The notes beneath the pieces are model-generated. The model made no database searches. It was given only the letters and a program-made list of their open reading frames with translations, and was not told the origin of the DNA. Both the position numbers and the translations under genes were made by a program. Below are positions 1 through 64,000 of a stretch of 64,000 nt of DNA, in pieces (position 1 is the first letter of the stretch; every line of letters starts with the position of its first letter). The stretch covers positions 349,198-413,197 of the forward strand of contig DASUCV010000009.1 in the NCBI GenBank assembly GCA_036275915.1, given 5' to 3'. The DNA comes from Candidatus Polarisedimenticolaceae bacterium. GTDB lineage: Bacteria; Acidobacteriota; Polarisedimenticolia; Polarisedimenticolales; DASRJG01.

Positions 1-576
1 ATCGTCGCCGAAGAGGAGGTGCCGGGACTGGTAGCCGGCGATCGACAAGACGTCGTCGTTGCGGCGCCCGATGCGCTGCCGGCCCTGGCGCTTCGCGAGG
101 TCGAGACGATCCTGCGCGAACGCGGGCTGCGTCAGCACCTGCATCATCAGGTCGAGGCCTTCGCTGAGATCCTTATCGAGCACCGTGAGCGACACGTTGC
201 AGCTCGTGTCGGTGCACGCGCTCGTCAGCGTCGCGGCCAGCGACTCGAGCCGGTCCTCGAGCTGCGAGGCGTCGAGCTTCGCCGTGCCGCCCTGCGCGAG
301 CTGCGCGCCGTAGATGGCGGCGAGCCCTTCCTTCCCCTTGGGGTCCATGTACGACCCGCCGCGCCATGAGACCGTGACGCGCACGAGCGGCGTTCCTTCC
401 TTGCCGTTCGGCGCGACGTAGACGGGGATGCCGTTCTTGAGCTTCGCCTTGTAATCCTTCACCCTCGGGGTGTCGAACTTGATCGGAGAGAAGCTCAGCT
501 TCTCGGGACGGTCGGGAATCTGCTGCGCGAGCGCGGCGGTCGCCACGAGGAGAACCGGAATCGCTTTGCGGATCAT
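1..576 (-). CDS. M16 family metallopeptidase-like protein, inactive-type partner (3' end outside window)
   Basis: Reading leftward from the ATG at 576 gives a protein with a Sec signal peptide (MIRKAIPVLLVATAALAQQ), then an M16-type N-terminal half: LKNGIPVYVAPN, VTVSWRGGSYMDPKGKEGLA and a substrate-chamber strand region. Where an active M16 peptidase has HxxEH there is IYGAQ, so the zinc ligands are missing. This is the usual state of the non-catalytic partner in two-gene M16 systems, where it supplies the second half of the clamshell chamber. The start overlaps the stop of the upstream catalytic gene by one base (TGATG), which suggests coupled translation and a heterodimer in the periplasm. 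The stop lies beyond the window edge; 192 codons are visible. Confidence 0.85.
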   Translation of the reverse strand, partial: MIRKAIPVLLVATAALAQQIPDRPEKLSFSPIKFDTPRVKDYKAKLKNGIPVYVAPNGKEGTPLVRVTVSWRGGSYMDPKGKEGLAAIYGAQLAQGGTAKLDASQLEDRLESLAATLTSACTDTSCNVSLTVLDKDLSEGLDLMMQVLTQPAFAQDRLDLAKRQGRQRIGRRNDDVLSIAGYQSRHLLFGDD

Positions 577-2201
577 CACTGGTTCTCCTTCTCGGTGGGG
601 GCCGGCGGGCGAGGCCCGCGCCGTCTCATGCCCTCGGGGGGTGCGCCGCCCTTCCGCGTCGTGATGAGCACGTTGCGTCCTTCCTTGACGAGGTACTCCT
701 TCGCCACGCGCTGCACGTCGTCCTTCGTGACCGCCTGCACGCGCGGGAGCGCGTCCTTGAAGTCTTGGACCGTTCCCACCGCGAGGAACTGCGCCAGAGT
801 CTCTCGGATGCCGGCGTTGGTCTCGAGCCGGTTGTAGTAACCGACGACCGTCGCGTTCTTGAAGTGCTCGAGCTCGTCGTCGGTGACGCCGTCCTTGATG
901 ATGCGATCGATCTCCGCCTGGAGCGGGGCCTCGAGCTCTTCGGGGCCCTTGCCGGGCACCGGCGTGACGTCGAACTCGAAGGTGCCGCCGAATTTCATTC
1001 CGCGCGAAGCGGCGGAGGCCCGCGTCGCGATCTTCTGGTCGAGCACGAGCGCCTTGTTGAGACGGCCGGAGGGCGGCCGCGCGCCGCCCGGGCCGCCGGG
1101 GCGCCCCTGGAACATCGCCGTGCCGCCGAGGATGCCGGCGAGCGCTTGTAGCGCGGGCGCGTCCTTGTGGACGGCGGGCACGGTCTTGAAGACGACCTGG
1201 TACGACGGAGTCGTGTCGACCTCGGCCAGCATGCGCTGTTCCGCCGGCTGCTTCGGCTCGAGCGTGATCACCTCGGGCACGCCCTTCGGGTTCGCGGGGA
1301 TACGCCCGAAGTACTTCTCGGCGAGCGCGGTCGCCGTGTCGGGGTTGAAGTCGCCGACGATCACCGCGGTGATGTTGTTCGGCGCGTAGTAGGTCGCGAA
1401 GAACTCGTTGGCCGTTTCCCGAGTGAACTGCGAGATGTCGCTCGGCCAGCCGATCGTCTCCCAGGTGTACGGGCTCGCCATCCAGGTCATCGCGTTGAAC
1501 GCCTCGTCGACGACACCGCCGGGGCGCGACTCGAGCGACTGGCGGCGCTCCTCGAAGATGACGTCGCGCTCGCTGTAGAACTCGCGGAAGACGGGGTTCG
1601 CCAGCCGGTCGGACTCGATCCACATCCAGAGCTCGAGCTTGTTCGACGGTAGGCCGACGATGTAGAAGGTGCGGTCCTCGTTCGTCGACGCGTTCAGGCC
1701 CGTGCCGCCGGCCTGCGTGTAGATCTTGTCCATCTCGTCCTTGACGATCAGCTCGCGCTGCTCCTTCACGAGGCGGTCGAACTCGTCGAGGGCTTCCTGG
1801 AGTTTCGGCGTGCGCGCCTTGGGGTCCATCATGTCGGCGATCTCGCCGCGGCGCTGCTTCTCGCGAAGGATCGACAGCTCCCCGCGGATCGTCGCCTGGA
1901 CCGCATCCTGGCGGTCGTTCAGCTCCGCGTCGCGCTTCGCGTCCTTCGTGCCGATCGTCTTCGTGCCCTTGAACATCATGTGCTCGAACATGTGCGCCAT
2001 GCCGGTGATCCCCGGCCGCTCATTGGCGCTTCCCACGCGCGCCATCCAGCCGAACGAGATCGTCGGCTGGTCGTGACGCTCCACCATGACGAGACGCATC
2101 CCGTTCTTGAGCGTCCGCTCGACGATGGGAACGTCCTGGGCCATTACCGGCGCCGCCGCGAGCAGCAGTGTGCCGAGCGCGATCCCTCGATGCACGATCA
2201 T
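576..2201 (-). CDS. M16 family zinc metallopeptidase (catalytic subunit), secreted
   Basis: 541 residues. A signal peptide (residues 1-22, ending VMAQ) is followed by the M16 N-terminal domain with the inverted zinc motif HMFEH (H70, E73, H74). An unusual charged insertion of about 60 residues lies just after it (around 85-155), then GLNASTNEDRTFY and the C-terminal inactive-like half (around 300-530). The chosen ATG has GGAGG 8 bases upstream. A longer in-frame start at 2255 would put 18 residues before the signal peptide and lacks a ribosome site. A TAGAAT box at about 2237-2242 could be its -10. It is co-transcribed with the inactive-type partner downstream. Expected role: periplasmic degradation or processing of peptides; substrate unknown. 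Confidence 0.92.
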   Translation of the reverse strand: MIVHRGIALGTLLLAAAPVMAQDVPIVERTLKNGMRLVMVERHDQPTISFGWMARVGSANERPGITGMAHMFEHMMFKGTKTIGTKDAKRDAELNDRQDAVQATIRGELSILREKQRRGEIADMMDPKARTPKLQEALDEFDRLVKEQRELIVKDEMDKIYTQAGGTGLNASTNEDRTFYIVGLPSNKLELWMWIESDRLANPVFREFYSERDVIFEERRQSLESRPGGVVDEAFNAMTWMASPYTWETIGWPSDISQFTRETANEFFATYYAPNNITAVIVGDFNPDTATALAEKYFGRIPANPKGVPEVITLEPKQPAEQRMLAEVDTTPSYQVVFKTVPAVHKDAPALQALAGILGGTAMFQGRPGGPGGARPPSGRLNKALVLDQKIATRASAASRGMKFGGTFEFDVTPVPGKGPEELEAPLQAEIDRIIKDGVTDDELEHFKNATVVGYYNRLETNAGIRETLAQFLAVGTVQDFKDALPRVQAVTKDDVQRVAKEYLVKEGRNVLITTRKGGAPPEGMRRRGPRPPAPTEKENQ

Positions 2202-2411
2202 GATTCCTCCTCGGACTGTCTCTGAAGAGGGGATTCTAAGCGGACGGAGACGCAACGGAGCGACGATTTCGGACTAAACCATTTACGTCCGCCGGGAGTC
2301 GAATGCGGAGCTTACGGCCGCCACCAACGCGACCTCGTCGAGAGGCTCAGCAGCGCCCTCGCCTGAATTCGGCGTACGATTCGCCCAACGATCCGAACGG
2401 GGAGGGACATC

Positions 2412-3812
2412 ATGCGACCCACGACACGCCTTGCGTTCGCTTTCGCCGTCGTCTGCGGACTCCTGTTGGCGCCCGCCGCGCGCGCAGCGGTTCAACAAGT
2501 TTGGATTTCCCAGGTCGACCCGGGACCGACGACTCCCCCCAGCGACGACACCGGGGAGCGCATTGCGATCGACGGCGTCGGGAATGTCCTCATCGCCGGG
2601 CGCGCGGGCCGCGTCCCCGAGACCGCGCGCGTTCTCGTCGCGAAGCTGAGCGCGAACGGGGCGCTGCAATGGCAGCGACCCATCGACGCGACCGCCCCCG
2701 CGATCTTTGACGGCCCATTGTTTCTCGGGCTCGACGGCACGGGGAACGTTCTTCTGGCGTGGCAGGAGTCGATCCACAGCGGTGGGGTGGAGATCGACGC
2801 GCCGATCCGCCTGGCCAAGATTGGCGGCGACGGCAGCGACATCTGGAGGACGACGTACAACCCCTCGGATTTCGTCACACTCGGTGATTTCGCGGTGACC
2901 GCGGACGGTGGACTCGTGATCGTCGGCACCTCGGCCGGGACCACGGGAAACGACGGCCTCGCGCTCACGGTCAAGATCGGATCGAGCGGCGCCGTTCAAT
3001 GGGAGGACCGCTTCTCGACGGCGCATGAATTGGCAGCGGCGACGGCCGTCGCGATCGATCCGTCGTCTGGCGCTGTCGTCGTCGGCGGCTCGTCGGCCCC
3101 CTCGGGCTCCGAGTCGAAGACGCTCTTCATCCAATACGACGCTACCGGTCACCGCCAGTGGTCGAAGCGGATCGCGTCGGATCGGATCCTGAACTTCGAG
3201 GAGGTCTTCGACATCGCCGTCACCCCGTCGGGGAACATCCTGGCGAGCGGACGTCGAACGGCGTTCGGTGGGCCGTTCCATAGCCAGGGGCTCCTGTACG
3301 AGCTCCGGGGCACGAACGGGAAGCTGGATTGGTCGCGATTCTCGGCTCCGTCCACGAACGACGTCGAGTTCGATCTCGTTCGCACCGACTCCACGGGGAA
3401 CGCCATCGTTGCGGGGTCGAGTAATGATTCGCCGAACAGCACCTCGGACCGCCTCGTCGCGAGGTTCCTCGCCGATGGGACGCCGGTGTGGTCGCAGATC
3501 CTCGACCTCCGCCCGGTGGACGTGATCTCCGGGCTCGCCCTCGACGCGGCCGGGAACGCCTTCACGACCGGGTATTCGACCGACTTCAATCTCGCGGATC
3601 CCACCGTGTGGGTCACCAGCCGTTTCGACGCCGCAACGGGGCACGCGTGGGACGTCACCCTCGACGTCGCTACCTACTACGACTGGGACAAGGGACTCGA
3701 CGTCGCCCTGACGCCGGCGGGAGAGATCGTCGTCACGGGCCGGACGCTGAATACCGTCTCGCCGTCGACGTTTTCGGGAGACGCGACGACGATCAAGTAC
3801 GCGGAGCAGTGA
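2412..3812 (+). CDS. secreted SBBP-type beta-propeller repeat protein
   Basis: 466 residues with a clear signal peptide (1-25, ending PAARA). The mature part is made of repeated blades of about 50 residues marked by D-x-x-GN-x-hydrophobic-G motifs (DGTGNVLLAW, DSTGNAIVAGSSN, DAAGNAFTTGYST), typical of the SBBP/beta-propeller family of exported proteins. A strong ribosome site (GGGAGGG) precedes the ATG. There is no obvious membrane anchor or sorting tail, so it is probably released or surface-loose. Its stop abuts the stop of the opposing methyltransferase gene (TGATCA junction). Function cannot be told from sequence; propellers of this kind usually bind ligands or partners rather than catalyse. 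Confidence 0.85.
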   Translation: MRPTTRLAFAFAVVCGLLLAPAARAAVQQVWISQVDPGPTTPPSDDTGERIAIDGVGNVLIAGRAGRVPETARVLVAKLSANGALQWQRPIDATAPAIFDGPLFLGLDGTGNVLLAWQESIHSGGVEIDAPIRLAKIGGDGSDIWRTTYNPSDFVTLGDFAVTADGGLVIVGTSAGTTGNDGLALTVKIGSSGAVQWEDRFSTAHELAAATAVAIDPSSGAVVVGGSSAPSGSESKTLFIQYDATGHRQWSKRIASDRILNFEEVFDIAVTPSGNILASGRRTAFGGPFHSQGLLYELRGTNGKLDWSRFSAPSTNDVEFDLVRTDSTGNAIVAGSSNDSPNSTSDRLVARFLADGTPVWSQILDLRPVDVISGLALDAAGNAFTTGYSTDFNLADPTVWVTSRFDAATGHAWDVTLDVATYYDWDKGLDVALTPAGEIVVTGRTLNTVSPSTFSGDATTIKYAEQ

Positions 3813-4640
3813 TCAAGCTTTGACGGCGATGATGTCGACCATCGGCGGCGAGACGAAGTAGGCGCTCGGGTCGCTCCCGTACGCCTTCCAGTCGGCGACG
3901 AGGGCGTCGTGCTCGGCCTTCGTCAGGCGGCCTTCCTCGACGAGCTTCGGCGCGTAGGTCTCGATGAAGATCGTCGGCCAAGTCCAGAGCGGCGAGCCCG
4001 GGCGCGCGACGCGATGGAGCGGCGCGATCTCCGTGACCTTCATGCCGTGCTTGGCGAGGAGCGACGGGAGACGCATGCCGATCTCGGTGTCACCGCCGTG
4101 GCCGCGCCACGCTTCCGCGACGACCGTGACGAACCGGCGGAACGCCTTGCTCGGCGGCGCGAGCAGGATCCCCTCGTAGTGGAGGTAGTCCTGGCTCGTG
4201 AAGACGCCGCCGGGCTTGAGCGCCTTCGCCACGCCTCGCACGACGGCTTCGGGATCTTTGACGAAGCAGAGCACCCAGCGTTGGTAGGCGGCGTCGAGAC
4301 TCTCGGGCTCGAGGTCGAGCTTCTGGACGTCCCCCACCCTCGCGTCGATCGTGCCGTTGGCGAGGAGGACCTGGCGGTGCTTCAGATACTCGATGTAGCG
4401 CGCCGACTCGTCGACGGCGATCACCTTGCCCTTGGGCGTGACGACGCCGGCGAGATCGAAGCTCGTGTATCCGGGGCCGCTGCCGAGGTCGAGCACCGTG
4501 TGGCCGGCCCTGATGCCGGCGCGCTCCCACAGCGCGAAGGCGGCGCCGCTCCACATGCGGTGCTGCAGTCCGAGACGCACCAATTCGGCGTCGTTCGTGC
4601 CGAGGGCGTATTCCTTGGTTCCTGTGTCGCTCACGTTCAC
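3813..4640 (-). CDS. class I SAM-dependent methyltransferase
   Basis: 275 residues, cytoplasmic. Motif I (VLDLGSGPGYTS, about 49-60) and an acidic residue ending strand 2 (VIAVDES) bind S-adenosylmethionine. RVGDVQKLDLEPESLDAAY is motif II/III-like and VAKALKPGGVF is the post-III motif of the UbiE/Methyltransf_11 group. The C-terminal 100 residues are variable and presumably define the acceptor, which I cannot name. It lies 16 bases behind the MDR oxidoreductase gene on the same strand, so the two are probably one transcript. Confidence 0.87.
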   Translation of the reverse strand: MNVSDTGTKEYALGTNDAELVRLGLQHRMWSGAAFALWERAGIRAGHTVLDLGSGPGYTSFDLAGVVTPKGKVIAVDESARYIEYLKHRQVLLANGTIDARVGDVQKLDLEPESLDAAYQRWVLCFVKDPEAVVRGVAKALKPGGVFTSQDYLHYEGILLAPPSKAFRRFVTVVAEAWRGHGGDTEIGMRLPSLLAKHGMKVTEIAPLHRVARPGSPLWTWPTIFIETYAPKLVEEGRLTKAEHDALVADWKAYGSDPSAYFVSPPMVDIIAVKA

Positions 4641-4656
4641 CTCGCGGGCCCGTATC

Positions 4657-5586
4657 CTAACCGCCGATCGTGACGATCACGTTTCCCTTCTTGTGTCCCA
4701 GCTCGACGTAGCGGTGCGCGTCGGCGATCTGCTCGAGCGGGTAACGGCGGTCGATGACCGGCTTCAGCCGCCCCGATTCCACGAGAACCTTGAGCCGCTC
4801 GATGTCGTCGCGGCGGGGCCAGGTCAGTCCGTCGTCGACCGAGACGACTCGTCCTCCGATGGTCAGCGCCTTCCGGCACGCCTCCTTCAGCGCGGACGTC
4901 TTCTTCCGCCCGGCGGCGTCGAAGACGACGTCGAAGCGTCTGCTCCCGGGTGATTCCTCCCTCGCATAGTCGATCACCTCGTCGGCGCCGAGCGATCGCA
5001 CGAGATCGAGGTTCGCCGTGCTGCAGACCGCCGTGACGTGGGCGCCGAGCCCCTTCGCGAGCTGCACCGCGGTCGTTCCGTTGGCTCCCGACGCCCCGTA
5101 GACGAGCACGCGATCGCCCTTGCGGATGTCGGCCTTCGCCAGGAAGTGTCCCGCGAGCAAGCCGGCGTAGGGAATGGCGGCGGCCTCGTCGTGCGACAGA
5201 TTCGACGGGGCGAGAGCGAGGAGGCGCGTCTTCTCGGCGAGGCGGATGCGCTCGGCGCAGCAGCTCATGCGCATGAGCGTGAACGCCCAGACGCGGTCTC
5301 CAGCGCGGAAGCGCGTGACGTTCTTGCCGGCCGTCTCGATCTCGCCTGCGAGCACCGCGCCCGGGATCGCGCGACGCGGCTTCGTGAAGCCCACGAAGAG
5401 CCGGAGCATCGCGCGCGCCGGCAGCGGTGAGGCGGGAATTCCGCTCCGGATGAAGCAGTCGCTCGGCGTGACGGCCGTCGCCCGGATGCGGATCACGACG
5501 TCGCTGCCGCGCGGGACGGGATCGGCGAGGTCTCGGATCTGCAAGACCTCGGGAGGCCCGTACCGTGTGCAGACGACGGCTTTCAT
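4657..5586 (-). CDS. zinc-independent MDR oxidoreductase (quinone oxidoreductase-like)
   Basis: 309 residues, medium-chain dehydrogenase/reductase fold. The N-terminal GroES-like half starts MKAVVCTRYGPPEVLQI and carries RIRATAVTPSDCFIRSG. The NAD(P)-binding Rossmann motif is VYGASGANGTTAVQLAK (about 150-166), followed by DVVFDAAGRKKTS and a C-terminal GRLKPVIDRRYPLEQIADAH block. The catalytic zinc ligands of alcohol dehydrogenases are absent, so it belongs with quinone oxidoreductase/enoyl reductase types that use NADPH. The start ATG at 5586 faces the TPR gene divergently (76 bases apart). It probably forms an operon with the following methyltransferase. Substrate unknown. Confidence 0.9.
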   Translation of the reverse strand: MKAVVCTRYGPPEVLQIRDLADPVPRGSDVVIRIRATAVTPSDCFIRSGIPASPLPARAMLRLFVGFTKPRRAIPGAVLAGEIETAGKNVTRFRAGDRVWAFTLMRMSCCAERIRLAEKTRLLALAPSNLSHDEAAAIPYAGLLAGHFLAKADIRKGDRVLVYGASGANGTTAVQLAKGLGAHVTAVCSTANLDLVRSLGADEVIDYAREESPGSRRFDVVFDAAGRKKTSALKEACRKALTIGGRVVSVDDGLTWPRRDDIERLKVLVESGRLKPVIDRRYPLEQIADAHRYVELGHKKGNVIVTIGG

Positions 5587-5650
5587 CGGTCGTGCTTACG
5601 AGCGAGCGAAGCTTTCAGTTCTGGAATTGCGCAGAAGGCTGTGCGGGGCG

Positions 5651-5656
5651 TAGCCT
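5651..5656 (+). promoter_or_regulatory. putative -10 box (TAGCCT) of a leaderless transcript
   Basis: TAGCCT ends 6 bases before the ATG at 5663 and no Shine-Dalgarno sequence lies between them. A start site 6-7 bases downstream of the box would fall on the ATG itself. Part of a recurring TANNNT-6/7-start pattern in this window. Confidence 0.4.
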
Positions 5657-5662
5657 TCGGCC

Positions 5663-7342
5663 ATGCTCCGGATCGTCGCCGCAACTGCCGTCTCCTTCGT
5701 GCTCGTCGCACCTTCGTGGGCCGGGACGCCGTCTCTGGGCGACATGAGCAAGGTGGGCACCGTCGACTTCCCGACGTCGTGCAACGCGAAGGCGCAGCCG
5801 GATTTCATCCGCGGCGTCGCGCTGCTCCACTCGTTCTTCTATGAAGAAGCGCGACGGCTCTTCAGTGAAGCGGCCGCGAAGGACTCCGGCTGCGCGATGG
5901 CGCAGTGGGGCATCGCGATGTCGTACTACCACCCGATCTGGGCGCCGCCGACGGCGAAGGACCTCGAAGCGGGGCTGGCGGCCGTCGAGAAGGCGGAGGC
6001 GGTCGCGAAGGTGACCCCGCGCGAGCACGACTACATTGCGTCGACCGCGGCGTTCTATCGCGCGGCCAAGGACAACGCCTCGGGCCCGCCCGGGATGAGC
6101 TGCCACGGGCCGACCGACAACGCGTCGCGCCGCGCGTCGTTCTCGGCGTCGCTCCTGAGCTTGCACGAGAAGTACCCCGACGACGTCGAGGCCGCGGCGT
6201 TCTACGCGCTCTCCCTCATCAAGGCGAGCCCGACGCCGGCGGACATCCCGACGCAGCTCGAAGCGGCCGGCATCCTGGAGGCGCTCTGGAAGACGCATCC
6301 CAATCATCCGGGGCTCGTGCACTACCTGATCCACGCCTACGACTATCCGACGCTGGCGTCGAAGGGGCTCGCCGCGGCGGACTACTACGCGAGCATCGCG
6401 CCGCAGGTCCCGCACGCGCTCCATATGCCGTCGCACATCTACACGCGCCTCGGGATGTGGTCGAAGTCGATCGAGGCGAACCTGGCGTCGGCCGACGCCG
6501 CGCGCGAGTACGCGGCGAAGTACCACCCCGGCGCGGCGAACTACAACGAGCTGCACGCGCTCGACTACCTGGCTTACGGTTACCTGCAGACCGCGCAGGA
6601 TACGAAGGCGCGCGAGGTCGCCGCGCGCGTCGCGGCGATCCCGAGGACTTACCCCGAGGTCGATTTCGCCGTGGCCTACTCGGCCGGCGCCGTCCCCGCG
6701 CGTCTGGCGCTCGAGCGGCAAGCGTGGTCCGAGGCGGCGACGCTCCCACCGCCGAACCCGAAGCTGGTCGAGAAGTTCCCGTTCGATGCGGCGCACGTCG
6801 AGTACGCCCACGCGCTCGGACGCGTGCGCACGAAGGATCTCGACGGCGCGCGCCGCGCGCTCACGCGCATGCAGGAGCTGCACGACGCGAGCACCGACCC
6901 CGCGGCGGCGTATTTCCGCCGGCAGCTCGAGCTGCAGCAGCTCGCCGTGAAGGGCTGGCTCGCGTGGGGCGAGGGAAGAACCGACGAGGCGATCGCGTTC
7001 CTCCGCTACGCCGCCGACGAAGAGGATGCGCTCGGCAAGCACCCGGTGAGCCCGGGAGCGATCCTGCCGGTGCGCGAGCTGCTCGGCGATCTCTACCTGG
7101 AGATCGACCGGCCGGTCGACGCGCTCGTGGCCTACGAGCAATCGCTCATGCTCAATCCCGAGCGCTACCGTGCGATCGCCGGAGCGGCGCGTGCGTCCGA
7201 GCGCGCGGGGAAGGCCGACAAGGCGCGCGACTACTACACGCGGCTTCTCGAACTGGCGAAGCCGGGCGACGGGACGCGGCCCGAGATCGCGCAGGCGCGG
7301 GCGTACCTCGAGGGCGCTGCGACACCGATCGCCGGACGGTAG
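5663..7342 (+). CDS. secreted TPR-repeat protein
   Basis: 559 residues. A signal peptide (1-20, ending PSWAG) is followed by a Cys-containing segment (TSCNAKAQPDF) and then alpha-helical TPR-like repeats along the whole length: GVALLHSFFYEEARRLFSEA near the start, ALVAYEQSLMLNPERYRAIA and RAGKADKARDYYTRLLELAK near the end. No catalytic motif and no heme motif are visible. Proteins of this build are common and mostly uncharacterised in acidobacterial genomes; they are likely periplasmic scaffolds. It is divergent from the MDR gene and convergent with the cupin gene, whose stop is four bases away. Confidence 0.85.
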   Translation: MLRIVAATAVSFVLVAPSWAGTPSLGDMSKVGTVDFPTSCNAKAQPDFIRGVALLHSFFYEEARRLFSEAAAKDSGCAMAQWGIAMSYYHPIWAPPTAKDLEAGLAAVEKAEAVAKVTPREHDYIASTAAFYRAAKDNASGPPGMSCHGPTDNASRRASFSASLLSLHEKYPDDVEAAAFYALSLIKASPTPADIPTQLEAAGILEALWKTHPNHPGLVHYLIHAYDYPTLASKGLAAADYYASIAPQVPHALHMPSHIYTRLGMWSKSIEANLASADAAREYAAKYHPGAANYNELHALDYLAYGYLQTAQDTKAREVAARVAAIPRTYPEVDFAVAYSAGAVPARLALERQAWSEAATLPPPNPKLVEKFPFDAAHVEYAHALGRVRTKDLDGARRALTRMQELHDASTDPAAAYFRRQLELQQLAVKGWLAWGEGRTDEAIAFLRYAADEEDALGKHPVSPGAILPVRELLGDLYLEIDRPVDALVAYEQSLMLNPERYRAIAGAARASERAGKADKARDYYTRLLELAKPGDGTRPEIAQARAYLEGAATPIAGR

Positions 7343-7346
7343 CCCG

Positions 7347-7844
7347 TCACTTCACCGGCCAGCGCGGCGGCGGCGACGGTGCGCGCGGCGGCGTGTCGGA
7401 GTACGCGACCGCCGGCTCCTCCGTCGGCTCCGGCGCTTCGGCGCCGTAGCGGCGCGCAAGATCGCTCGCGGGATAGAAGAGCGCCGGCTCCGGGTCCTGG
7501 CGGTGGCCGATGAAGAGGACCGCGGCGGGCTCGTCCATGCCGACGACGACGTGAGAGACGCCGGCGGGGAAGTGGACGAAGTCCCACGTCTCGAGGAGCC
7601 GTTCTTCTCCGTTCGCGAGAAGGCGGCAGCGCCCCGAGAGGACGAGGAGATCCTCCTGGGCTTCCTCGCGGTGATAGCGGCAGTTCGGCTTCCCCGGCTC
7701 GAGCACGTAAACGTGGATGCCGACCTGCGGGAACGGATCGCCGGGTCTCTCGAAAGAACCCTTCGGCCCGAAGAAGTCACCGCGGCGCGTCCATCGCGCG
7801 TCCTTCACGTTGACGACGAACCAGCCGTCGCGCTCCTTGATCAT
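7347..7844 (-). CDS. cupin-domain protein
   Basis: 165 residues. The first cupin motif is HREEAQEDLLVLSGRCRL (about 57-74), with His and Glu metal ligands. The second is DFVHFPAGVSHVVVG, carrying the last His. Both lie in a single small beta-barrel, so this is a monocupin. The C-terminus is a Pro-rich tail (TPPRAPSPPPRWPVK). It is probably a metal-binding cytosolic enzyme or sensor; the ligand cannot be inferred. The ATG lies 7 bases after a TAGAAT box with no ribosome site, suggesting leaderless translation. The L,D-transpeptidase-like gene stops only 10 bases upstream on the same strand. Confidence 0.82.
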   Translation of the reverse strand: MIKERDGWFVVNVKDARWTRRGDFFGPKGSFERPGDPFPQVGIHVYVLEPGKPNCRYHREEAQEDLLVLSGRCRLLANGEERLLETWDFVHFPAGVSHVVVGMDEPAAVLFIGHRQDPEPALFYPASDLARRYGAEAPEPTEEPAVAYSDTPPRAPSPPPRWPVK

Positions 7845-7851
7845 GCGGGGG

Positions 7852-7857
7852 ATTCTA
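7852..7857 (-). promoter_or_regulatory. putative -10 box (TAGAAT) of a leaderless transcript
   Basis: On the minus strand TAGAAT is followed by 7 C-rich bases and the cupin ATG (7844). There is no ribosome binding site in between. Confidence 0.45.
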
Positions 7858-8478
7858 GCGCGCGACGGCCACCGAAGGATGCCACGCGTAGAGCACGCTG
7901 CCGTCCTTGATGCGGTCGATGAGCGCGTGCGCGATCTCGAGGCGAATCGCTGGGCAGCCGAAGCTGCGCCCCAGGCGGCCGAGGATCTTCACGGAGGCGT
8001 CGCTGACGTAGGCGGCGCCGTGCATCACGATCGCGCGGGCCTCGGCCCGGTCGTTGACGAGCGGCTCGGTGCCGCGGAGGCGCAACGAGTAGCCGTTGTC
8101 GCCCGTATACGTGCCTTCGGTGACGAACGCGCCGAGCGAGCTCATGAGGCTTCCGTCGGCGTTCGAGAACGACGTCGCGACGTCGTCGCCGGAGTTCTTG
8201 CCGTGCGCGACGCGCTCGCTGTAGAGCAGGCGCCCCTCCGCGAGGTCGAACACGAAGAGGCGCTTCGCCGTCGAGGGGAGCGCATAGTCGATGACGCTCA
8301 GGACCGGGCGCTTCGCGGCGCCCTCCTCGCTCAGGCAATCGTACGATGCGAGCGCCGCATGGAGGGCGTCGGCGTGAAGCTCCGGAGCCTGCTGGAGCAT
8401 CGCGCTCTCGCGGTCGGCGGCGCGTACCGTCCCGCACAGGACCGCAAGGGCGAGGAGGATCCCCACACGCTTCTTCAT
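7855..8478 (-). CDS. YkuD_2-family L,D-transpeptidase-like protein, secreted
   Basis: 207 residues with a signal peptide (1-20, ending VRA). The body matches the murein L,D-transpeptidase catalytic domain family (YkuD_2): RLFVFDLAEGRLLYSERVAHG, then an IVMHGAAYVSD histidine motif, and the catalytic SFGCPAIRLE motif with the Cys nucleophile near residue 175. Such enzymes act on peptidoglycan stem peptides in the periplasm, though many members of this subgroup have no proven activity. The start has only a weak ribosome site and a TACCAT box 9 bases upstream. Confidence 0.85.
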   Translation of the reverse strand: MKKRVGILLALAVLCGTVRAADRESAMLQQAPELHADALHAALASYDCLSEEGAAKRPVLSVIDYALPSTAKRLFVFDLAEGRLLYSERVAHGKNSGDDVATSFSNADGSLMSSLGAFVTEGTYTGDNGYSLRLRGTEPLVNDRAEARAIVMHGAAYVSDASVKILGRLGRSFGCPAIRLEIAHALIDRIKDGSVLYAWHPSVAVAR

Positions 8479-8560
8479 CCCGGTTCAATGGTAGGCCGCG
8501 AGCGCGCCCGCGTCACGCTTTCCGGAGACTTTCGAAACCGTAAATGTCGGGCGCCCGGGG

Positions 8561-8627
8561 AAAAAGGTCCGGCCCCGGAACCGTTCGCCTTGGAGGGGGG
8601 GTAGGGTGGCGAACGATCCCGGGGCCG
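8561..8627 (-). terminator. rho-independent terminator of the giant repeat-protein gene
   Basis: Just beyond the stop at 8642, arms 8608-8627 and 8570-8589 pair as 9 bp (CGGCCCCGG/CCGGGGCCG), a 3-base internal mismatch, then 8 bp (CGTTCGCC/GGCGAACG) around an 18-base loop. On the minus strand they are followed by a run of five T (8565-8561). Confidence 0.75.
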
Positions 8628-8641
8628 TTGCGTGTGGGCCC

Positions 8642-14170
<5,529 letters not shown>

Positions 14171-14173
14171 CGT

Positions 14174-14210
14174 CCGTACCTCCCACATCGCAATGCGAGC
14201 GGAGGTACGG
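14174..14210 (-). promoter_or_regulatory. leader hairpin that would sequester the ribosome binding site
   Basis: Arms CCGTACCTCC (14174-14183) and GGAGGTACGG (14201-14210) are perfect 10-bp complements around a 17-base loop. In the minus-strand mRNA the second arm contains the GGAGG that serves the ATG at 14170, so folding would block initiation. The loop also contains the alternative ATG at 14188. Confidence 0.6.
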
Positions 14211-14429
14211 CGGTTCGAGGGCCGAACAATGGTAATGATGGTAACCGTAGGTGTTCACTCATGTTCATTTGATTGCTGTAGAGTCCATATTGGCCGGCGC
14301 TCTCGAGTGCAACGAGAGGGCGGTTCCCGCGTCGCCGCGCCCAAGAACGAAACCGTCGACGAGCCGCTCAGCAGCCGACAGCGCCGAGGATCGCGACCGC
14401 GGCGCTTCGATGCCGCCGGTCGAGAAAGG

Positions 14430-15110
14430 CTAGCGAGCCTGCGGTGTGAACTGGGCCAGGTCGTAGAGGCCGAGGGTCTTCTCGATCGTCGCGACCCGCT
14501 CGACGATCCCCTCGAAGCCGTCCTTCCCGAACAGCTCGTGCTCCCTCTTTTCGAAGTCGTCGCCGAGCGCGTCGTACTCGTTCGGGCTGATGATCGTGCG
14601 GAGCGCGGGGAAGAGCACGGTGTCCTCGCGCGCTTCGTGCGGCTCGTACATCCGGATGAAGGCGGCGAGGCTCGTGCTCAGCGCTCGGCGGCCGTCCTGC
14701 GTCGCGATTCCCGACGCGTTCGCGAGGTGAAGCGTTTCCTCGGTCACCGTGCGACCGGCGTGATGCTGCGCTTCGAGCACGTCGACGAGATCCTGTTGCA
14801 CGCGCGCCTTGCGGAACCGCGGGAACAGGAAGTCCTCCTCGAGCTTCTCGTGATAATCCTCGATGAAGGTCCGGACGATCGTGGCCGAATCGGCGATCGC
14901 CTGCGGCGGGAGGTCCTGGCTCGCGTCGAGTCGGCGGATCCCCTCGCGGTAGACGAGCAGGATGCGCTTGAGCACGCCGTGCTCGCGCATGAGGTCTTCG
15001 GCGGGCGAGACGTCTTCGCCTTTTTCCGGTTCCTTCGCGGCACACGCGGGAACGATGGCGATGGCCCCCGCCGCCGCCGAGACCTTGAGAAGCTCGCGTC
15101 TGGTGAGCAT
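14430..15110 (-). CDS. Tat-exported hemerythrin-domain protein
   Basis: 226 residues. It begins MLTRRELLKVSAAAGAIAIV, a twin-arginine signal, followed by a Cys (VPACAAKEP) that may be a lipidation site. The rest is a four-helix HHE/hemerythrin-like domain with the expected ligands in order: MREHGVLKR, IEDYHEKLEEDFLF, AQHHAGRTVTEE and EPHEAREDTVLFP. Hemerythrins bind a di-iron centre and react with O2 or NO. Tat export fits a metal-loaded or folded cargo. It is alone on its strand between the giant repeat gene and the divergent kinase-BRCT gene. Confidence 0.88.
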   Translation of the reverse strand: MLTRRELLKVSAAAGAIAIVPACAAKEPEKGEDVSPAEDLMREHGVLKRILLVYREGIRRLDASQDLPPQAIADSATIVRTFIEDYHEKLEEDFLFPRFRKARVQQDLVDVLEAQHHAGRTVTEETLHLANASGIATQDGRRALSTSLAAFIRMYEPHEAREDTVLFPALRTIISPNEYDALGDDFEKREHELFGKDGFEGIVERVATIEKTLGLYDLAQFTPQAR

Positions 15111-15167
15111 GCACGCCTCCTCGGTGCGTCCACGGTAAACCCGTCACGGACTCGGCGCGAACGCCCG

Positions 15168-15173
15168 TAGGAT
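15168..15173 (+). promoter_or_regulatory. putative -10 box (TAGGAT) of a leaderless transcript
   Basis: TAGGAT ends 6 bases before the GTG at 15180, leaving no room for a Shine-Dalgarno sequence. Confidence 0.4.
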
Positions 15174-15179
15174 ACGGAC

Positions 15180-16331
15180 GTGGAGCGGCCCGCTTCCCAG
15201 AAGACGACGCGCACGCGCCGGTCGACGCCGGCGGGAGGCGCTGCGCTGCTGGCGCCGGGGCAGATCGTCCATAGCATCGAGTCCGGCATCAGCTATCGCG
15301 CCGGCGCGTTGCTCGGGTTCGGCGGCTACGGGCAGGTCTTCCTGGCCAAGCGCCTGGGGCGCGCGCAGCACGTGCCCGACGTCGTTTGCCTCAAGGTCAG
15401 CCCGCACATGGATGCGTGGGTGCGCGAGGCGTACTTCGGCCAGCTCCTGGACGGGCACCCCCGCGCGATCCGCGTCTACGACCGCTTCACGTGGATGCCG
15501 GGCGAAGGGCGGCCGATCTACGGCCTGGCGCTCGAGTGGGCACGCCATGGCGACCTGAGCGCCTTCCTCAAACAGAGCGGCAAGCCGTGGTCCGAGCGAG
15601 CGGCCCGCCGCGAGATCGCGGGCGTGCTCGAGGTCCTCGGCAAGCTCCATCGCGGCGAGCTGCTCCACCGCGATCTCACGCCGATGAACGTCTTCGTCTG
15701 CGACGGCGTCAAGCTCAAGCTCGGCGACTTCGGCATCGTGCGCTCGATGAGCGACCGGCGCCGGGAGAGGGTGCGCACGTTCAACCCGTTCATGGCGCCG
15801 AGCGAGGTCGTCGCGGGCGCCGTTCCGAAGTGGCGGGCCCGGGACGACGTCTACCAGGTCGGCCAGCTCCTGGCGATGCTCGTCAAGGGCGACGCCCGCG
15901 AGCGCATCCGCACTCCGGAGGTCCGGCACCTCACGTGCAGCGACGAGCTGAAGGAGATCGTCCACCGCTGCATCGGCGAGAGGCGCAAGCGGTACGAGAG
16001 CGCGTCGGAGCTGATCGACGCCTTGGGGAAGCCGCCGGCGAGGCTGCGCGCCGGGGCGTCGGTGTCGCTGAAAGGCGTCCACCTCGCGTTCACGGGGATC
16101 CTGTCCAAGCCACGGAAGGACGCCGCGCGCGCCGCGAAGCGCGCCGGCGCGATCGTCCACGGCGGCCCATCCGCGCGGACGAGCGTCCTCGTTCGCGGCC
16201 GCCCGAACCCGCTCCAGGCCGCCGGCCGCGACGCTGGGTTGAAGCTCATGGAGATCAAGCGCCTCCGCGAGAAGGGTCAGAAAATCACGATCCTGAACGA
16301 GAAGCAGTTCTGGGCGCTCGTGAGGGGATAA
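15180..16331 (+). CDS. Ser/Thr protein kinase fused to a C-terminal BRCT domain
   Basis: 383 residues, GTG start, no membrane segment. The kinase domain (about 35-290) has the glycine loop GFGGYG (46-51), the ATP lysine K72 (VCLKVS), the catalytic loop HRDLTPMN (163-170) and DFG (183-185), so it should be active. The C-terminus (about 298-383) reads as a BRCT domain of the DNA-ligase A type: LKGVHLAFTGILSKPRKDAA, then GAIVHGGPSARTSVLVRG, and the terminal ILNEKQFWALV. BRCT domains bind phosphopeptides, DNA ends or poly(ADP-ribose). In bacteria they are nearly confined to NAD-dependent ligase and a few repair proteins. A kinase-BRCT joint is unusual and suggests signalling linked to DNA damage; that role is inference. 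Its stop codon touches a GGGGACAG repeat fragment. Confidence 0.85.
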   Translation: MERPASQKTTRTRRSTPAGGAALLAPGQIVHSIESGISYRAGALLGFGGYGQVFLAKRLGRAQHVPDVVCLKVSPHMDAWVREAYFGQLLDGHPRAIRVYDRFTWMPGEGRPIYGLALEWARHGDLSAFLKQSGKPWSERAARREIAGVLEVLGKLHRGELLHRDLTPMNVFVCDGVKLKLGDFGIVRSMSDRRRERVRTFNPFMAPSEVVAGAVPKWRARDDVYQVGQLLAMLVKGDARERIRTPEVRHLTCSDELKEIVHRCIGERRKRYESASELIDALGKPPARLRAGASVSLKGVHLAFTGILSKPRKDAARAAKRAGAIVHGGPSARTSVLVRGRPNPLQAAGRDAGLKLMEIKRLREKGQKITILNEKQFWALVRG

Positions 16332-16351
16332 GGGGACAGGCACCGATTTTC
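16331..16351 (+). repeat. REP-like GGGGACAG repeat fragment
   Basis: AGGGGACAGGCACCGA plus TTTTC starts on the last base of the kinase-BRCT stop codon. It matches the arm of the complete palindromes at 16366 and 18810 at most positions but has no paired arm of its own. Confidence 0.6.
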
Positions 16352-16365
16352 AGATCGGGACTTCA

Positions 16366-16417
16366 GAGGGGACAGCTTCCGAAACTCGCACTTCTGAGTT
16401 TCGGAAGCTGTCCCCTC
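16366..16417. repeat. REP-like perfect palindrome (22-bp arms, 8-base loop)
   Basis: The left arm 16366-16387 begins GAGGGGACAGCTTCCGAA. The right arm 16396-16417 is its exact reverse complement, separated by GCACTTCT. It lies intergenically after the kinase-BRCT gene, and the arm sequence recurs at 18810 and 61604. It resembles REP elements mobilised by RAYT transposases. It could also form a transcript-end hairpin, though no T-run follows. Confidence 0.8.
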
Positions 16418-16528
16418 GGTTTCTGAAACCTTATTCCCTTCGGACGATCGGTCATGCGATTGAGACGGCGGGACATGCCGCGGCGGTGTACTTGCCACAT
16501 GATGGACGAACGACGAGCGGAGAACGCC

Positions 16529-17347
16529 ATGATCACCACTCAATCCCCCGCCCCCGACCTGACCGCCATCAAGGTGAAGCAGCAGGCGACCTGGGCGTCC
16601 GGCGACTTCGGCCAGATCGGCGTGAGGCTCCAGATCGTCGGCGAGTCGCTCGCCGAAGCGGCGGACATCCACGCCGGCGAGAAGGTGCTGGACGTCGCCG
16701 CCGGTAACGGCAACGCTTCGCTCGCCGCCGCGCGGCGGTTCGCGGAGGTCACCTCGACCGATTACGTCCCCGCCCTTCTCGAGGCAGGACGCCGGCGCGC
16801 GGAAGCGGACCGGCTGCCGATCGCGTTCCAGGTGGCCGACGCCGAGGCGCTGCCTTTCGACGCCGCTTCGTTCGACGTCGCGCTCTCGACCTTCGGCGTG
16901 ATGTTCGCGCCGAACCAGGCGAAGGCGGCGTCGGAGCTCCTTCGGGTCGTGAAACCGGGAGGGCGCATCGGGCTCGCGTGCTGGACGCCGGAAGGGTTCC
17001 TCGGCGACATGTTCCGCGTGGTCGGCTCGTTCGTGCCGCCGCCCGCGGGGCTCGAGTCGCCGATGCGCTGGGGAAGCGAGGCGCGCCTCGCGGAGCTGTT
17101 CGCGGGAGCGAGCGACATCAAGGCGGAGCGCAAGATCTGCAACTTCCGCTACGCGTCCGCCGAGCACAACGTCGATTTCTTCCGCGCCTACTACGGGCCG
17201 ACGCACAAGGCGTTCGCCGCGCTCGACGAAGCGAAGCAGGCGGAGTTCCGCCGGGCGCTCGTCGACCTCTTGAACGAGAACAACGTCAGCAAGCGCGGCG
17301 GCCTGGTGGTCCCCGCCGAATATCTCGAGATCGTCATCACACGCTGA
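16529..17347 (+). CDS. class I SAM-dependent methyltransferase (UbiE-like)
   Basis: 272 residues from the ATG at 16529, which has GGAGA 6 bases upstream. An in-frame ATG at 16454 would add a poorly supported 25-residue extension. Motif I is KVLDVAAGNGNASLAAAR and the acidic strand-2 end is TSTDYVPALL. The motif FQVADAEALPFDAASFDVAL and the post-III motif RVVKPGGRIGLACW place it in the Methyltransf_11/25 group. The acceptor substrate is unknown. The FAD-oxidase gene begins 11 bases after its stop, so the two form a two-gene unit, perhaps oxidising and methylating the same small molecule (inference). Confidence 0.88.
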   Translation: MITTQSPAPDLTAIKVKQQATWASGDFGQIGVRLQIVGESLAEAADIHAGEKVLDVAAGNGNASLAAARRFAEVTSTDYVPALLEAGRRRAEADRLPIAFQVADAEALPFDAASFDVALSTFGVMFAPNQAKAASELLRVVKPGGRIGLACWTPEGFLGDMFRVVGSFVPPPAGLESPMRWGSEARLAELFAGASDIKAERKICNFRYASAEHNVDFFRAYYGPTHKAFAALDEAKQAEFRRALVDLLNENNVSKRGGLVVPAEYLEIVITR

Positions 17348-17358
17348 AGGGAGATGCC

Positions 17359-18798
17359 ATGAACGACATGGTCGTCAAGACCAAGGACGGAAATCGCGCG
17401 CAGATCACCGCCGATCTGGCCGATGCCTTCCGCCGGAGCCTCCGCGGGACGCTCGCCCTTCCCGGCGAGGACGGCTACGACGAGGCCCGTACACTCTGGA
17501 ACGCGATGATCGACCGGCGGCCCGCCGCGATCGTTCGCGCCGCGACCGCGGAAGACGTCGTGGAGACGGTGAAGCTGGCCGCCCGGCACGACCTGCTGCT
17601 CGCCGTCCGCGGCGGGGGTCACAACATCGCGGGCAACGCCGTCTGCGACGGCGGGCTCATGCTCGACCTGTCGCTCATGCGCGGCGTGAAGGTCGATCGG
17701 TCGGCGCGCACGGCGACGGTCGAGCCGGGCGCGCGCCTGTCCGACCTCGACAAGGCGACGCAGGAGTTCGGTCTCGCCACACCGGTCGGCATCAACTCGA
17801 CGACCGGCGTCTCCGGACTGATCCTGGGCGGCGGCTTCGGGTGGCTCTCCCGTAAGCACGGCCTCTCGATCGACAATCTCGTGTCGGCCGACGTCGTCAC
17901 CTCGTCAGGAACGCTCGTGCGGGCCACAGCCACGGAGAATCCCGATCTCTTCTGGGCGATCCGCGGCGGCGGCGGGAACTTCGGCGTCGTGACCTCGTTC
18001 ACGATGAAGCTCCATCCGGTCGGCCCGGAGGTGCTCGCCGGGCTCATTGTGCACCCGTTCGCGGACGCGAAGCGCGTGCTCCACGAGTACCGCAAGGCGG
18101 TCGCGAGCGCGCCGGACGAGCTGACCTGCTGGGTCGTCATGCGGAAGGCACCCCCGCTCCCGTTCCTGCCCCCGGAGGTCCACGGGACCGAGGTGGTCGT
18201 TCTTGCGCTCTGCTACGCGGGCGATGTCGAGGCGGGAAAGAAGGCGGTGGCACCGTTCCAGGCGATCGGGAAGCCGATCGCCGACGTCGTCGGCCCCAGC
18301 CCCTACGCCGGCTGGCAGACGGCGTTCGATCCTCTGCTCACGCCGGGCGAGCGGAACTACTGGAAGTCGCACGACTTCACCGCTCTCACGGACGAGGCGC
18401 TCGACGCGATGCTCACAGCCGTGAAGACGCTCCCCACGCCGGCGTGCGAGATCTTCCTCGCGAGCATGGGCGGCGCCATCAACCGCGTCGCCGCGGACGC
18501 CACCGCGTACCCGCACCGGAGCGTCGAGTTCATCATGAACGTCCACGTGCGCTGGAGCGATGCGAAGGACGACGCGCGGTGCGTCGCATGGGGACGCGGC
18601 GTCTACGAGACCATGGCCCCCTTCGCGACCGGCGGCGTCTACGTGAACTTCATGCCCGGCGACGAGGCCGCCCGCGTGCGAGGCGGCGCGTACGGACCGA
18701 ATTACGAACGTCTCGCCCGCCTCAAGACGAAGTACGACCCGAAGAACCTTTTCCGGCTGAATCAGAACGTGGCGCCGGCGGAGGCGGTGGCGAGCTAG
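17359..18798 (+). CDS. FAD-linked oxidase of the berberine-bridge/PCMH family
   Basis: 479 residues. The PCMH-type FAD-binding domain (about 40-215) carries AVRGGGHNIAGNAVCDGG, where the His is the usual covalent FAD attachment site in this family, and GLILGGGFGWLSRKHGL. The second attachment Cys of bicovalent members is not evident, so monocovalent flavin is likely. The C-terminal BBE segment is YGPNYERLARLKTKYDPKNLF followed by NQNV. Such oxidases use O2 to oxidise alcohols, sugars or alkaloid-like substrates. No signal peptide. AAGGGA precedes the ATG, and the methyltransferase upstream is probably co-transcribed. Confidence 0.9.
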   Translation: MNDMVVKTKDGNRAQITADLADAFRRSLRGTLALPGEDGYDEARTLWNAMIDRRPAAIVRAATAEDVVETVKLAARHDLLLAVRGGGHNIAGNAVCDGGLMLDLSLMRGVKVDRSARTATVEPGARLSDLDKATQEFGLATPVGINSTTGVSGLILGGGFGWLSRKHGLSIDNLVSADVVTSSGTLVRATATENPDLFWAIRGGGGNFGVVTSFTMKLHPVGPEVLAGLIVHPFADAKRVLHEYRKAVASAPDELTCWVVMRKAPPLPFLPPEVHGTEVVVLALCYAGDVEAGKKAVAPFQAIGKPIADVVGPSPYAGWQTAFDPLLTPGERNYWKSHDFTALTDEALDAMLTAVKTLPTPACEIFLASMGGAINRVAADATAYPHRSVEFIMNVHVRWSDAKDDARCVAWGRGVYETMAPFATGGVYVNFMPGDEAARVRGGAYGPNYERLARLKTKYDPKNLFRLNQNVAPAEAVAS

Positions 18799-18809
18799 AT
18801 CAGTAAATG

Positions 18810-18855
18810 AGGGGACAGCTACCGAAATATCATTCTAATTCGGTAGCTGTCCCCT
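18810..18855. repeat. REP-like palindrome (17-bp arms, 12-base loop)
   Basis: AGGGGACAGCTACCGAA (18810-18826) and its exact reverse complement (18839-18855) flank an AT-rich loop. It sits between the convergent ends of the FAD-oxidase and SPFH genes; the SPFH stop codon (18855-18857) overlaps its edge. Same family as 16366-16417. Confidence 0.8.
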
Positions 18856-19757
18856 TATGTGGGCTTCGGCGGAGTCGCGGCCAGCATCGATTGCAAGATT
18901 TGCTGGCCGACATCCGCGACGGCCGCCGGCGAGTGCGGGATGAAGAGCGTGTTCGTCCCGTCGGACTCGCCGATCGACTTCAGCGTGTCGAAGTACTGGG
19001 TCACCATGACGAGCTGCATGACGTCCTTGGCGGTCGCGCCCTCGACCGCCTTCTGGAACTGCTCGATCGACGACTGGAGCCCCTCGACGATCGCTTTGCG
19101 CTGATTCGCGATCCCCTGCCCCTGGAGCGCCTTGCTCTCCGCCTCGGCCTCGGCCTTCTTGACGACGAGGATCTTCTCCGCCTCGCCGCGCGCGGCCGCG
19201 GCGACCTGCTCGCGCTGCGCCGCGTTGATGTCGTTCATCGCCGACTTCACCTTGGGGTCGGGGACGATGTCGGTGACGAGCACGTTGACGATCTCGTAGC
19301 CGAACCCCGCCATGTCGGCGTCGAGCTCCTTCTTGACCGCGAGGGCGATGCTCGACTGGCTGGCGAAGACCTCGTCGAGCGTCATGCCCGGAACGTGGCC
19401 GAGGATGACCTGCTCGACGTACGACTTGATCTGCGCGGCGGGGTCCGCGAGCTTGTAGAAGGCGTCGTACACCTTCTCGGCGCGCACGCGGTTCTGGACC
19501 GAGATCGGGATCGTCACGAAGACGTTGTCCTTCGTCTTCGTCTCCATCGTGAGGTTGATCTGCCCGACCTTGAGGCTGAGCGTGCCGGCGACGGCGTCGA
19601 TGAACGGGACCTTCCAGTTCAAGCCCGCGTCGGCGACGCGGAGGAACTTGCCGAAGCGCGTCACGACGACCGCGCGCGCGGTCTGCACCGTGAAGAAGCT
19701 CCCGAGGATCGTGAACAGCAGGATGAGACCGACGACGGCGAGCGGGACCCACATCAT
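18855..19757 (-). CDS. SPFH/Band 7 (stomatin/slipin-like) membrane protein
   Basis: 300 residues. One N-terminal membrane segment (VPLAVVGLILLFTILGSFF) is followed at once by the SPFH domain (RAVVVTRFGKFLRVADAGLNWKVPF; INLTMETKTKDNVFVTIPIS). A long Ala/Glu-rich coiled coil (about 190-240: AAARGEAEKILVVKKAEAEAE) and a C-terminal tail follow. SPFH proteins oligomerise into rings or cages at the inner membrane and organise membrane microdomains and proteases. The NfeD partner often found beside slipins is not present here. Good ribosome site (GGAGGTT). Two consecutive ATGs (19757, 19754) are possible starts. Confidence 0.92.
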   Translation of the reverse strand: MMWVPLAVVGLILLFTILGSFFTVQTARAVVVTRFGKFLRVADAGLNWKVPFIDAVAGTLSLKVGQINLTMETKTKDNVFVTIPISVQNRVRAEKVYDAFYKLADPAAQIKSYVEQVILGHVPGMTLDEVFASQSSIALAVKKELDADMAGFGYEIVNVLVTDIVPDPKVKSAMNDINAAQREQVAAAARGEAEKILVVKKAEAEAESKALQGQGIANQRKAIVEGLQSSIEQFQKAVEGATAKDVMQLVMVTQYFDTLKSIGESDGTNTLFIPHSPAAVADVGQQILQSMLAATPPKPT

Positions 19758-19793
19758 GGCGGAACCTCCACGGAAGTCGACAGTCTACAGTCG

Positions 19794-19823
19794 ACAGTTG
19801 ACAGTCTGTGAACTGTCAACTGT
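19794..19823. repeat. intergenic perfect dyad (12-bp arms, 6-base loop) with tandem GACAGT units
   Basis: ACAGTTGACAGT (19794-19805) and ACTGTCAACTGT (19812-19823) are reverse complements. Further GTCGACAGT and GTGAACTGT copies flank them between about 19775 and 19832. It lies between the NapH-TPR stop and the SPFH start. It has no T-run, so a repeat element or binding array is more likely than a terminator. Confidence 0.6.
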
Positions 19824-19837
19824 GAACTGTAAACCTC

Positions 19838-21679
19838 TTATTTCTTCAGCTCCCGGATGAGCTCCGGCAGGTGCTCTTTCGCTTCGGGACTCTCCGGGGC
19901 CAGCGCGATCGCGCGCTCGTACGAGGCGATCGCCTTCGCGGAGGCGCCGGTCGCCTGGTAGGCGAGCCCCAGCTCGACCATGACGTCCGCATCGTCCGGC
20001 GCAAGCGCCGCCGCCTGCTCGAGCTGTGAGGTCGCTTCGTCGTTGCGTCCGAGGCGGCGGAGAACGCCGCCGAGATTGAATCGGGCCGGCGCGGAGTCGG
20101 GCGCGGTCGCGAGGCAGGCGGCGTACTCCGTCGCGGCCTCCTCGAGCTTCCCCGCGTCGACCAGCTCGTTCGCCTTCGCGAAGTGGCCGGCGGCGGCGGC
20201 CGCCTCGAGATCCTGGACGTTCTTGCGGAGGTCGTCGCGGCCGGGCGCCAGCGCCTCTGCCGCGCGCGCCTCGGCGATCGCGGGCGCGATCTCTCCGCGC
20301 AACAGGTGGCACCAGGCCAGGCCGAGCTTGACGTCGACGACGCCCGCGAGACCGACGCGGTCGGCGAGCGCGAAGTGCCGGTAGGCACTTTCGAGCGCGC
20401 GCGCGTGCGCCGGCGAGTACGCCTTCGCGCGGAACGCGCCCGAGAGACCGTCCGCGCGGTTGACCTCGGTGCGCTCGAGGTCGTAGCGTCCCCACGCGCG
20501 GTGCCACTGCGCGAACGCGCTGTGCGCGGTGAACAACAGCCAGAGGACCGTGAGGACCGCGAAGCCGCGGCCCCAGGACGTCACGCGCCCCGAAGATTTG
20601 AGCTCGAGGCTCTGGAGGCGCGCGGAAGGCCGCCGAACGAGATGCCACAGCTTGAGCGCCGTGAACGCGGTGATCCCGCCGAGCCCGACCGAGAGAAGCA
20701 GCGGAGGCCCGTCGTAGAGATCGCGGAAGACGAGGATCGATGCCGCGGCGACGGCGGCGACGGCGATCTCCTCGCCGAGGCTGAGGTCGTAGCGCTTGGC
20801 CCGAGGCGCCGGCGCCGGCCCCTTGAGGAGCGCCGGCTTCGCGAAGGAGAACGAGAGCGCCCCCTTCGGACAGACGCTGATGCAGTCGGTGCACTTCATG
20901 CAGCCGGTGTCGACGACCATGCCGTAGAGGCGTACTTCCTCGTGCACGCGCACGTTCGACGTGCAGGAGGCGGTGCAGTGCCCGCACTGCTCGCACGCGT
21001 CGCTGACGACGATGCGCCCCGGCGAAGCGAAATCGAGCGCGCCGAAGAGGCTTCCGTACGGGCAGCCGTAGGTGCAGAAGCCCTTCGCCCCGAGGAAGTA
21101 GACCGCGGCGAAGCCGCACACGGCGTACGTGAGGACCGTGAAGACGGGTCCCGGAAAGGTCGCCCAGAGGTCGGTCGTCATGAACCGGCTGGTGAACCCG
21201 GGAAACGGCGCACGCGGCGAAGAGAGAAGGCGCACGAGGCTCGGCCACGCGAACATGTAGAACGCGACGACGGCCGGCGTCCACGCGAGCAGGCGCGCGC
21301 GGAACGGCCGCGGACGAATCCCGAGGCGCTTCATGATCCACGCGCAGAAGTCTTGGAGCGCGACGATGTGACAGCCCCACCCGCAGAAGAAGCGGCCGAA
21401 GATCAGCGTGGCGAGGAGCGCGATGCCGAAGAAGACGAAGCCGGCGTTCACGGTGCCGAGCTCGAGCGTGTACATCGATTCCGAAGGCTCGACGGGCGAG
21501 AGCGAGCGCCGGGTCATCAAGAAGTGCGTGATGTGGATCGCGATGATCGCGTGAACGCCGATCAGGACCGCGGCGCGCCACGGTCCGCGCCGCGATTTTC
21601 GAACCTTCGCGAGCGACCCCTGACCGATCACCGGAAGCGCGGGATCCTCGGCGGCGACGCCTACTTCACAACGACCCAT
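19838..21679 (-). CDS. NapH/CcoG-like polytopic 2x[4Fe-4S] protein fused to C-terminal TPRs
   Basis: 613 residues. Membrane segments lie near residues 35-55, 78-100, 128-150 and 172-195, with Cys motifs FFCGWGCH and FCTYGCPYGS facing the bilayer as in NapH-type quinol dehydrogenases. Two ferredoxin clusters follow: CEQCGHCTASC and CMKCTDCISVCPKG. After another hydrophobic pair (about 305-350, 365-385) the last 200 residues are TPR repeats (for example ARFNLGGVLRRLGRNDEATS). NapH proteins pass electrons from quinol to periplasmic acceptors. The TPR tail suggests a docking role for a partner. No nap, nos or cco genes are nearby, so the acceptor is unknown. Confidence 0.87.
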   Translation of the reverse strand: MGRCEVGVAAEDPALPVIGQGSLAKVRKSRRGPWRAAVLIGVHAIIAIHITHFLMTRRSLSPVEPSESMYTLELGTVNAGFVFFGIALLATLIFGRFFCGWGCHIVALQDFCAWIMKRLGIRPRPFRARLLAWTPAVVAFYMFAWPSLVRLLSSPRAPFPGFTSRFMTTDLWATFPGPVFTVLTYAVCGFAAVYFLGAKGFCTYGCPYGSLFGALDFASPGRIVVSDACEQCGHCTASCTSNVRVHEEVRLYGMVVDTGCMKCTDCISVCPKGALSFSFAKPALLKGPAPAPRAKRYDLSLGEEIAVAAVAAASILVFRDLYDGPPLLLSVGLGGITAFTALKLWHLVRRPSARLQSLELKSSGRVTSWGRGFAVLTVLWLLFTAHSAFAQWHRAWGRYDLERTEVNRADGLSGAFRAKAYSPAHARALESAYRHFALADRVGLAGVVDVKLGLAWCHLLRGEIAPAIAEARAAEALAPGRDDLRKNVQDLEAAAAAGHFAKANELVDAGKLEEAATEYAACLATAPDSAPARFNLGGVLRRLGRNDEATSQLEQAAALAPDDADVMVELGLAYQATGASAKAIASYERAIALAPESPEAKEHLPELIRELKK

Positions 21680-21685
21680 CTCGAT

Positions 21686-21712
21686 CGGTCATTCTAGAGA
21701 TCACCGGTCATT
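21686..21712. promoter_or_regulatory. direct repeats CGGTCATT in a divergent promoter region
   Basis: CGGTCATT occurs at 21686-21693 and 21705-21712, 19 bases apart (about two helical turns) and each followed shortly by CTAG, between the divergent NapH-TPR and Cys-rich genes. The overlapping GATCACCGGTCA (21699-21710) has a near copy at 28407-28418 before the other Cys-rich giant. Confidence 0.35.
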
Positions 21713-21766
21713 TTTCTAGGCCGGGCGCGCGTGGTTGTCGTACATTCGCCCGGGGGAATTCCGAAA

Positions 21767-23797
21767 ATGCTTGGTCGACGCGCCTTACGTGTCTTCGCTC
21801 CTTTCGTCTTCGTGCTCGTCTCGGCCGTCGCCCCCCGAGCGTTCGCCGCCTGCGGCGACGGCACGATCAATCCCGGCGAGGACTGCGACGACGGCGCCTC
21901 GAACGGCACCACGAACTCCTGCTGCGATGCGACCTGCCATTTCAACGGCAACAGCCCCGACGTCTACGTCGGCGTGCTCACCGGTGTCACGTCCTATACG
22001 CCGGTCGGCGGGATCAGCGCCTACTCGATCGGGACGACGTCGTGCAACCAGGGATCGTGCTGGCTGAACTGGATCTCGAACACCGCTGAGCACCCCGTCA
22101 TCGGCCAGAACATGTTCCGCCTCAAGGATGGCCGGTTCGAGCAGATCGGCCAGTCGTGGCTCAAGCACGGATTCACGGCGCTCCAGCAGGGCGCGTGCTT
22201 CAGCGACTGTAACGCCGCGCCGAACGGCTCGCACCTCGGCGTTCACTGCTCCGATCCCTACGATTCGGGCCTGAACGGGACGCAGACGCGGCTCGGCCCG
22301 AAGGACGACGTCAACGCGTTCACCGGCGTCTACCTCTATCCCGATTCTCGCGAGAGCACGACCGGGAACTCCATCTTCAAGCGCCTCCAGGTCCACAACA
22401 CCGACATCGACCCCGCCCAGAACGCCGGCGCTCTCTACTTCGCGGAGGGGCAGTACGTCAGCCACGACGACGCGACCGCGAGCAACAACACGAACAACGC
22501 GTCCTACCGGCCGTGCACGTTCACCGGCACCGGTACGTTCACGCTCACGCTCACCGGATCGACGGTGACACAGAAGGCCGGGATTCAAGCATGGAAGGCG
22601 CAGGACCCATCGGTCAGCGAAGTCATCATCGACGCCGATCAGGGGAGGTTCATCCTCTCAGCCAAGGCGACGTCTCTGGGCGGAGGCATGTGGCACTACG
22701 AGTATGCCCTCCAGAATCTGACGAACCAGCGCGCCGGCAAATCGTTCACCGTGCCGATTCCGGCGGGCACGACGGTGTCGAACACGGGCTTCCACGACGT
22801 CGATTACCACAGCGGCGATCCGTACGACGGCACCGACTGGACGCCGACGGTCCAGTCGACTTCCGTGAGCTGGGCGATGGTGGTGGTCCAGAACCCGGCA
22901 AACTCGAACGCTCTGCGGTGGGGAACGCTTTACAACTTCCGCTTCGACGCGAATGTCGGGCCGGGGACCGGCAGCGTCACGATCGGTCTCTGGCGCGCGG
23001 GGCAACCGACGACGGCAACCGCTCTCACGGTCGTCCCCAGCCCGTGCGCCAGCGGACCAGACGGGACGCCGTGCGACGACGGGAACGCGTGCACGGTGGG
23101 CGATACCTGCTCGTCGGGCGTCTGCTCAGGCGGCGCGCCGGTGGTCTGCGCGCCGCTCGATCAGTGTCACAGCGCGGGGAGCTGCAACCCGGTGAGCGGC
23201 ACCTGCTCGAACCCGAACCGGCCCGACGGCACGCCGTGCGACGACAGCAGGCTCTGCACGACCGCTGACGTGTGCGTGAGCGGCGCGTGCTCGGGGACGC
23301 CGGTCGTTTGCTCGCCGATCGACGCGTGCCACGACGCCGGCACGTGCAATGCGGCCACCGGGAGCTGCTCGACTCCGGCAAAGCCCGACGGCACGCCGTG
23401 CGATGACGGAAACTCCTGCACCGCCGGCGATCAGTGCACGTCCGGGACGTGCGCCGGAACCGGCCCGCTCCTTCCGGCGGACGTCGGCGACGGGGTCATG
23501 CTCTCCCAATCGAACGGCGTCACGACGATCTCGTGGACGCCGTCCCCGGGAAGCGCGACGTCGTCGGTGCTGCGCGGGCTCCTCGCGCAGCTCCCGGTCG
23601 GACCCGGCGGCGGCGACGAGGTGTGCCTCGATTCCGGTAACGCGAGCGGCTCGTCGCTCGACCCGCAAGATCCCCCTTCGGACGGAGGCTTCTGGTACCT
23701 CGTCCGTGGGGTCAACGCGTGCGGCGACGGGACCTACGGGTACGACGACGACTCCGGCGCGCAAGGGCCCGCCCGGCAGAGCACGACCTGCCCGTAG
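21767..23797 (+). CDS. secreted Cys-rich repeat protein
   Basis: 676 residues from the ATG at 21767 (GGGGGAA 8 bases before it). Signal peptide 1-27 (ending PRAFA), then a Cys-rich CGDGTINPGEDCDDG motif of the myxobacterial Cys-rich repeat type and a central beta-rich domain of about 350 residues. Three near-identical Cys repeats of about 50 residues follow (PDGTPCDDGNACTVGDTC; VVCAPLDQCHSAGSCNP), then a final FN3-like domain with FWYLVRGVNACGDGTYG and a C-terminal TTCP. The Cys count implies an oxidised extracellular location. The C-terminal module resembles the end of the 8642-14170 protein. Biochemical role not recognisable. Confidence 0.85.
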   Translation: MLGRRALRVFAPFVFVLVSAVAPRAFAACGDGTINPGEDCDDGASNGTTNSCCDATCHFNGNSPDVYVGVLTGVTSYTPVGGISAYSIGTTSCNQGSCWLNWISNTAEHPVIGQNMFRLKDGRFEQIGQSWLKHGFTALQQGACFSDCNAAPNGSHLGVHCSDPYDSGLNGTQTRLGPKDDVNAFTGVYLYPDSRESTTGNSIFKRLQVHNTDIDPAQNAGALYFAEGQYVSHDDATASNNTNNASYRPCTFTGTGTFTLTLTGSTVTQKAGIQAWKAQDPSVSEVIIDADQGRFILSAKATSLGGGMWHYEYALQNLTNQRAGKSFTVPIPAGTTVSNTGFHDVDYHSGDPYDGTDWTPTVQSTSVSWAMVVVQNPANSNALRWGTLYNFRFDANVGPGTGSVTIGLWRAGQPTTATALTVVPSPCASGPDGTPCDDGNACTVGDTCSSGVCSGGAPVVCAPLDQCHSAGSCNPVSGTCSNPNRPDGTPCDDSRLCTTADVCVSGACSGTPVVCSPIDACHDAGTCNAATGSCSTPAKPDGTPCDDGNSCTAGDQCTSGTCAGTGPLLPADVGDGVMLSQSNGVTTISWTPSPGSATSSVLRGLLAQLPVGPGGGDEVCLDSGNASGSSLDPQDPPSDGGFWYLVRGVNACGDGTYGYDDDSGAQGPARQSTTCP

Positions 23798-23800
23798 CGA

Positions 23801-24610
23801 TCACGCGTCGAAAGAGCGCGTGACGGCCCGGAGCTTTTCCATCTCTTCCCGCGGGATGTGCCGGGCGGGAACGCCGCCCCAGGTCTCGCCCGGACCGATG
23901 CGCGAGCCCGGAAGGACCGCGGCGTGCGCGAGGACGACCGCGCCCGCCCCGATCGTGACGTCGCCCATGATCGTCGCCGCGATGCCGACCGTCGCTCGGT
24001 CTCCGATGACGACCGGCGCGATGACGAGGTTCCCTCCGCCGCCGTAGTGGGCGAAGATCCGAACGCTGCCGCCGAGCGTGACGTCGTCGCCGAGCGTGAT
24101 GAGGCCGGGGTCCGAGATCAGCTCGGTATTGATGAACGAGTGCCTCCCGATCTTCATCCCCATCGCCTTCAAGAACCAGATCCCGAACGGCGTCAGCGTG
24201 ACCCACGGCAGGAACGTGTAGCGCACGACGTAGAAGAGCGCGTTGTGGAGCACCCACGGCACGGCGTGGATCGTGTAGTAACCGCCGCGGAACGGCTTCA
24301 CGCGCGTGGGAAGGAGCCGGTTGTAGATCGGGACGACCGCGAGGAGACTGAACCCGAACGCGAAGAACCCGGCGGGAAGGCTCGCCGCGATCACCGCGGC
24401 TCTCGCCCAGAAGCTCCACGGCGCGCTCCACGCAAGCACCGCTTGGACGAGCGCCACCGCCGGCACGAGGGCGAAGGCCAGCGCCGAGGCCATGGTGAGG
24501 AGCACGAGGACGACGAACCCGTGGTAGCTGAGCCGAGCGAAGCGGCGCAGGACCCGGTCGAGCTCGCTCTTCGGGGGCGGGTTCTTGGGACTGTTGATGA
24601 AATCGGTCAT
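23801..24610 (-). CDS. membrane-linked hexapeptide (left-handed beta-helix) acyltransferase
   Basis: 269 residues. Two hydrophobic segments (about 31-55, 70-100) precede an LbetaH domain built of hexapeptide repeats (IGRHSFINTEL, ITLGDDVTLGGSVRI, VVIGDRATVGIAATIMGDVTIGAGAVV), ending in the usual GVPARHIP. This resembles the WcaF/Pls-C-terminal type of acetyltransferases that modify polysaccharides or peptides at the membrane. Its ATG overlaps the hydrolase stop by four bases (ATGA), so the two are translationally coupled and may act on the same product. Acceptor unknown. Confidence 0.85.
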   Translation of the reverse strand: MTDFINSPKNPPPKSELDRVLRRFARLSYHGFVVLVLLTMASALAFALVPAVALVQAVLAWSAPWSFWARAAVIAASLPAGFFAFGFSLLAVVPIYNRLLPTRVKPFRGGYYTIHAVPWVLHNALFYVVRYTFLPWVTLTPFGIWFLKAMGMKIGRHSFINTELISDPGLITLGDDVTLGGSVRIFAHYGGGGNLVIAPVVIGDRATVGIAATIMGDVTIGAGAVVLAHAAVLPGSRIGPGETWGGVPARHIPREEMEKLRAVTRSFDA

Positions 24611-25533
24611 GGGGTCCGCGGGCGCGCGATCTCGACGAGGTACTCGCGCACGGCGGCGGCGAACGCCTGGGGCTCCTCGATGTGGCCCATGTGACCGCTC
24701 CGGGAGAGGAGGACGAGGCGCGAGTCGTGGATTCCCTCGTGGAGCACGCGGCCGAATCGCGCCGAGCAGACGAAGTCCTTCGTGCCCGAGAGGATGAGCG
24801 TCGGCACCTTGATCTCGCCGAGACGCTTCACCACGTCGAAGACCGGTGCGACCCCGACCTGGCCGGGAGCGCTCGGGTCGGTCCCGGCCCGGCCCGGCGC
24901 GACCGCGAACCGCACGGCGGCGCGATACGGCTCGTAGCGCACGGCGTGTCCGGTCCAATCGGCGAAGTAGAGGGGCATCTCGCGGCGGAAGACCGCCGTC
25001 ATCTCGTCGTCGTCCTTGGCCGTCGTCTCGGCGGCCAGCGCGGCCTTCGCTTCGGCGAACCACGGCTCGTCCTGGAACCACGCGAGGTTCGCCTCGACGT
25101 CGCGCTGCCAGACCGGTCCCGTGGTCGGCGACGTGTCGTAGAGGATGAGACCGCGCAACCGTTCCGGGTAGGCGAGCGCGTACGCCTGCGCGACGAAGCC
25201 GCCGTGGCTGTGCCCCAAGAGGACGAAGCGGTCGATGCCGAGGACCGCGCGGAGGCCCTCGACGTCCTTGACGTAGCGATCGATCGTGTAACCGTTCGGA
25301 TCGTCGAGACGCCCCGACGCGCCCGTGCCGACCGGCTCGATGTAGACGACCGTCGCGAACTCCTCGACCGCGCGCATCCGGAGGATGTCCCACTGCGCGC
25401 CCGGGCCTCCGGCGTGAGCGATGACGACCGGGCCCTTGCCGTAGACGTGGTAGGCGATCGGCACGCCGTTGATCGTGACCTGATGCGCCCCGGCTGCCAT
25501 CACGATCACGGCGGCGGCGATGAGGGGTGTCAT
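24607..25533 (-). CDS. secreted alpha/beta hydrolase (proline iminopeptidase-like)
   Basis: 308 residues from the ATG at 25533, which opens directly on a short signal peptide (MTPLIAAAVIVMAAGAH). A longer upstream frame encodes low-complexity Arg/Ser sequence and was rejected. The oxyanion region is HAGGPGAQWD, the nucleophile elbow GHSHGG, the acid region LSGTKDFVCSARFG and the catalytic His lies in SRSGHMGHIEEP. HAGGPG matches the HGGPG motif of the proline iminopeptidase/S33 branch. Likely a periplasmic or secreted peptidase or esterase. Coupled to the hexapeptide transferase downstream. Confidence 0.87.
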   Translation of the reverse strand: MTPLIAAAVIVMAAGAHQVTINGVPIAYHVYGKGPVVIAHAGGPGAQWDILRMRAVEEFATVVYIEPVGTGASGRLDDPNGYTIDRYVKDVEGLRAVLGIDRFVLLGHSHGGFVAQAYALAYPERLRGLILYDTSPTTGPVWQRDVEANLAWFQDEPWFAEAKAALAAETTAKDDDEMTAVFRREMPLYFADWTGHAVRYEPYRAAVRFAVAPGRAGTDPSAPGQVGVAPVFDVVKRLGEIKVPTLILSGTKDFVCSARFGRVLHEGIHDSRLVLLSRSGHMGHIEEPQAFAAAVREYLVEIARPRTP

Positions 25534-25552
25534 GCCGCCATCGTAAGCGAAG

Positions 25553-26179
25553 TCAGAGAGCGGCGATCCTCCACGTCCCGTCCGCGGCGCGTGTGAAGAA
25601 GATCCACTTCGGCCGTGTCCTCGCGCGGAGTGCGCGGATCGACCAGTAGGAGCCGACCTCACCCTCGAGCACGTACCCACTGAAGGCTTCGACCATGTCG
25701 CGCATCCGATCGAGGTCGCCCGCGGTCCCCGCGGCGAGGCACTGCTGCGCGAGCGCGCGGTCGCCTCCCTTCATCGCGCCGACGAACGTCTTGAGCGTGC
25801 GCTCGGGCGACCCCCAGCGCGGGTCGGAGGTGAAGACCGAAGGATTGATCACCGGGCGGATCGGCTTGCCGAGGGATGAGGACGTCGCGCGCGGCACAGG
25901 AGGCGGGGTGAAGGAGGCCGGCATCGCCTTCGGGCGGACCGGCGCCGCCGCCTTGGCCGTCACTTTCGGTTTCACCTTCGCTTCGGGAGGCGCCGCCGGT
26001 TCGGCCACCTTCTTCTTCCGGGCAGGCGCCATGTCGCAAGGATCGTTCTGAAGGACGATCGCTCCCGACGCGTCTTTGCACTGGTAGGTCTCGTCGGGGG
26101 AGGCGGTCGCAGCGTCGCCGGCGTACGCCGCGAGCGATGCCGCGGCGGCCAGAACGGCTCCGGCGAGGAAAGTTCTCAC
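25553..26179 (-). CDS. secreted DUF4124-like protein
   Basis: 208 residues, GTG start. The signal peptide (1-20, ending AAYAG) precedes a short DUF4124-like motif (YQCKDASGAIVLQNDPC, about 33-49). A Lys/Pro/Ala-rich linker (about 52-100) leads to a C-terminal domain (about 120-208) with ERTLKTFVGAMKGGDRALAQQC and a final KWIFFTRAADGTWRIAAL. That domain looks like a small alpha+beta (NTF2-like) fold; this is a shape-based guess. DUF4124 domains are small Cys-paired periplasmic modules of unknown function. TAGATT lies 6 bases before the GTG, consistent with a leaderless message. Divergent from the phosphatase gene. Confidence 0.75.
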   Translation of the reverse strand: MRTFLAGAVLAAAASLAAYAGDAATASPDETYQCKDASGAIVLQNDPCDMAPARKKKVAEPAAPPEAKVKPKVTAKAAAPVRPKAMPASFTPPPVPRATSSSLGKPIRPVINPSVFTSDPRWGSPERTLKTFVGAMKGGDRALAQQCLAAGTAGDLDRMRDMVEAFSGYVLEGEVGSYWSIRALRARTRPKWIFFTRAADGTWRIAAL

Positions 26180-26185
26180 ACCCAG

Positions 26186-26191
26186 AATCTA
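26186..26191 (-). promoter_or_regulatory. putative -10 box (TAGATT) of a leaderless transcript
   Basis: On the minus strand TAGATT-CTGGGT-GTG leads directly into the DUF4124-like gene, with 6 bases between box and start codon. Confidence 0.4.
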
Positions 26192-26253
26192 GCGACGGGA
26201 CGCTCACGGGCAAGGAATGTGCGAATACCGCTAGAATGCGCCCACAAGGACGC

Positions 26254-27495
26254 ATGAGAGACCGCGCCGACATCCTCGAGAGAGTCCTCGAGATCACCCG
26301 CCGGCTCGCCGAGCCGCTCGAGCTCAACGATCTCCTGGGGACGATCGTCCAGGCGGCGCTCTCGATCCTCGATGCCGATCGTGGGAGCGTCTTCCTCTAC
26401 GACGCGGCGGCCGACGTGCTCGTCTCCCGCGTGGCGACCGGGTCGGGCGAGCTGCGCGTCCCGGCGAACCGCGGCTTCGCCGGTGAGTGCGTGAGGACGC
26501 GCGCCGTCGTGGTCGTCAACGACGCCTATGCCGATCCGCGCTTCAACCCCGACGTCGACCGCGCCACCGGCTATCGCACGCGATGCATCCTCACGATCCC
26601 CCTCGTCGGCCACGACGACGCGCTCGTCGGCGTCCTCCAGGTCCTGAACAAGCGCGACGGGACGTTCGGCGAGGACGACGTCGCGGTGGCGACCGCGCTC
26701 GCGGCCCAGTGCGCGGTGGCGATCCAGCGCATGAAGCTGCTGGAGGATCTCCTCGCCAAGCAGCGGCTCGAGCGCGAGCTCGAGGTCGCGAAGGACATCC
26801 AGACGCGCGTGCTCCCGCGCGTCATGCCCGAGCTCGCCGCGTACGAGGTCGCCGGCTGGAGCCGCGCAGCCGATCAGACGGGCGGCGATATCTTCGACGT
26901 GATCGAGACCGGAGGGCGCGTCATCCTCCTCCTCGGTGACGCGACCGGCCACGGGATCGGGCCGGCGCTCTCGGTGACGCAGGTGCGTGCCATGCTGCGG
27001 ATCGCGGTGCGCCTCGGCGCCGGCCTCGACGACGCCTTCCGCCACATCAACGATCAGCTCTCGGACGACCTCTCCTCGAACCGCTTCGTGACCGGTTTCC
27101 TCGGCATCCTCGATACCGAGCGCCACGAGCTGTCGTACCACTCCGGCGGGCAGGGGCCGCTCCTCCACTTCCACGCGGCGCGCGGGGAGGCGACGCTCGA
27201 GACCGCGACCACCCTGCCGATGGGGATGATGCCGATCATGCGCCTGAAGCCTCCGCGCGTGGCGCCGATCGAGGCCGGCGACGTCTTCGCGGCGATCACG
27301 GACGGGATCTTCGAATACGAGAACGCCGCGGACGAGATGTTCGGGGAGGATCGCGTCGTCGATCTCTTCCGCGCCCATCGCGGCTCGACCGCCAGGGAGC
27401 TGCTCGATCTGGTCGTGCGCGAGGTCGACGCGTTCGCCGCCGGCGCCCCCCAGAAAGACGACATGACGCTCGTCGTCCTGCGCCGGAAACCCTAG
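26254..27495 (+). CDS. GAF-domain SpoIIE/RsbU-type protein phosphatase
   Basis: 413 residues from the ATG at 26254 (AAGGA 5 bases upstream); another ATG at 26236 is possible. The GAF domain (about 15-165: LDADRGSVFLYDAAADVLVS) is followed by a short coiled coil (LLEDLLAKQRLERELEVAKD). The PP2C-like SpoIIE domain has its metal Asp residues in GGDIFDVIE, LGDATGHGIG and ITDGIFEY, and a final DDMTLVVLRR. Such proteins dephosphorylate anti-anti-sigma factors in partner-switch pathways after sensing a ligand through GAF. No anti-sigma or STAS gene is adjacent. Its stop codon overlaps the opposing MBL-fold gene stop at CTAG (27492-27495). Confidence 0.92.
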   Translation: MRDRADILERVLEITRRLAEPLELNDLLGTIVQAALSILDADRGSVFLYDAAADVLVSRVATGSGELRVPANRGFAGECVRTRAVVVVNDAYADPRFNPDVDRATGYRTRCILTIPLVGHDDALVGVLQVLNKRDGTFGEDDVAVATALAAQCAVAIQRMKLLEDLLAKQRLERELEVAKDIQTRVLPRVMPELAAYEVAGWSRAADQTGGDIFDVIETGGRVILLLGDATGHGIGPALSVTQVRAMLRIAVRLGAGLDDAFRHINDQLSDDLSSNRFVTGFLGILDTERHELSYHSGGQGPLLHFHAARGEATLETATTLPMGMMPIMRLKPPRVAPIEAGDVFAAITDGIFEYENAADEMFGEDRVVDLFRAHRGSTARELLDLVVREVDAFAAGAPQKDDMTLVVLRRKP

Positions 27496-28328
27496 AACGC
27501 CAGCTCCATCCCCTCCCGCGCGACGCACGCCGTGGGGAGCTCCGACCTCGTGATCCGCTGGATCTCGTCGAGCTGGTCGTCGGTGTGCTCGGGGTGGTGG
27601 TGGAAGAGGACGAGCCGGGAGACCCCCGCCGCGCGGGCGGCCTGCACCGCGGCGAACCAGGTGCTGTGGCCCCAGCCCTTCCGCAGGGTGTCGTACTCGG
27701 CGGGCATATAGGTCGCGTCGTAGATGAGGTGGTCGGCGCCTCGGGAGAACTCCGCCAGGGCGCCGTCGACTGCTGCATCGCCATATTCGTGGTCGGTGGC
27801 GAAGATGATCCGCCGGCTGCCGTGGCTCAGCCGGTAGGCGACCGAGCCGTCCGGGTGGGACAGCGGCATCGAGTCGACCTGGAGGTCTCCCACGTCGAAG
27901 GTCGAGCCGTCGACGTCGCGGAACTTGACCGTCGCCGGGACGCCGGCGAGGCGGAGCGGGAAATAGGGGGGCGCGATCAGCGTCTCGAGGTTGTCCTGGA
28001 CGGTCCGCCCGTCGGCCGCAAACCCATGAAATATAACGGTGTTAGCGGCATCGTACAGCGGCTGGAAGAGGGAGAGCCCCTCGACGTGGTCGAGGTGGTA
28101 ATGGGAGAGGAAGATGTTGATCCGGGTCGCCTTCCCGGCGCGCTTCTTGGCGATCGCGACCCCGAGATTCCGGACTCCCGTGCCGCAATCGAGGACGAGG
28201 TACTCGTCTTCGGCGAGCTCGACGGCGGCGCACGGCGTGTTCCCGCCGTAGCGCAGCTTGTCGGCCGCCGGCGTCGCGACGGTGCCGCGTACCCCCCAGA
28301 ACCGCAGCCGGTAGTCCTTTGCTGACAT
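27492..28328 (-). CDS. MBL-fold metallo-hydrolase
   Basis: 278 residues, cytoplasmic. It opens RLRFWGVRGTVATP and continues LRYGGNTPCAAVEL, as in the beta-CASP-free PqqB/phosphodiesterase-like MBL group. The metal motif is SHYHLDHVEG (HxHxDH), followed by MPLSHPDGSVAYRL, FATDHEYGD (bridging Asp) and a terminal FHHHPEHTDDQ. All dinuclear-zinc ligands are visible, so it should be active. Related proteins are cyclic-nucleotide phosphodiesterases or are fused to receivers in two-component systems. The CHASE2 cyclase at 35498 makes phosphodiesterase activity an attractive but unproven idea. GAGGGCGAG precedes the start, and a TAGAAT box lies about 22 bases upstream. Confidence 0.88.
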   Translation of the reverse strand: MSAKDYRLRFWGVRGTVATPAADKLRYGGNTPCAAVELAEDEYLVLDCGTGVRNLGVAIAKKRAGKATRINIFLSHYHLDHVEGLSLFQPLYDAANTVIFHGFAADGRTVQDNLETLIAPPYFPLRLAGVPATVKFRDVDGSTFDVGDLQVDSMPLSHPDGSVAYRLSHGSRRIIFATDHEYGDAAVDGALAEFSRGADHLIYDATYMPAEYDTLRKGWGHSTWFAAVQAARAAGVSRLVLFHHHPEHTDDQLDEIQRITRSELPTACVAREGMELAF

Positions 28329-28519
28329 CTCGCCCTCGGAAGCTCGCGGATTCTAGACCAACTCGTCGAGCTGAACGGAATCCCAATACGTCAAATAGCT
28401 AACAAAGATCACCGATCATCACCCTTGTGCCGTAAATTACAGTGGATCGGGTCGTTGGGTTGTACTTCGGGGTGGCGAAGTCGAAGGTCAGCGAAGACTC
28501 GCCGCAGTTGGGGGATTCC

Positions 28520-31500
28520 ATGATCGGCAAGTGGTCGGCGGGTGGTTCGGCGCGACGTGCGTGGTTCCTGGCCGCGGTGCTTGTCGCGGGGCCGGCAGTG
28601 GCGGCGACGAAGACCGTCGACCTCGACGGTCAAGCGGCGAACGGCGCCGAGAGCCAGTGCGATCTCAACGTGCTGCAATCGTTCCCGGTCAAGATCGAGA
28701 ACAAGGTCACGAGCAAAGCGGTCGGTGACGCGTACACGTTCTCGTGGCCTTCGGCCGGTCCGGGCGGGTTCACCTCGAGCATCACGCCGGGCTCGACGAC
28801 TGGCGTCGGAGCCAAGTGGACCTGGACGACGAATCAAACCGTCTACTCCTACACGGGCGGCAGCTGTGCCAACGACATCTGCTTCGGCCAGACCGCCGGA
28901 CCGGACACGTCGGCAGGAACGTGCAGCGACGCGTGCCTGCTCGACGGGGAGACGGTCAACGTGGCGAAGGGCGCGGTCGCCGGGACGGTGGTTCTCACCT
29001 GGACCGGCGGAACCGGAACGTTCACCGTTTACCGCGCGACCAGCGCGAACGGTGTCGTCCAGACGGTCAACGCGATCGGCACGACCGATCTGTCCACACT
29101 CACCGACACGCCGCCCACGAACTCGAGCGTGTTCTACGTCGTACGAGGCACCGATTGCACGACGCGCAAGGCGTGTGTCACGAACGCCGACTGCTCGGCG
29201 CCGGGTGACGGCTTCTGCGTCAACCGCGGACCGTTCGGCGTCCCGGGCCGGTCGCTCCTCGCGACCGACGTGACGGTGTCCGCGTCCTCGCTGACCTCGA
29301 GCCTGATCACGTTCTTCAGCCCGCCCAAGACGGTCTTCAGCGTCACGAGCACGGCCCAGGCGGGCGGCTCGCAGGAAACACTGTCGAACTTGTCCGACTC
29401 TCCGGTGACCGCGTTGACGCAAGAGTACCCGCCGGGATGCTGCCCCGCGGATGCCGACGGCAGTCCCCAGCTCCGCTGCGGGGACACGTGCGTCGAGTAC
29501 CTCCAGGATTCGCAGAATTGCGGCGCGTGCGGCAACGTCTGCGGCGACGGGAGCTGCTGCGTCCAGGGCGTGTGCGCCTCGCTCTGCCCGGAAGGCACGA
29601 CCTACTGCAACGGCCAGTGCGTCGACCTGTCGAGCGACAGCACCAATTGCGGCGCATGCGGCGTCCTCTGCGGCGACGGATCCTGCTGCAACGGAGGGGC
29701 GTGCGCCTCGATCTGCAGCTCGGGCGACAGCTACTGCGGCGACGGCGAGTGCGCCGACCTCCAGAACGACAACAACGATTGCGGCGCGTGCGCGACGAAC
29801 TGCGGCGCGGGTACCTGCTGCTCGGCGGGGGGATGCGCCTCGCTGTGCGCCCAGGGCAAGACGTGGTGCCATGACGCCTGCGCCGACTTCCAGAACGACA
29901 ACGCCAACTGCGGCGCGTGCGGGAACGCCTGCGGCGCCGGCACCTGCTGCAACGGCGGGACGTGCGCCTCGGTCTGCGCCGCGGGCCAGACGTTCTGCAA
30001 CGGGCAGTGCGTCGACTTCCAGCACGACAACGCGAACTGCGGCGCGTGTGGAAACGCCTGCGGCGACGGCACGTGCTGCAACGGCGGCTCCTGCGTGTCG
30101 GTGTGCGCGGCGGGCCAGGTCTGGTGCAACGGTCAGTGCGTCGATCCCCAGAGCGACAGCGCCAACTGCGGCGCGTGCGGCAACGCCTGCGGCGACGGCA
30201 CCTGCTGCAACGGCGGCACGTGCGCCTCGGTCTGCGCCGCGGGCCGCGTCTGGTGCAACGGCCAGTGCATCGACCTCCAGGACGACAGCGCCAACTGCGG
30301 CACCTGCGGCAACTCGTGCGGCTCCGGAACGTGCTGCAACGGCGGCACGTGCGCGTCGGTCTGCGCCGCGGGCCAGGTCTGGTGCAACGGTCAGTGCGTC
30401 GACCCGAAGAACGACAGCGACAATTGCGGCGCCTGCGGCAACTCCTGCGGCGCCGGCACGTGCTGCAACGGCGGCTCCTGTGTCGGCGAATGTCCGGCCG
30501 GGCGCACGTTCTGCAACGGCTACTGCGTCGACCTTCAGAACGACCGGAACAATTGCGGGTCTTGCGGGCACGCGTGCGGTAGGGACGACAACGAGTGCGA
30601 GCACGGCCAGTGCGAGCACGACGACCTGACGACGCTCGACGGCGGCGGTGGCGGCGGGCCGATCCCCGCGGTCTGCCCGAACCCGAACCCGACGCACCCC
30701 GTGCCGGGCTACTGCCCGAACCCGAACCCGGCGAGCCCGGTCGGCGGGTCGTGTCCGAACCCGAACCCGACACACCCGGTCGCCGGCTACTGCCCCGACA
30801 CGACGCCGACGCATCCGGTCGCCGGAGTCTGCTCGAACCCGCATCCGTCGCCCGGGCCGGTCGCCGGCGTGTGCCCGAATGCGGATGTGTCGTATGGACC
30901 GGTCGCGGGGGTCTGCCCGAACGCGTCGCCGAGCTGGCCCTCGCCGGCGGTGTGCCCGGCCAGCGTCCCACAGGGGACGACGACACCTCCCGCGCCCGTC
31001 TGCCAGATCGAAGCGACGTCGACCACGATCCCGCCGGGAGGCACCAACACGATCTGCCGGCAGGGCGGAGTTCTCTTCACGGAGGTGCCGACCTCGGTCT
31101 CCGCGTGCGGGGACAGCCTGCCCGGTCCGAACGGCACCTGCGGGAGCGGCGTGACCCACGTCTCATCCGGCACCTTCATGCGGCTGGTTCCCGACCCGAC
31201 GAAGACGCTGGGCGATGCGTACCTCACGCCGTACGCCGTCCACATCAGCGATACGTCGAACGACGGGATGCTCGAGCCGGGAGAGTCGGCCACCCTGCTC
31301 ATCGACGTCGTCAACGCCGGGGCCGTCAACATCACCTCCGCGAGCGCGACGTTGACCGCGGCGGTCGCCGACCTCTCCCAGGACGGGATCAACAACCCGG
31401 TCGGCGTCACGATCAACACGGGAACGTCGAGCTACGGCGCCGTCCTCGGCACGCAGCCGACCACCAACTGCGTGCCGCCCGTGCTGCACCCGGCAACGAA

Positions 31501-32065
31501 CACCGTGCCGTTCCAGATCACCGTGCCGGCGAGCCATCCGGGCGACACGAGCCATCCGTTCAACCTCGCCTTCACGGGGACCGTCAACGGCTCGCCGTTC
31601 TCGATGAACGTCCCGCTGACGATCGGCATCGCCGACGTCTGCGTTCCGGCGGCGAACACGCGTGACTTCGACGGGCTCGACGGGCTCTCGTCGCCGATGG
31701 CGAAGCTCGCTCCCGTGGGCGACGCCGTGCCGTTCCCGTCGAAGGCGTTCTCGGCGGGCAACTCGAGACCGATGAAGCTACGCGTGCTCTGCGGGGGCGC
31801 GAACCTGACCGACGCGACCGTCGATCCTCCGGAGATCGTGGGGCTCTCCGAGGCGACGCGCGGCGCCCTCGACATCCACCTGCTCAACTTGAATGCCGAC
31901 AGCGGCACGAACCCGAACGATCCGTTCTTCCGCTTCAACAACACGTTGCAGGGCGGGCAGTGGAACTACAACATGCGCACGTCGCTGCTCGGAACGGGAA
32001 CGTTCACGCTCACGATTCGCATCGCCGGACGCAAGGAGTACGTCACCGGATTCGTTCTTCAGTAG
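28520..32065 (+). CDS. giant secreted Cys-rich repeat protein (Stig1-like repeats)
   Basis: 1181 residues from the ATG at 28520 (GGGGG about 6 bases upstream). Signal peptide (1-28, ending PAVAA), then an N-terminal part with an FN3-like segment (VVLTWTGGTGTFTVYRAT; VFYVVRG). Eight and a half tandem 43-residue Cys repeats (CNGQCVD...NCGACGNxCGDGTCCNGG) with eight Cys each come next, then a Pro-rich array of CPNPNPTHPVAGY units of 12-15 residues. The last 370 residues are Ig-like, with an LEPGESATLLIDVVNAG segment as in surface CARDB-type domains. Probably a rigid, disulfide-locked extracellular stalk. The FecR-barrel gene follows 73 bases later on the same strand, so co-expression is plausible. 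Confidence 0.87.
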   Translation: MIGKWSAGGSARRAWFLAAVLVAGPAVAATKTVDLDGQAANGAESQCDLNVLQSFPVKIENKVTSKAVGDAYTFSWPSAGPGGFTSSITPGSTTGVGAKWTWTTNQTVYSYTGGSCANDICFGQTAGPDTSAGTCSDACLLDGETVNVAKGAVAGTVVLTWTGGTGTFTVYRATSANGVVQTVNAIGTTDLSTLTDTPPTNSSVFYVVRGTDCTTRKACVTNADCSAPGDGFCVNRGPFGVPGRSLLATDVTVSASSLTSSLITFFSPPKTVFSVTSTAQAGGSQETLSNLSDSPVTALTQEYPPGCCPADADGSPQLRCGDTCVEYLQDSQNCGACGNVCGDGSCCVQGVCASLCPEGTTYCNGQCVDLSSDSTNCGACGVLCGDGSCCNGGACASICSSGDSYCGDGECADLQNDNNDCGACATNCGAGTCCSAGGCASLCAQGKTWCHDACADFQNDNANCGACGNACGAGTCCNGGTCASVCAAGQTFCNGQCVDFQHDNANCGACGNACGDGTCCNGGSCVSVCAAGQVWCNGQCVDPQSDSANCGACGNACGDGTCCNGGTCASVCAAGRVWCNGQCIDLQDDSANCGTCGNSCGSGTCCNGGTCASVCAAGQVWCNGQCVDPKNDSDNCGACGNSCGAGTCCNGGSCVGECPAGRTFCNGYCVDLQNDRNNCGSCGHACGRDDNECEHGQCEHDDLTTLDGGGGGGPIPAVCPNPNPTHPVPGYCPNPNPASPVGGSCPNPNPTHPVAGYCPDTTPTHPVAGVCSNPHPSPGPVAGVCPNADVSYGPVAGVCPNASPSWPSPAVCPASVPQGTTTPPAPVCQIEATSTTIPPGGTNTICRQGGVLFTEVPTSVSACGDSLPGPNGTCGSGVTHVSSGTFMRLVPDPTKTLGDAYLTPYAVHISDTSNDGMLEPGESATLLIDVVNAGAVNITSASATLTAAVADLSQDGINNPVGVTINTGTSSYGAVLGTQPTTNCVPPVLHPATNTVPFQITVPASHPGDTSHPFNLAFTGTVNGSPFSMNVPLTIGIADVCVPAANTRDFDGLDGLSSPMAKLAPVGDAVPFPSKAFSAGNSRPMKLRVLCGGANLTDATVDPPEIVGLSEATRGALDIHLLNLNADSGTNPNDPFFRFNNTLQGGQWNYNMRTSLLGTGTFTLTIRIAGRKEYVTGFVLQ
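29477..30630 (+). repeat. tandem 129-bp repeats encoding 43-residue Cys-rich units
   Basis: Eight full units (one has 44 residues) and a divergent ninth. The signature is CNGQCVDxQxDxANCGACGN followed by ACGDGTCCNGGxCxSVCAAG. Units four to eight are almost identical at nucleotide level, which indicates recent expansion. Composition is like Stig1-type repeats in myxobacterial surface proteins. Confidence 0.85.
30660..30980 (+). repeat. short Cys-Pro-Asn repeats (CPNPNPTHPVAGY-like)
   Basis: About nine units of 12-15 residues, each starting with C(P/S)N and most carrying PVAG. They degenerate toward the C-terminal side. They directly follow the 43-residue array inside the same protein and probably form an extended Pro-rich spacer. 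Confidence 0.75.
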
Positions 32066-32090
32066 AGTCACGGCTGACGCTTGGACGAAC

Positions 32091-32119
32091 CGGCGCCGCT
32101 CGAGACGCGGGCGGCGCCG
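32091..32119 (+). promoter_or_regulatory. paired CGGCGCCG palindromes before the FecR-barrel gene
   Basis: CGGCGCCG at 32091-32098 and 32112-32119 are each self-complementary and can also pair with one another. They end 10 bases before the GGGGGGAA ribosome site of the ATG at 32139. There is no T-run, so a leader structure or protein site is more likely than a terminator. Confidence 0.35.
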
Positions 32120-32138
32120 CCTCTCCCCGGGGGGAACG

Positions 32139-35100
32139 ATGGATGTCTCGGTACGCTTGAATTGTCTCTGGGTCCGCCGGAGGGCGCTCTGCGCCCTCTT
32201 CGCTTTTGGAGCCTCCGCCACGTTTATGGCGCACGCCGCCGACGGAAGCCTCGCGAAGGTCACGGCGGTCCAGAACACCGTCGAAGCCAGGACGTCTTCG
32301 GGCGCCTCGTGGTCGGCCGCCAAGAACGGGGACCCGTTGAAGGCGAACGACCGCGTGCGCACCGGACCGGGGAGCCGTGCGGCGATCCTCTACTCCGACC
32401 AGACGCTCCATCGGATGAACGAGAAGAGCGAGATCGAGATCCTTCCGCCGTCCGGCGGCGGCACCGGGATCGTCAAGATCCTTTCGGGCCAGAGCTACTT
32501 CACGACCCGCACGCCGAAAGACTTCGGCCGCGTTCAGACGCCCACGGTCACTGCTGCGATCAAGGGCACGGAGTTCGCCGTGTCGGTCGATGACGACGGG
32601 ACGTCCGTCGTCACGATGATCGAGGGAACGGTCGAGGCGTCGAACGAGTTCGGCGCCGTCACCGTGACGAAGGGCGAAGAGGCGGTCGCGGCACCCGGCA
32701 AGGCCCCCCAGAAGCGGATCATCGTCAAGCCGCGCGACGCGGTGCAGTGGTCGCTCTACTTCCCGCCGGTTCTCGGCGGGGCCGATGCGGAGCGCCTCAA
32801 GGGATCGCCGCTGGCGGGCGCGGCGACCGAGCTGTCGAGCGGCCAGGTCGACGCCGCGAAGAAGACGATCGCGGACGCCCAGGCGGCCGATCCCCACAAT
32901 CCCGTCGCGCTCGCGCTCGCATCGGTCGTCGCCCTCGCGGCGGACGACCGTGACCGCGCTCGCTCGCTCGCCGACCAGGCCGTCGGCGCCGATCCGAAGT
33001 CGCCGTCGGCGCTCCTCGCCCGGTCGTACGTGGCGCAGGCCGATTTCGACATCGACCGCGCGGCGAAGCTCGCCGAGCAGGCCGCCGCGGCCGACCCGCA
33101 GAGCGCCGAGGCGCAGGCGCGCGTCGCCGAGCTCCGGCTCGCGATGGGCGATCGCAGCGGCGCACGGAAGGCGGCGGAGGCCGCCGTCTCGCGCCAGCCG
33201 GGGAACGCCCGCGCGCTCACCGTGCTCGGCTTCGTGCAGCTCGCGCAATTTCAAACGAAAGATGCCGCGGCGAGCTTCGACAAGGCCGTCGCGGCCGACG
33301 GCGCGTTTCCGCTGGCCCACGCGGGCCGCGGCATCGCCCAGTTCCGTCTCGGCCACCTCGGCACCGGCAAGGAAGAGTTCCAGACGGCCGCGACGCTCGA
33401 CCCCGCGGAGTCGCTCTACCGTTCGTACCTCGGCAAGGCGTACTACGAGGACTACCAGTCGAAGCCGGCGTCCAAGGAGCTCGCGGCAGCCAAGAGCCTG
33501 GACCCGCGCGATCCGACGCCGTGGCTCTACGACGCGATCCTCCTCCAGTCGGAGAACCGGCCGGTCGAGGCGCTCGAGAACCTGAACAAGTCGATGGAGC
33601 TGAACGATCAGCGCGCGGTCTACCGCTCGCGGCTGCTCCTGGACGAGGACACCGCCGTTCGCTCGACCGACCTCGCGCGCATCTACAAAGATCTCGGGTT
33701 CGAGCAGCTCGGCTTGGTCTCCGCGCGCCGCAGCGCCGACGAGGACCAGGCGAACTATTCGAGCCACCTCTTTCTCGCGGGCAACTACCAGTCGCTTCCC
33801 GGTTTCGCTTCGTCGTTCCTCAGTGAAACCCTTCAGGCGCGGATCTACCAGCCGGTCGGCGTGAACGCCGTGCGCCCGGATTCACAGACCGGCGCCGTCG
33901 AGTTCAACGAGTACACGGCGCTCTTCGACCGGCCCCGTGCGCAGGGGTACGTCAGCGGGTCGTACGGCTACACCGATACGAATCTCAGCTCGTACTTCCC
34001 GAACGACCCAGCGACCGAGGCGTTGTTCTCGATCGACAAGAGCGACAACTGGAGCGGCGCTGGCACCGCCACCTACCACAACGACCGGTTCTCGGGTGAG
34101 GTCTCGGTCTCGAAGGTCTCGGACGACGGCTTCCGTGTCAACAACGACCAGGACACCACGGTCTACTCCGGCCTCTTCGAGGGAGCGCTCTCGGGACGCG
34201 ACACCCTCCAGCTGAGCGCGATCGTCGCGAACCGGAAGAATGGCGACCTGCCGCTCCGGGAGATTCCGGTCCTTCCCTTCCCCGAGCATTTCGACACCGA
34301 CGAGCTGAACTTCGGCCTCGCGTGGCACCGCGAGATTCACCGCGGGACCGACCTCGCCGTCTCCGCGATCTGGAACAGCACCGATCAGACGGGGACGCTC
34401 CTCGGCTCGAGCATCCAGGCCGAGACGAAGCTCTCCGGCCCGCAGCTCGAGGCGCAGCTCGTCCATCGGTCCGGGAACGTCAACTGGATCGCGGGAGCCG
34501 GCGGCTTCGACGGCACCTTCGAGGCGACGCCGAGCTCCGGCACCACGACCAAGGCCGACGAGCGGTTCGCAAACGCGTACGGTTACGCCAAGCTCCGCGG
34601 CCTGGGCCCGGTCGACGTCGTCGCCGGGTTCGCCGTCGAGAGCGTCGACTCGCCGGTCGGGCTCCTGCCCCCGCGCGACTCGTTCATCGGCCAGAGCGAC
34701 GTCAAGTTCCAGGGCACAGCCGTCAGCCCGAAGGTCGGCGCCTCCGCCACCTTCAAGAGCGGCACCACGATCCGCGCCGCGATCTTCTCGCGCCTCGCCG
34801 CCAGCATCGGCCGGCTCCAGACCCTCGAGCCGACGCAGGTCTCCGGCTTCAACCAGTTCTTCGAGGATGTCGGCGGAACGAAGTCCACGAACTACGGCAT
34901 CGGCTTCGACCAGCAGCTCATCTCGAAGATCTTCTTCGGCGGGTCGTGGCTCCATCGCGACCTCGACGTCCCCGAGGCGAGCTGCCCGACGCCGGATCCG
35001 TTCTCGGGCTGCGCAGGCATCCCCGGCACCCTCCTCGTTCATCGCAACGAGAACGTCGAGCTCGTGTCCGCCTACGCGAACGGTCTCATCGGGAAGCGCG

Positions 35101-35498
35101 TCACGGCGTCGTTCGAATACGTGCTCGAGAACCGGATGTTCGACACGACGCAGCTGTCGCCGCTCGCCCTCTTCGAGAATTACGTGAAGACCGAGCGGTA
35201 CCATCCGGAGGCGCGGGTCTTCCTGCCGTTCGGACTCTACGCCGTCGTCGGCGCGACGTACTACGCGCAGCGGATCCAGCAGTTCGACGACCTCGTCACC
35301 CCCGTTTACACGACGATCACGCCGCGCTTCTGGACGATGAACGCGGCGATCGGCTACCGGCTCCCCGATCGGCTCGGCCTCGTGACCCTCGAGGGGACGA
35401 ACCTGACCGATCGTGAGTTCGACGTCTACCAGCAGTCGCTCCAGGAGCAGGTCATCCCGGCGCGGCGCGTGGTGCTGAAGGCCGACTTCCAGTTCTGA
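32139..35498 (+). CDS. FecR-TPR-outer-membrane beta-barrel fusion protein
   Basis: 1119 residues from the ATG at 32139. Signal peptide about 1-34 (ending MAHAA). The FecR domain (about 45-190) includes DRVRTGPGSRAAILYSD, TPTVTAAIKGTEFAVSVD and VVTMIEGTVEASNEFGAVTV. Seven to nine TPR-like repeats (about 215-520) come next. The last 560 residues alternate in beta-strand fashion and end in an aromatic outer-membrane signature (VVLKADFQF) after a TonB-receptor-like TLEGTNLTDREFDVY. No TonB box or plug domain is seen. FecR domains normally sense outer-membrane events from the periplasm; here sensor and barrel are one chain. The stop overlaps the start of the CHASE2 cyclase by one base (TGATG). Confidence 0.85.
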   Translation: MDVSVRLNCLWVRRRALCALFAFGASATFMAHAADGSLAKVTAVQNTVEARTSSGASWSAAKNGDPLKANDRVRTGPGSRAAILYSDQTLHRMNEKSEIEILPPSGGGTGIVKILSGQSYFTTRTPKDFGRVQTPTVTAAIKGTEFAVSVDDDGTSVVTMIEGTVEASNEFGAVTVTKGEEAVAAPGKAPQKRIIVKPRDAVQWSLYFPPVLGGADAERLKGSPLAGAATELSSGQVDAAKKTIADAQAADPHNPVALALASVVALAADDRDRARSLADQAVGADPKSPSALLARSYVAQADFDIDRAAKLAEQAAAADPQSAEAQARVAELRLAMGDRSGARKAAEAAVSRQPGNARALTVLGFVQLAQFQTKDAAASFDKAVAADGAFPLAHAGRGIAQFRLGHLGTGKEEFQTAATLDPAESLYRSYLGKAYYEDYQSKPASKELAAAKSLDPRDPTPWLYDAILLQSENRPVEALENLNKSMELNDQRAVYRSRLLLDEDTAVRSTDLARIYKDLGFEQLGLVSARRSADEDQANYSSHLFLAGNYQSLPGFASSFLSETLQARIYQPVGVNAVRPDSQTGAVEFNEYTALFDRPRAQGYVSGSYGYTDTNLSSYFPNDPATEALFSIDKSDNWSGAGTATYHNDRFSGEVSVSKVSDDGFRVNNDQDTTVYSGLFEGALSGRDTLQLSAIVANRKNGDLPLREIPVLPFPEHFDTDELNFGLAWHREIHRGTDLAVSAIWNSTDQTGTLLGSSIQAETKLSGPQLEAQLVHRSGNVNWIAGAGGFDGTFEATPSSGTTTKADERFANAYGYAKLRGLGPVDVVAGFAVESVDSPVGLLPPRDSFIGQSDVKFQGTAVSPKVGASATFKSGTTIRAAIFSRLAASIGRLQTLEPTQVSGFNQFFEDVGGTKSTNYGIGFDQQLISKIFFGGSWLHRDLDVPEASCPTPDPFSGCAGIPGTLLVHRNENVELVSAYANGLIGKRVTASFEYVLENRMFDTTQLSPLALFENYVKTERYHPEARVFLPFGLYAVVGATYYAQRIQQFDDLVTPVYTTITPRFWTMNAAIGYRLPDRLGLVTLEGTNLTDREFDVYQQSLQEQVIPARRVVLKADFQF

Positions 35499-37471
35499 TG
35501 CGTCCGAAGCGGCGGCTTCGGAAGACCCGGTCGGGGCTCCTCCTCGCGCTCATCCCTGGCGTGCTGGGGGTTCTCTTGATTCACTGGGCCCCGTCGGCCA
35601 CCCTCGAGAAGGCCGGAGGCCTCGACAACCTCTTCCTCCTTCGTGGCACGCGCACGCCGCCGCCCGAAGTGTGCGTCGTGGCCATCGACGACGACTCGTA
35701 CACCGAGATCGGGCGCGACCAAGCCCTCCCGTGGCCGCGCGCCAAGCACGCGGAGCTCTTGAGAACGCTCAAGGCGGAGGGCGCACGCGCCGTCGCCTTC
35801 GACGTCATCTTCGAGGACCCGAGCGCCGATCCGGACGCCGACGAGGCGCTCCGAAGCGCGCTCGCCGACACGAAGTTCGGCGTGCTCGGCGTCGAGGTGT
35901 CGACGACCGAGGATCCGCAGTTCCGGCAGGTTCAGGTCCACGAACCGTACGAGCCGTTCAAAGAAGCGGCGGCGGCGATCGCCGACGTCGGTCTCCCGAC
36001 CGACAGCGACGGCGTCCTCCGCTACGCCTGGACGGCACGCGAAGGTCGGCCGGGCCTGGCGCTCGCCGCGTACGAGCTGGCAACCGGCGACCCGAGCCAG
36101 CGAAGCGACAACGGAAGGGTTCTCGACTACTACGGCCCCGCCCGATCGATCAAGACCGTCTCGATCTACCAGGCGCTCGATCCGAAGCAGTACCTACCGC
36201 CCGGCTTCTTCAAGGACAAGATCGTGTTTGTGGGGACCTCGAGGGACGCGGACCTGGCCGGGGCCTCGAAGGACTCCTTCTTGACCCCCTATCGCGGCGC
36301 GCACGGCTCGATGACCTTCGGCGTCGAAATCCACGCCACCCTCGCCGCGAATCTCCTCGAGCATCGCCAGATCCGACTCTTGGACTCGCGCGCCGAGACG
36401 GCGCTGCTGCTCCTGCTGCCGCTTCTCTCCACGCTGGTCTTCATGTATCTGCGGCCGCTCGCCGCCGGCGGCGCCTTCGTGGCCATGCTCCTCGCTCCGT
36501 GGGTCATGGGCTACGTCGCCTTCAGCCGGTACGAGCTGTGGGTACCGATCGTCATTCCTTCTGCGATCCAGCTTCCGATCTCGTACGGGCTCTCGCTCAT
36601 CTGGTACTACCTCACGACCGTGCGCGAGCGCGAGAAGATCAAGCGCGCATTCGGTCTCTACCTCTCGCCCGAGATGATCAAGCGGATCGCGGAGGACCCG
36701 GACGCCGTCGACCTCGGCGGGCAGGAGATCGTCGGCACGGCGATGTTCACCGACATCAAGGGGTTCACGCCGCTCGCCGAGGGGAAGGGTGCCCACGAGG
36801 TGGCGGCGATGCTAAACGCCTACTTCTCGGAGGCGACGACCCACGTCTTCGACGCGGGCGGCACGCTCATCAAGTACATCGGCGACGCCGTCTTCGCGAT
36901 TTGGGGCGCGCCGATCCCGCGCGAGGACCACGCGACCCAGGCGTGCATCGCGGCGCTCGCGCTGGCGCGGGCGCAAAAATCCGAAGGGGTGGTCGCGCAG
37001 CTCGTCACGCGCATCGGCGTCCACACGGGGCCGATGCTGGTCGGCAACCTCGGCTCCGCGCAGCGGTTCGACTACACGGCGATCGGCGACGCGGTCAACC
37101 TGGCCTCACGCATCGAAGGATTGAACAAGGCGTTCGGCACCTTGGCGCTCGCGAGCGGCGAGGCGCTCCGCGCGACCGATGGGCGGTTCATCACGCGCCC
37201 GCTCGGACGTGTCAAGGTCGTCGGACGCACGGAACCGGTCGAGCTGCACGAGCTCGTCGGAACGAAGGACGAGCCGCCGGCGAACGGTCACCTGGGGGCG
37301 TTCGCCGCCGCCCTCGAGGATTTCCGCGCCGGCCGATTCGCACAGGCCGAGGCGGGGTTCTCGGCGATCGACGGCGACTACGCGTCGAAATTCTTCGCGG
37401 CGTACGCCGGGCGGCTCGCCGCGAACCCACCCGAAGCGTGGGACGGCGTCGTCGTCATCGAGTCGAAGTAG
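35498..37471 (+). CDS. CHASE2-domain class III adenylate/guanylate cyclase
   Basis: 657 residues. An N-terminal membrane helix (LLLALIPGVLGVLLIHW) leads into an extracytoplasmic CHASE2 domain (about 35-310: VCVVAIDDDSYTEIG, AVAFDVIFEDPS, DKIVFVGTSRDADL). Three closely spaced membrane helices (about 300-375) and a short linker (EREKIKRAFGLYLSPEMIKR) come before the class III catalytic domain. The metal-binding Asp residues are D419 (FTDIKGFT) and D463 (KYIGDAVFAIWG). K459 and the Asp in FDYTAIGDAVN match the adenine-selecting pair, so cAMP is the likelier product. One-base overlap with the FecR-barrel gene indicates coupled expression. CHASE2 is the sensory input and FecR-barrel the probable partner. 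Confidence 0.93.
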   Translation: MRPKRRLRKTRSGLLLALIPGVLGVLLIHWAPSATLEKAGGLDNLFLLRGTRTPPPEVCVVAIDDDSYTEIGRDQALPWPRAKHAELLRTLKAEGARAVAFDVIFEDPSADPDADEALRSALADTKFGVLGVEVSTTEDPQFRQVQVHEPYEPFKEAAAAIADVGLPTDSDGVLRYAWTAREGRPGLALAAYELATGDPSQRSDNGRVLDYYGPARSIKTVSIYQALDPKQYLPPGFFKDKIVFVGTSRDADLAGASKDSFLTPYRGAHGSMTFGVEIHATLAANLLEHRQIRLLDSRAETALLLLLPLLSTLVFMYLRPLAAGGAFVAMLLAPWVMGYVAFSRYELWVPIVIPSAIQLPISYGLSLIWYYLTTVREREKIKRAFGLYLSPEMIKRIAEDPDAVDLGGQEIVGTAMFTDIKGFTPLAEGKGAHEVAAMLNAYFSEATTHVFDAGGTLIKYIGDAVFAIWGAPIPREDHATQACIAALALARAQKSEGVVAQLVTRIGVHTGPMLVGNLGSAQRFDYTAIGDAVNLASRIEGLNKAFGTLALASGEALRATDGRFITRPLGRVKVVGRTEPVELHELVGTKDEPPANGHLGAFAAALEDFRAGRFAQAEAGFSAIDGDYASKFFAAYAGRLAANPPEAWDGVVVIESK

Positions 37472-37475
37472 GACG

Positions 37476-39068
37476 ATGCTCCGCACCCTCGAGTCGCTGA
37501 GGCTCGACTTCTCCCCCGATGCCGCCGCTCGCAAGCTCGAAGCGCTGCGCGCGCTCGCTCGCGCCAAGCTCGCGACGCCGCGCGACGTCCTGCGCCTCCA
37601 CGAGGCGGCCGCGTTCATCCGCGCCTACCCGGACGATCGGCAGGTCCTCGAGGCCGCTCGCGACGTTCTCGAGGGCTTCGAGCGGCGCGCGGATCTTCGG
37701 CGGCTCGCTCCATCCCTCGAGGATTCCGGCATCGCCGGCACCGCGATCCGCTACCGCTTCTTCGCCTCGACCGCCCGCTGGCTCGCCCGTCGATTCCCCG
37801 GGCATCTCACGCTCGACTGGTCCGAAGGAGAGTTCGACGAGCGATTGAGCGCGGCGTGGCCCGTCCTCCTCCCCGAGGCTCAAGCGGAGGCGATCCGGCG
37901 CGCCGCGATCGGCCCTCGGGAGGCGATCGAGCGCTTGCGGCAAGCGACCGAGACCGACGCCGAGTTCTACCTCCGGCACGTCGAGGCCCTTCCCGGCGGA
38001 CCTCGCGTGCGTGAGGCGACGCACGACGCGATCGACGCGGCGTACGTGCTCTCGCCGGGGACTGGAACGCCGTCGAGGACCAAGGCGGAGCTGCGGGGGG
38101 CGCCCGTCGTCTTCCGCACGAGCGCGCCGCCGCACGGACGCCCCGATCTCTCGCGCGCGATCGCGAAGCCTCCGCGGCGTGTGCGGACCGCTTCACCCCA
38201 CGAGTCGCGCCGCCTCGTCGACCTGGCGCGCGAGGCGATGGTCACGCGCGCCCGCGATCTCGACGCCTTCGCCCACGGCGATCCGCGTGACGTCCGGATC
38301 GTCGACGACGGCGACGGGCTCGCCTTCGCGCTGATCGGTGTCGCGCCGGCGTTCCGGCTCTTCCTGCCGGCGGTCTACGGCGCGCTCACGCTCCGGAACG
38401 GCGTTCCGATCGGATACGTCCAGATCGACGTTCTGTTCGGCAATGCCGAGATGTCCTACAACACCTTCCCGACCTTCCGGTCCGCCGAAGCTGGGTTCGT
38501 CTTCGGCCGTCTCCTCTCCGCCGTGCATCACGTCTTCGGCACCGCCGCCTTTTCCGTCGAGCCGTACCAGCTCGGCCACGGCAACGACGAGGGACTCGAC
38601 TCGGGCGCCTGGTGGTTCTACGCGCTCGCCGGATTCCGACCGCGCGACCCGGCGGTCGCACGCCTCGCGGCGCGCGAGCTGGCCCGCCGGCGTGCGCGTC
38701 CCGGCTATCGATCGTCCCGCGCGACGCTCGCACGCCTCGCGACCGCTCATCTTCACTGGCCGCCCCGTGCGCGATCGGGCGTCGTCGTGACGCCGATCGA
38801 CCGGATCGGGTTCGCGACGGCCGCGGCCTCGGCGTCGGCGGCAAGGCTCGGGCTCGGTTCACTCCGCGGGTGGAGCGCGAGCGAGCGCGATTGGCTCCGG
38901 CGCTGGGCTCCTCTGATCGCAGCTCTTCCCGGCCTCGAACGATGGCCGGCGCGCGACCGGAGGGCGCTGCTCGAGATCGTTCGCGCGAAAGCGGGGCGGA
39001 GGGAGACCGACTACGTGAAAAAATTTCACGCTCACCGCAGTCTCGCGCGCGCCATTCTCGACCTTTGA
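37476..39068 (+). CDS. protein of unknown function (possible GNAT-like C-terminal half)
   Basis: 530 residues, not confidently recognised. The start ATG follows the cyclase stop by four bases. The first 270 residues are helical and Arg/Ala-rich with no known motif. Residues about 285-400 look like an acetyltransferase-type alpha/beta fold: LRNGVPIGYVQIDVLFGNAE, then FGRLLSAVHHVFGTAAFSVE, and the conserved-looking SGAWWFYALAGFRPRD. The C-terminus is helical and basic (YVKKFHAHRSLARAILDL). No signal peptide or membrane segment, so cytosolic. Position suggests it belongs to the cyclase operon, perhaps as an output or modification component, but that is inference. Confidence 0.7.
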   Translation: MLRTLESLRLDFSPDAAARKLEALRALARAKLATPRDVLRLHEAAAFIRAYPDDRQVLEAARDVLEGFERRADLRRLAPSLEDSGIAGTAIRYRFFASTARWLARRFPGHLTLDWSEGEFDERLSAAWPVLLPEAQAEAIRRAAIGPREAIERLRQATETDAEFYLRHVEALPGGPRVREATHDAIDAAYVLSPGTGTPSRTKAELRGAPVVFRTSAPPHGRPDLSRAIAKPPRRVRTASPHESRRLVDLAREAMVTRARDLDAFAHGDPRDVRIVDDGDGLAFALIGVAPAFRLFLPAVYGALTLRNGVPIGYVQIDVLFGNAEMSYNTFPTFRSAEAGFVFGRLLSAVHHVFGTAAFSVEPYQLGHGNDEGLDSGAWWFYALAGFRPRDPAVARLAARELARRRARPGYRSSRATLARLATAHLHWPPRARSGVVVTPIDRIGFATAAASASAARLGLGSLRGWSASERDWLRRWAPLIAALPGLERWPARDRRALLEIVRAKAGRRETDYVKKFHAHRSLARAILDL

Positions 39069-39091
39069 TGGTCCGTTCTCCCGATGCGTCG

Positions 39092-39097
39092 TATAAA
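39092..39097 (+). promoter_or_regulatory. putative -10 box (TATAAA) before the prolyl oligopeptidase gene
   Basis: TATAAAAT stands out in GC-rich surroundings and lies about 30 bases before the TTG at 39128. It argues that the segment 39068-39127 is a promoter and leader rather than coding. Confidence 0.45.
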
Positions 39098-39127
39098 ATC
39101 CCGCCAGCCACTTCCCGGAGATCGACG

Positions 39128-41230
39128 TTGTCCTCACCCCCCACCGGCCGTCCTCGTGCGGCATTCCCGGCCACGCCGAAAGTCGAAGCAGCGGACACCT
39201 ATCACGGCGTCGCGGTCGCCGATCCGTACCGGTGGCTCGAGCAGCCCTCCGATCCTGACGTTCGCGCGTGGACCTCGGCGCAGAACGCGCACACCCGCGC
39301 CTATCTCGACGCGTGGCCGGGGCGTGCGGCCCTCAGAGAGCGCATTGCGGAGCTGACGATCTCGGGCCCCGTGACCTACGGCGGTCTCGCCGTGGGAGGC
39401 CGCTCGCTGTTCGCGCTCAAGCGCCAGCCGCCGCTCGAGCAGCCGATTCTCGTCGTCATGGACGACGAGGCGGATCCCTCTCGCGAGCGCGTTCTCTTCG
39501 ATCCGACGGCGCGCGATGCCGCGGGGCGGACGTCGATCGACTGGTTCGTTCCCTCTCCGGACGGCACGACGATCGCGGTGTCGTTGTCCGTCGCCGGCAC
39601 GGAGACCGGAGATGTCCATCTGCTCGACGCCGACGGACGGCCCACCGGTGAGATCGTCCCCCGCGTGAACGGCGGCACGGCCGGAGGGAGCCTCGCCTGG
39701 GCGCCCGACGGCCGCGGGTTCTACTACACCCGCTACCCGAGGCCAGGCGAGCGCCCCGACGAGGAGCTCGGCTTTCACGTCCACGTGTACTTTCATGCCC
39801 TCGGGACCGACCCGGCGGACGACCGGTTCGAGCTCGGCCACGACCTCCCGCGGATCGCCGAGATCCAGCTCCAGGTGGAACGCTCCGGCGTCGTCCTGGC
39901 AAGCGTGCAGAACGGCGACGGGGGTGAGTTCCAGCATTGGCTCCGGAGCGTCGACGGCGCCTGGCGAGCGATCACGCGTTACGCCGACCGATGCATCGCG
40001 GCGCGCCTGGGCTCGGATGCGCTCTACTTCGTCTCGCGCGCCGAGGCGCCGCGCGGAAAGGTGCTGAAGCTCCCGCTCGCGCGCGCCGCCGACCGGATCG
40101 CCGGCGCGATCGAGATCGTTCCCGAGGTCGTGCAGGCGATCGAAGCCTCTTTCTCGAAGGAGGCCGGCCTCTGGGTCGGCGACGACCGGCTCTACGTCCG
40201 GTACCAGCTCGGCGGCCCGAGCCGCATCCATGTCTACACGCAGGATGGCCGGCCGCTGGGCGGCATCGCCACACCGCCCTTGTCGGCGGTGGACAACCTC
40301 GCCGTCCTCCCTGGCGGGGACGTGCTCGTCGCGCACCAGTCGTTCACGTCGCCGAGCGCCTGGGACCGGTTCACGAAGGACGGGAAGGCTCCGCGTGCGA
40401 CCGGACTGGGCACGCGCTCTCACGCGGGCTTCGAAGACTGCGAGGTCGTCCGCGAGCACGCTGTGTCGCCCGACGGAACGGAGATCCCGATCAGCGTCGT
40501 GAGGCGGCGCGGGCTCGTGCTCGACGGACGCAACCCGACGATCCTCCACGGCTACGGCGGGTACGGCGTCTGCCAGACCCCCGCGTTTCGCGGACGCATG
40601 AGCGCATGGATCGAGCGGGGCGGCGTCTTCGCGGTCGCGCACATCCGCGGGGGCGGCGAGTTCGGCGAGCGGTGGCATCACGAAGGGCGTCTCGCGAGCA
40701 AGCAGAACGTCTTCGACGACTTCGCGGCGTCGGCCCGCGCGCTCGTGGACGCGGGTTACACCGTGCCCTCGCGCCTGGCGCTCTTCGGCGGAAGCAACGG
40801 CGGCCTCCTCATGGGCGCGATGATCACCCAGCACCCGGGGATCGCGGGCGCCGTCGTCTCCCTCGTCGGGATCTACGACATGCTTCGCGTCGAGGGCACG
40901 CCGAACGGTGCGTACAACGTCACCGAGTTCGGCACGGTCGAGGATCCGGAGCTGTTCACGGCGCTCCTCGCGTACTCGCCGTACCACCGTGTCACCGAGG
41001 GGACGCACTACCCGCCGGTGCTCCTTCTCGCCGGCGAGAACGACCCGCGCGTCGACGCCTGGCAGAGCAAGAAGATGGTCGCCAGGCTCCAGACCGCGTC
41101 GGGAAGCGATGCGCCGATCCTCCTCCGGACCGCCGCCGCGGCCGGACACGGCGTCGCGACCCCGCTCTCGGAGCAGGTCGAGGAATTCACCGACGTCATG
41201 GCGTTCCTCCACCTGACGCTCGAGGTGTGA
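39128..41230 (+). CDS. prolyl oligopeptidase (S9A family)
   Basis: 700 residues, cytosolic. The N-terminal signature DTYHGVAVADPYRWLEQPSD is followed by a seven-bladed propeller (about 75-420), then the alpha/beta hydrolase domain. That carries ILHGYGGYG (oxyanion), the nucleophile in FGGSNGGLLMGA, the acid in GENDPRVDAWQSKK and the His in AAAGHGVATP. It cleaves short peptides after proline. The TTG start has GGAG 7 bases upstream and a TATAAA box in front. The in-frame ATG at 39068 overlaps the preceding stop (TGATG) but has no ribosome site and would translate the promoter-like stretch. Either start leaves the enzyme intact. Confidence 0.93.
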   Translation: MSSPPTGRPRAAFPATPKVEAADTYHGVAVADPYRWLEQPSDPDVRAWTSAQNAHTRAYLDAWPGRAALRERIAELTISGPVTYGGLAVGGRSLFALKRQPPLEQPILVVMDDEADPSRERVLFDPTARDAAGRTSIDWFVPSPDGTTIAVSLSVAGTETGDVHLLDADGRPTGEIVPRVNGGTAGGSLAWAPDGRGFYYTRYPRPGERPDEELGFHVHVYFHALGTDPADDRFELGHDLPRIAEIQLQVERSGVVLASVQNGDGGEFQHWLRSVDGAWRAITRYADRCIAARLGSDALYFVSRAEAPRGKVLKLPLARAADRIAGAIEIVPEVVQAIEASFSKEAGLWVGDDRLYVRYQLGGPSRIHVYTQDGRPLGGIATPPLSAVDNLAVLPGGDVLVAHQSFTSPSAWDRFTKDGKAPRATGLGTRSHAGFEDCEVVREHAVSPDGTEIPISVVRRRGLVLDGRNPTILHGYGGYGVCQTPAFRGRMSAWIERGGVFAVAHIRGGGEFGERWHHEGRLASKQNVFDDFAASARALVDAGYTVPSRLALFGGSNGGLLMGAMITQHPGIAGAVVSLVGIYDMLRVEGTPNGAYNVTEFGTVEDPELFTALLAYSPYHRVTEGTHYPPVLLLAGENDPRVDAWQSKKMVARLQTASGSDAPILLRTAAAAGHGVATPLSEQVEEFTDVMAFLHLTLEV

Positions 41231-41232
41231 TC

Positions 41233-42216
41233 GTGCCGCGCCGGGCCCTTCCGCTCGGCGCGACGCTCGTCCTGCTCGCCACCGCTTCCGCCGCGGCGCA
41301 CGAGATGCGTCCGGCGTACCTCGAGATCCGCCAGACTTCGCCCGGGCGCGGCGCGCTCGTGTGGAGGACGCCGGCTCCGGTCGCGCTGGAGCTTCCGGCC
41401 GGCCTGCGCACCCTCGACGATGCCGTCGTCGCGGAGCCCGGCGGCCTCCGGGTCGAACGCCGCGACCTCGACCTCGGCGCCTCTGGGTTCGACGGCCGGC
41501 GCATCGCGTTCCCCGGGCTCGAAGCCGCCGGGATCGACGTCATCGTCCGCATCGTGCGGACCGACGGTACGGCGACGACCGCGGTCGTCCATCCCGGCCG
41601 CCCCTGGATCGAGATCGCCGCCGCGCGGAGCCGCCTCGCAACCCTCGGCGATTTCGTCGTGCAAGGGATCCGGCACATCCTGACCGGCCCGGACCACCTC
41701 CTCTTCGTGTTCGGGCTCGTCTTCCTCGTGCGCACACCGTGGAGGCTCGCCAAGACCATCACGGGCTTCACGCTCGCGCACAGCCTCACGCTGGCGATCG
41801 CGACGATCGGCGGCGTCCGCGTCCCGGCGCCGCCGCTCGAGGCGGCGATCGCGCTCTCGATCCTCTTCCTCGGCCCCGAGATCGTCCGCGCGCGGCGCGG
41901 CGAGACGAGCTTCACGATCCGCAACCCCTGGGTCGTCGCGTTCGCGTTCGGCCTCCTTCACGGGTTCGGCTTCGCGAGCGGGCTCGCCGTCGTGGGCTTG
42001 CCGCACGCCGACATCCCGCCGGCGCTCCTCGGCTTCAACGGCGGCGTCGAGATCGGACAGCTCGCGTTCGTGGCGGTCGTCTTGATCGCGGGGCGCGCCG
42101 TGCGCGCGCTGGGCGTCGCGTGGCCGCGCTTCGCCGAGGCGATCCCCGCCTATGCCGTCGGATCGCTCGGCGCGTTCTGGCTCATCGAGCGGGTCGCGGC
42201 GATGGTGGGAAGCTGA
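41233..42216 (+). CDS. HupE/UreJ-family membrane protein
   Basis: 327 residues from the GTG at 41233 (GAGGTG just upstream); a GTG at 41227 overlapping the preceding stop is an alternative. Signal peptide 1-22, a periplasmic beta-rich domain of about 115 residues (HEMRPAYLEIRQ), then six or so membrane helices. The family's conserved motifs are present: GIRHILTGPDHLLFVFGL, KTITGFTLAHSLTLA, LLHGFGFASGL and GVEIGQLAFVAV. Relatives carry out or assist nickel/cobalt uptake for hydrogenase or urease. No hydrogenase or urease gene is in the window, so the metal and client are open. Confidence 0.87.
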   Translation: MPRRALPLGATLVLLATASAAAHEMRPAYLEIRQTSPGRGALVWRTPAPVALELPAGLRTLDDAVVAEPGGLRVERRDLDLGASGFDGRRIAFPGLEAAGIDVIVRIVRTDGTATTAVVHPGRPWIEIAAARSRLATLGDFVVQGIRHILTGPDHLLFVFGLVFLVRTPWRLAKTITGFTLAHSLTLAIATIGGVRVPAPPLEAAIALSILFLGPEIVRARRGETSFTIRNPWVVAFAFGLLHGFGFASGLAVVGLPHADIPPALLGFNGGVEIGQLAFVAVVLIAGRAVRALGVAWPRFAEAIPAYAVGSLGAFWLIERVAAMVGS

Positions 42217-42295
42217 CGCCTTCGAAACCGCGAATACGGAATCGGCGCGGAGCAGGGTTCGCCCGCGCACGCTCGCCTCGACGCCGGAGCGAGGC

Positions 42296-42301
42296 TATAT
42301 T
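42296..42301 (+). promoter_or_regulatory. putative -10 box (TATATT) of a leaderless transcript
   Basis: TATATT is followed by 6 bases (CGCGGC) and the ATG at 42308, leaving no space for a ribosome site. Confidence 0.45.
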
Positions 42302-42307
42302 CGCGGC

Positions 42308-42670
42308 ATGAAGGAGAGCGAGCTCCGCAGCTTCTTCGAAGGCGACATCGATGCCGCGTGGCTGGGCCGCGCGCTCGAGAGCGGCGACGCCGCCACCTCC
42401 CTCGTCACCGACCTCGACGCCCCGGTGAGGCTGACGTCCGGCGAGATGGTCCGCCTGTGCGACGCCCACATCGAGGGCGCGCTCTCCCCGGACGATCTTC
42501 AGGCGGTCGCAGGCCTGATCCTCGAGTCCGACAACTTCGCCTGGGACGAGGAATCGCCGGAGGGCGAGCTGGTCGCCGAGGTGCTCTGGGACTGGGCGAT
42601 GCCCGAAGACGAGGCCCCGCCGACGAGCGAGGCCGTCGTCGCGTGCCGGCGGAAGCTGTCCTCGAGCTAG
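42308..42670 (+). CDS. small acidic hypothetical protein
   Basis: 120 residues, strongly acidic, no signal peptide and no membrane segment. It contains RLTSGEMVRLCDAHIEGALS and DDLQAVAGLILESDNFAWDE, a helical pattern like small regulatory or inhibitor proteins, but I recognise no family. Its stop overlaps the stop of the opposing aminotransferase gene at CTAG (42667-42670). Codon use matches its neighbours. Likely a real gene expressed from its own leaderless promoter. Confidence 0.7.
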   Translation: MKESELRSFFEGDIDAAWLGRALESGDAATSLVTDLDAPVRLTSGEMVRLCDAHIEGALSPDDLQAVAGLILESDNFAWDEESPEGELVAEVLWDWAMPEDEAPPTSEAVVACRRKLSSS

Positions 42671-43758
42671 CCTCGCTTCAGATCGTCGAGCGCGGCGCCG
42701 AGGCGCTCGATCGCGGCGGGAAAGCGGCCGGGGTCGCCGCATAGCCCGAGACGCACATGATCGCCGGCTCCGAAGAACCGGCCGGGGACGAGCGACGTCT
42801 CGTAGCGCTCACGGAGGATCTCGCAGAGCCGGTCCGCGGAGCCGGACAGAACGCGCGGGAACGACGTCGTCCCGTAGGGAAGCCGCTCGACCTCGAGATC
42901 GTGGCGCCCTGCGAGGAACGCGTCCCACACCGCGCGGTTCGCGTCGAGGATCCTCCGCGTCCGCGCGAGGATCGCGTCGCTCTTCTTCAAGGCGACGACG
43001 GCGAGCCGCTCCGCGGGGTTGGCCTCGTTGACGCCGAAGAGGTTCTTGAGCGACCACATCCGCTCCGCGAGCCCGGGCTCGGCGACGATCCAGCCGGCGC
43101 GGAGGCCGCCGAGCCCGTACACCTTGGTGAGGCTCGTCGTCACGACGTAGGCGTCGCCGAGCGAGGCGACGGACGGCGCCGCCGCCTCGAAGGCGGCATC
43201 GAGGTAGACCTCGTCGGCGACGACCTTGGCGCCCACACGATCCGCGAGCGCGCCGAGAGCGCGCAGTGTCTTCTCGTCGACCATCGCGGACGACGGGTTG
43301 TGGAGGTTCGAGAGCACGATCGCCTTCGTGCGCGGTGTCACCGCGCGCGCGACGTCGTCGGGATCGATGCGAAACCCGTTCTCGTGCCGGCGGGGAAACG
43401 CCCGCACGGGTGCGCCGAGGTAACGGACGAGGCTCTCGACCGGCTCGTACACCGGAGACTCGAGCGCGACCTCGCCGCCGTCGGCGAGGAGCGTGGCGAG
43501 CGCCAGGTGGTTCGCGCCCGAGGTTCCGGAGGCGAGCACGATCCGCTCGGGGCCGACCTTCGACTTCGCGGCAAATGCCTCGAGGAGCGGCCCGTGGCCG
43601 TAGCCCACGAGCCCGTCGAGCGCGAGGTCGGCCTCGGTCGCGCCCAGCTCGTCCCAGCTCAGGCCCATGATCCCCGACACGGCGAGAGTGTGAGGGGCGA
43701 CCTGCTTTCGCTTGGCCCAGTCCATGTAGACGGAGCCGACGACCCGCGATCCGCTCAT
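42667..43758 (-). CDS. PLP-dependent aminotransferase, class I/II
   Basis: 363 residues, fold-type I. The cofactor region includes ASGTSGANHLALATL, LSNLHNPSSAMV (the substrate/pyridine Asn region), DEVYLDA (Asp for the pyridine nitrogen) and the Schiff-base Lys in SLTKVYGLGGLRAGW. Shorter than typical AspC-type enzymes (about 390-400) but complete. Substrate not predictable. Its ATG overlaps the APC permease stop by four bases (ATGA), so uptake and transamination of one amino acid may be coupled. Confidence 0.9.
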   Translation of the reverse strand: MSGSRVVGSVYMDWAKRKQVAPHTLAVSGIMGLSWDELGATEADLALDGLVGYGHGPLLEAFAAKSKVGPERIVLASGTSGANHLALATLLADGGEVALESPVYEPVESLVRYLGAPVRAFPRRHENGFRIDPDDVARAVTPRTKAIVLSNLHNPSSAMVDEKTLRALGALADRVGAKVVADEVYLDAAFEAAAPSVASLGDAYVVTTSLTKVYGLGGLRAGWIVAEPGLAERMWSLKNLFGVNEANPAERLAVVALKKSDAILARTRRILDANRAVWDAFLAGRHDLEVERLPYGTTSFPRVLSGSADRLCEILRERYETSLVPGRFFGAGDHVRLGLCGDPGRFPAAIERLGAALDDLKRG

Positions 43759-45044
43759 GACGTCTTCCGCCTCCACAGCCCGTAGACCGGCACACCGGCC
43801 CCGATGAGGAGCCACCCGAAGCAGGACTGCCGCGGGTGCTCGACGAACGTGCTCACGACGACCGCGAGGCAGAGCACGATGAAGAAGACCGTCGTCAGCG
43901 GCTGGAGCGGCGTCGCCGGTGCGGTCCGCCGGGGATCGCGGGCGCGAAACACGAAGAGCGTCGCCGCGGTTGCGGACAGGAACACGAAGTCGACGGTGAC
44001 GACCCAGCTCAGGAGCTCGTCGTAGGAGCCCGAGAGCGCGGTGATGATCGTCAAGAGGCCCTGGAGCGCGATCGCGACGTCCGGCACGCCGGTCTTCGGG
44101 TTCACGCGCCCGACGCGCTCGAAGAAGAGGCGATCCTTCGCCATGGCGTAGTAGACGCGGGGGCACGAGAGCATCCCCTGCGCGAGGAATCCGAACGCGG
44201 AGATCGCCACGACGACGGCGATGACCCGCGCCGCGTGGGAGCCGATGACCTTGGCGACGACGTCGACCGCCGGCGCGGCGCTCGCCGCGAGGCCCTGCAC
44301 GCCGAGCGTCTTCAGGCACGCCGCGTTCACGCCGAGGTACAGCGCGACGACGCCGATCGTGCCGAGGAGGAGCGCGCGCGGAAGCGTTCGCGCCTGGTCC
44401 TCGATCTCGCCCGACACGAACGTCGCGGTCGCCCATCCGCCGTAGGCGAACATCACCGCGATCATCGCCGCGAAGAACGCCCGGAAGGTCGGGCGCGCAA
44501 GCGTCTCCGCGGCCACCGGATTCGGCGCCGCCAGGAAGAGCCCGCACACGACGAGCGCGCCGATCGCCACGATCTTCGCGACCATGAAGGCGCTCTGCAC
44601 CGCGCCCCCGGCCCGCACGCCGGCGAGGTTCACCACGGTCAGGACGGCGAGCGTGAGCACGGCGGTGATCTTCGGCGCCCACGGCAGGGCGACGGTCGCG
44701 TGCGTGTAGATGGCGAACGTCACGGCGACCGCCGCCATCCCGCCGGTCTGGACGACGAGGAGGTTCGACCATCCATAAAGGAAGCCGGCGAGCGGGTGGA
44801 CGCCGTCGCGCAGATAACCGTACTGGCCGCCGATCCCGGGGCGGCGCGCGGCGAGCTCGGCCCAGATGAAGCCGCCGGCGAGCGCGACGAGTCCGCCCAG
44901 GACCCACGCGCCGAGCACCGCGACCGCCGACGGCGCATCGCGCGCGACGACGGCGGGGTTCATGAAGATCCCGGAACCGACGATCCCGCCCATGACGAGC
45001 AGCGCCGTGTCGCGCAGGCCGAGCTTCGCGGTCGCCCTCTCCAT
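43755..45044 (-). CDS. APC-superfamily amino acid permease
   Basis: 429 residues and about 12 membrane helices. The first helix carries the substrate-binding GGIVGSGIFMNP motif; FAYGGWATATFVSGEI in helix 6 is typical of the LAT/APA-like branch. Inner-membrane exchanger or symporter for amino acids. It is first in a two-gene unit with the overlapping aminotransferase. A TATCCT box lies 8 bases before the ATG; the divergent M2 peptidase promoter is in the same 58-base gap. Confidence 0.92.
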   Translation of the reverse strand: MERATAKLGLRDTALLVMGGIVGSGIFMNPAVVARDAPSAVAVLGAWVLGGLVALAGGFIWAELAARRPGIGGQYGYLRDGVHPLAGFLYGWSNLLVVQTGGMAAVAVTFAIYTHATVALPWAPKITAVLTLAVLTVVNLAGVRAGGAVQSAFMVAKIVAIGALVVCGLFLAAPNPVAAETLARPTFRAFFAAMIAVMFAYGGWATATFVSGEIEDQARTLPRALLLGTIGVVALYLGVNAACLKTLGVQGLAASAAPAVDVVAKVIGSHAARVIAVVVAISAFGFLAQGMLSCPRVYYAMAKDRLFFERVGRVNPKTGVPDVAIALQGLLTIITALSGSYDELLSWVVTVDFVFLSATAATLFVFRARDPRRTAPATPLQPLTTVFFIVLCLAVVVSTFVEHPRQSCFGWLLIGAGVPVYGLWRRKTS

Positions 45045-45071
45045 GGCGGCGAAGGATACGCGTCCTCCGGC

Positions 45072-45077
45072 TATACT
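45072..45077 (+). promoter_or_regulatory. putative -10 box (TATACT) of the M2 peptidase gene
   Basis: TATACT lies 25 bases before the ATG at 45103, with a GAGAGAGG ribosome site in between, in the short divergent gap shared with the permease gene. Confidence 0.45.
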
Positions 45078-45102
45078 CCCCGATCTTCCGAGAGAGGCCG
45101 CC

Positions 45103-46905
45103 ATGTTGCGTCGTCTCGCTGTCGCCTTCGCCGCCGTCCTCTGCCTGCGCTCGGCATCCGCCGCGCCGGCCGACAAGCCGCCGACACCCGAGGAGGCCAA
45201 GGCCTTCATCGAGCGTGCCGAGTCGAGCCTCCTCTCCCTCTGGATCGACGCGGAGCGCGCTTCGTGGGTGTACGAGACCTTCATCACCGACGACACGGAG
45301 AAGATCCAGGCCGAGGCGCGTCAGAAGGTCATCGATGAAACGGTCCGGCTCTCCAAGGAAGCGCAGCGGTTCAAGGGCCTCACGCTTCCCGACGACGTCG
45401 CGCGCAAGTTCCGGCTGCTGCCGATCTCGCTCTCGCTCGTCGCGCCGTCCGACCCGGCGAAGAGCCGCGAGCTGTCGGAGATCGCGGCGCAGATGGAAGG
45501 GATCTACGGCAAGGCCAAGTACTGCCCGCCGGGCAAAGAGTGCCTCGACATCGGCGGCATCTCCGAGCGGCTCGCGTCGAGCCGCGACCCGAAGGAGCTG
45601 ACCGAGATCTGGGAGGGCTGGCACGCGATCGCGAAGCCGATCCGTCCGAAGTACGAGCGGTTCGTGACGCTGGCCAACGAAGGAGCTCGCGAGATCGGCT
45701 TTGACGACCTGGGCGCGCTCTGGCGCTCCGGTTACGACATGCCGCCCGCCGCCTTCGCCAAGGAGATGGACCGTCTCTGGTCGCAGGTGAAGCCGCTCTA
45801 CGACGCGCTCCACTGCTACGTCCGCCGCCGTTTGGCGGAGACGTACGGCCCGGCGCTCGTCCCTCCCGGCAAGCCGATCCCCGCGCAGCTCCTCGGGAAC
45901 CTGTGGGCGCAGAGCTGGGGCAACGTCTATCCCCTCGTCGCGCCGCCGGGCGGCGATCGCGGCTACGACCTCACCAAGCTCCTGGCCGACAAGAACGTCG
46001 ACGCGAAGGGGCTCGTGCGGTACGGCGAGGGCTTCTTCAAGTCGCTCGGCTTCCCGTCGCTCCCGGGCACCTTCTGGGAGCGGTCGCAGTTCGTGAAGCC
46101 CCGTGACCGCGACGTCGTCTGCCACGCGAGCGCGTGGGACATTGACTGGAAGGACGATCTTCGCCTGAAGATGTGCATCCAGCTCAACGACGAGGACTTC
46201 GTCACGGTGCACCACGAGCTGGGCCACAACTTCTATCAGCGCGCGTACAACGCGCAGCCGCCGCTCTTCGCGCAGGGCGCGAACGACGGCTTCCACGAGG
46301 GGATCGGCGACGCGATCGCCCTCTCGGCGACGCCGGCGTACCTCGTCAAGATCGGACTCCTCGACAAGGTTCCGGCCGGGAGCAGCGACCTCCCCTACCT
46401 GATGAAGATGGCGCTCGACAAGGTCGCCTTCCTCCCGTTCGGTCTCGTGGTCGATCAGTGGCGCTGGAAGGTCTTCTCGGGAGAGATCACCCCGGCGAGC
46501 TACAACAAGGCGTGGTGGGACCTCAAGCTCAAGTATCAGGGGGTCGTGCCGCCTTCGCCGCGCACCGAGAACGACTTCGACCCGGGCGCGAAGTACCACG
46601 TGCCCGCGAACACTCCCTACGCGCGCTACTTCCTCGCCGCGATCCTCCAGTTCCAGTTCCATCGCGCGCTCTGCAAGGAAGCGGGGATCACGGGACCGCT
46701 CGACCAGTGCTCGATCTACGGGAACAAGAAGGCTGGCGAGAAGTTTGCCTCGATGCTCTCAATGGGAACGTCGAAGCCGTGGCCCGACGAGCTGGCCGCG
46801 CTCTCGGGCGAGCGGTCGATGGATGCGAGCGCCCTCCTCGAGTACTTCGCGCCTCTCAAGGCGTGGCTGGACGAGCAGAACAAGGGCCAGGTCTGCGGCT
46901 GGTAA
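45103..46905 (+). CDS. secreted M2 family peptidyl-dipeptidase (ACE-like)
   Basis: 600 residues. Signal peptide 1-20 (ending SASA). The M2 zinc motif HHELGH (HEXXH, about 370) is followed at the expected distance by the third ligand in FHEGIGDAIALS. NLWAQSWGNVYPLV and the C-terminal LLEYFAPLKAWLDEQNKG are hallmarks of bacterial ACE homologues. It releases dipeptides from peptide C-termini in the periplasm or medium. It is divergent from an amino acid permease/aminotransferase pair, a layout consistent with peptide scavenging (inference). Confidence 0.94.
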   Translation: MLRRLAVAFAAVLCLRSASAAPADKPPTPEEAKAFIERAESSLLSLWIDAERASWVYETFITDDTEKIQAEARQKVIDETVRLSKEAQRFKGLTLPDDVARKFRLLPISLSLVAPSDPAKSRELSEIAAQMEGIYGKAKYCPPGKECLDIGGISERLASSRDPKELTEIWEGWHAIAKPIRPKYERFVTLANEGAREIGFDDLGALWRSGYDMPPAAFAKEMDRLWSQVKPLYDALHCYVRRRLAETYGPALVPPGKPIPAQLLGNLWAQSWGNVYPLVAPPGGDRGYDLTKLLADKNVDAKGLVRYGEGFFKSLGFPSLPGTFWERSQFVKPRDRDVVCHASAWDIDWKDDLRLKMCIQLNDEDFVTVHHELGHNFYQRAYNAQPPLFAQGANDGFHEGIGDAIALSATPAYLVKIGLLDKVPAGSSDLPYLMKMALDKVAFLPFGLVVDQWRWKVFSGEITPASYNKAWWDLKLKYQGVVPPSPRTENDFDPGAKYHVPANTPYARYFLAAILQFQFHRALCKEAGITGPLDQCSIYGNKKAGEKFASMLSMGTSKPWPDELAALSGERSMDASALLEYFAPLKAWLDEQNKGQVCGW

Positions 46906-46985
46906 TCGCGTTCGAATGTGTTCGTCTTCGTTCGATACAGCACACTAACGTCCCATCCTGCCGTCTCAACTTGATACGTTCAGGC

Positions 46986-46997
46986 TTCCGATCGGAA
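46986..46997. promoter_or_regulatory. perfect 12-bp palindrome overlapping the -35 region of the giant regulator gene
   Basis: TTCCGATCGGAA lies 11 bases before a TATATT -10 box (47009-47014), so a bound protein would occupy the -35 position. The start codon is the GTG at 47038. Candidate operator, possibly autoregulatory. Confidence 0.45.
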
Positions 46998-47037
46998 CCG
47001 AGCCGCCGTATATTGCGCGCATTTCTCGGGGGCCGGC

Positions 47038-50000
47038 GTGGAGCGATACCGTCGGATCGGTCGGCTCGGGGTCGGGGGCGCGGGTCGCGTCGATCTCGTC
47101 GAGGACCGCCTCCGCCCCGGGTCGCGGCTCGCTCTGAAGGAGCTCCTCGACGCCGATCCCGAAAGCACCGCTCAGCTCACCCGGGAGTTCGCCACGCTCG
47201 CGAGCCTCCGGCATCCGAGCCTCGTCGAGGTCCACGAGCTCGAGATCGACGCTTCGAGCGGACGGCCCAGGCTCCTCATGGAGTACGTCGAGGGAACGAC
47301 CCTCGTGGACACGATCAAGCGCGAGGGCCCCGCGTCGCTCCTGCCGATCGTCGCGGAGACCCTTCGCGCGCTCGCCTTCCTCCACGACTTCGGTCTCGTC
47401 CATCGCGATCTCAAGCCCGGCAACATCCTCATCCGCACGACCGCCAAGGCCGGCCACCGGGTCGTCGTCCTCGACTTCGGGCTCGCCGCCGAGCGACACG
47501 CAGAGCAGTCCGCCGATGGCGCCGCCCTCGGAGGAACGCTTCCGTACATGGCGCCCGAGCTCTTCGACGGCGAAGCGCCTTCGAAGCGCACCGACCTCTA
47601 CGCGCTCGGGGTCGTCATCTTCGAGGCGATCCACGGCAGGACTCCGTTCGTCCTGAAGGGCCAGGACATGACCGGCTTCGTGACCGCGTTGCGCGAGGGC
47701 CGCCGCGCGCGCCCCGCGCCGCCGGCGGGGTTCCCGGCCGGCTTCGGGCGTTGGCTCGACGCCCTGCTCGCCTCGCAGGCGACCGACCGCCCCTCGAGCG
47801 CCACCGATGCGCTGGCGCGACTGAACGAAGCTTCCGCGGTCGACTTCCCCCTCGAGACCGGAGACGACCGTGCCGCGCGCCTCGGCTCAGGCCCGCCCGT
47901 CGGGCGCGACGACGTGCTCGCCGCGCTCGGCACCGCGCTCGAGCCCGGAGACGCCCCGCGCGTGATCTGGCTCTGCGGCGATGCCGGCTCCGGCAAGTCG
48001 CGCCTGCTCCGTCACGTCGCCGGTGAAGCGGTGGGCGCCGGCCGCCGCGTCCACGCACCTCCGGGCGCTCTCCCCGACGACGCCGACGCGTTCGTCGAGC
48101 GCGTGCGCGCCGATGCACGGCAAGCACCCACGATCGTCCTGCTGGACGAGATGGAGCGCGCCGACAACGCCGTCGCGACGTTCGTCGACCGCATCGCGCG
48201 CGAGCCGCGCGAGGCGCCCGTCCGCGTCGTCGTCGCCACGCGGCCCGGCGAGCTGACCCATCCCAAGCTCAAGAAACTCCTCGCCGACACCGGCATCGTG
48301 CCCTCGCTCACACGCATCGACCTTGCCCCGCTCACCGACGCCGGCCTGAAGGCGATGATCGAGCGTGCGAGCGCCGGCCGCTCCTCCGCGCAAGCGCGCG
48401 TGAAGTGGCTCGCCGACGCCTCCGAAGGCAACGCCGGCGCCGCGGAATCGCTCATCGTCGAAGGCGTCTGGGAGAAGCGCGGCAAGGTCCCCGTCGCGAC
48501 TGCGCTCCTCCAATCGATCCGCCGCCGCCTCGACGTCCTCTCCGCGGAAGCGCGCGCGTGGCTCGAGGCCCTCGCCGTCCTCGGCGACGACGCCCCCGAA
48601 CCGCTCGTCGGCGAGTTGGCCGGCCTCGAAGACCAGGCGAGCCGCGCCGCCGACGAAGCCCTCGCCGCCGGCCTCGCGCGACGCACCGGCGCGACGCTCT
48701 CCCCCGACTCACGCCGCGCCGTCGACGCCATCACCGCCGCGGCCTCGCCCGAGCGCTTGCGCCAGCTCCACTCTCTCGCCGCGACCCACTTCGCCACCTT
48801 CGAGCGCGACACCTTCGGCGTCGTCTCCTGGCGCCTCGCCCGCCACTGGCGCGGCGCCGGCGACCTCGACCGCTCCCTCGCCGCCGCGCTCGACTCCGCT
48901 TCCGCCGCCGAAGTCGCGACGAACTGGGAAGAAGCCGCCACGCGCCTGCGCTTCGCCTTGACGCTCCTCCCCCGCCGCGACCCTCGCCGCGCCGACCTCT
49001 GGCCGCGCTACGCCGAAGCGCTGCGTCAAGCGATGCTCCATCGCGAAGCGGTGCGCGCCTTCGGCTCCGTGGCGCGATGGGCGAAGGACGAGGCATCGAG
49101 GCTCGAAGCGAGAGCGATGCAAGCGCAGGCGTTGATGATGGCGGGGCGCTGGGATGCAGCGTTAGTACGCGCAGAGCAATTGCGCGTTGTTGGTGAGTCA
49201 GGCGGGATCTCCTTACCGATTGCCAGGGCGTTTTACATTATCGCGACCATTGCCAGTCAACACTTCGAGCAACAGAGATCACTTGATTGCGCTCGCCGAG
49301 GGCTCGCTCTCCTGTCCGATGAGCCTTCGGGCCTGCGCGCCGATTTGCTGGCTACGCAGTTCATGGCGGAGTCCCGGCTTGGCGAACCGGATGCCAGCAA
49401 GCACTTCGACGAGGCACGATCCCTCGCCAGATCCCTCGGGATGCATTATCGCGAAACGCTCCTTCTTGTCGGCCGAGCGATGTACGAGGAGCGCGCTTCA
49501 AACTTTTCGGAACAGAGACGATTCTTGGAGGAAGCCCGCGCGTTGGCGATGGAGCAGCGTTCCCCGGTCTGGCTCCGTTACGTTTCAAGCCAATTGGCAC
49601 GACTTGCGCTCATCAAGGGTGAGCTAGACCGTGCGCGTACTTTGTCGATTGAGGCCGAGGAATTGGCCTTGTACTCGGGCGCCCTCGAAACCGCGGCGAA
49701 CTTCGCCGAAGGCGCGATTTTCGCGCTCCTCATCATGGGTCGACCACTGGAAGCGCAGGCCCGCGCGAGGCATTGGCTTGAGTCGGGCCGCTTGAGCGTC
49801 GGTACCTCACAGTACTTGGCGATGACCCTGACACTCGCTGAGGTGCTTCTCGCCATCGAAGAACCCGACTTCACCTTGGTCGACAATTTGCTGGAACAAG
49901 TCGAAACGCGATTAGAAAGAAGCAGTCACTCACTCCGCGTGTCGGCGATGAGCCATAGAGTGCTGCGCGACGCTCGGGATCCCAGTGTATTGAAAGATTC

Positions 50001-51858
50001 GCTCTGCTCGACTCGGCTGGAGGCCGAACTCCGAAATTCGAATGAGACATTGAGTCCACTCGTGGCGGCTAGAGCACATTTGGTATTGGCTCGCAATTAT
50101 CTGCGTTGGGGTCTTTGGGACTCATTCGACAGTGCACTCAACAAGCTGTTCGCATTGTCGTCTGAAAGTGCCCTGCCGTACTTTGCTGCGGAAGGACGGT
50201 TCCTGCGTGCGGCTCGCCTCTCAGCTGCGGGCTATTCGGACGAAGCCGATGCCGAGCGTCGCACCGGTCGTCGCTTGTTCGAGGTAACCGCGACACGAAT
50301 CGGGGACGCAGACTGCCGGAATGATTTCCTAACGCAGCGAACGGTTCGTGATTTGATGGCGTCCGCCGCAGACTCGGGAGAGCTGAGGCGTCTTACAGTT
50401 CTCTACGAGATGATTCGGGCACTGAACTCCGAGGTCGAGCCAGAGTCAATCCTAGAGACCAGCCTTGAACTATCAATGCGCGCGGTTGGCGCTGAGAGAG
50501 GCATGATTCTGCTTTCTGGACCCACCGGTGCCGACTTCTCAGTCCGCCTTTCCAAGAACTTGGAACAAGAGACACAAGCAGACGCTGAGGCGTTCAGTCG
50601 GCGGATCGTTCAACAGGCCGAGCAGGGCGAGCCGGTGCTTGCACTGGACGCCGGGCAAGACGATCGCTTCAAAGATTTCAAGAGCGTGAGTTTGTTCCGC
50701 ATTCGATCACTCATGTGCGTCCCGCTTCGTTCACGGGGGCGCATCATCGGCACGGTGTACCTGGACAGTCGCAGACAGGGGCGACCGTTCAGACGTGACG
50801 ACCTTCGCTTCGTCGAAGCGTTCGCGGATCATGCTGCTATCGCCCTCGAGAATGCACGACGTCGTGCCGAGCTGGAGTTGGAGAACAAGCGTCTACGCGC
50901 CGCGGTCGGTGAACGCGCCCAGTACTCGAACATCGTTGGTCGGTCGCTGGCCATGCAGCGGGTATTCGATCTCCTGGAACGCATCGCCGACAGCGATGTG
51001 ACGGTTCTCGTTCAAGGAGAGAGCGGAACTGGCAAGGAGCTGGTGGCTCGTGCGCTTCACTTCAGCGGTCCGCGTAAGGACAAAGTGTTCCTCTCGGAGA
51101 ACTGCGCGGCGATCACCGAGTCCCTGCTCGAGAGCGAGCTCTTTGGTCACATCAAGGGCGCGTTCACGGGAGCCGATAAGGATCGCGCTGGGCTATTCGA
51201 ACAGGCGCATGGCGGCACGCTGTTCCTCGACGAAGTCGGAGACATGTCTCCTGCCATGCAGGCACGCCTTCTTCGTGTCCTTCAGGAGGGCGAGCTCCGT
51301 CGGGTCGGCGGCGATAGCCCCATCAGAGTCGATGTACGCGTCATCGCGGCGACGAACAAGAACCTCCAGGTGGAGGTGGCCGCCGGCAGATTTCGCGAGG
51401 ATCTCTACTATCGGCTGGCTGTCGTGGTGGTCGAGTTGCCCCCTCTGCGTGAGCGTATCGGCGACGTTCCATTCCTGGCGAATCACCTCTCTCAATTGAA
51501 CGCCTCTGCCCGAAAGCGGCCGGCGCCGCGCATCGATGGCGTGATCTTGGATGCGATGGAGAAATACGCGTGGCCGGGGAATGTTCGCCAGCTCGAGAAC
51601 CTGCTCCGGCGGATGACGCTTCTGGCGGGCGACGGAGCCATCGACCGAACCGTCATCGATTCCGATCCTGAACTTTCGCGGATATTCTTTGGCAACGAGC
51701 GCTCGGTGGGTCCGATGCTGTCGCTCGAGAAGACGGAACAGGAACAAATTCGTCGGGCCTTGGATGCGGCCGCCGGTAACCGGGACCGAGCCGCACGGCT
51801 ACTTGGGATCTCTCGCGCGACGATCTACCGAAAAATGCGGGAGTACGACCTCCACTAG
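47038..51858 (+). CDS. Ser/Thr kinase - ATPase - TPR - GAF - sigma-54 activator - Fis regulator
   Basis: 1606 residues, GTG start, cytosolic. The kinase (about 1-265) has K34 (LALKEL), HRDLKPGN (122-129) and DFG (146-148). A STAND-like ATPase (about 285-560) has Walker A GDAGSGKS (314-321) and Walker [10 protein letters not shown] helical/TPR region (about 600-1100) and a GAF domain (about 1140-1290) follow. The AAA+ sigma-54 interaction domain has GESGTGKE (about 1327), GAFTGA (about 1374), [12 protein letters not shown] and a Fis-type HTH at the C-terminus ([20 protein letters not shown]). It should open sigma-54 promoters after kinase, ligand or nucleotide input. Base composition changes abruptly near 49160-49190 (about residue 710) from near-80% GC lines to about 55%, so the gene looks chimeric. 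The frame is unbroken. Confidence 0.92.
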
Positions 51859-52007
51859 AAAAAAATTTTCAACTGGACGCGCCGGGTGAGGGCTGCCGAG
51901 CCTGTAATCAGACCCCTCCGACACTGGCGAATTCCTCTACTTCTCCCGCCTCGAATCACACCCGCGTAACGCCTTCCCCTACCTCCTCCGGGGTTGTCGG
52001 CATCTCA

Positions 52008-52031
52008 CGTAAGTACACGTTTGTACTTACG
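52008..52031. promoter_or_regulatory. perfect palindrome (10-bp arms, 4-base centre), candidate operator
   Basis: CGTAAGTACA and TGTACTTACG flank CGTT in the 267-base gap between the giant regulator and the small secreted protein gene (ATG at 52126). It is AT-richer than its surroundings. The position fits an operator or enhancer for the downstream gene; the adjacent Fis-type regulator is one candidate binder. I found no convincing -24/-12 element. Confidence 0.5.
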
Positions 52032-52125
52032 GTTGCGATGATTGCGTCTCATTTTGCGAGCCTCATCTTGACCATCGAGCCGCGACGAGAAGGCCAGACA
52101 GCAGGGCGGCTCGGGAGGCCGGGAG

Positions 52126-52458
52126 ATGCGCAGCAAGATGGGACAGCGGTTGGCGGCAGCGGCGATGGCGATCGGAGTCGTGATGCTGGCTGCGGCCCCG
52201 GTGATGGCGGCCTCCTCCATCTCGGTCAGCGGCTACTCGCTGAACGGCTCAGTTGTCATGGTGACCGTTCACAACAACGCGAGCAGCGCCGTCGTGGGAA
52301 ACATCTCGGTTCAAGCGCGAGTCGGCGGCTTGAACGTCATCAGTGTCGCGCCCGTGGCGCTCAGTGCTAACCAGACCACAACCGTCGGCGTTGCCTTCGT
52401 CGGGAGCATTTGCAAGGTGCTTAGCGTCGGAGTCACCGACGATGGAACGCCCTGGTAA
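52126..52458 (+). CDS. small secreted protein, unknown function
   Basis: 110 residues. Signal peptide (about 1-29, ending PVMAA), then a single beta-rich domain of about 80 residues (SISVSGYSLNGSVVMVTVHN; a late VGVAFVGSICKVLSVGVTDD) with the look of an Ig-like or CARDB-type fold. Only one Cys. GGGAGG lies just before the ATG. Its base composition is lower in GC than the window average, like the 3' half of the preceding regulator gene. A strong terminator follows. Possibly a target of that regulator (inference). Confidence 0.78.
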   Translation: MRSKMGQRLAAAAMAIGVVMLAAAPVMAASSISVSGYSLNGSVVMVTVHNNASSAVVGNISVQARVGGLNVISVAPVALSANQTTTVGVAFVGSICKVLSVGVTDDGTPW

Positions 52459-52518
52459 CTCCTCAGCCACCTAAGGCCGGCGGCCTTCCCCCCCCGACGG
52501 GTCGCCGGTTTTTCCCTG

Positions 52519-52559
52519 ACGCCCGCCCCTTCATGGTGAAGTGGCGGGCGTTTTCTTTT
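52519..52559 (+). terminator. rho-independent terminator after the small secreted gene
   Basis: ACGCCCGCC (52519-52527) pairs with GGCGGGCGT (52543-52551) around an inner CTTCA-TGG-TGAAG hairpin, followed by TTTTCTTTT. The stop codon of the opposing thioredoxin-like gene (52531-52533) lies inside the loop region. Confidence 0.85.
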
Positions 52560-53085
52560 CCAGCGCATCGATCTTCGCCCCGTACTGGACCCACAGCGGG
52601 ATTCCCGTGCCGGGGATGCGCGCGATGACCTTTGGCGGCGTCACGTCGTATTTCGGGCCCTTGGTTGTAACCGTTCGCTCGTAGACGAGCACCTGTGGAA
52701 TCCCGACCAAGGCGTCGTCGCCCGACGCCATGAGGTCGAGCACGGCCGAGTTGAAAAAGCCTCGACCGAGTTTGACTTCGTCGAACGGCCCGAGCGGCTT
52801 CAAGTAGTCGAGACCCTTGGCGAAATCGGAGTCGATGGCGACGCCGATCGCCGCGAACGGACGCTTCAAGGCGTCCGCTCGCTCGGCGACGATGTTCTTC
52901 GCCTTCACGACCGCGGCCTTGACGTCGGCGTCGTTGCAGAAGGCGCAGCCGGTGCCGCCGACGAACACGAAGACGATCTCGTTCCCTTCCTTCGGCTCGG
53001 GCGCCGCGCGATAGGGCTTCGGCTCGGACGCGGCGGCGATGCACGTCGTGACGAGGACGGCCGCGATCTTGAGGCGATGGCTCAT
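52531..53085 (-). CDS. secreted thioredoxin-like protein with a CxxC motif
   Basis: 184 residues from the ATG at 53085 (GAAGGAGA 4-5 bases upstream). A longer frame upstream overlaps the preceding gene and was rejected. Signal peptide about 1-19 (VLVTTCIAAAS), then IVFVFVGGTGCAFCNDADVK, where CAFC sits where thioredoxin-fold proteins carry the active-site pair. VGIPQVLVYERT resembles the cis-Pro strand, and RIPGTGIPLWVQYGAKI closes the domain. Probably a periplasmic redox or thioredoxin-fold protein of unknown partner. The start overlaps the preceding gene stop (ATGA), so the two secreted proteins are made together. Confidence 0.75.
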   Translation of the reverse strand: MSHRLKIAAVLVTTCIAAASEPKPYRAAPEPKEGNEIVFVFVGGTGCAFCNDADVKAAVVKAKNIVAERADALKRPFAAIGVAIDSDFAKGLDYLKPLGPFDEVKLGRGFFNSAVLDLMASGDDALVGIPQVLVYERTVTTKGPKYDVTPPKVIARIPGTGIPLWVQYGAKIDALEKKTPATSP

Positions 53086-53588
53086 AGATCTCCTTCGATC
53101 GGGATCATTCGCTTCGGGTAGATGCCGGTGTCGGAAGTGCAACAGATCGAGCCGTCGGTGCGCGTGCACATGCACACGATCGTCCCAGGGGGAAGATTGG
53201 TGAACGGCCCCGACGTGCACCACAGAATCGTGTCGAGGACGCAATCGGACTCCGGCGTGCTGAACGTCATCGCGGTGCCCGCGCCGGCGACGACCTCGGC
53301 CCAGCCTTCTCCCATCTGCACCTGAGGCGGCGGCATCGAGGCGCTGTAGCTCACACGCAGGGACTTTCGGGCGCCGATGACGGCCAGCAGGCGCGTGCCC
53401 TGGATCGGCGCGTCTCCGTCGTTACCGTTCCACACCTGGAACGGGCCCTCGTCGGCGATTCGAATCTTGTCGACGTGATCCTGAGTCGGCGGATTGACGA
53501 TGCGCTGGTCTTTGAAAGCGGCGCGAGCCGGAACGATCGTGAGCGTGAGCATGACGATGGCGGCGAGCGGCGGTGCGGCGATGGTCAT
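53082..53588 (-). CDS. secreted hypothetical protein
   Basis: 168 residues. Signal peptide 1-24 (ending PARAA), then an unrecognised domain with six Cys in its C-terminal part (SDCVLDTILWCTSG; TIVCMCTRTDGSICCTSDTG), suggesting disulfides outside the cytoplasm. No enzymatic motif. It is first in a two-gene overlapping unit with the thioredoxin-like protein, which could be a dedicated redox helper (inference). The divergent aconitase gene starts 178 bases away. Confidence 0.72.
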   Translation of the reverse strand: MTIAAPPLAAIVMLTLTIVPARAAFKDQRIVNPPTQDHVDKIRIADEGPFQVWNGNDGDAPIQGTRLLAVIGARKSLRVSYSASMPPPQVQMGEGWAEVVAGAGTAMTFSTPESDCVLDTILWCTSGPFTNLPPGTIVCMCTRTDGSICCTSDTGIYPKRMIPIEGDL

Positions 53589-53766
53589 CAGGTTTCCTCG
53601 ACGAGGATGGGACCTGTTGATCGCATCTTAGGGCGAGTACGCGCTCGTCGTGAAGCGAGGCGCGGTGAAGTGGGTTTCCTGGGCGCAACCAGCTCATCCG
53701 CTCGTTTGCGACCCTTCGGGCCGTTCTTGTACAGTGCGCGACGCCCACCTTCATCCGGAGGAATGC

Positions 53767-56034
53767 ATGAACGTGATCGAGAGCACCCCGGAGTTCGTCG
53801 CCGAGGCCTACAAGAAGATGCAGCGCCGCCTCGAGGTCGTGCGCCGCCGCCTCGGAAGGCCGCTCACGCTTGCCGAGAAGGTGCTCCTGGGGCATCTCGC
53901 CGATCCCGAGGGCGCCGATCTGCGCGCCGGCGAGAGCTACCTGCAGCTCCTGCCCGACCGCGTGGCGATGCAGGACGCGACGGCGCAGATGGCGCTCCTC
54001 CAGTTCGCGCAGGCAGACATCGCGCGGGTCGCGGTGCCGACGACGGTGCACTGCGACCACCTCATCCAGGCGCGCGAGGGCGCGGAGAAGGACACGCTCA
54101 GGGCGCTCGACGACAACAAGGAGGTCTACGAGTTCCTGCGCACCGCGTCGGACCGGTACGGCATCGGCTTCTGGAAGCCCGGCGCCGGGATCATCCACCA
54201 GGTGCTCCTCGAGAACTACGCGTTCCCCGGCGGGATGATGATCGGCACCGACTCGCACACGCCGAACGCGGGCGGCCTGGGCATGTTCGCGTCGGGGGTC
54301 GGCGGCGCCGACGCGGTCGACGTCATGGCCGGGTTCCCGTGGGAGGTCAAGTACCCCAGGATCATCGGCGTGAAGCTGACCGGCGCGCTGACCGGCTGGA
54401 CGGCGCCGAAGGATGTGATCCTCAAGCTCTGCGGCATCCTCACGGTGAAGGGCGGCACGAACGCGGTCATCGAGTACTTCGGCCCCGGCGCGGCGTCGAT
54501 CTCGGCGACCGGAAAGGGCACGATCGCGAACATGGGCGCGGAGCTCGGCGCGACGACGTCGGTCTTCCCGTTCGACGGCACGATGGATCGCTACCTCCGC
54601 GGCACCGATCGCAAGGGTCTTGCGGAGCTGGCCGCCGCGCATCGCGATCTCGTAACCCCCGATCCGGAAGTCGAGGCCGATCCCGCGAAGTACTTCGCGC
54701 GCGTCATCGAGATCGACCTCTCGAAGCTCGAGCCGCATCTCGTCGGCCCGCACACCCCCGACCTCGCGCGGCCGATCTCGGAGGTGGCCGGAGCCGTCAC
54801 GAAGGAGTCGTACCCTGACGAGATCTCCGTGGCGCTCATCGGGTCGTGCACGAACTCGTCGTACGAGGACATCGCGCGCGTCACCGACGTGGTGCAGCAG
54901 GCGAAGGCGCACGAGGCGAAGGCGGTGACGCCGTTCCTCGTCACGCCCGGGTCCGAGCAGATCCGCGCGACGATCGTGCGTGACGGACAGCTCGGCGAGA
55001 TCCAGTCGGTCGGCGGACAGGTCCTGGCCAACGCGTGCGGCCCGTGCATCGGACAGTGGAAGCGCGACGAGATCAAACCCGGGACGAAGAACACGATCGT
55101 GACGTCGTTCAACCGGAACTTCCCCGCGCGGAACGACGGAAGCCGCGAGACGCTCGCGTTCATCGCGAGCCCCGAGATCGTCGCAGCGTACGCGCTCGCG
55201 GGGCGGCTCTCGTTCAATCCGCTGACCGACGAGATCCGGGGCGGCGACGGCAAGCCGTTCAAGCTCGTGGCTCCCGCGCCGGCGCCCGACCTCCCCGCGC
55301 GCGGGTTCGTGAAGGATCTCCAGGGCTATCTGCCTCCGGCCGCCGACGGCTCGACGATCACGATCCGCGTCGCCCCCGACAGTAAGCGCCTCCAGCTCCT
55401 GACGCCGTTCACCGCATGGGACGGAAAACCGTTCGAGAGGGTGCCGCTGTTGCTCAAGGCGAAGGGGAAGTGCACGACCGATCACATCTCCCCCGCCGGG
55501 CCGTGGCTTCGCTTCCGCGGCCACCTCGACAACATCTCGGACAACATGTTCACCGGCGCGGTCAACGCGTTCACCGGCGACGCGGGAACGACGAAGAACC
55601 TGGTCACCGGCGAGACCGGCCCCGTGCCGAAGGTCGCGAGGGACTACAGGGCACGCGGCCTGAGATGGGTGGTCGTCGGCGACGAGAACTACGGCGAGGG
55701 CTCGAGCCGCGAGCACGCCGCCATGTCGCCCCGGTTCCTCGGCGCGGCGGCGGTCATCGTGCGCTCGTTCGCGCGCATCCACGAGTCGAATCTGAAGAAG
55801 CAGGGCATCCTGCCGCTCACGTTCGCGGACGGGTCGGATTACGACAGGGTGCGCGAGACCGACCGGGTCACGATCGACCCGCGGGAGCTGGCGCCGGGAC
55901 GCGAGATGACCGCCGTGCTGGTGCATGACGATGGGACCGAGGAGCGCGTGCGCCTGCAGCACACGCTGAACGCCGAGCAGATCGCATGGTTCAAAGCCGG
56001 GTCCGCGCTGAACGTCATCAAAGCAAAGTCCTGA
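53767..56034 (+). CDS. acn: aconitate hydratase (mitochondrial-type)
   Basis: 755 residues, the length of the mitochondrial-like aconitase branch rather than the roughly 890-residue AcnA. GGAGGAA lies 5 bases before the ATG. The [4Fe-4S] cluster Cys residues are in [11 protein letters not shown] and [10 protein letters not shown]. Substrate-binding motifs [26 protein letters not shown] and the swivel-domain [14 protein letters not shown] (active-site Ser) are intact. It interconverts citrate and isocitrate in the TCA cycle. No other TCA gene is adjacent. Monocistronic by spacing. Confidence 0.96.
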
Positions 56035-56166
56035 AATAACGTCGGGCGCGTTCTTACAAAACCGCTCGAGACCAGGGTCGCTCCCGCCGCGTTCTCAGGG
56101 TTCGATGCGCCTGAAGTAGGGTTTCCCCTTATGGCTGGTCGTCGCGGTCGCGGCCACACTCCTGTC

Positions 56167-56562
56167 ATGGGCGCATCCCGCGAGCTACGCATCCTTCTCG
56201 TGGGAGACCATCACGCCGAGCTCGAGGCGCTCTGCCGTGAAGTGGCCGAGCCGTCCGCGATCGAGATCGTCGGCCACGCTCGGTCGGCCGCGGAAGCCCA
56301 CGAGCTCCTGGAGCTTCTCAGCCCCGATCTCGTGCTCCTCGACCTCGAGGCCGAGGCGATCGGCAGCCCCGCTGCGATCCCGCAGGTGAAGACACATCCT
56401 GGAGCGCCGATCGTCTTCGTCTTGACGTCGGACGACTCGGCCGCGGCGCGGACGGCATCGTTCGCCGCCGGCGCGGACGGTTTCATCGGGAAGGCCGAGG
56501 CTAGGGAGAAGCTCCGCGCTTTGATCGCGAAGATCCGCCCTTACGTGTCGCGCGCTTCTTAG
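56167..56562 (+). CDS. stand-alone response-regulator receiver domain
   Basis: 131 residues from ATG 56167; an in-frame ATG at 56131 adds 12 basic residues. A single CheY-like fold with no output domain. The first acidic site is degenerate (LLVGDHHAE in place of the usual DD pair), while the phospho-acceptor Asp (DLVLLDLEAE), the Thr (FVLTSDD) and the Lys (DGFIGKAEA) are kept. No kinase is next to it. The last 62 bases are antisense to the 3' end of glgB, an uncommon coding overlap. Confidence 0.8.
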   Translation: MGASRELRILLVGDHHAELEALCREVAEPSAIEIVGHARSAAEAHELLELLSPDLVLLDLEAEAIGSPAAIPQVKTHPGAPIVFVLTSDDSAAARTASFAAGADGFIGKAEAREKLRALIAKIRPYVSRAS

Positions 56563-58789
56563 CGGCCGGTTCCGGCGCCGGCTCCATCGTGGACCGCCGG
56601 AAGATCATCGCGGAGAGCGGCGGCAGGCGCAGGACGAGGGACTGCGGGAGGCCGTGCTGCGGCTCAGCTTCCGCTTCGACGGAGGCCGGGACCTCGAACC
56701 CGCTGCCGTCGAACGCGCGATCGTCGGAATTGAGCAGAAGATCGTAGCGGCCGGACTCCGGCGCGCCGATGCGGTAGCCTTCGTGCGTCATCGGGGTGAG
56801 GTTGAGGACGACGAGCAGGCTGTCGTCGCCACCGGAGCGCAGGTAGGACACCACCGAGTTCACGCGGTCGCTGCAATCGATCCACCGGAAGCCGTCCGGA
56901 TCGTGGTCCCGCCGCCAGAGCGCCGGGTGCTCGTGGTAAAGGCGCCCGAGCGCGCGCACGAGGGCGAGGACCCCGCGGTGGAACGGCTCGGCGCCCAGGT
57001 TCCACTCCGGCCCTCGGCTCTCGCTCCACTCCCACCACGGCGCGAGCTCGCTCCCCATGAAGAGGAGCTTCTTCCCGGGCCGCGTCCACATGTAGGCGTA
57101 GAGGAGCCGCAGGTTCGCGAACTGCTGCTCGAGGGTCCCGGGCATCTTCCCGAGGAGCGATTTCTTCCCGTGGACGACCTCGTCGTGCGAGAGCGCGTTG
57201 ACGAAGCGCTCGCTGTACTCGTAGATCATCGCGAACGTCAGCGTGTCGTGGTGCCAGGTCCTGCCGATCGGGTCGACGGCGAAGTACTTGAGCGTGTCGT
57301 GCATCCACCCCATGTTCCACTTGAAGGCGAAGCCCAGCCCGCCGGAGTCCGGCGGACGCGTCACGTGGGGCCACGACGTCGACTCCTCCGCGATCGTGAA
57401 CGCGCCGGGGGCCTCTTCGGCGAGCGTGCGGTGGAGGTTCCGGAAGAATTCGATCGCATCGAGGTTCTCCCGCCCCCCCGCGCGGTTCGGGATCCATTCC
57501 CCTTCCTTGCGGCTGTAATCGAGGTAGAGCATCGACGCGACCGCATCGACCCGGAGACCGTCGACGTGCAGCTCGCGCAGCCAGTAGATCGCGTTCGCGA
57601 TGAGGAACCCCGCGACCTCCGGCCGGCCGAGGTTGAAGATGAGCGTCCCCCAGTCCGGATGCTCGCCGAGACGCGGGTCGTCGTGCTCGTAGAGCGCGGT
57701 CCCGTCGAACCGGCGGAGAGCGAAGTCGTCGCGCGGGAAGTGAGCGGGGACCCAATCGACGATGACTCCGATTCCCGCGCGATGGCAGAGGTCGACGAAC
57801 GCGCGGAAATCGTCGGGGGTCCCGAACCGTGAGGTGGGCGCGTAGTAGCCGGAGACCTGGTAACCCCACGATCCGTCGAACGGATGCTCCGCGACCGGCA
57901 TCAGCTCGATGTGCGTGAACCCGAGCGCCCGCACGTGATCGATGAGGCCGGGGGCGATCTCCCGGTAGCTCGGCGTGCGTCCCTCGCGCTCGAGCGCCTT
58001 CGCCCATGAGCCGAGGTGCACCTCGTAAGCGGCGAGGGCCGCGGCCGCGGGGTCGATCGCGCGGCGCCGCTCCATCCATGCGCCGTCGCCCCAGACGTGC
58101 GTCGTCCGCTCGACGACCGACGCGGTGCGCGGCGGGCGTTCCATCGCGCGTGCCATCGGATCGGTCTTGAGCCGGAGCATCCCTTCCTGCGTCTTGACCT
58201 CGTACTTGTAGACGGCGTCCGGCCCGAGTCCGGGCACGAAGAGCTCGTGAACCCCGGAGCCCTGGAGCCGCCGCATCGGGTAGAGCCGCCCGTCCCATCC
58301 ACAGAAATCGCCGACCAACGCGACGCGGCGCGCGTTCGGCGCCCAGACCGCGAATGCGACCCCTTCCGTGCCGTCCGGCGCAGTCGTCGTGCGCGCGCCG
58401 AGCGCCTGCCAGAGCCGCCGGTGAGTCCCCTCGTGGAAGAGATGGCGATCGACCTCGCCCATCGTCGGCGCGAAGCGATACGGCTCGTCGCGCTCCCACG
58501 TCCCGCCTCCGGCGAAATGGAGCGCGATCCGGTAGGCGAACGGCGGCGTGTGCCCCGCGACGAAGCAGGCGAAGAGGCCGCCGCCGAGCGCTTCCATCGG
58601 CCGCGTCTCACCGTCGAGGAGCAGCTCGCACGCGACGGCGTCCGGGTGAAACGCGCGGACGACCGCTCCGGCGGCTTCGCCCCATGCCGCCGGATGCGCG
58701 CCTAGGATCCGGTGGGGCTCGTCGTGGTCGCCGGAGAGGAGCCGGCCGACTTCGAGGGCGCTCTCCGCGCCCGGTGCGTGCGATCTCAC
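56501..58789 (-). CDS. glgB: 1,4-alpha-glucan branching enzyme
   Basis: 762 residues from the GTG at 58789. The order is an N-terminal N1/CBM48 region (GEVDRHLFHEGTH; FAVWAPNARRVALVGDFCGWDG), the GH13 barrel and a C-terminal all-beta domain. The nucleophile lies in GLRVDAVASMLYLDYSR, the acid/base in FTIAEESTSWP and the stabiliser Asp in NALSHDEVVHGKKS. It forms alpha-1,6 branches in glycogen. A Lys/Arg-rich tail of about 27 residues (PEPAAKKRATRKGGSSRSKR) extends beyond the family end and is encoded opposite the receiver gene. The GTG has TAATCT 7 bases upstream and no ribosome site. No other glg gene is nearby. Confidence 0.95.
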   Translation of the reverse strand: MRSHAPGAESALEVGRLLSGDHDEPHRILGAHPAAWGEAAGAVVRAFHPDAVACELLLDGETRPMEALGGGLFACFVAGHTPPFAYRIALHFAGGGTWERDEPYRFAPTMGEVDRHLFHEGTHRRLWQALGARTTTAPDGTEGVAFAVWAPNARRVALVGDFCGWDGRLYPMRRLQGSGVHELFVPGLGPDAVYKYEVKTQEGMLRLKTDPMARAMERPPRTASVVERTTHVWGDGAWMERRRAIDPAAAALAAYEVHLGSWAKALEREGRTPSYREIAPGLIDHVRALGFTHIELMPVAEHPFDGSWGYQVSGYYAPTSRFGTPDDFRAFVDLCHRAGIGVIVDWVPAHFPRDDFALRRFDGTALYEHDDPRLGEHPDWGTLIFNLGRPEVAGFLIANAIYWLRELHVDGLRVDAVASMLYLDYSRKEGEWIPNRAGGRENLDAIEFFRNLHRTLAEEAPGAFTIAEESTSWPHVTRPPDSGGLGFAFKWNMGWMHDTLKYFAVDPIGRTWHHDTLTFAMIYEYSERFVNALSHDEVVHGKKSLLGKMPGTLEQQFANLRLLYAYMWTRPGKKLLFMGSELAPWWEWSESRGPEWNLGAEPFHRGVLALVRALGRLYHEHPALWRRDHDPDGFRWIDCSDRVNSVVSYLRSGGDDSLLVVLNLTPMTHEGYRIGAPESGRYDLLLNSDDRAFDGSGFEVPASVEAEAEPQHGLPQSLVLRLPPLSAMIFRRSTMEPAPEPAAKKRATRKGGSSRSKRGASP

Positions 58790-58796
58790 GGGATCT

Positions 58797-58802
58797 AGAT
58801 TA
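58797..58802 (-). promoter_or_regulatory. putative -10 box (TAATCT) of a leaderless glgB transcript
   Basis: On the minus strand TAATCT is followed by 7 bases (AGATCCC) and the GTG at 58789. Confidence 0.4.
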
Positions 58803-58871
58803 TCGCGAAGGCGCGCCTTGTCCTTTGCGCGAGTTGCGGAAATAATCGAAGGCTTCGAGGGACTCGTCCGC

Positions 58872-60278
58872 ATGAGGGATTCCGGCGGATCCGTGGATCG
58901 CGCGATGGCACTGCTCGAGCGGTACGATCGCCCCGGGCCGCGCTATACGTCCTATCCGACCGCCGTCGAGTTCCACGAGGGGGTCGACGACGCCGTCTAC
59001 CGGTCGAAGCTCGAGGAGGCCGACAAAGACGCGGACGCCCCGCTCTCGCTCTACGCGCACCTCCCCTTCTGCGAGGCCCGCTGCTTCTTCTGCGGGTGCA
59101 ACGTGGTCATCACCCGGCACCGCGACGTGGCGGCGCGTTACCTGGGCGCGCTCGATCGCGAAATCGATCTCCTCGCCGCGGCGCTGCCGCGGCGCCGGCG
59201 CGTCTCGCAGATGCACTGGGGAGGCGGCACGCCGACGTACTTCGAGGCGGAGCAGATGGAGACGACGTTCCGCCATCTTGCCGGCGTCTTCGCCTTCGAC
59301 CCCGACGCCGAGATCGGTGTCGAGGTCGATCCCCGCGTGACGACGCCGCGCCACCTCGAAAGCCTCCGGCGACTCGGCTTCAACCGTCTGTCGCTCGGCG
59401 TTCAGGATTTCGACCACGAGGTCCAGGCCGCCGTCAATCGGGTGCAGAGCTACGATCAGACGCGCGACTGCATCGAGCTCGGCCGCAAGCTCGGATTCCA
59501 ATCGATCAACGTCGATCTCATTTACGGGCTCCCGTACCAGCGCGTCGACACCTTCGAGACGACGCTCGAGCGGGTCATCGGCCTCCGGCCGGGGCGGGTC
59601 GCGGTCTACTCGTTCGCCTTCGTGCCTTGGATACGCGCGCACATGAAGCACCTTCCCCAGGAGGCGATGCCGGCGCCCGAGACGAAGCTCGCGCTTCTCC
59701 GCGCGGCGGCGCGCGCATTCACCTCCGCCGGTTACCTCCAGATCGGGATGGACCACTTCGCGCTGCCCGACGACGACATGGGCAAGGCCGCGCTCGCCCG
59801 CACGCTGCACCGCAACTTCATGGGCTACAGCACGCAGGCGGGGCGCGACATGGTCGCGCTCGGCGTCTCGGGAATCGGCGACGTCAAGGGCGCGCTCGTC
59901 CAGAACGTGAAGACCCTCACGGGCTACTACCAGGCGCTCGAGGCCGGGAGGTTCCCGATCGAGCGCGGCTACGTCTTGGACGACGACGACCGGATCCGCC
60001 GCTACGCGATCACCGAGCTCATGTGCCGCCTAAGGCTCGAGTTCGGGGAGGTCGCCCGGCAATTCGGGGTTGATCCTCGCGCCTACTTCGCGCGCGAGCT
60101 CGCCGAGCTGTCCGGTCCCGGCTCGCCGGCCGAGGACGGCCTGGTCACGCTCGAGGCCGATGCGATCGACGTCACCGAGTTGGGGCGGCAGTTCGTGCGG
60201 AACGTCTGCATGATCTTCGACCGGCATCACCGTGCGCGCGGGACCGGCGGGGCGCCGGTCTTCAGCCGCACGGTATGA
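58872..60278 (+). CDS. hemN: oxygen-independent coproporphyrinogen III dehydrogenase
   Basis: 468 residues, radical-SAM enzyme. It starts with the family signature GPRYTSYPTAVEFHEG. The cluster motif is FCEARCFFCGCN (CxxxCxxC plus a fourth Cys), followed by MHWGGGTPTYF and DLIYGLPYQ, and the HemN C-terminal domain is present. It decarboxylates coproporphyrinogen III to protoporphyrinogen IX without O2. The ATG at 58872 gives an N-terminus like characterised HemN; an upstream TTG at 58818 is less likely. Its stop overlaps the start of hemG (ATGA), which performs the next step. Confidence 0.95.
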   Translation: MRDSGGSVDRAMALLERYDRPGPRYTSYPTAVEFHEGVDDAVYRSKLEEADKDADAPLSLYAHLPFCEARCFFCGCNVVITRHRDVAARYLGALDREIDLLAAALPRRRRVSQMHWGGGTPTYFEAEQMETTFRHLAGVFAFDPDAEIGVEVDPRVTTPRHLESLRRLGFNRLSLGVQDFDHEVQAAVNRVQSYDQTRDCIELGRKLGFQSINVDLIYGLPYQRVDTFETTLERVIGLRPGRVAVYSFAFVPWIRAHMKHLPQEAMPAPETKLALLRAAARAFTSAGYLQIGMDHFALPDDDMGKAALARTLHRNFMGYSTQAGRDMVALGVSGIGDVKGALVQNVKTLTGYYQALEAGRFPIERGYVLDDDDRIRRYAITELMCRLRLEFGEVARQFGVDPRAYFARELAELSGPGSPAEDGLVTLEADAIDVTELGRQFVRNVCMIFDRHHRARGTGGAPVFSRTV

Positions 60279-61615
60279 CGTCGCGGCGCGTCGCCGTCGT
60301 CGGCGCCGGGATCACGGGGCTCACACTCGGCTACCGCCTCCGCGAGCGCGGCCTGTCGCCCGTCGTGCTCGAGTCGGCGGCGGAGGTCGGCGGCCACGTC
60401 AAGACGATCGTCGAGGACGGCTTCGTCGTCGAAGGCGGCCCCAACGGCTTCCTCGATCGCGAGCCCGCGGTCCCCCGCCTCGTCGCCGACGTGGGCCTCA
60501 CCGCGAGTCTCGTCGACGCGAGCCCCGAGTCGGCGCGCCGGTTCATCCTGGACGGCGGCAAGCTCTGGCAGGTCCCGCAGTCTCCGGGCACGCTCCTGCG
60601 CTTCGGCGCGATGAGCCTCGCCGGCCGCCTGCGCGTAGTACTCGAGCCGTTCGCGCGCCGTGCGCGAAGCGGGCAGGAGGAGACGGTCTTCGACTTCGCG
60701 CGCCGGCGGATTGGCCGCGAGGGCGCGGAGGTGCTGGTCGATACCGCCGTGTCGGGTATCTCGGCGGGCGACAGCCGGCGCCTCTCCGCACCGGCGCAGT
60801 TTCCGCTCATGATCGAGATGGAGCGCGAGCACGGCAGCCTGCTGCGCGCGATGATCGCGCGGCGCCGCCGCGGCGTCGGCGCTCCCAAGCTCAAGAGCTT
60901 CGACGGCGGGATGCATGTCCTCGTCGACGGCCTCGCCAAGACGCTCGGCGGCGCCATCCGCGTGAGCGCGGGGGTGGCATCGCTCACGCGTGACGGCTCG
61001 ACCTGGCGCCTGGCGCTCGCCTCCGGAGAGACCGTCGAGGCGGACGTTCTCGCCCTCGCCTGCGGCGCCGCGCCGGCCGCACGCATCCTCCGGCCGTTCG
61101 ATCCCTCGCTCGCCGCGGCCCTCGATCGGATCGAGGCCGCTCCCGTCGCCGTGTCGGCGTTCGCGTTCCCGCAGGAGGCCGTGAAGCGCCCGCTCGACGG
61201 CTACGGCTACCTCGTCACGCGAGCCGCCGGCCTCGCGACGCTCGGCGTGCTCTGGGAGTCGTCGCTCTTCCCGGGGCGTGCGCCGGCGGGAACCGCGCTC
61301 CTCCGGGTCATGATGGGCGGCTCGAGAGCGCCGGAGGTCGCGGCTCTCGATGCCGCGGCGGCCGAGTCGCAAGCGCTCGCGGAGATGCGCGACATCCTCG
61401 GTCTCACCGGCGAGCCGAGCCGTCGATGGCGATTCCCGGAGCGCGGCGCAATCGCCCAGTACACGCTCGGCCACGTCGGTCGCGTCGGCGAGATCCGCGC
61501 GCTCGCGGCACGCCATCCTGGTCTCGTTCTCTGCGGCACGTCGTACGACGGTGTGTCGTTCGGCGCCGCCGTCGCGTCGGCGGAGAAAACCGCAGAGATG
61601 CTCAGGGGACAGTAA
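60275..61615 (+). CDS. hemG: FAD-dependent protoporphyrinogen oxidase (HemG/HemY type)
   Basis: 446 residues. N-terminal dinucleotide motif VAVVGAGITGLTLGYRL with ESAAEVGGHVKT, then FVVEGGPNGFL, which is typical of flavin protoporphyrinogen oxidases, and a C-terminal LVLCGTSYDGVSFGAAV that closes the FAD site. It oxidises protoporphyrinogen IX to protoporphyrin IX with O2 or another acceptor. Translationally coupled to hemN. The combination of an O2-independent HemN with this oxidase suggests facultative or microaerobic heme synthesis. The final residues and stop codon are encoded by a GGGGACAG repeat fragment. Confidence 0.93.
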   Translation: MTSRRVAVVGAGITGLTLGYRLRERGLSPVVLESAAEVGGHVKTIVEDGFVVEGGPNGFLDREPAVPRLVADVGLTASLVDASPESARRFILDGGKLWQVPQSPGTLLRFGAMSLAGRLRVVLEPFARRARSGQEETVFDFARRRIGREGAEVLVDTAVSGISAGDSRRLSAPAQFPLMIEMEREHGSLLRAMIARRRRGVGAPKLKSFDGGMHVLVDGLAKTLGGAIRVSAGVASLTRDGSTWRLALASGETVEADVLALACGAAPAARILRPFDPSLAAALDRIEAAPVAVSAFAFPQEAVKRPLDGYGYLVTRAAGLATLGVLWESSLFPGRAPAGTALLRVMMGGSRAPEVAALDAAAAESQALAEMRDILGLTGEPSRRWRFPERGAIAQYTLGHVGRVGEIRALAARHPGLVLCGTSYDGVSFGAAVASAEKTAEMLRGQ

Positions 61616-61619
61616 CCGA
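61604..61619 (+). repeat. REP-like GGGGACAG fragment spanning the hemG stop codon
   Basis: AGGGGACAGTAACCGA closely matches the arm of the palindrome at 18810 (AGGGGACAGCTACCGA). It encodes the end of HemG and contains its TAA (61613-61615). There is no inverted partner. Confidence 0.55.
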
Positions 61620-61625
61620 GTAGTT

Positions 61626-62582
61626 TTATGCGTGGCCCTTGCGGCGCTGCGCGAGCTCGAAGGCGAGCGTCGCGCGCAGGCCGTCCAGGGTGCCGTCGGC
61701 CAGGCGCCATTGCGCGGTGGCGCGCCGCGCGCCGGCGGGGATGCGCGTCTCGGCCTCACGCTCGATGAGCGGCGACACGAGGACGACCGCGTTCTCGCCA
61801 ACCTCGCGGAGGGCGACGCGGAGGCGCGGCAGCGGCACGATGCTGATGCGCTGGATCACGTCGTCCGTCGCGCCGAGCTGGCGCAGGAACCGGAGGAAGA
61901 CCTCGCCGAAACGCTCGTCGCGCACGGCGATGACGACGCCGCGCGACTTCGCCCACCGGAGGATCGCTTGCGGGAACTCGGCGTCGAGCGCGACGCGGTG
62001 GACCGAGAGGCCGACCGCACGGACGGCGGCCTCGACCTCGGCGCGGTGGCAGTCGGTCGTGACGACGCTCCATGCGCCCGCGGTGGCACCGGCCGGATTC
62101 GCGAGGAGGTCGGCGAGGAGCACCGGGCGCGGATTGACCCCGAGACCGACGCGCAGGTCGTGGGCGATCATCTCGATCTGCTCGCGATTGCATTCGACGA
62201 CGGCGAGGGGCAGGCCCTGGAGGCCGCCGTTGAGCGTCGCTTGGACGAAGTCGGCGTAAGCCGTCGGCGAGAGGCCGAGCGCGTGTGCCTCGCCCCGGCA
62301 GCGGTTCACCGAGCGAACGAGCTCGTCGGTGGAGCGCGACGTCTCGTCGGCGGCGACGTAGGTGCCGGCCCCCGGCCGAACGGTGAGGAACCCCTCGTGC
62401 TCGAGCGCTTGGTACGCCCTGTGGATCGTCTTCCGATTGAGGCCGGTCAGCCCAGCCAGCCGCCGGACGGACATCACGCGGTCTCCCGGCTTCAGCCGGC
62501 CAAGATGCAGGGAGGTCAGAAGATGCTCGCGGACCTTCTCCGTGCCTTGGCTGATGCGTTTCGACGCCGTCGACTCTCCCAT
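61626..62582 (-). CDS. GntR-family transcriptional regulator
   Basis: 318 residues. An N-terminal winged helix (about 15-80: VMSVRRLAGLTGLNRKTIHR, then AYQALEHEGFLTVRPGAGTY) is followed by a long alpha/beta domain of about 220 residues that looks like a small-molecule binding fold (AWSVVTTDCHRAEVEAAVRA; GVVIAVRDERFGEVFLRFL). It is not a PLP/MocR fusion, as the aminotransferase motifs are missing. GGAGGG precedes the ATG. The heme-motif barrel gene lies 82 bases upstream on the same strand. Convergent with hemG. Confidence 0.87.
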   Translation of the reverse strand: MGESTASKRISQGTEKVREHLLTSLHLGRLKPGDRVMSVRRLAGLTGLNRKTIHRAYQALEHEGFLTVRPGAGTYVAADETSRSTDELVRSVNRCRGEAHALGLSPTAYADFVQATLNGGLQGLPLAVVECNREQIEMIAHDLRVGLGVNPRPVLLADLLANPAGATAGAWSVVTTDCHRAEVEAAVRAVGLSVHRVALDAEFPQAILRWAKSRGVVIAVRDERFGEVFLRFLRQLGATDDVIQRISIVPLPRLRVALREVGENAVVLVSPLIEREAETRIPAGARRATAQWRLADGTLDGLRATLAFELAQRRKGHA

Positions 62583-62664
62583 GGTGCCCTCCGCTTCGAC
62601 CTCGCCCTCTGAGGATACGGCGATTCGCCTGCCCGTGCTCGCCGCCCGTCGGGATGCGTTCAGG

Positions 62665-63741
62665 CTAGAAGTAGATATGGGCCTGGAGGATGGCGCGGTC
62701 GTCCCGGCTGGCGCCGGACGACACGGGACCGTTGCCGAAGCGGTAGAGAACGCGGACCTGGAGTCCCGGGAGCGGGGTCCAATCGACCCCGGCCCCCCAG
62801 TTGACGATGTCCCCCTCGGTGTCGTCGAGATCGAGGTCGTACGCTCCGGCGAAGGTGCGGACGGTCAGTCCGGCGTGCGCGAGGATGTCCAGCTCCACCT
62901 GGGCCGCCCTGCCGTCTTGCGTGGGGTGGATCCCGTCGTCGTCACGGATCGCATCGATCTCGGCCAGTGCTACGACCGGGCCCGCGCGGAAGGCGCCGAA
63001 CGTCCCGAAGACCGCTCGGTGCGCTCCGGCGGGGAGGTCGTTGTTGGACGCGGAGAGACCGAGGCGGCCGCGCTTCCACAGGACGGCGAAGGTCCCCGTG
63101 TACTGCTTGTCGTTGTCCTGCTCGGCGCCGCCCGCGGTGCCGTTCGAGACCGCGAACGCCCCCATGAAGTCGCCGTTGTCGAATCCGACCTCGGCTCCGA
63201 TGTCCGATGTCTCGAAGGTGAAGCCGGTCGCCCGGCGCGTCGCGTAGTCGTTGTCCTCGAACCTCAGACCGAACGGCAGGAAGAACTTGCCGCCCTTGAC
63301 GTAGAGGCCCGAGGTCTTGAACGCGTAGAGGAGGAACGCCTCGCGGCACGTGGCGCCTCCCGGTGCTACGCGCTCGTCGATGTACGCCTGGAGCTGGTCC
63401 TTGAGGAGGTCGACCCCGAGATAGACGTTGGCCTCGGCGATCTCCGCCTCGCCGATGTAAGGCCCGTCGGCGCGGAACGTGCCGGTGTAGCCGCCGCGGC
63501 CGTCGAGCCCGAGCCGCAGGCGATCGCCGATCGCGCCGTCGAAGAGCCCGTGCCCCGGCGCGAGCTTCTTCCAGGGCAGCGTTTGCGCGCCGTAGCCGGC
63601 GCCGTACACGGTGCGTCCGCCGCCACCGGTGCGGTTGAGGTGACAGGAGCCGCAGCCGAGGCCGGTCCTCACGGAGAGGTACGGCTCGGCGTGCGCCGCG
63701 GTCGAGAGGACGAGTACGGCACCGATCAGGAATCGTCTCAA
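62665..63741 (-). CDS. outer-membrane beta-barrel with N-terminal CxxCH heme motif
   Basis: 358 residues from a TTG at 63741 that overlaps the preceding stop (TTGA); an ATG at 63768 would overlap that gene by 31 bases. Signal peptide about 1-19 (LIGAVLVLSTAAHA). The first mature residues carry one c-type heme motif, GLGCGSCHLNRTGGG, then GRTVYGAGYGAQTLPW. The rest alternates as about 14-16 amphipathic strands (KGGKFFLPFGLRFEDNDYAT; VRVLYRFGNGP) and ends AILQAHIYF with the C-terminal aromatic of outer-membrane proteins. A mono-heme segment joined to a porin recalls Cyc2-type fused cytochrome-porins, though the family match is uncertain. The upstream partial gene looks cytochrome-like, so an electron-transfer role is plausible. 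Confidence 0.8.
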   Translation of the reverse strand: MRRFLIGAVLVLSTAAHAEPYLSVRTGLGCGSCHLNRTGGGGRTVYGAGYGAQTLPWKKLAPGHGLFDGAIGDRLRLGLDGRGGYTGTFRADGPYIGEAEIAEANVYLGVDLLKDQLQAYIDERVAPGGATCREAFLLYAFKTSGLYVKGGKFFLPFGLRFEDNDYATRRATGFTFETSDIGAEVGFDNGDFMGAFAVSNGTAGGAEQDNDKQYTGTFAVLWKRGRLGLSASNNDLPAGAHRAVFGTFGAFRAGPVVALAEIDAIRDDDGIHPTQDGRAAQVELDILAHAGLTVRTFAGAYDLDLDDTEGDIVNWGAGVDWTPLPGLQVRVLYRFGNGPVSSGASRDDRAILQAHIYF

Positions 63742-64000
63742 TTGTCGAGCGCTCCGGCATCGATCCACTGCTGGATCGCCGCGGTCTCCGCCGCCGACAG
63801 GTACGGACCGCCGAACGGCATCTGCTCGCCCGTGATCCTCGGGTCGGCGGTGACCTTCATGAAGAGGTAGGAGTTCGCCGCGTCGTTCGGGACCACCCGC
63901 TTGAATCCGGCCAGCTCGACGACGGCGACGTTCACCGTGTTGGCGTAGAAGTGTCCGGCGGACAGGTCCATCCCTTGCTGCGCGCCCGGGGCGACGTGGC
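63738..64000 (-). CDS. cytochrome c-like protein, C-terminal part (start outside window)
   Basis: About 86 codons are visible to the window edge, ending QQWIDAGALDN. The end NDAANSYLFMKVTADPRITG, EQMPFGG and YLSAAETAAIQQWIDAGA is typical of the C-terminus of planctomycete-type cytochrome c domains, where the Met in the MP segment is the distal heme ligand. The CxxCH motif, if present, lies outside the window. It overlaps the start of the barrel gene by a few bases, so the two are probably co-translated. Confidence 0.72.
   Translation of the reverse strand, partial: HVAPGAQQGMDLSAGHFYANTVNVAVVELAGFKRVVPNDAANSYLFMKVTADPRITGEQMPFGGPYLSAAETAAIQQWIDAGALDN

Follow-up and report, generated by a model that had tools for sequence, protein, structure and literature searches.

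The window (the whole stretch of 64,000 nucleotides analysed here) contains, on the forward strand, two overlapping genes, the first of which (ORF 32139-35498) encodes a protein carrying a FecR domain, TPRs, and a C-terminal putative barrel in one chain (referred to as the barrel protein), and the second of which encodes a CHASE2-class III nucleotide cyclase. The features of this pair and of three upstream genes are as follows:

26137..27495, + strand: GAF-SpoIIE phosphatase (PF07228, 9.7e-42; GAF, 2.9e-22)
27492..28328, - strand: metallo-beta-lactamase (MBL)-fold hydrolase (PF12706, 3.1e-18)
28520..32065, + strand: secreted cysteine-rich repeat protein with MXAN_6577/Stig1-like repeats (NF041328, 2.5e-85; PF04885, 2.9e-33)
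32139..32243, + strand: predicted signal peptide of the barrel protein (aa 1-35; hydrophobic aa ~17-31 preceded by RRR, and a cleavage-like site, AHA-ADG)
32349..32636, + strand: FecR domain (aa 71-166; Pfam PF04773, 4.4e-16, full profile 1-97)
32808..33845, + strand: TPR superhelix of ~10 repeats (aa 224-569; Pfam TPR models, helices of the AF2 model, and TPR proteins as best PDB matches)
33936..35495, + strand: putative C-terminal outer-membrane beta-barrel resembling the TonB-dependent-receptor type, without a plug (aa ~600-1119; PF00593 in four homologues, Foldseek and VIA, and homology to the NsrA barrel at E 1.5e-12)
35496..35500, + strand: TGATG stop/start overlap (read in the sequence; the same TGATG is found in S. 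meliloti nsrA-cyaK and in genome G024)
35498..37471, + strand: CHASE2-class III nucleotide cyclase gene (657 aa; ORF and Pfam)
35570..36424, + strand: CHASE2 extracytoplasmic domain (aa 25-309; PF05226, 8.1e-43), with a TM helix at its start (aa 13-31; hydropathy)
36737..37228, + strand: class III cyclase catalytic domain (aa 414-577; Guanylate_cyc PF00211, 1.5e-20; intact motifs)

The 1119-aa product of the first gene is read from a stop-free frame, starts with a signal-peptide-like N-terminus (MDVSVRLNCLWVRRRALCALFAFGASATFMAHAADGS), is matched by several Pfam TPR models at aa ~228-500, and ends in a phenylalanine (...ADFQF). At the junction with the cyclase gene (TTCTGATGCGT), the TGA stop (35496-35498) and the ATG start (35498) have one base in common, an overlap that likely couples the translation of the two genes. 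A first-pass annotation of this DNA had described a signal peptide, FecR domain, TPRs, and a barrel with an aromatic end in a single chain, whose stop codon runs into the start codon of a CHASE2-class III cyclase gene. The ORF translation, the Pfam matches, and the PF00593 matches of the homologues bear out this domain architecture, with barrel closure as its predicted part, and the overlap can be read directly in the sequence. As orthologues of both genes are present in seven other genomes of the same class, the pair is beyond chance; a chance ORF was considered for the barrel gene and ruled out by its long conserved orthologues.

The C-terminal ~520-560 aa of the barrel protein have no Pfam match, including PF00593, even when the barrel alone was searched, and the barrel profile found no match among PDB sequences; the type of the barrel was therefore drawn from its homologues and from a fold search. 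Four homologues exceed the Pfam cut-off for PF00593, the barrel family of TonB-dependent receptors (L033, 4e-13; L035, 5e-13; L036, 1e-9; and L071, 3e-9). A barrel-only model, built from four sequences and of low confidence (pLDDT 52, pTM 0.49), contains ~20 long strands, and nearly all of its best PDB matches are TonB-dependent receptors; on this low-confidence model, Foldseek gave an E-value of 2.4e-9 with BtuB, and VIA gave structural matches of Z 15-17, with Z 17.1 for PirA. The full-length AF2 model, also from four sequences, is poor (pLDDT 42, and below 50 in the barrel part), and TPR proteins alone were among the matches listed when it was searched against the PDB. A Plug domain (PF07715) was not matched by Pfam in the barrel protein of the window, in NsrA, or in seven homologues, and there is no room for one, since the TPR helices reach aa ~569 and the first strand lies near aa 600. 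Judging from the barrel-only model and the homologues, the barrel resembles a TonB-dependent receptor without its plug, and a closed barrel is likely. The missing plug had been noted in the first-pass annotation and is supported, and at pLDDT 52 the closure of the barrel is a likely reading of the model.

In the cyclase, the catalytic motifs FTDIKGFT, KYIGD, and FDYTAIGDAVNLASRIE are intact, closely as in CyaK of Sinorhizobium meliloti (see below), and hydropathy indicates TM-like segments both where CHASE2 begins and after CHASE2. The Lys of KYIGD and the Thr of FDYTAIGD fit an adenylate cyclase among the class III enzymes, and the predicted product is most likely cAMP.

A full-length homologue of the barrel protein occurs in 8 of the 41 genomes of the class (window included), and all eight also contain the cyclase, although that of G031 is only a C-terminal fragment at a contig end. 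Identity to the orthologues in the seven other genomes is 50-57% for the barrel protein and 54-64% for the cyclase, and the tree of the barrel protein parallels that of the cyclase (r 0.86, 0/2000 permutations), a correlation to which shared species history contributes. The two genes are co-inherited within the class. The cyclase gene lies directly downstream of the barrel gene in six of these eight genomes (window included); in G031 and G034, contig ends separate the two. Among more distant homologues, which were taken from a phylum sample and from named assemblies, a cyclase or CHASE2 gene lies downstream of the barrel gene in G167 and G242 (in G242 as a fragment at a contig end), and the order is reversed in G044, L033, L034, and L035, where the cyclase is directly upstream. 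G195 is a true exception, its CHASE2 gene being on a different contig from the barrel gene, which is instead surrounded by genes for a TonB-receptor-type outer-membrane protein, an MBL protein, and a leucine-rich-repeat protein. This survey of neighbours, set beforehand by the first-pass annotation as what could refute its proposal, found the genes side by side in 12 of 15 homologues from outside the Alphaproteobacteria, counting the window; of the other three, two are interrupted by contig ends and G195 is the third. A Sinorhizobium homologue of the barrel protein (L058) has no adjacent cyclase. CHASE2 cyclases do not come with such a partner as a matter of course: in three phylum genomes without the barrel protein (G016, G042, and G057), the contig that carries the CHASE2 cyclase has no FecR gene.

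A plasmid protein search matched Sinorhizobium pSymB, and one of the records names the genes nsrA and cyaK. The pSymB pair of S. meliloti and the window pair are alike in domain order, gene order, and the TGATG overlap. NsrA has its FecR domain at 66-160 and TPRs up to ~590, i.e., in the same relative places as in the window protein, and its barrel comprises residues 600-1200 (PMC7529298). The two proteins are colinear homologues over nearly their full length: the profile-profile comparison of the window barrel-protein family with the NsrA family gave Prob 100 and E 1.8e-49 over 972 columns, and hhalign of the barrels alone gave Prob 97.7 and E 1.5e-12, vs. Prob 0.1 for a barrel-vs-TPR control. 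The window cyclase is likewise homologous to CyaK (33% identity, 618 columns, E 1e-76). Despite this similarity, the pairs are divergent (~22% identity across profiles), and the class of the window, unlike NsrA-CyaK, has a cysteine-rich secreted gene that is inherited with the pair and, often, MBL and GAF-SpoIIE genes nearby. On sequence comparison, the window pair falls into the NsrA-CyaK kind as a new but remote member, and its arrangement is already known; what is new is the spread of this arrangement far outside the Alphaproteobacteria, the putative plugless barrel of TonB-receptor type, and the co-inherited cysteine-rich secreted protein.

In the plant symbiont S. meliloti, signal perception requires the outer-membrane protein NsrA together with its cognate CHASE2 adenylate cyclases, CyaK or CyaD1/D2, and the ribosomal protein uL2 is a candidate signal (PMC7529298, PMC13001267); the cAMP output depends on NsrA (PMC7529298). 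The first-pass annotation had proposed that an outer-membrane protein coupled to CHASE2 sets cyclic-nucleotide levels across the periplasm. By analogy this idea is well supported, because NsrA is needed for the cAMP signalling of the CHASE2 cyclases in the published genetics. The novelty that it implied does not stand, as the pair matches NsrA-CyaK, whose genetics are already available (PMC7529298, PMC13001267). Because the pair looks like a distant version of NsrA-CyaK, a pathway across the envelope probably exists, though it is of a known kind. Sensing of barrel assembly or occupancy, also suggested in that annotation, found no support; the example of NsrA suggests a protein ligand from outside the cell.

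Besides NsrA-CyaK, several known systems combine some of the same modules. A cluster in Campylobacterota places a CHASE2 adenylate cyclase beside FecR and TPR proteins and a phosphodiesterase (PMC9239204); there, FecR and TPR are separate proteins, whereas in the window both are fused to the barrel. A split form is also present in G010 (L039), where the cyclase gene is preceded by individual TPR and FecR genes. In Burkholderia, an operon encodes a FecR-LysM protein and a CHASE2 histidine kinase (PMC5192318), so that a FecR protein adjoins a CHASE2 sensor as in the window, but the output is a kinase, and neither a barrel nor a cyclase is present.

In the FecA-FecR-FecI system, too, a FecR domain works with a barrel of TonB-receptor type, and the barrel protein here has a FecR domain and a putative barrel of that type. 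The pair might accordingly be read as a variant of that system, acting via an ECF sigma factor encoded elsewhere in the genome with the cyclase as a bystander. We regard this as highly improbable. Unlike FecA-FecR-FecI, the window pair has no plug and no sigma factor, its FecR domain is part of the barrel chain, and the conserved partner is a cyclase; further, the FecR domain lacks a cytoplasmic anti-sigma part and is located within an exported chain. The genes scanned at 21731-42670 include no match to a sigma factor family, in agreement with the claim of the first-pass annotation that the pathway has no sigma/anti-sigma pair. A FecI-type system was rejected, with no sigma factor nearby.

Alternatively, the barrel protein could mainly serve as a transporter, or as a porin for export that has a TPR dock; the cyclase would then sense something else, and the two genes would be merely co-transcribed. 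In favour, the barrel resembles those of TonB-dependent transporters, and exporters that join TPRs to a barrel, such as PgaA, are known. The plug of such transporters is absent, however, the pair stays adjacent even after gene-order reversal, and the NsrA genetics tie the barrel to the cyclase (PMC7529298). The NCBIfam PgaA/BcsC models, moreover, match only the TPR part, and far below cut-off. We therefore give this reading a low probability. A PgaA/BcsC-type exporter as such was discarded, the similarity being at the TPR level only.

We thus favour, with a probability of about 0.78, the reading that the gene pair encodes a trans-envelope receptor of the NsrA-CyaK type, in which the barrel signals through FecR/TPR to the CHASE2 cyclase. 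The plugless TonB-dependent-receptor-type barrel would anchor the first protein in the outer membrane and keep its TPR arm and FecR domain on the periplasmic side. A signal from outside the cell, probably a macromolecule bound on the surface loops of the barrel, would change the TPR/FecR arm, which would then act, possibly by direct contact, on CHASE2, the periplasmic domain of the cyclase in the inner membrane. The cyclase would respond with a rise of the cytoplasmic cyclic nucleotide, most likely cAMP. NsrA is known from a rhizobium, as the receptor that connects a signal from outside with CHASE2 cyclases. That distant bacteria other than rhizobia have this fused receptor beside this cyclase suggests an old and general relay device, and the deeper alignment that these distant homologues allow makes the barrel type and the contact surfaces testable.

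The cysteine-rich gene (28520-32065) ends 73 bases upstream of the barrel gene on the same strand, and in its product, nine Stig1-like cysteine-rich repeats are combined with a C-terminal domain that is conserved. This co-inherited secreted gene directly upstream of the pair had been missed in the first-pass annotation. The C-terminal domain is found in all eight genomes of the class that have the pair, vs. one of the 33 that do not, the latter being a weak match. These two observations, position and co-occurrence, are consistent with a pair that is indeed a receptor, but whose signal is the co-encoded cysteine-rich protein or another self-made surface component, so that the cell monitors its own surface assembly rather than an external ligand. 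Against this, the cysteine-rich gene does not adjoin the pair in G031, other genes intervene in G003, and the alphaproteobacterial systems have flanking genes that differ from those of the window. We consider self-monitoring unlikely, though less so than transport or export. For a ligand or surface partner, the cysteine-rich protein is the leading candidate. More speculatively, the locus may encode a three-component surface sensor, in which the secreted cysteine-rich repeat protein would be the dedicated ligand or surface partner of the plugless barrel, which would signal through FecR/TPR to the CHASE2 cyclase; the NsrA relay would then be an ancient self-surface sensor that was later adapted to plant signals in rhizobia. 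We offer this as a doubtful extension.

Further upstream, the MBL-fold hydrolase and the GAF-SpoIIE phosphatase are conserved neighbours, both encoded near the pair in G003, G019, G024, and G031. For the MBL-fold hydrolase (27492..28328), RNase Z outscores the cyclic-nucleotide phosphodiesterase model NF041851, with both far below cut-off; from its sequence, a function as a cyclic-nucleotide phosphodiesterase is possible. Near the pair, no gene for a cyclic-nucleotide receptor was identified. As possible cAMP-responsive regulators of the Clr-like kind, the genome encodes four cNMP-binding proteins, none of them next to the pair, including a CRP/FNR-like protein that lacks the usual Arg, and a cNMP-FHA protein and a single cNMP domain that both have GE...PRT.

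Candidate receptors for a cyclic nucleotide are suggested, from their sequences, by two loci of the window's own genome, which encode a cNMP-binding/FHA protein and a frame that ends in a single cNMP domain:

L075, 332-1153: one of these two, with the GE...PRT phosphate-binding motif
L077, 673-1575: the other, with the same motif

Downstream of the CHASE2-class III cyclase gene, on the same strand, a frame of 524 residues (37494-39068) has no match in Pfam or NCBIfam. The FecR-TPR-barrel protein of the window carries two cysteines in the motif SCPTPDPFSGC (residues ~948-957), which are kept in close orthologues and missing from distant ones, and which possibly form a disulfide within one barrel loop. 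The secreted protein encoded upstream (28520-32065) contains nine mutually similar Stig1/MXAN_6577 cysteine-rich repeats followed by proline repeats of the PNPNPTHPV type, and since its orthologues differ in length, the repeat number is probably variable.

An NsrA-like gene of Sinorhizobium terangae (L058, 5965-9618) has no adjoining cyclase, and CHASE2 cyclases are present elsewhere on the same plasmid. The stretch 1161-13433 of L071, in genome G195, holds a FecR-TPR-barrel gene without CHASE2, whose neighbors code for an outer-membrane protein of the TonB-receptor type, for an MBL protein and for a leucine-rich-repeat protein of 1222 residues. On a plasmid of Azospirillum sp. B510 (L059, 5295-9884), a CHASE2 cyclase gene is preceded by a small hypothetical gene and directly followed by a gene encoding a ShlB/FhaC-family barrel, a possible alternative outer-membrane partner of CHASE2.
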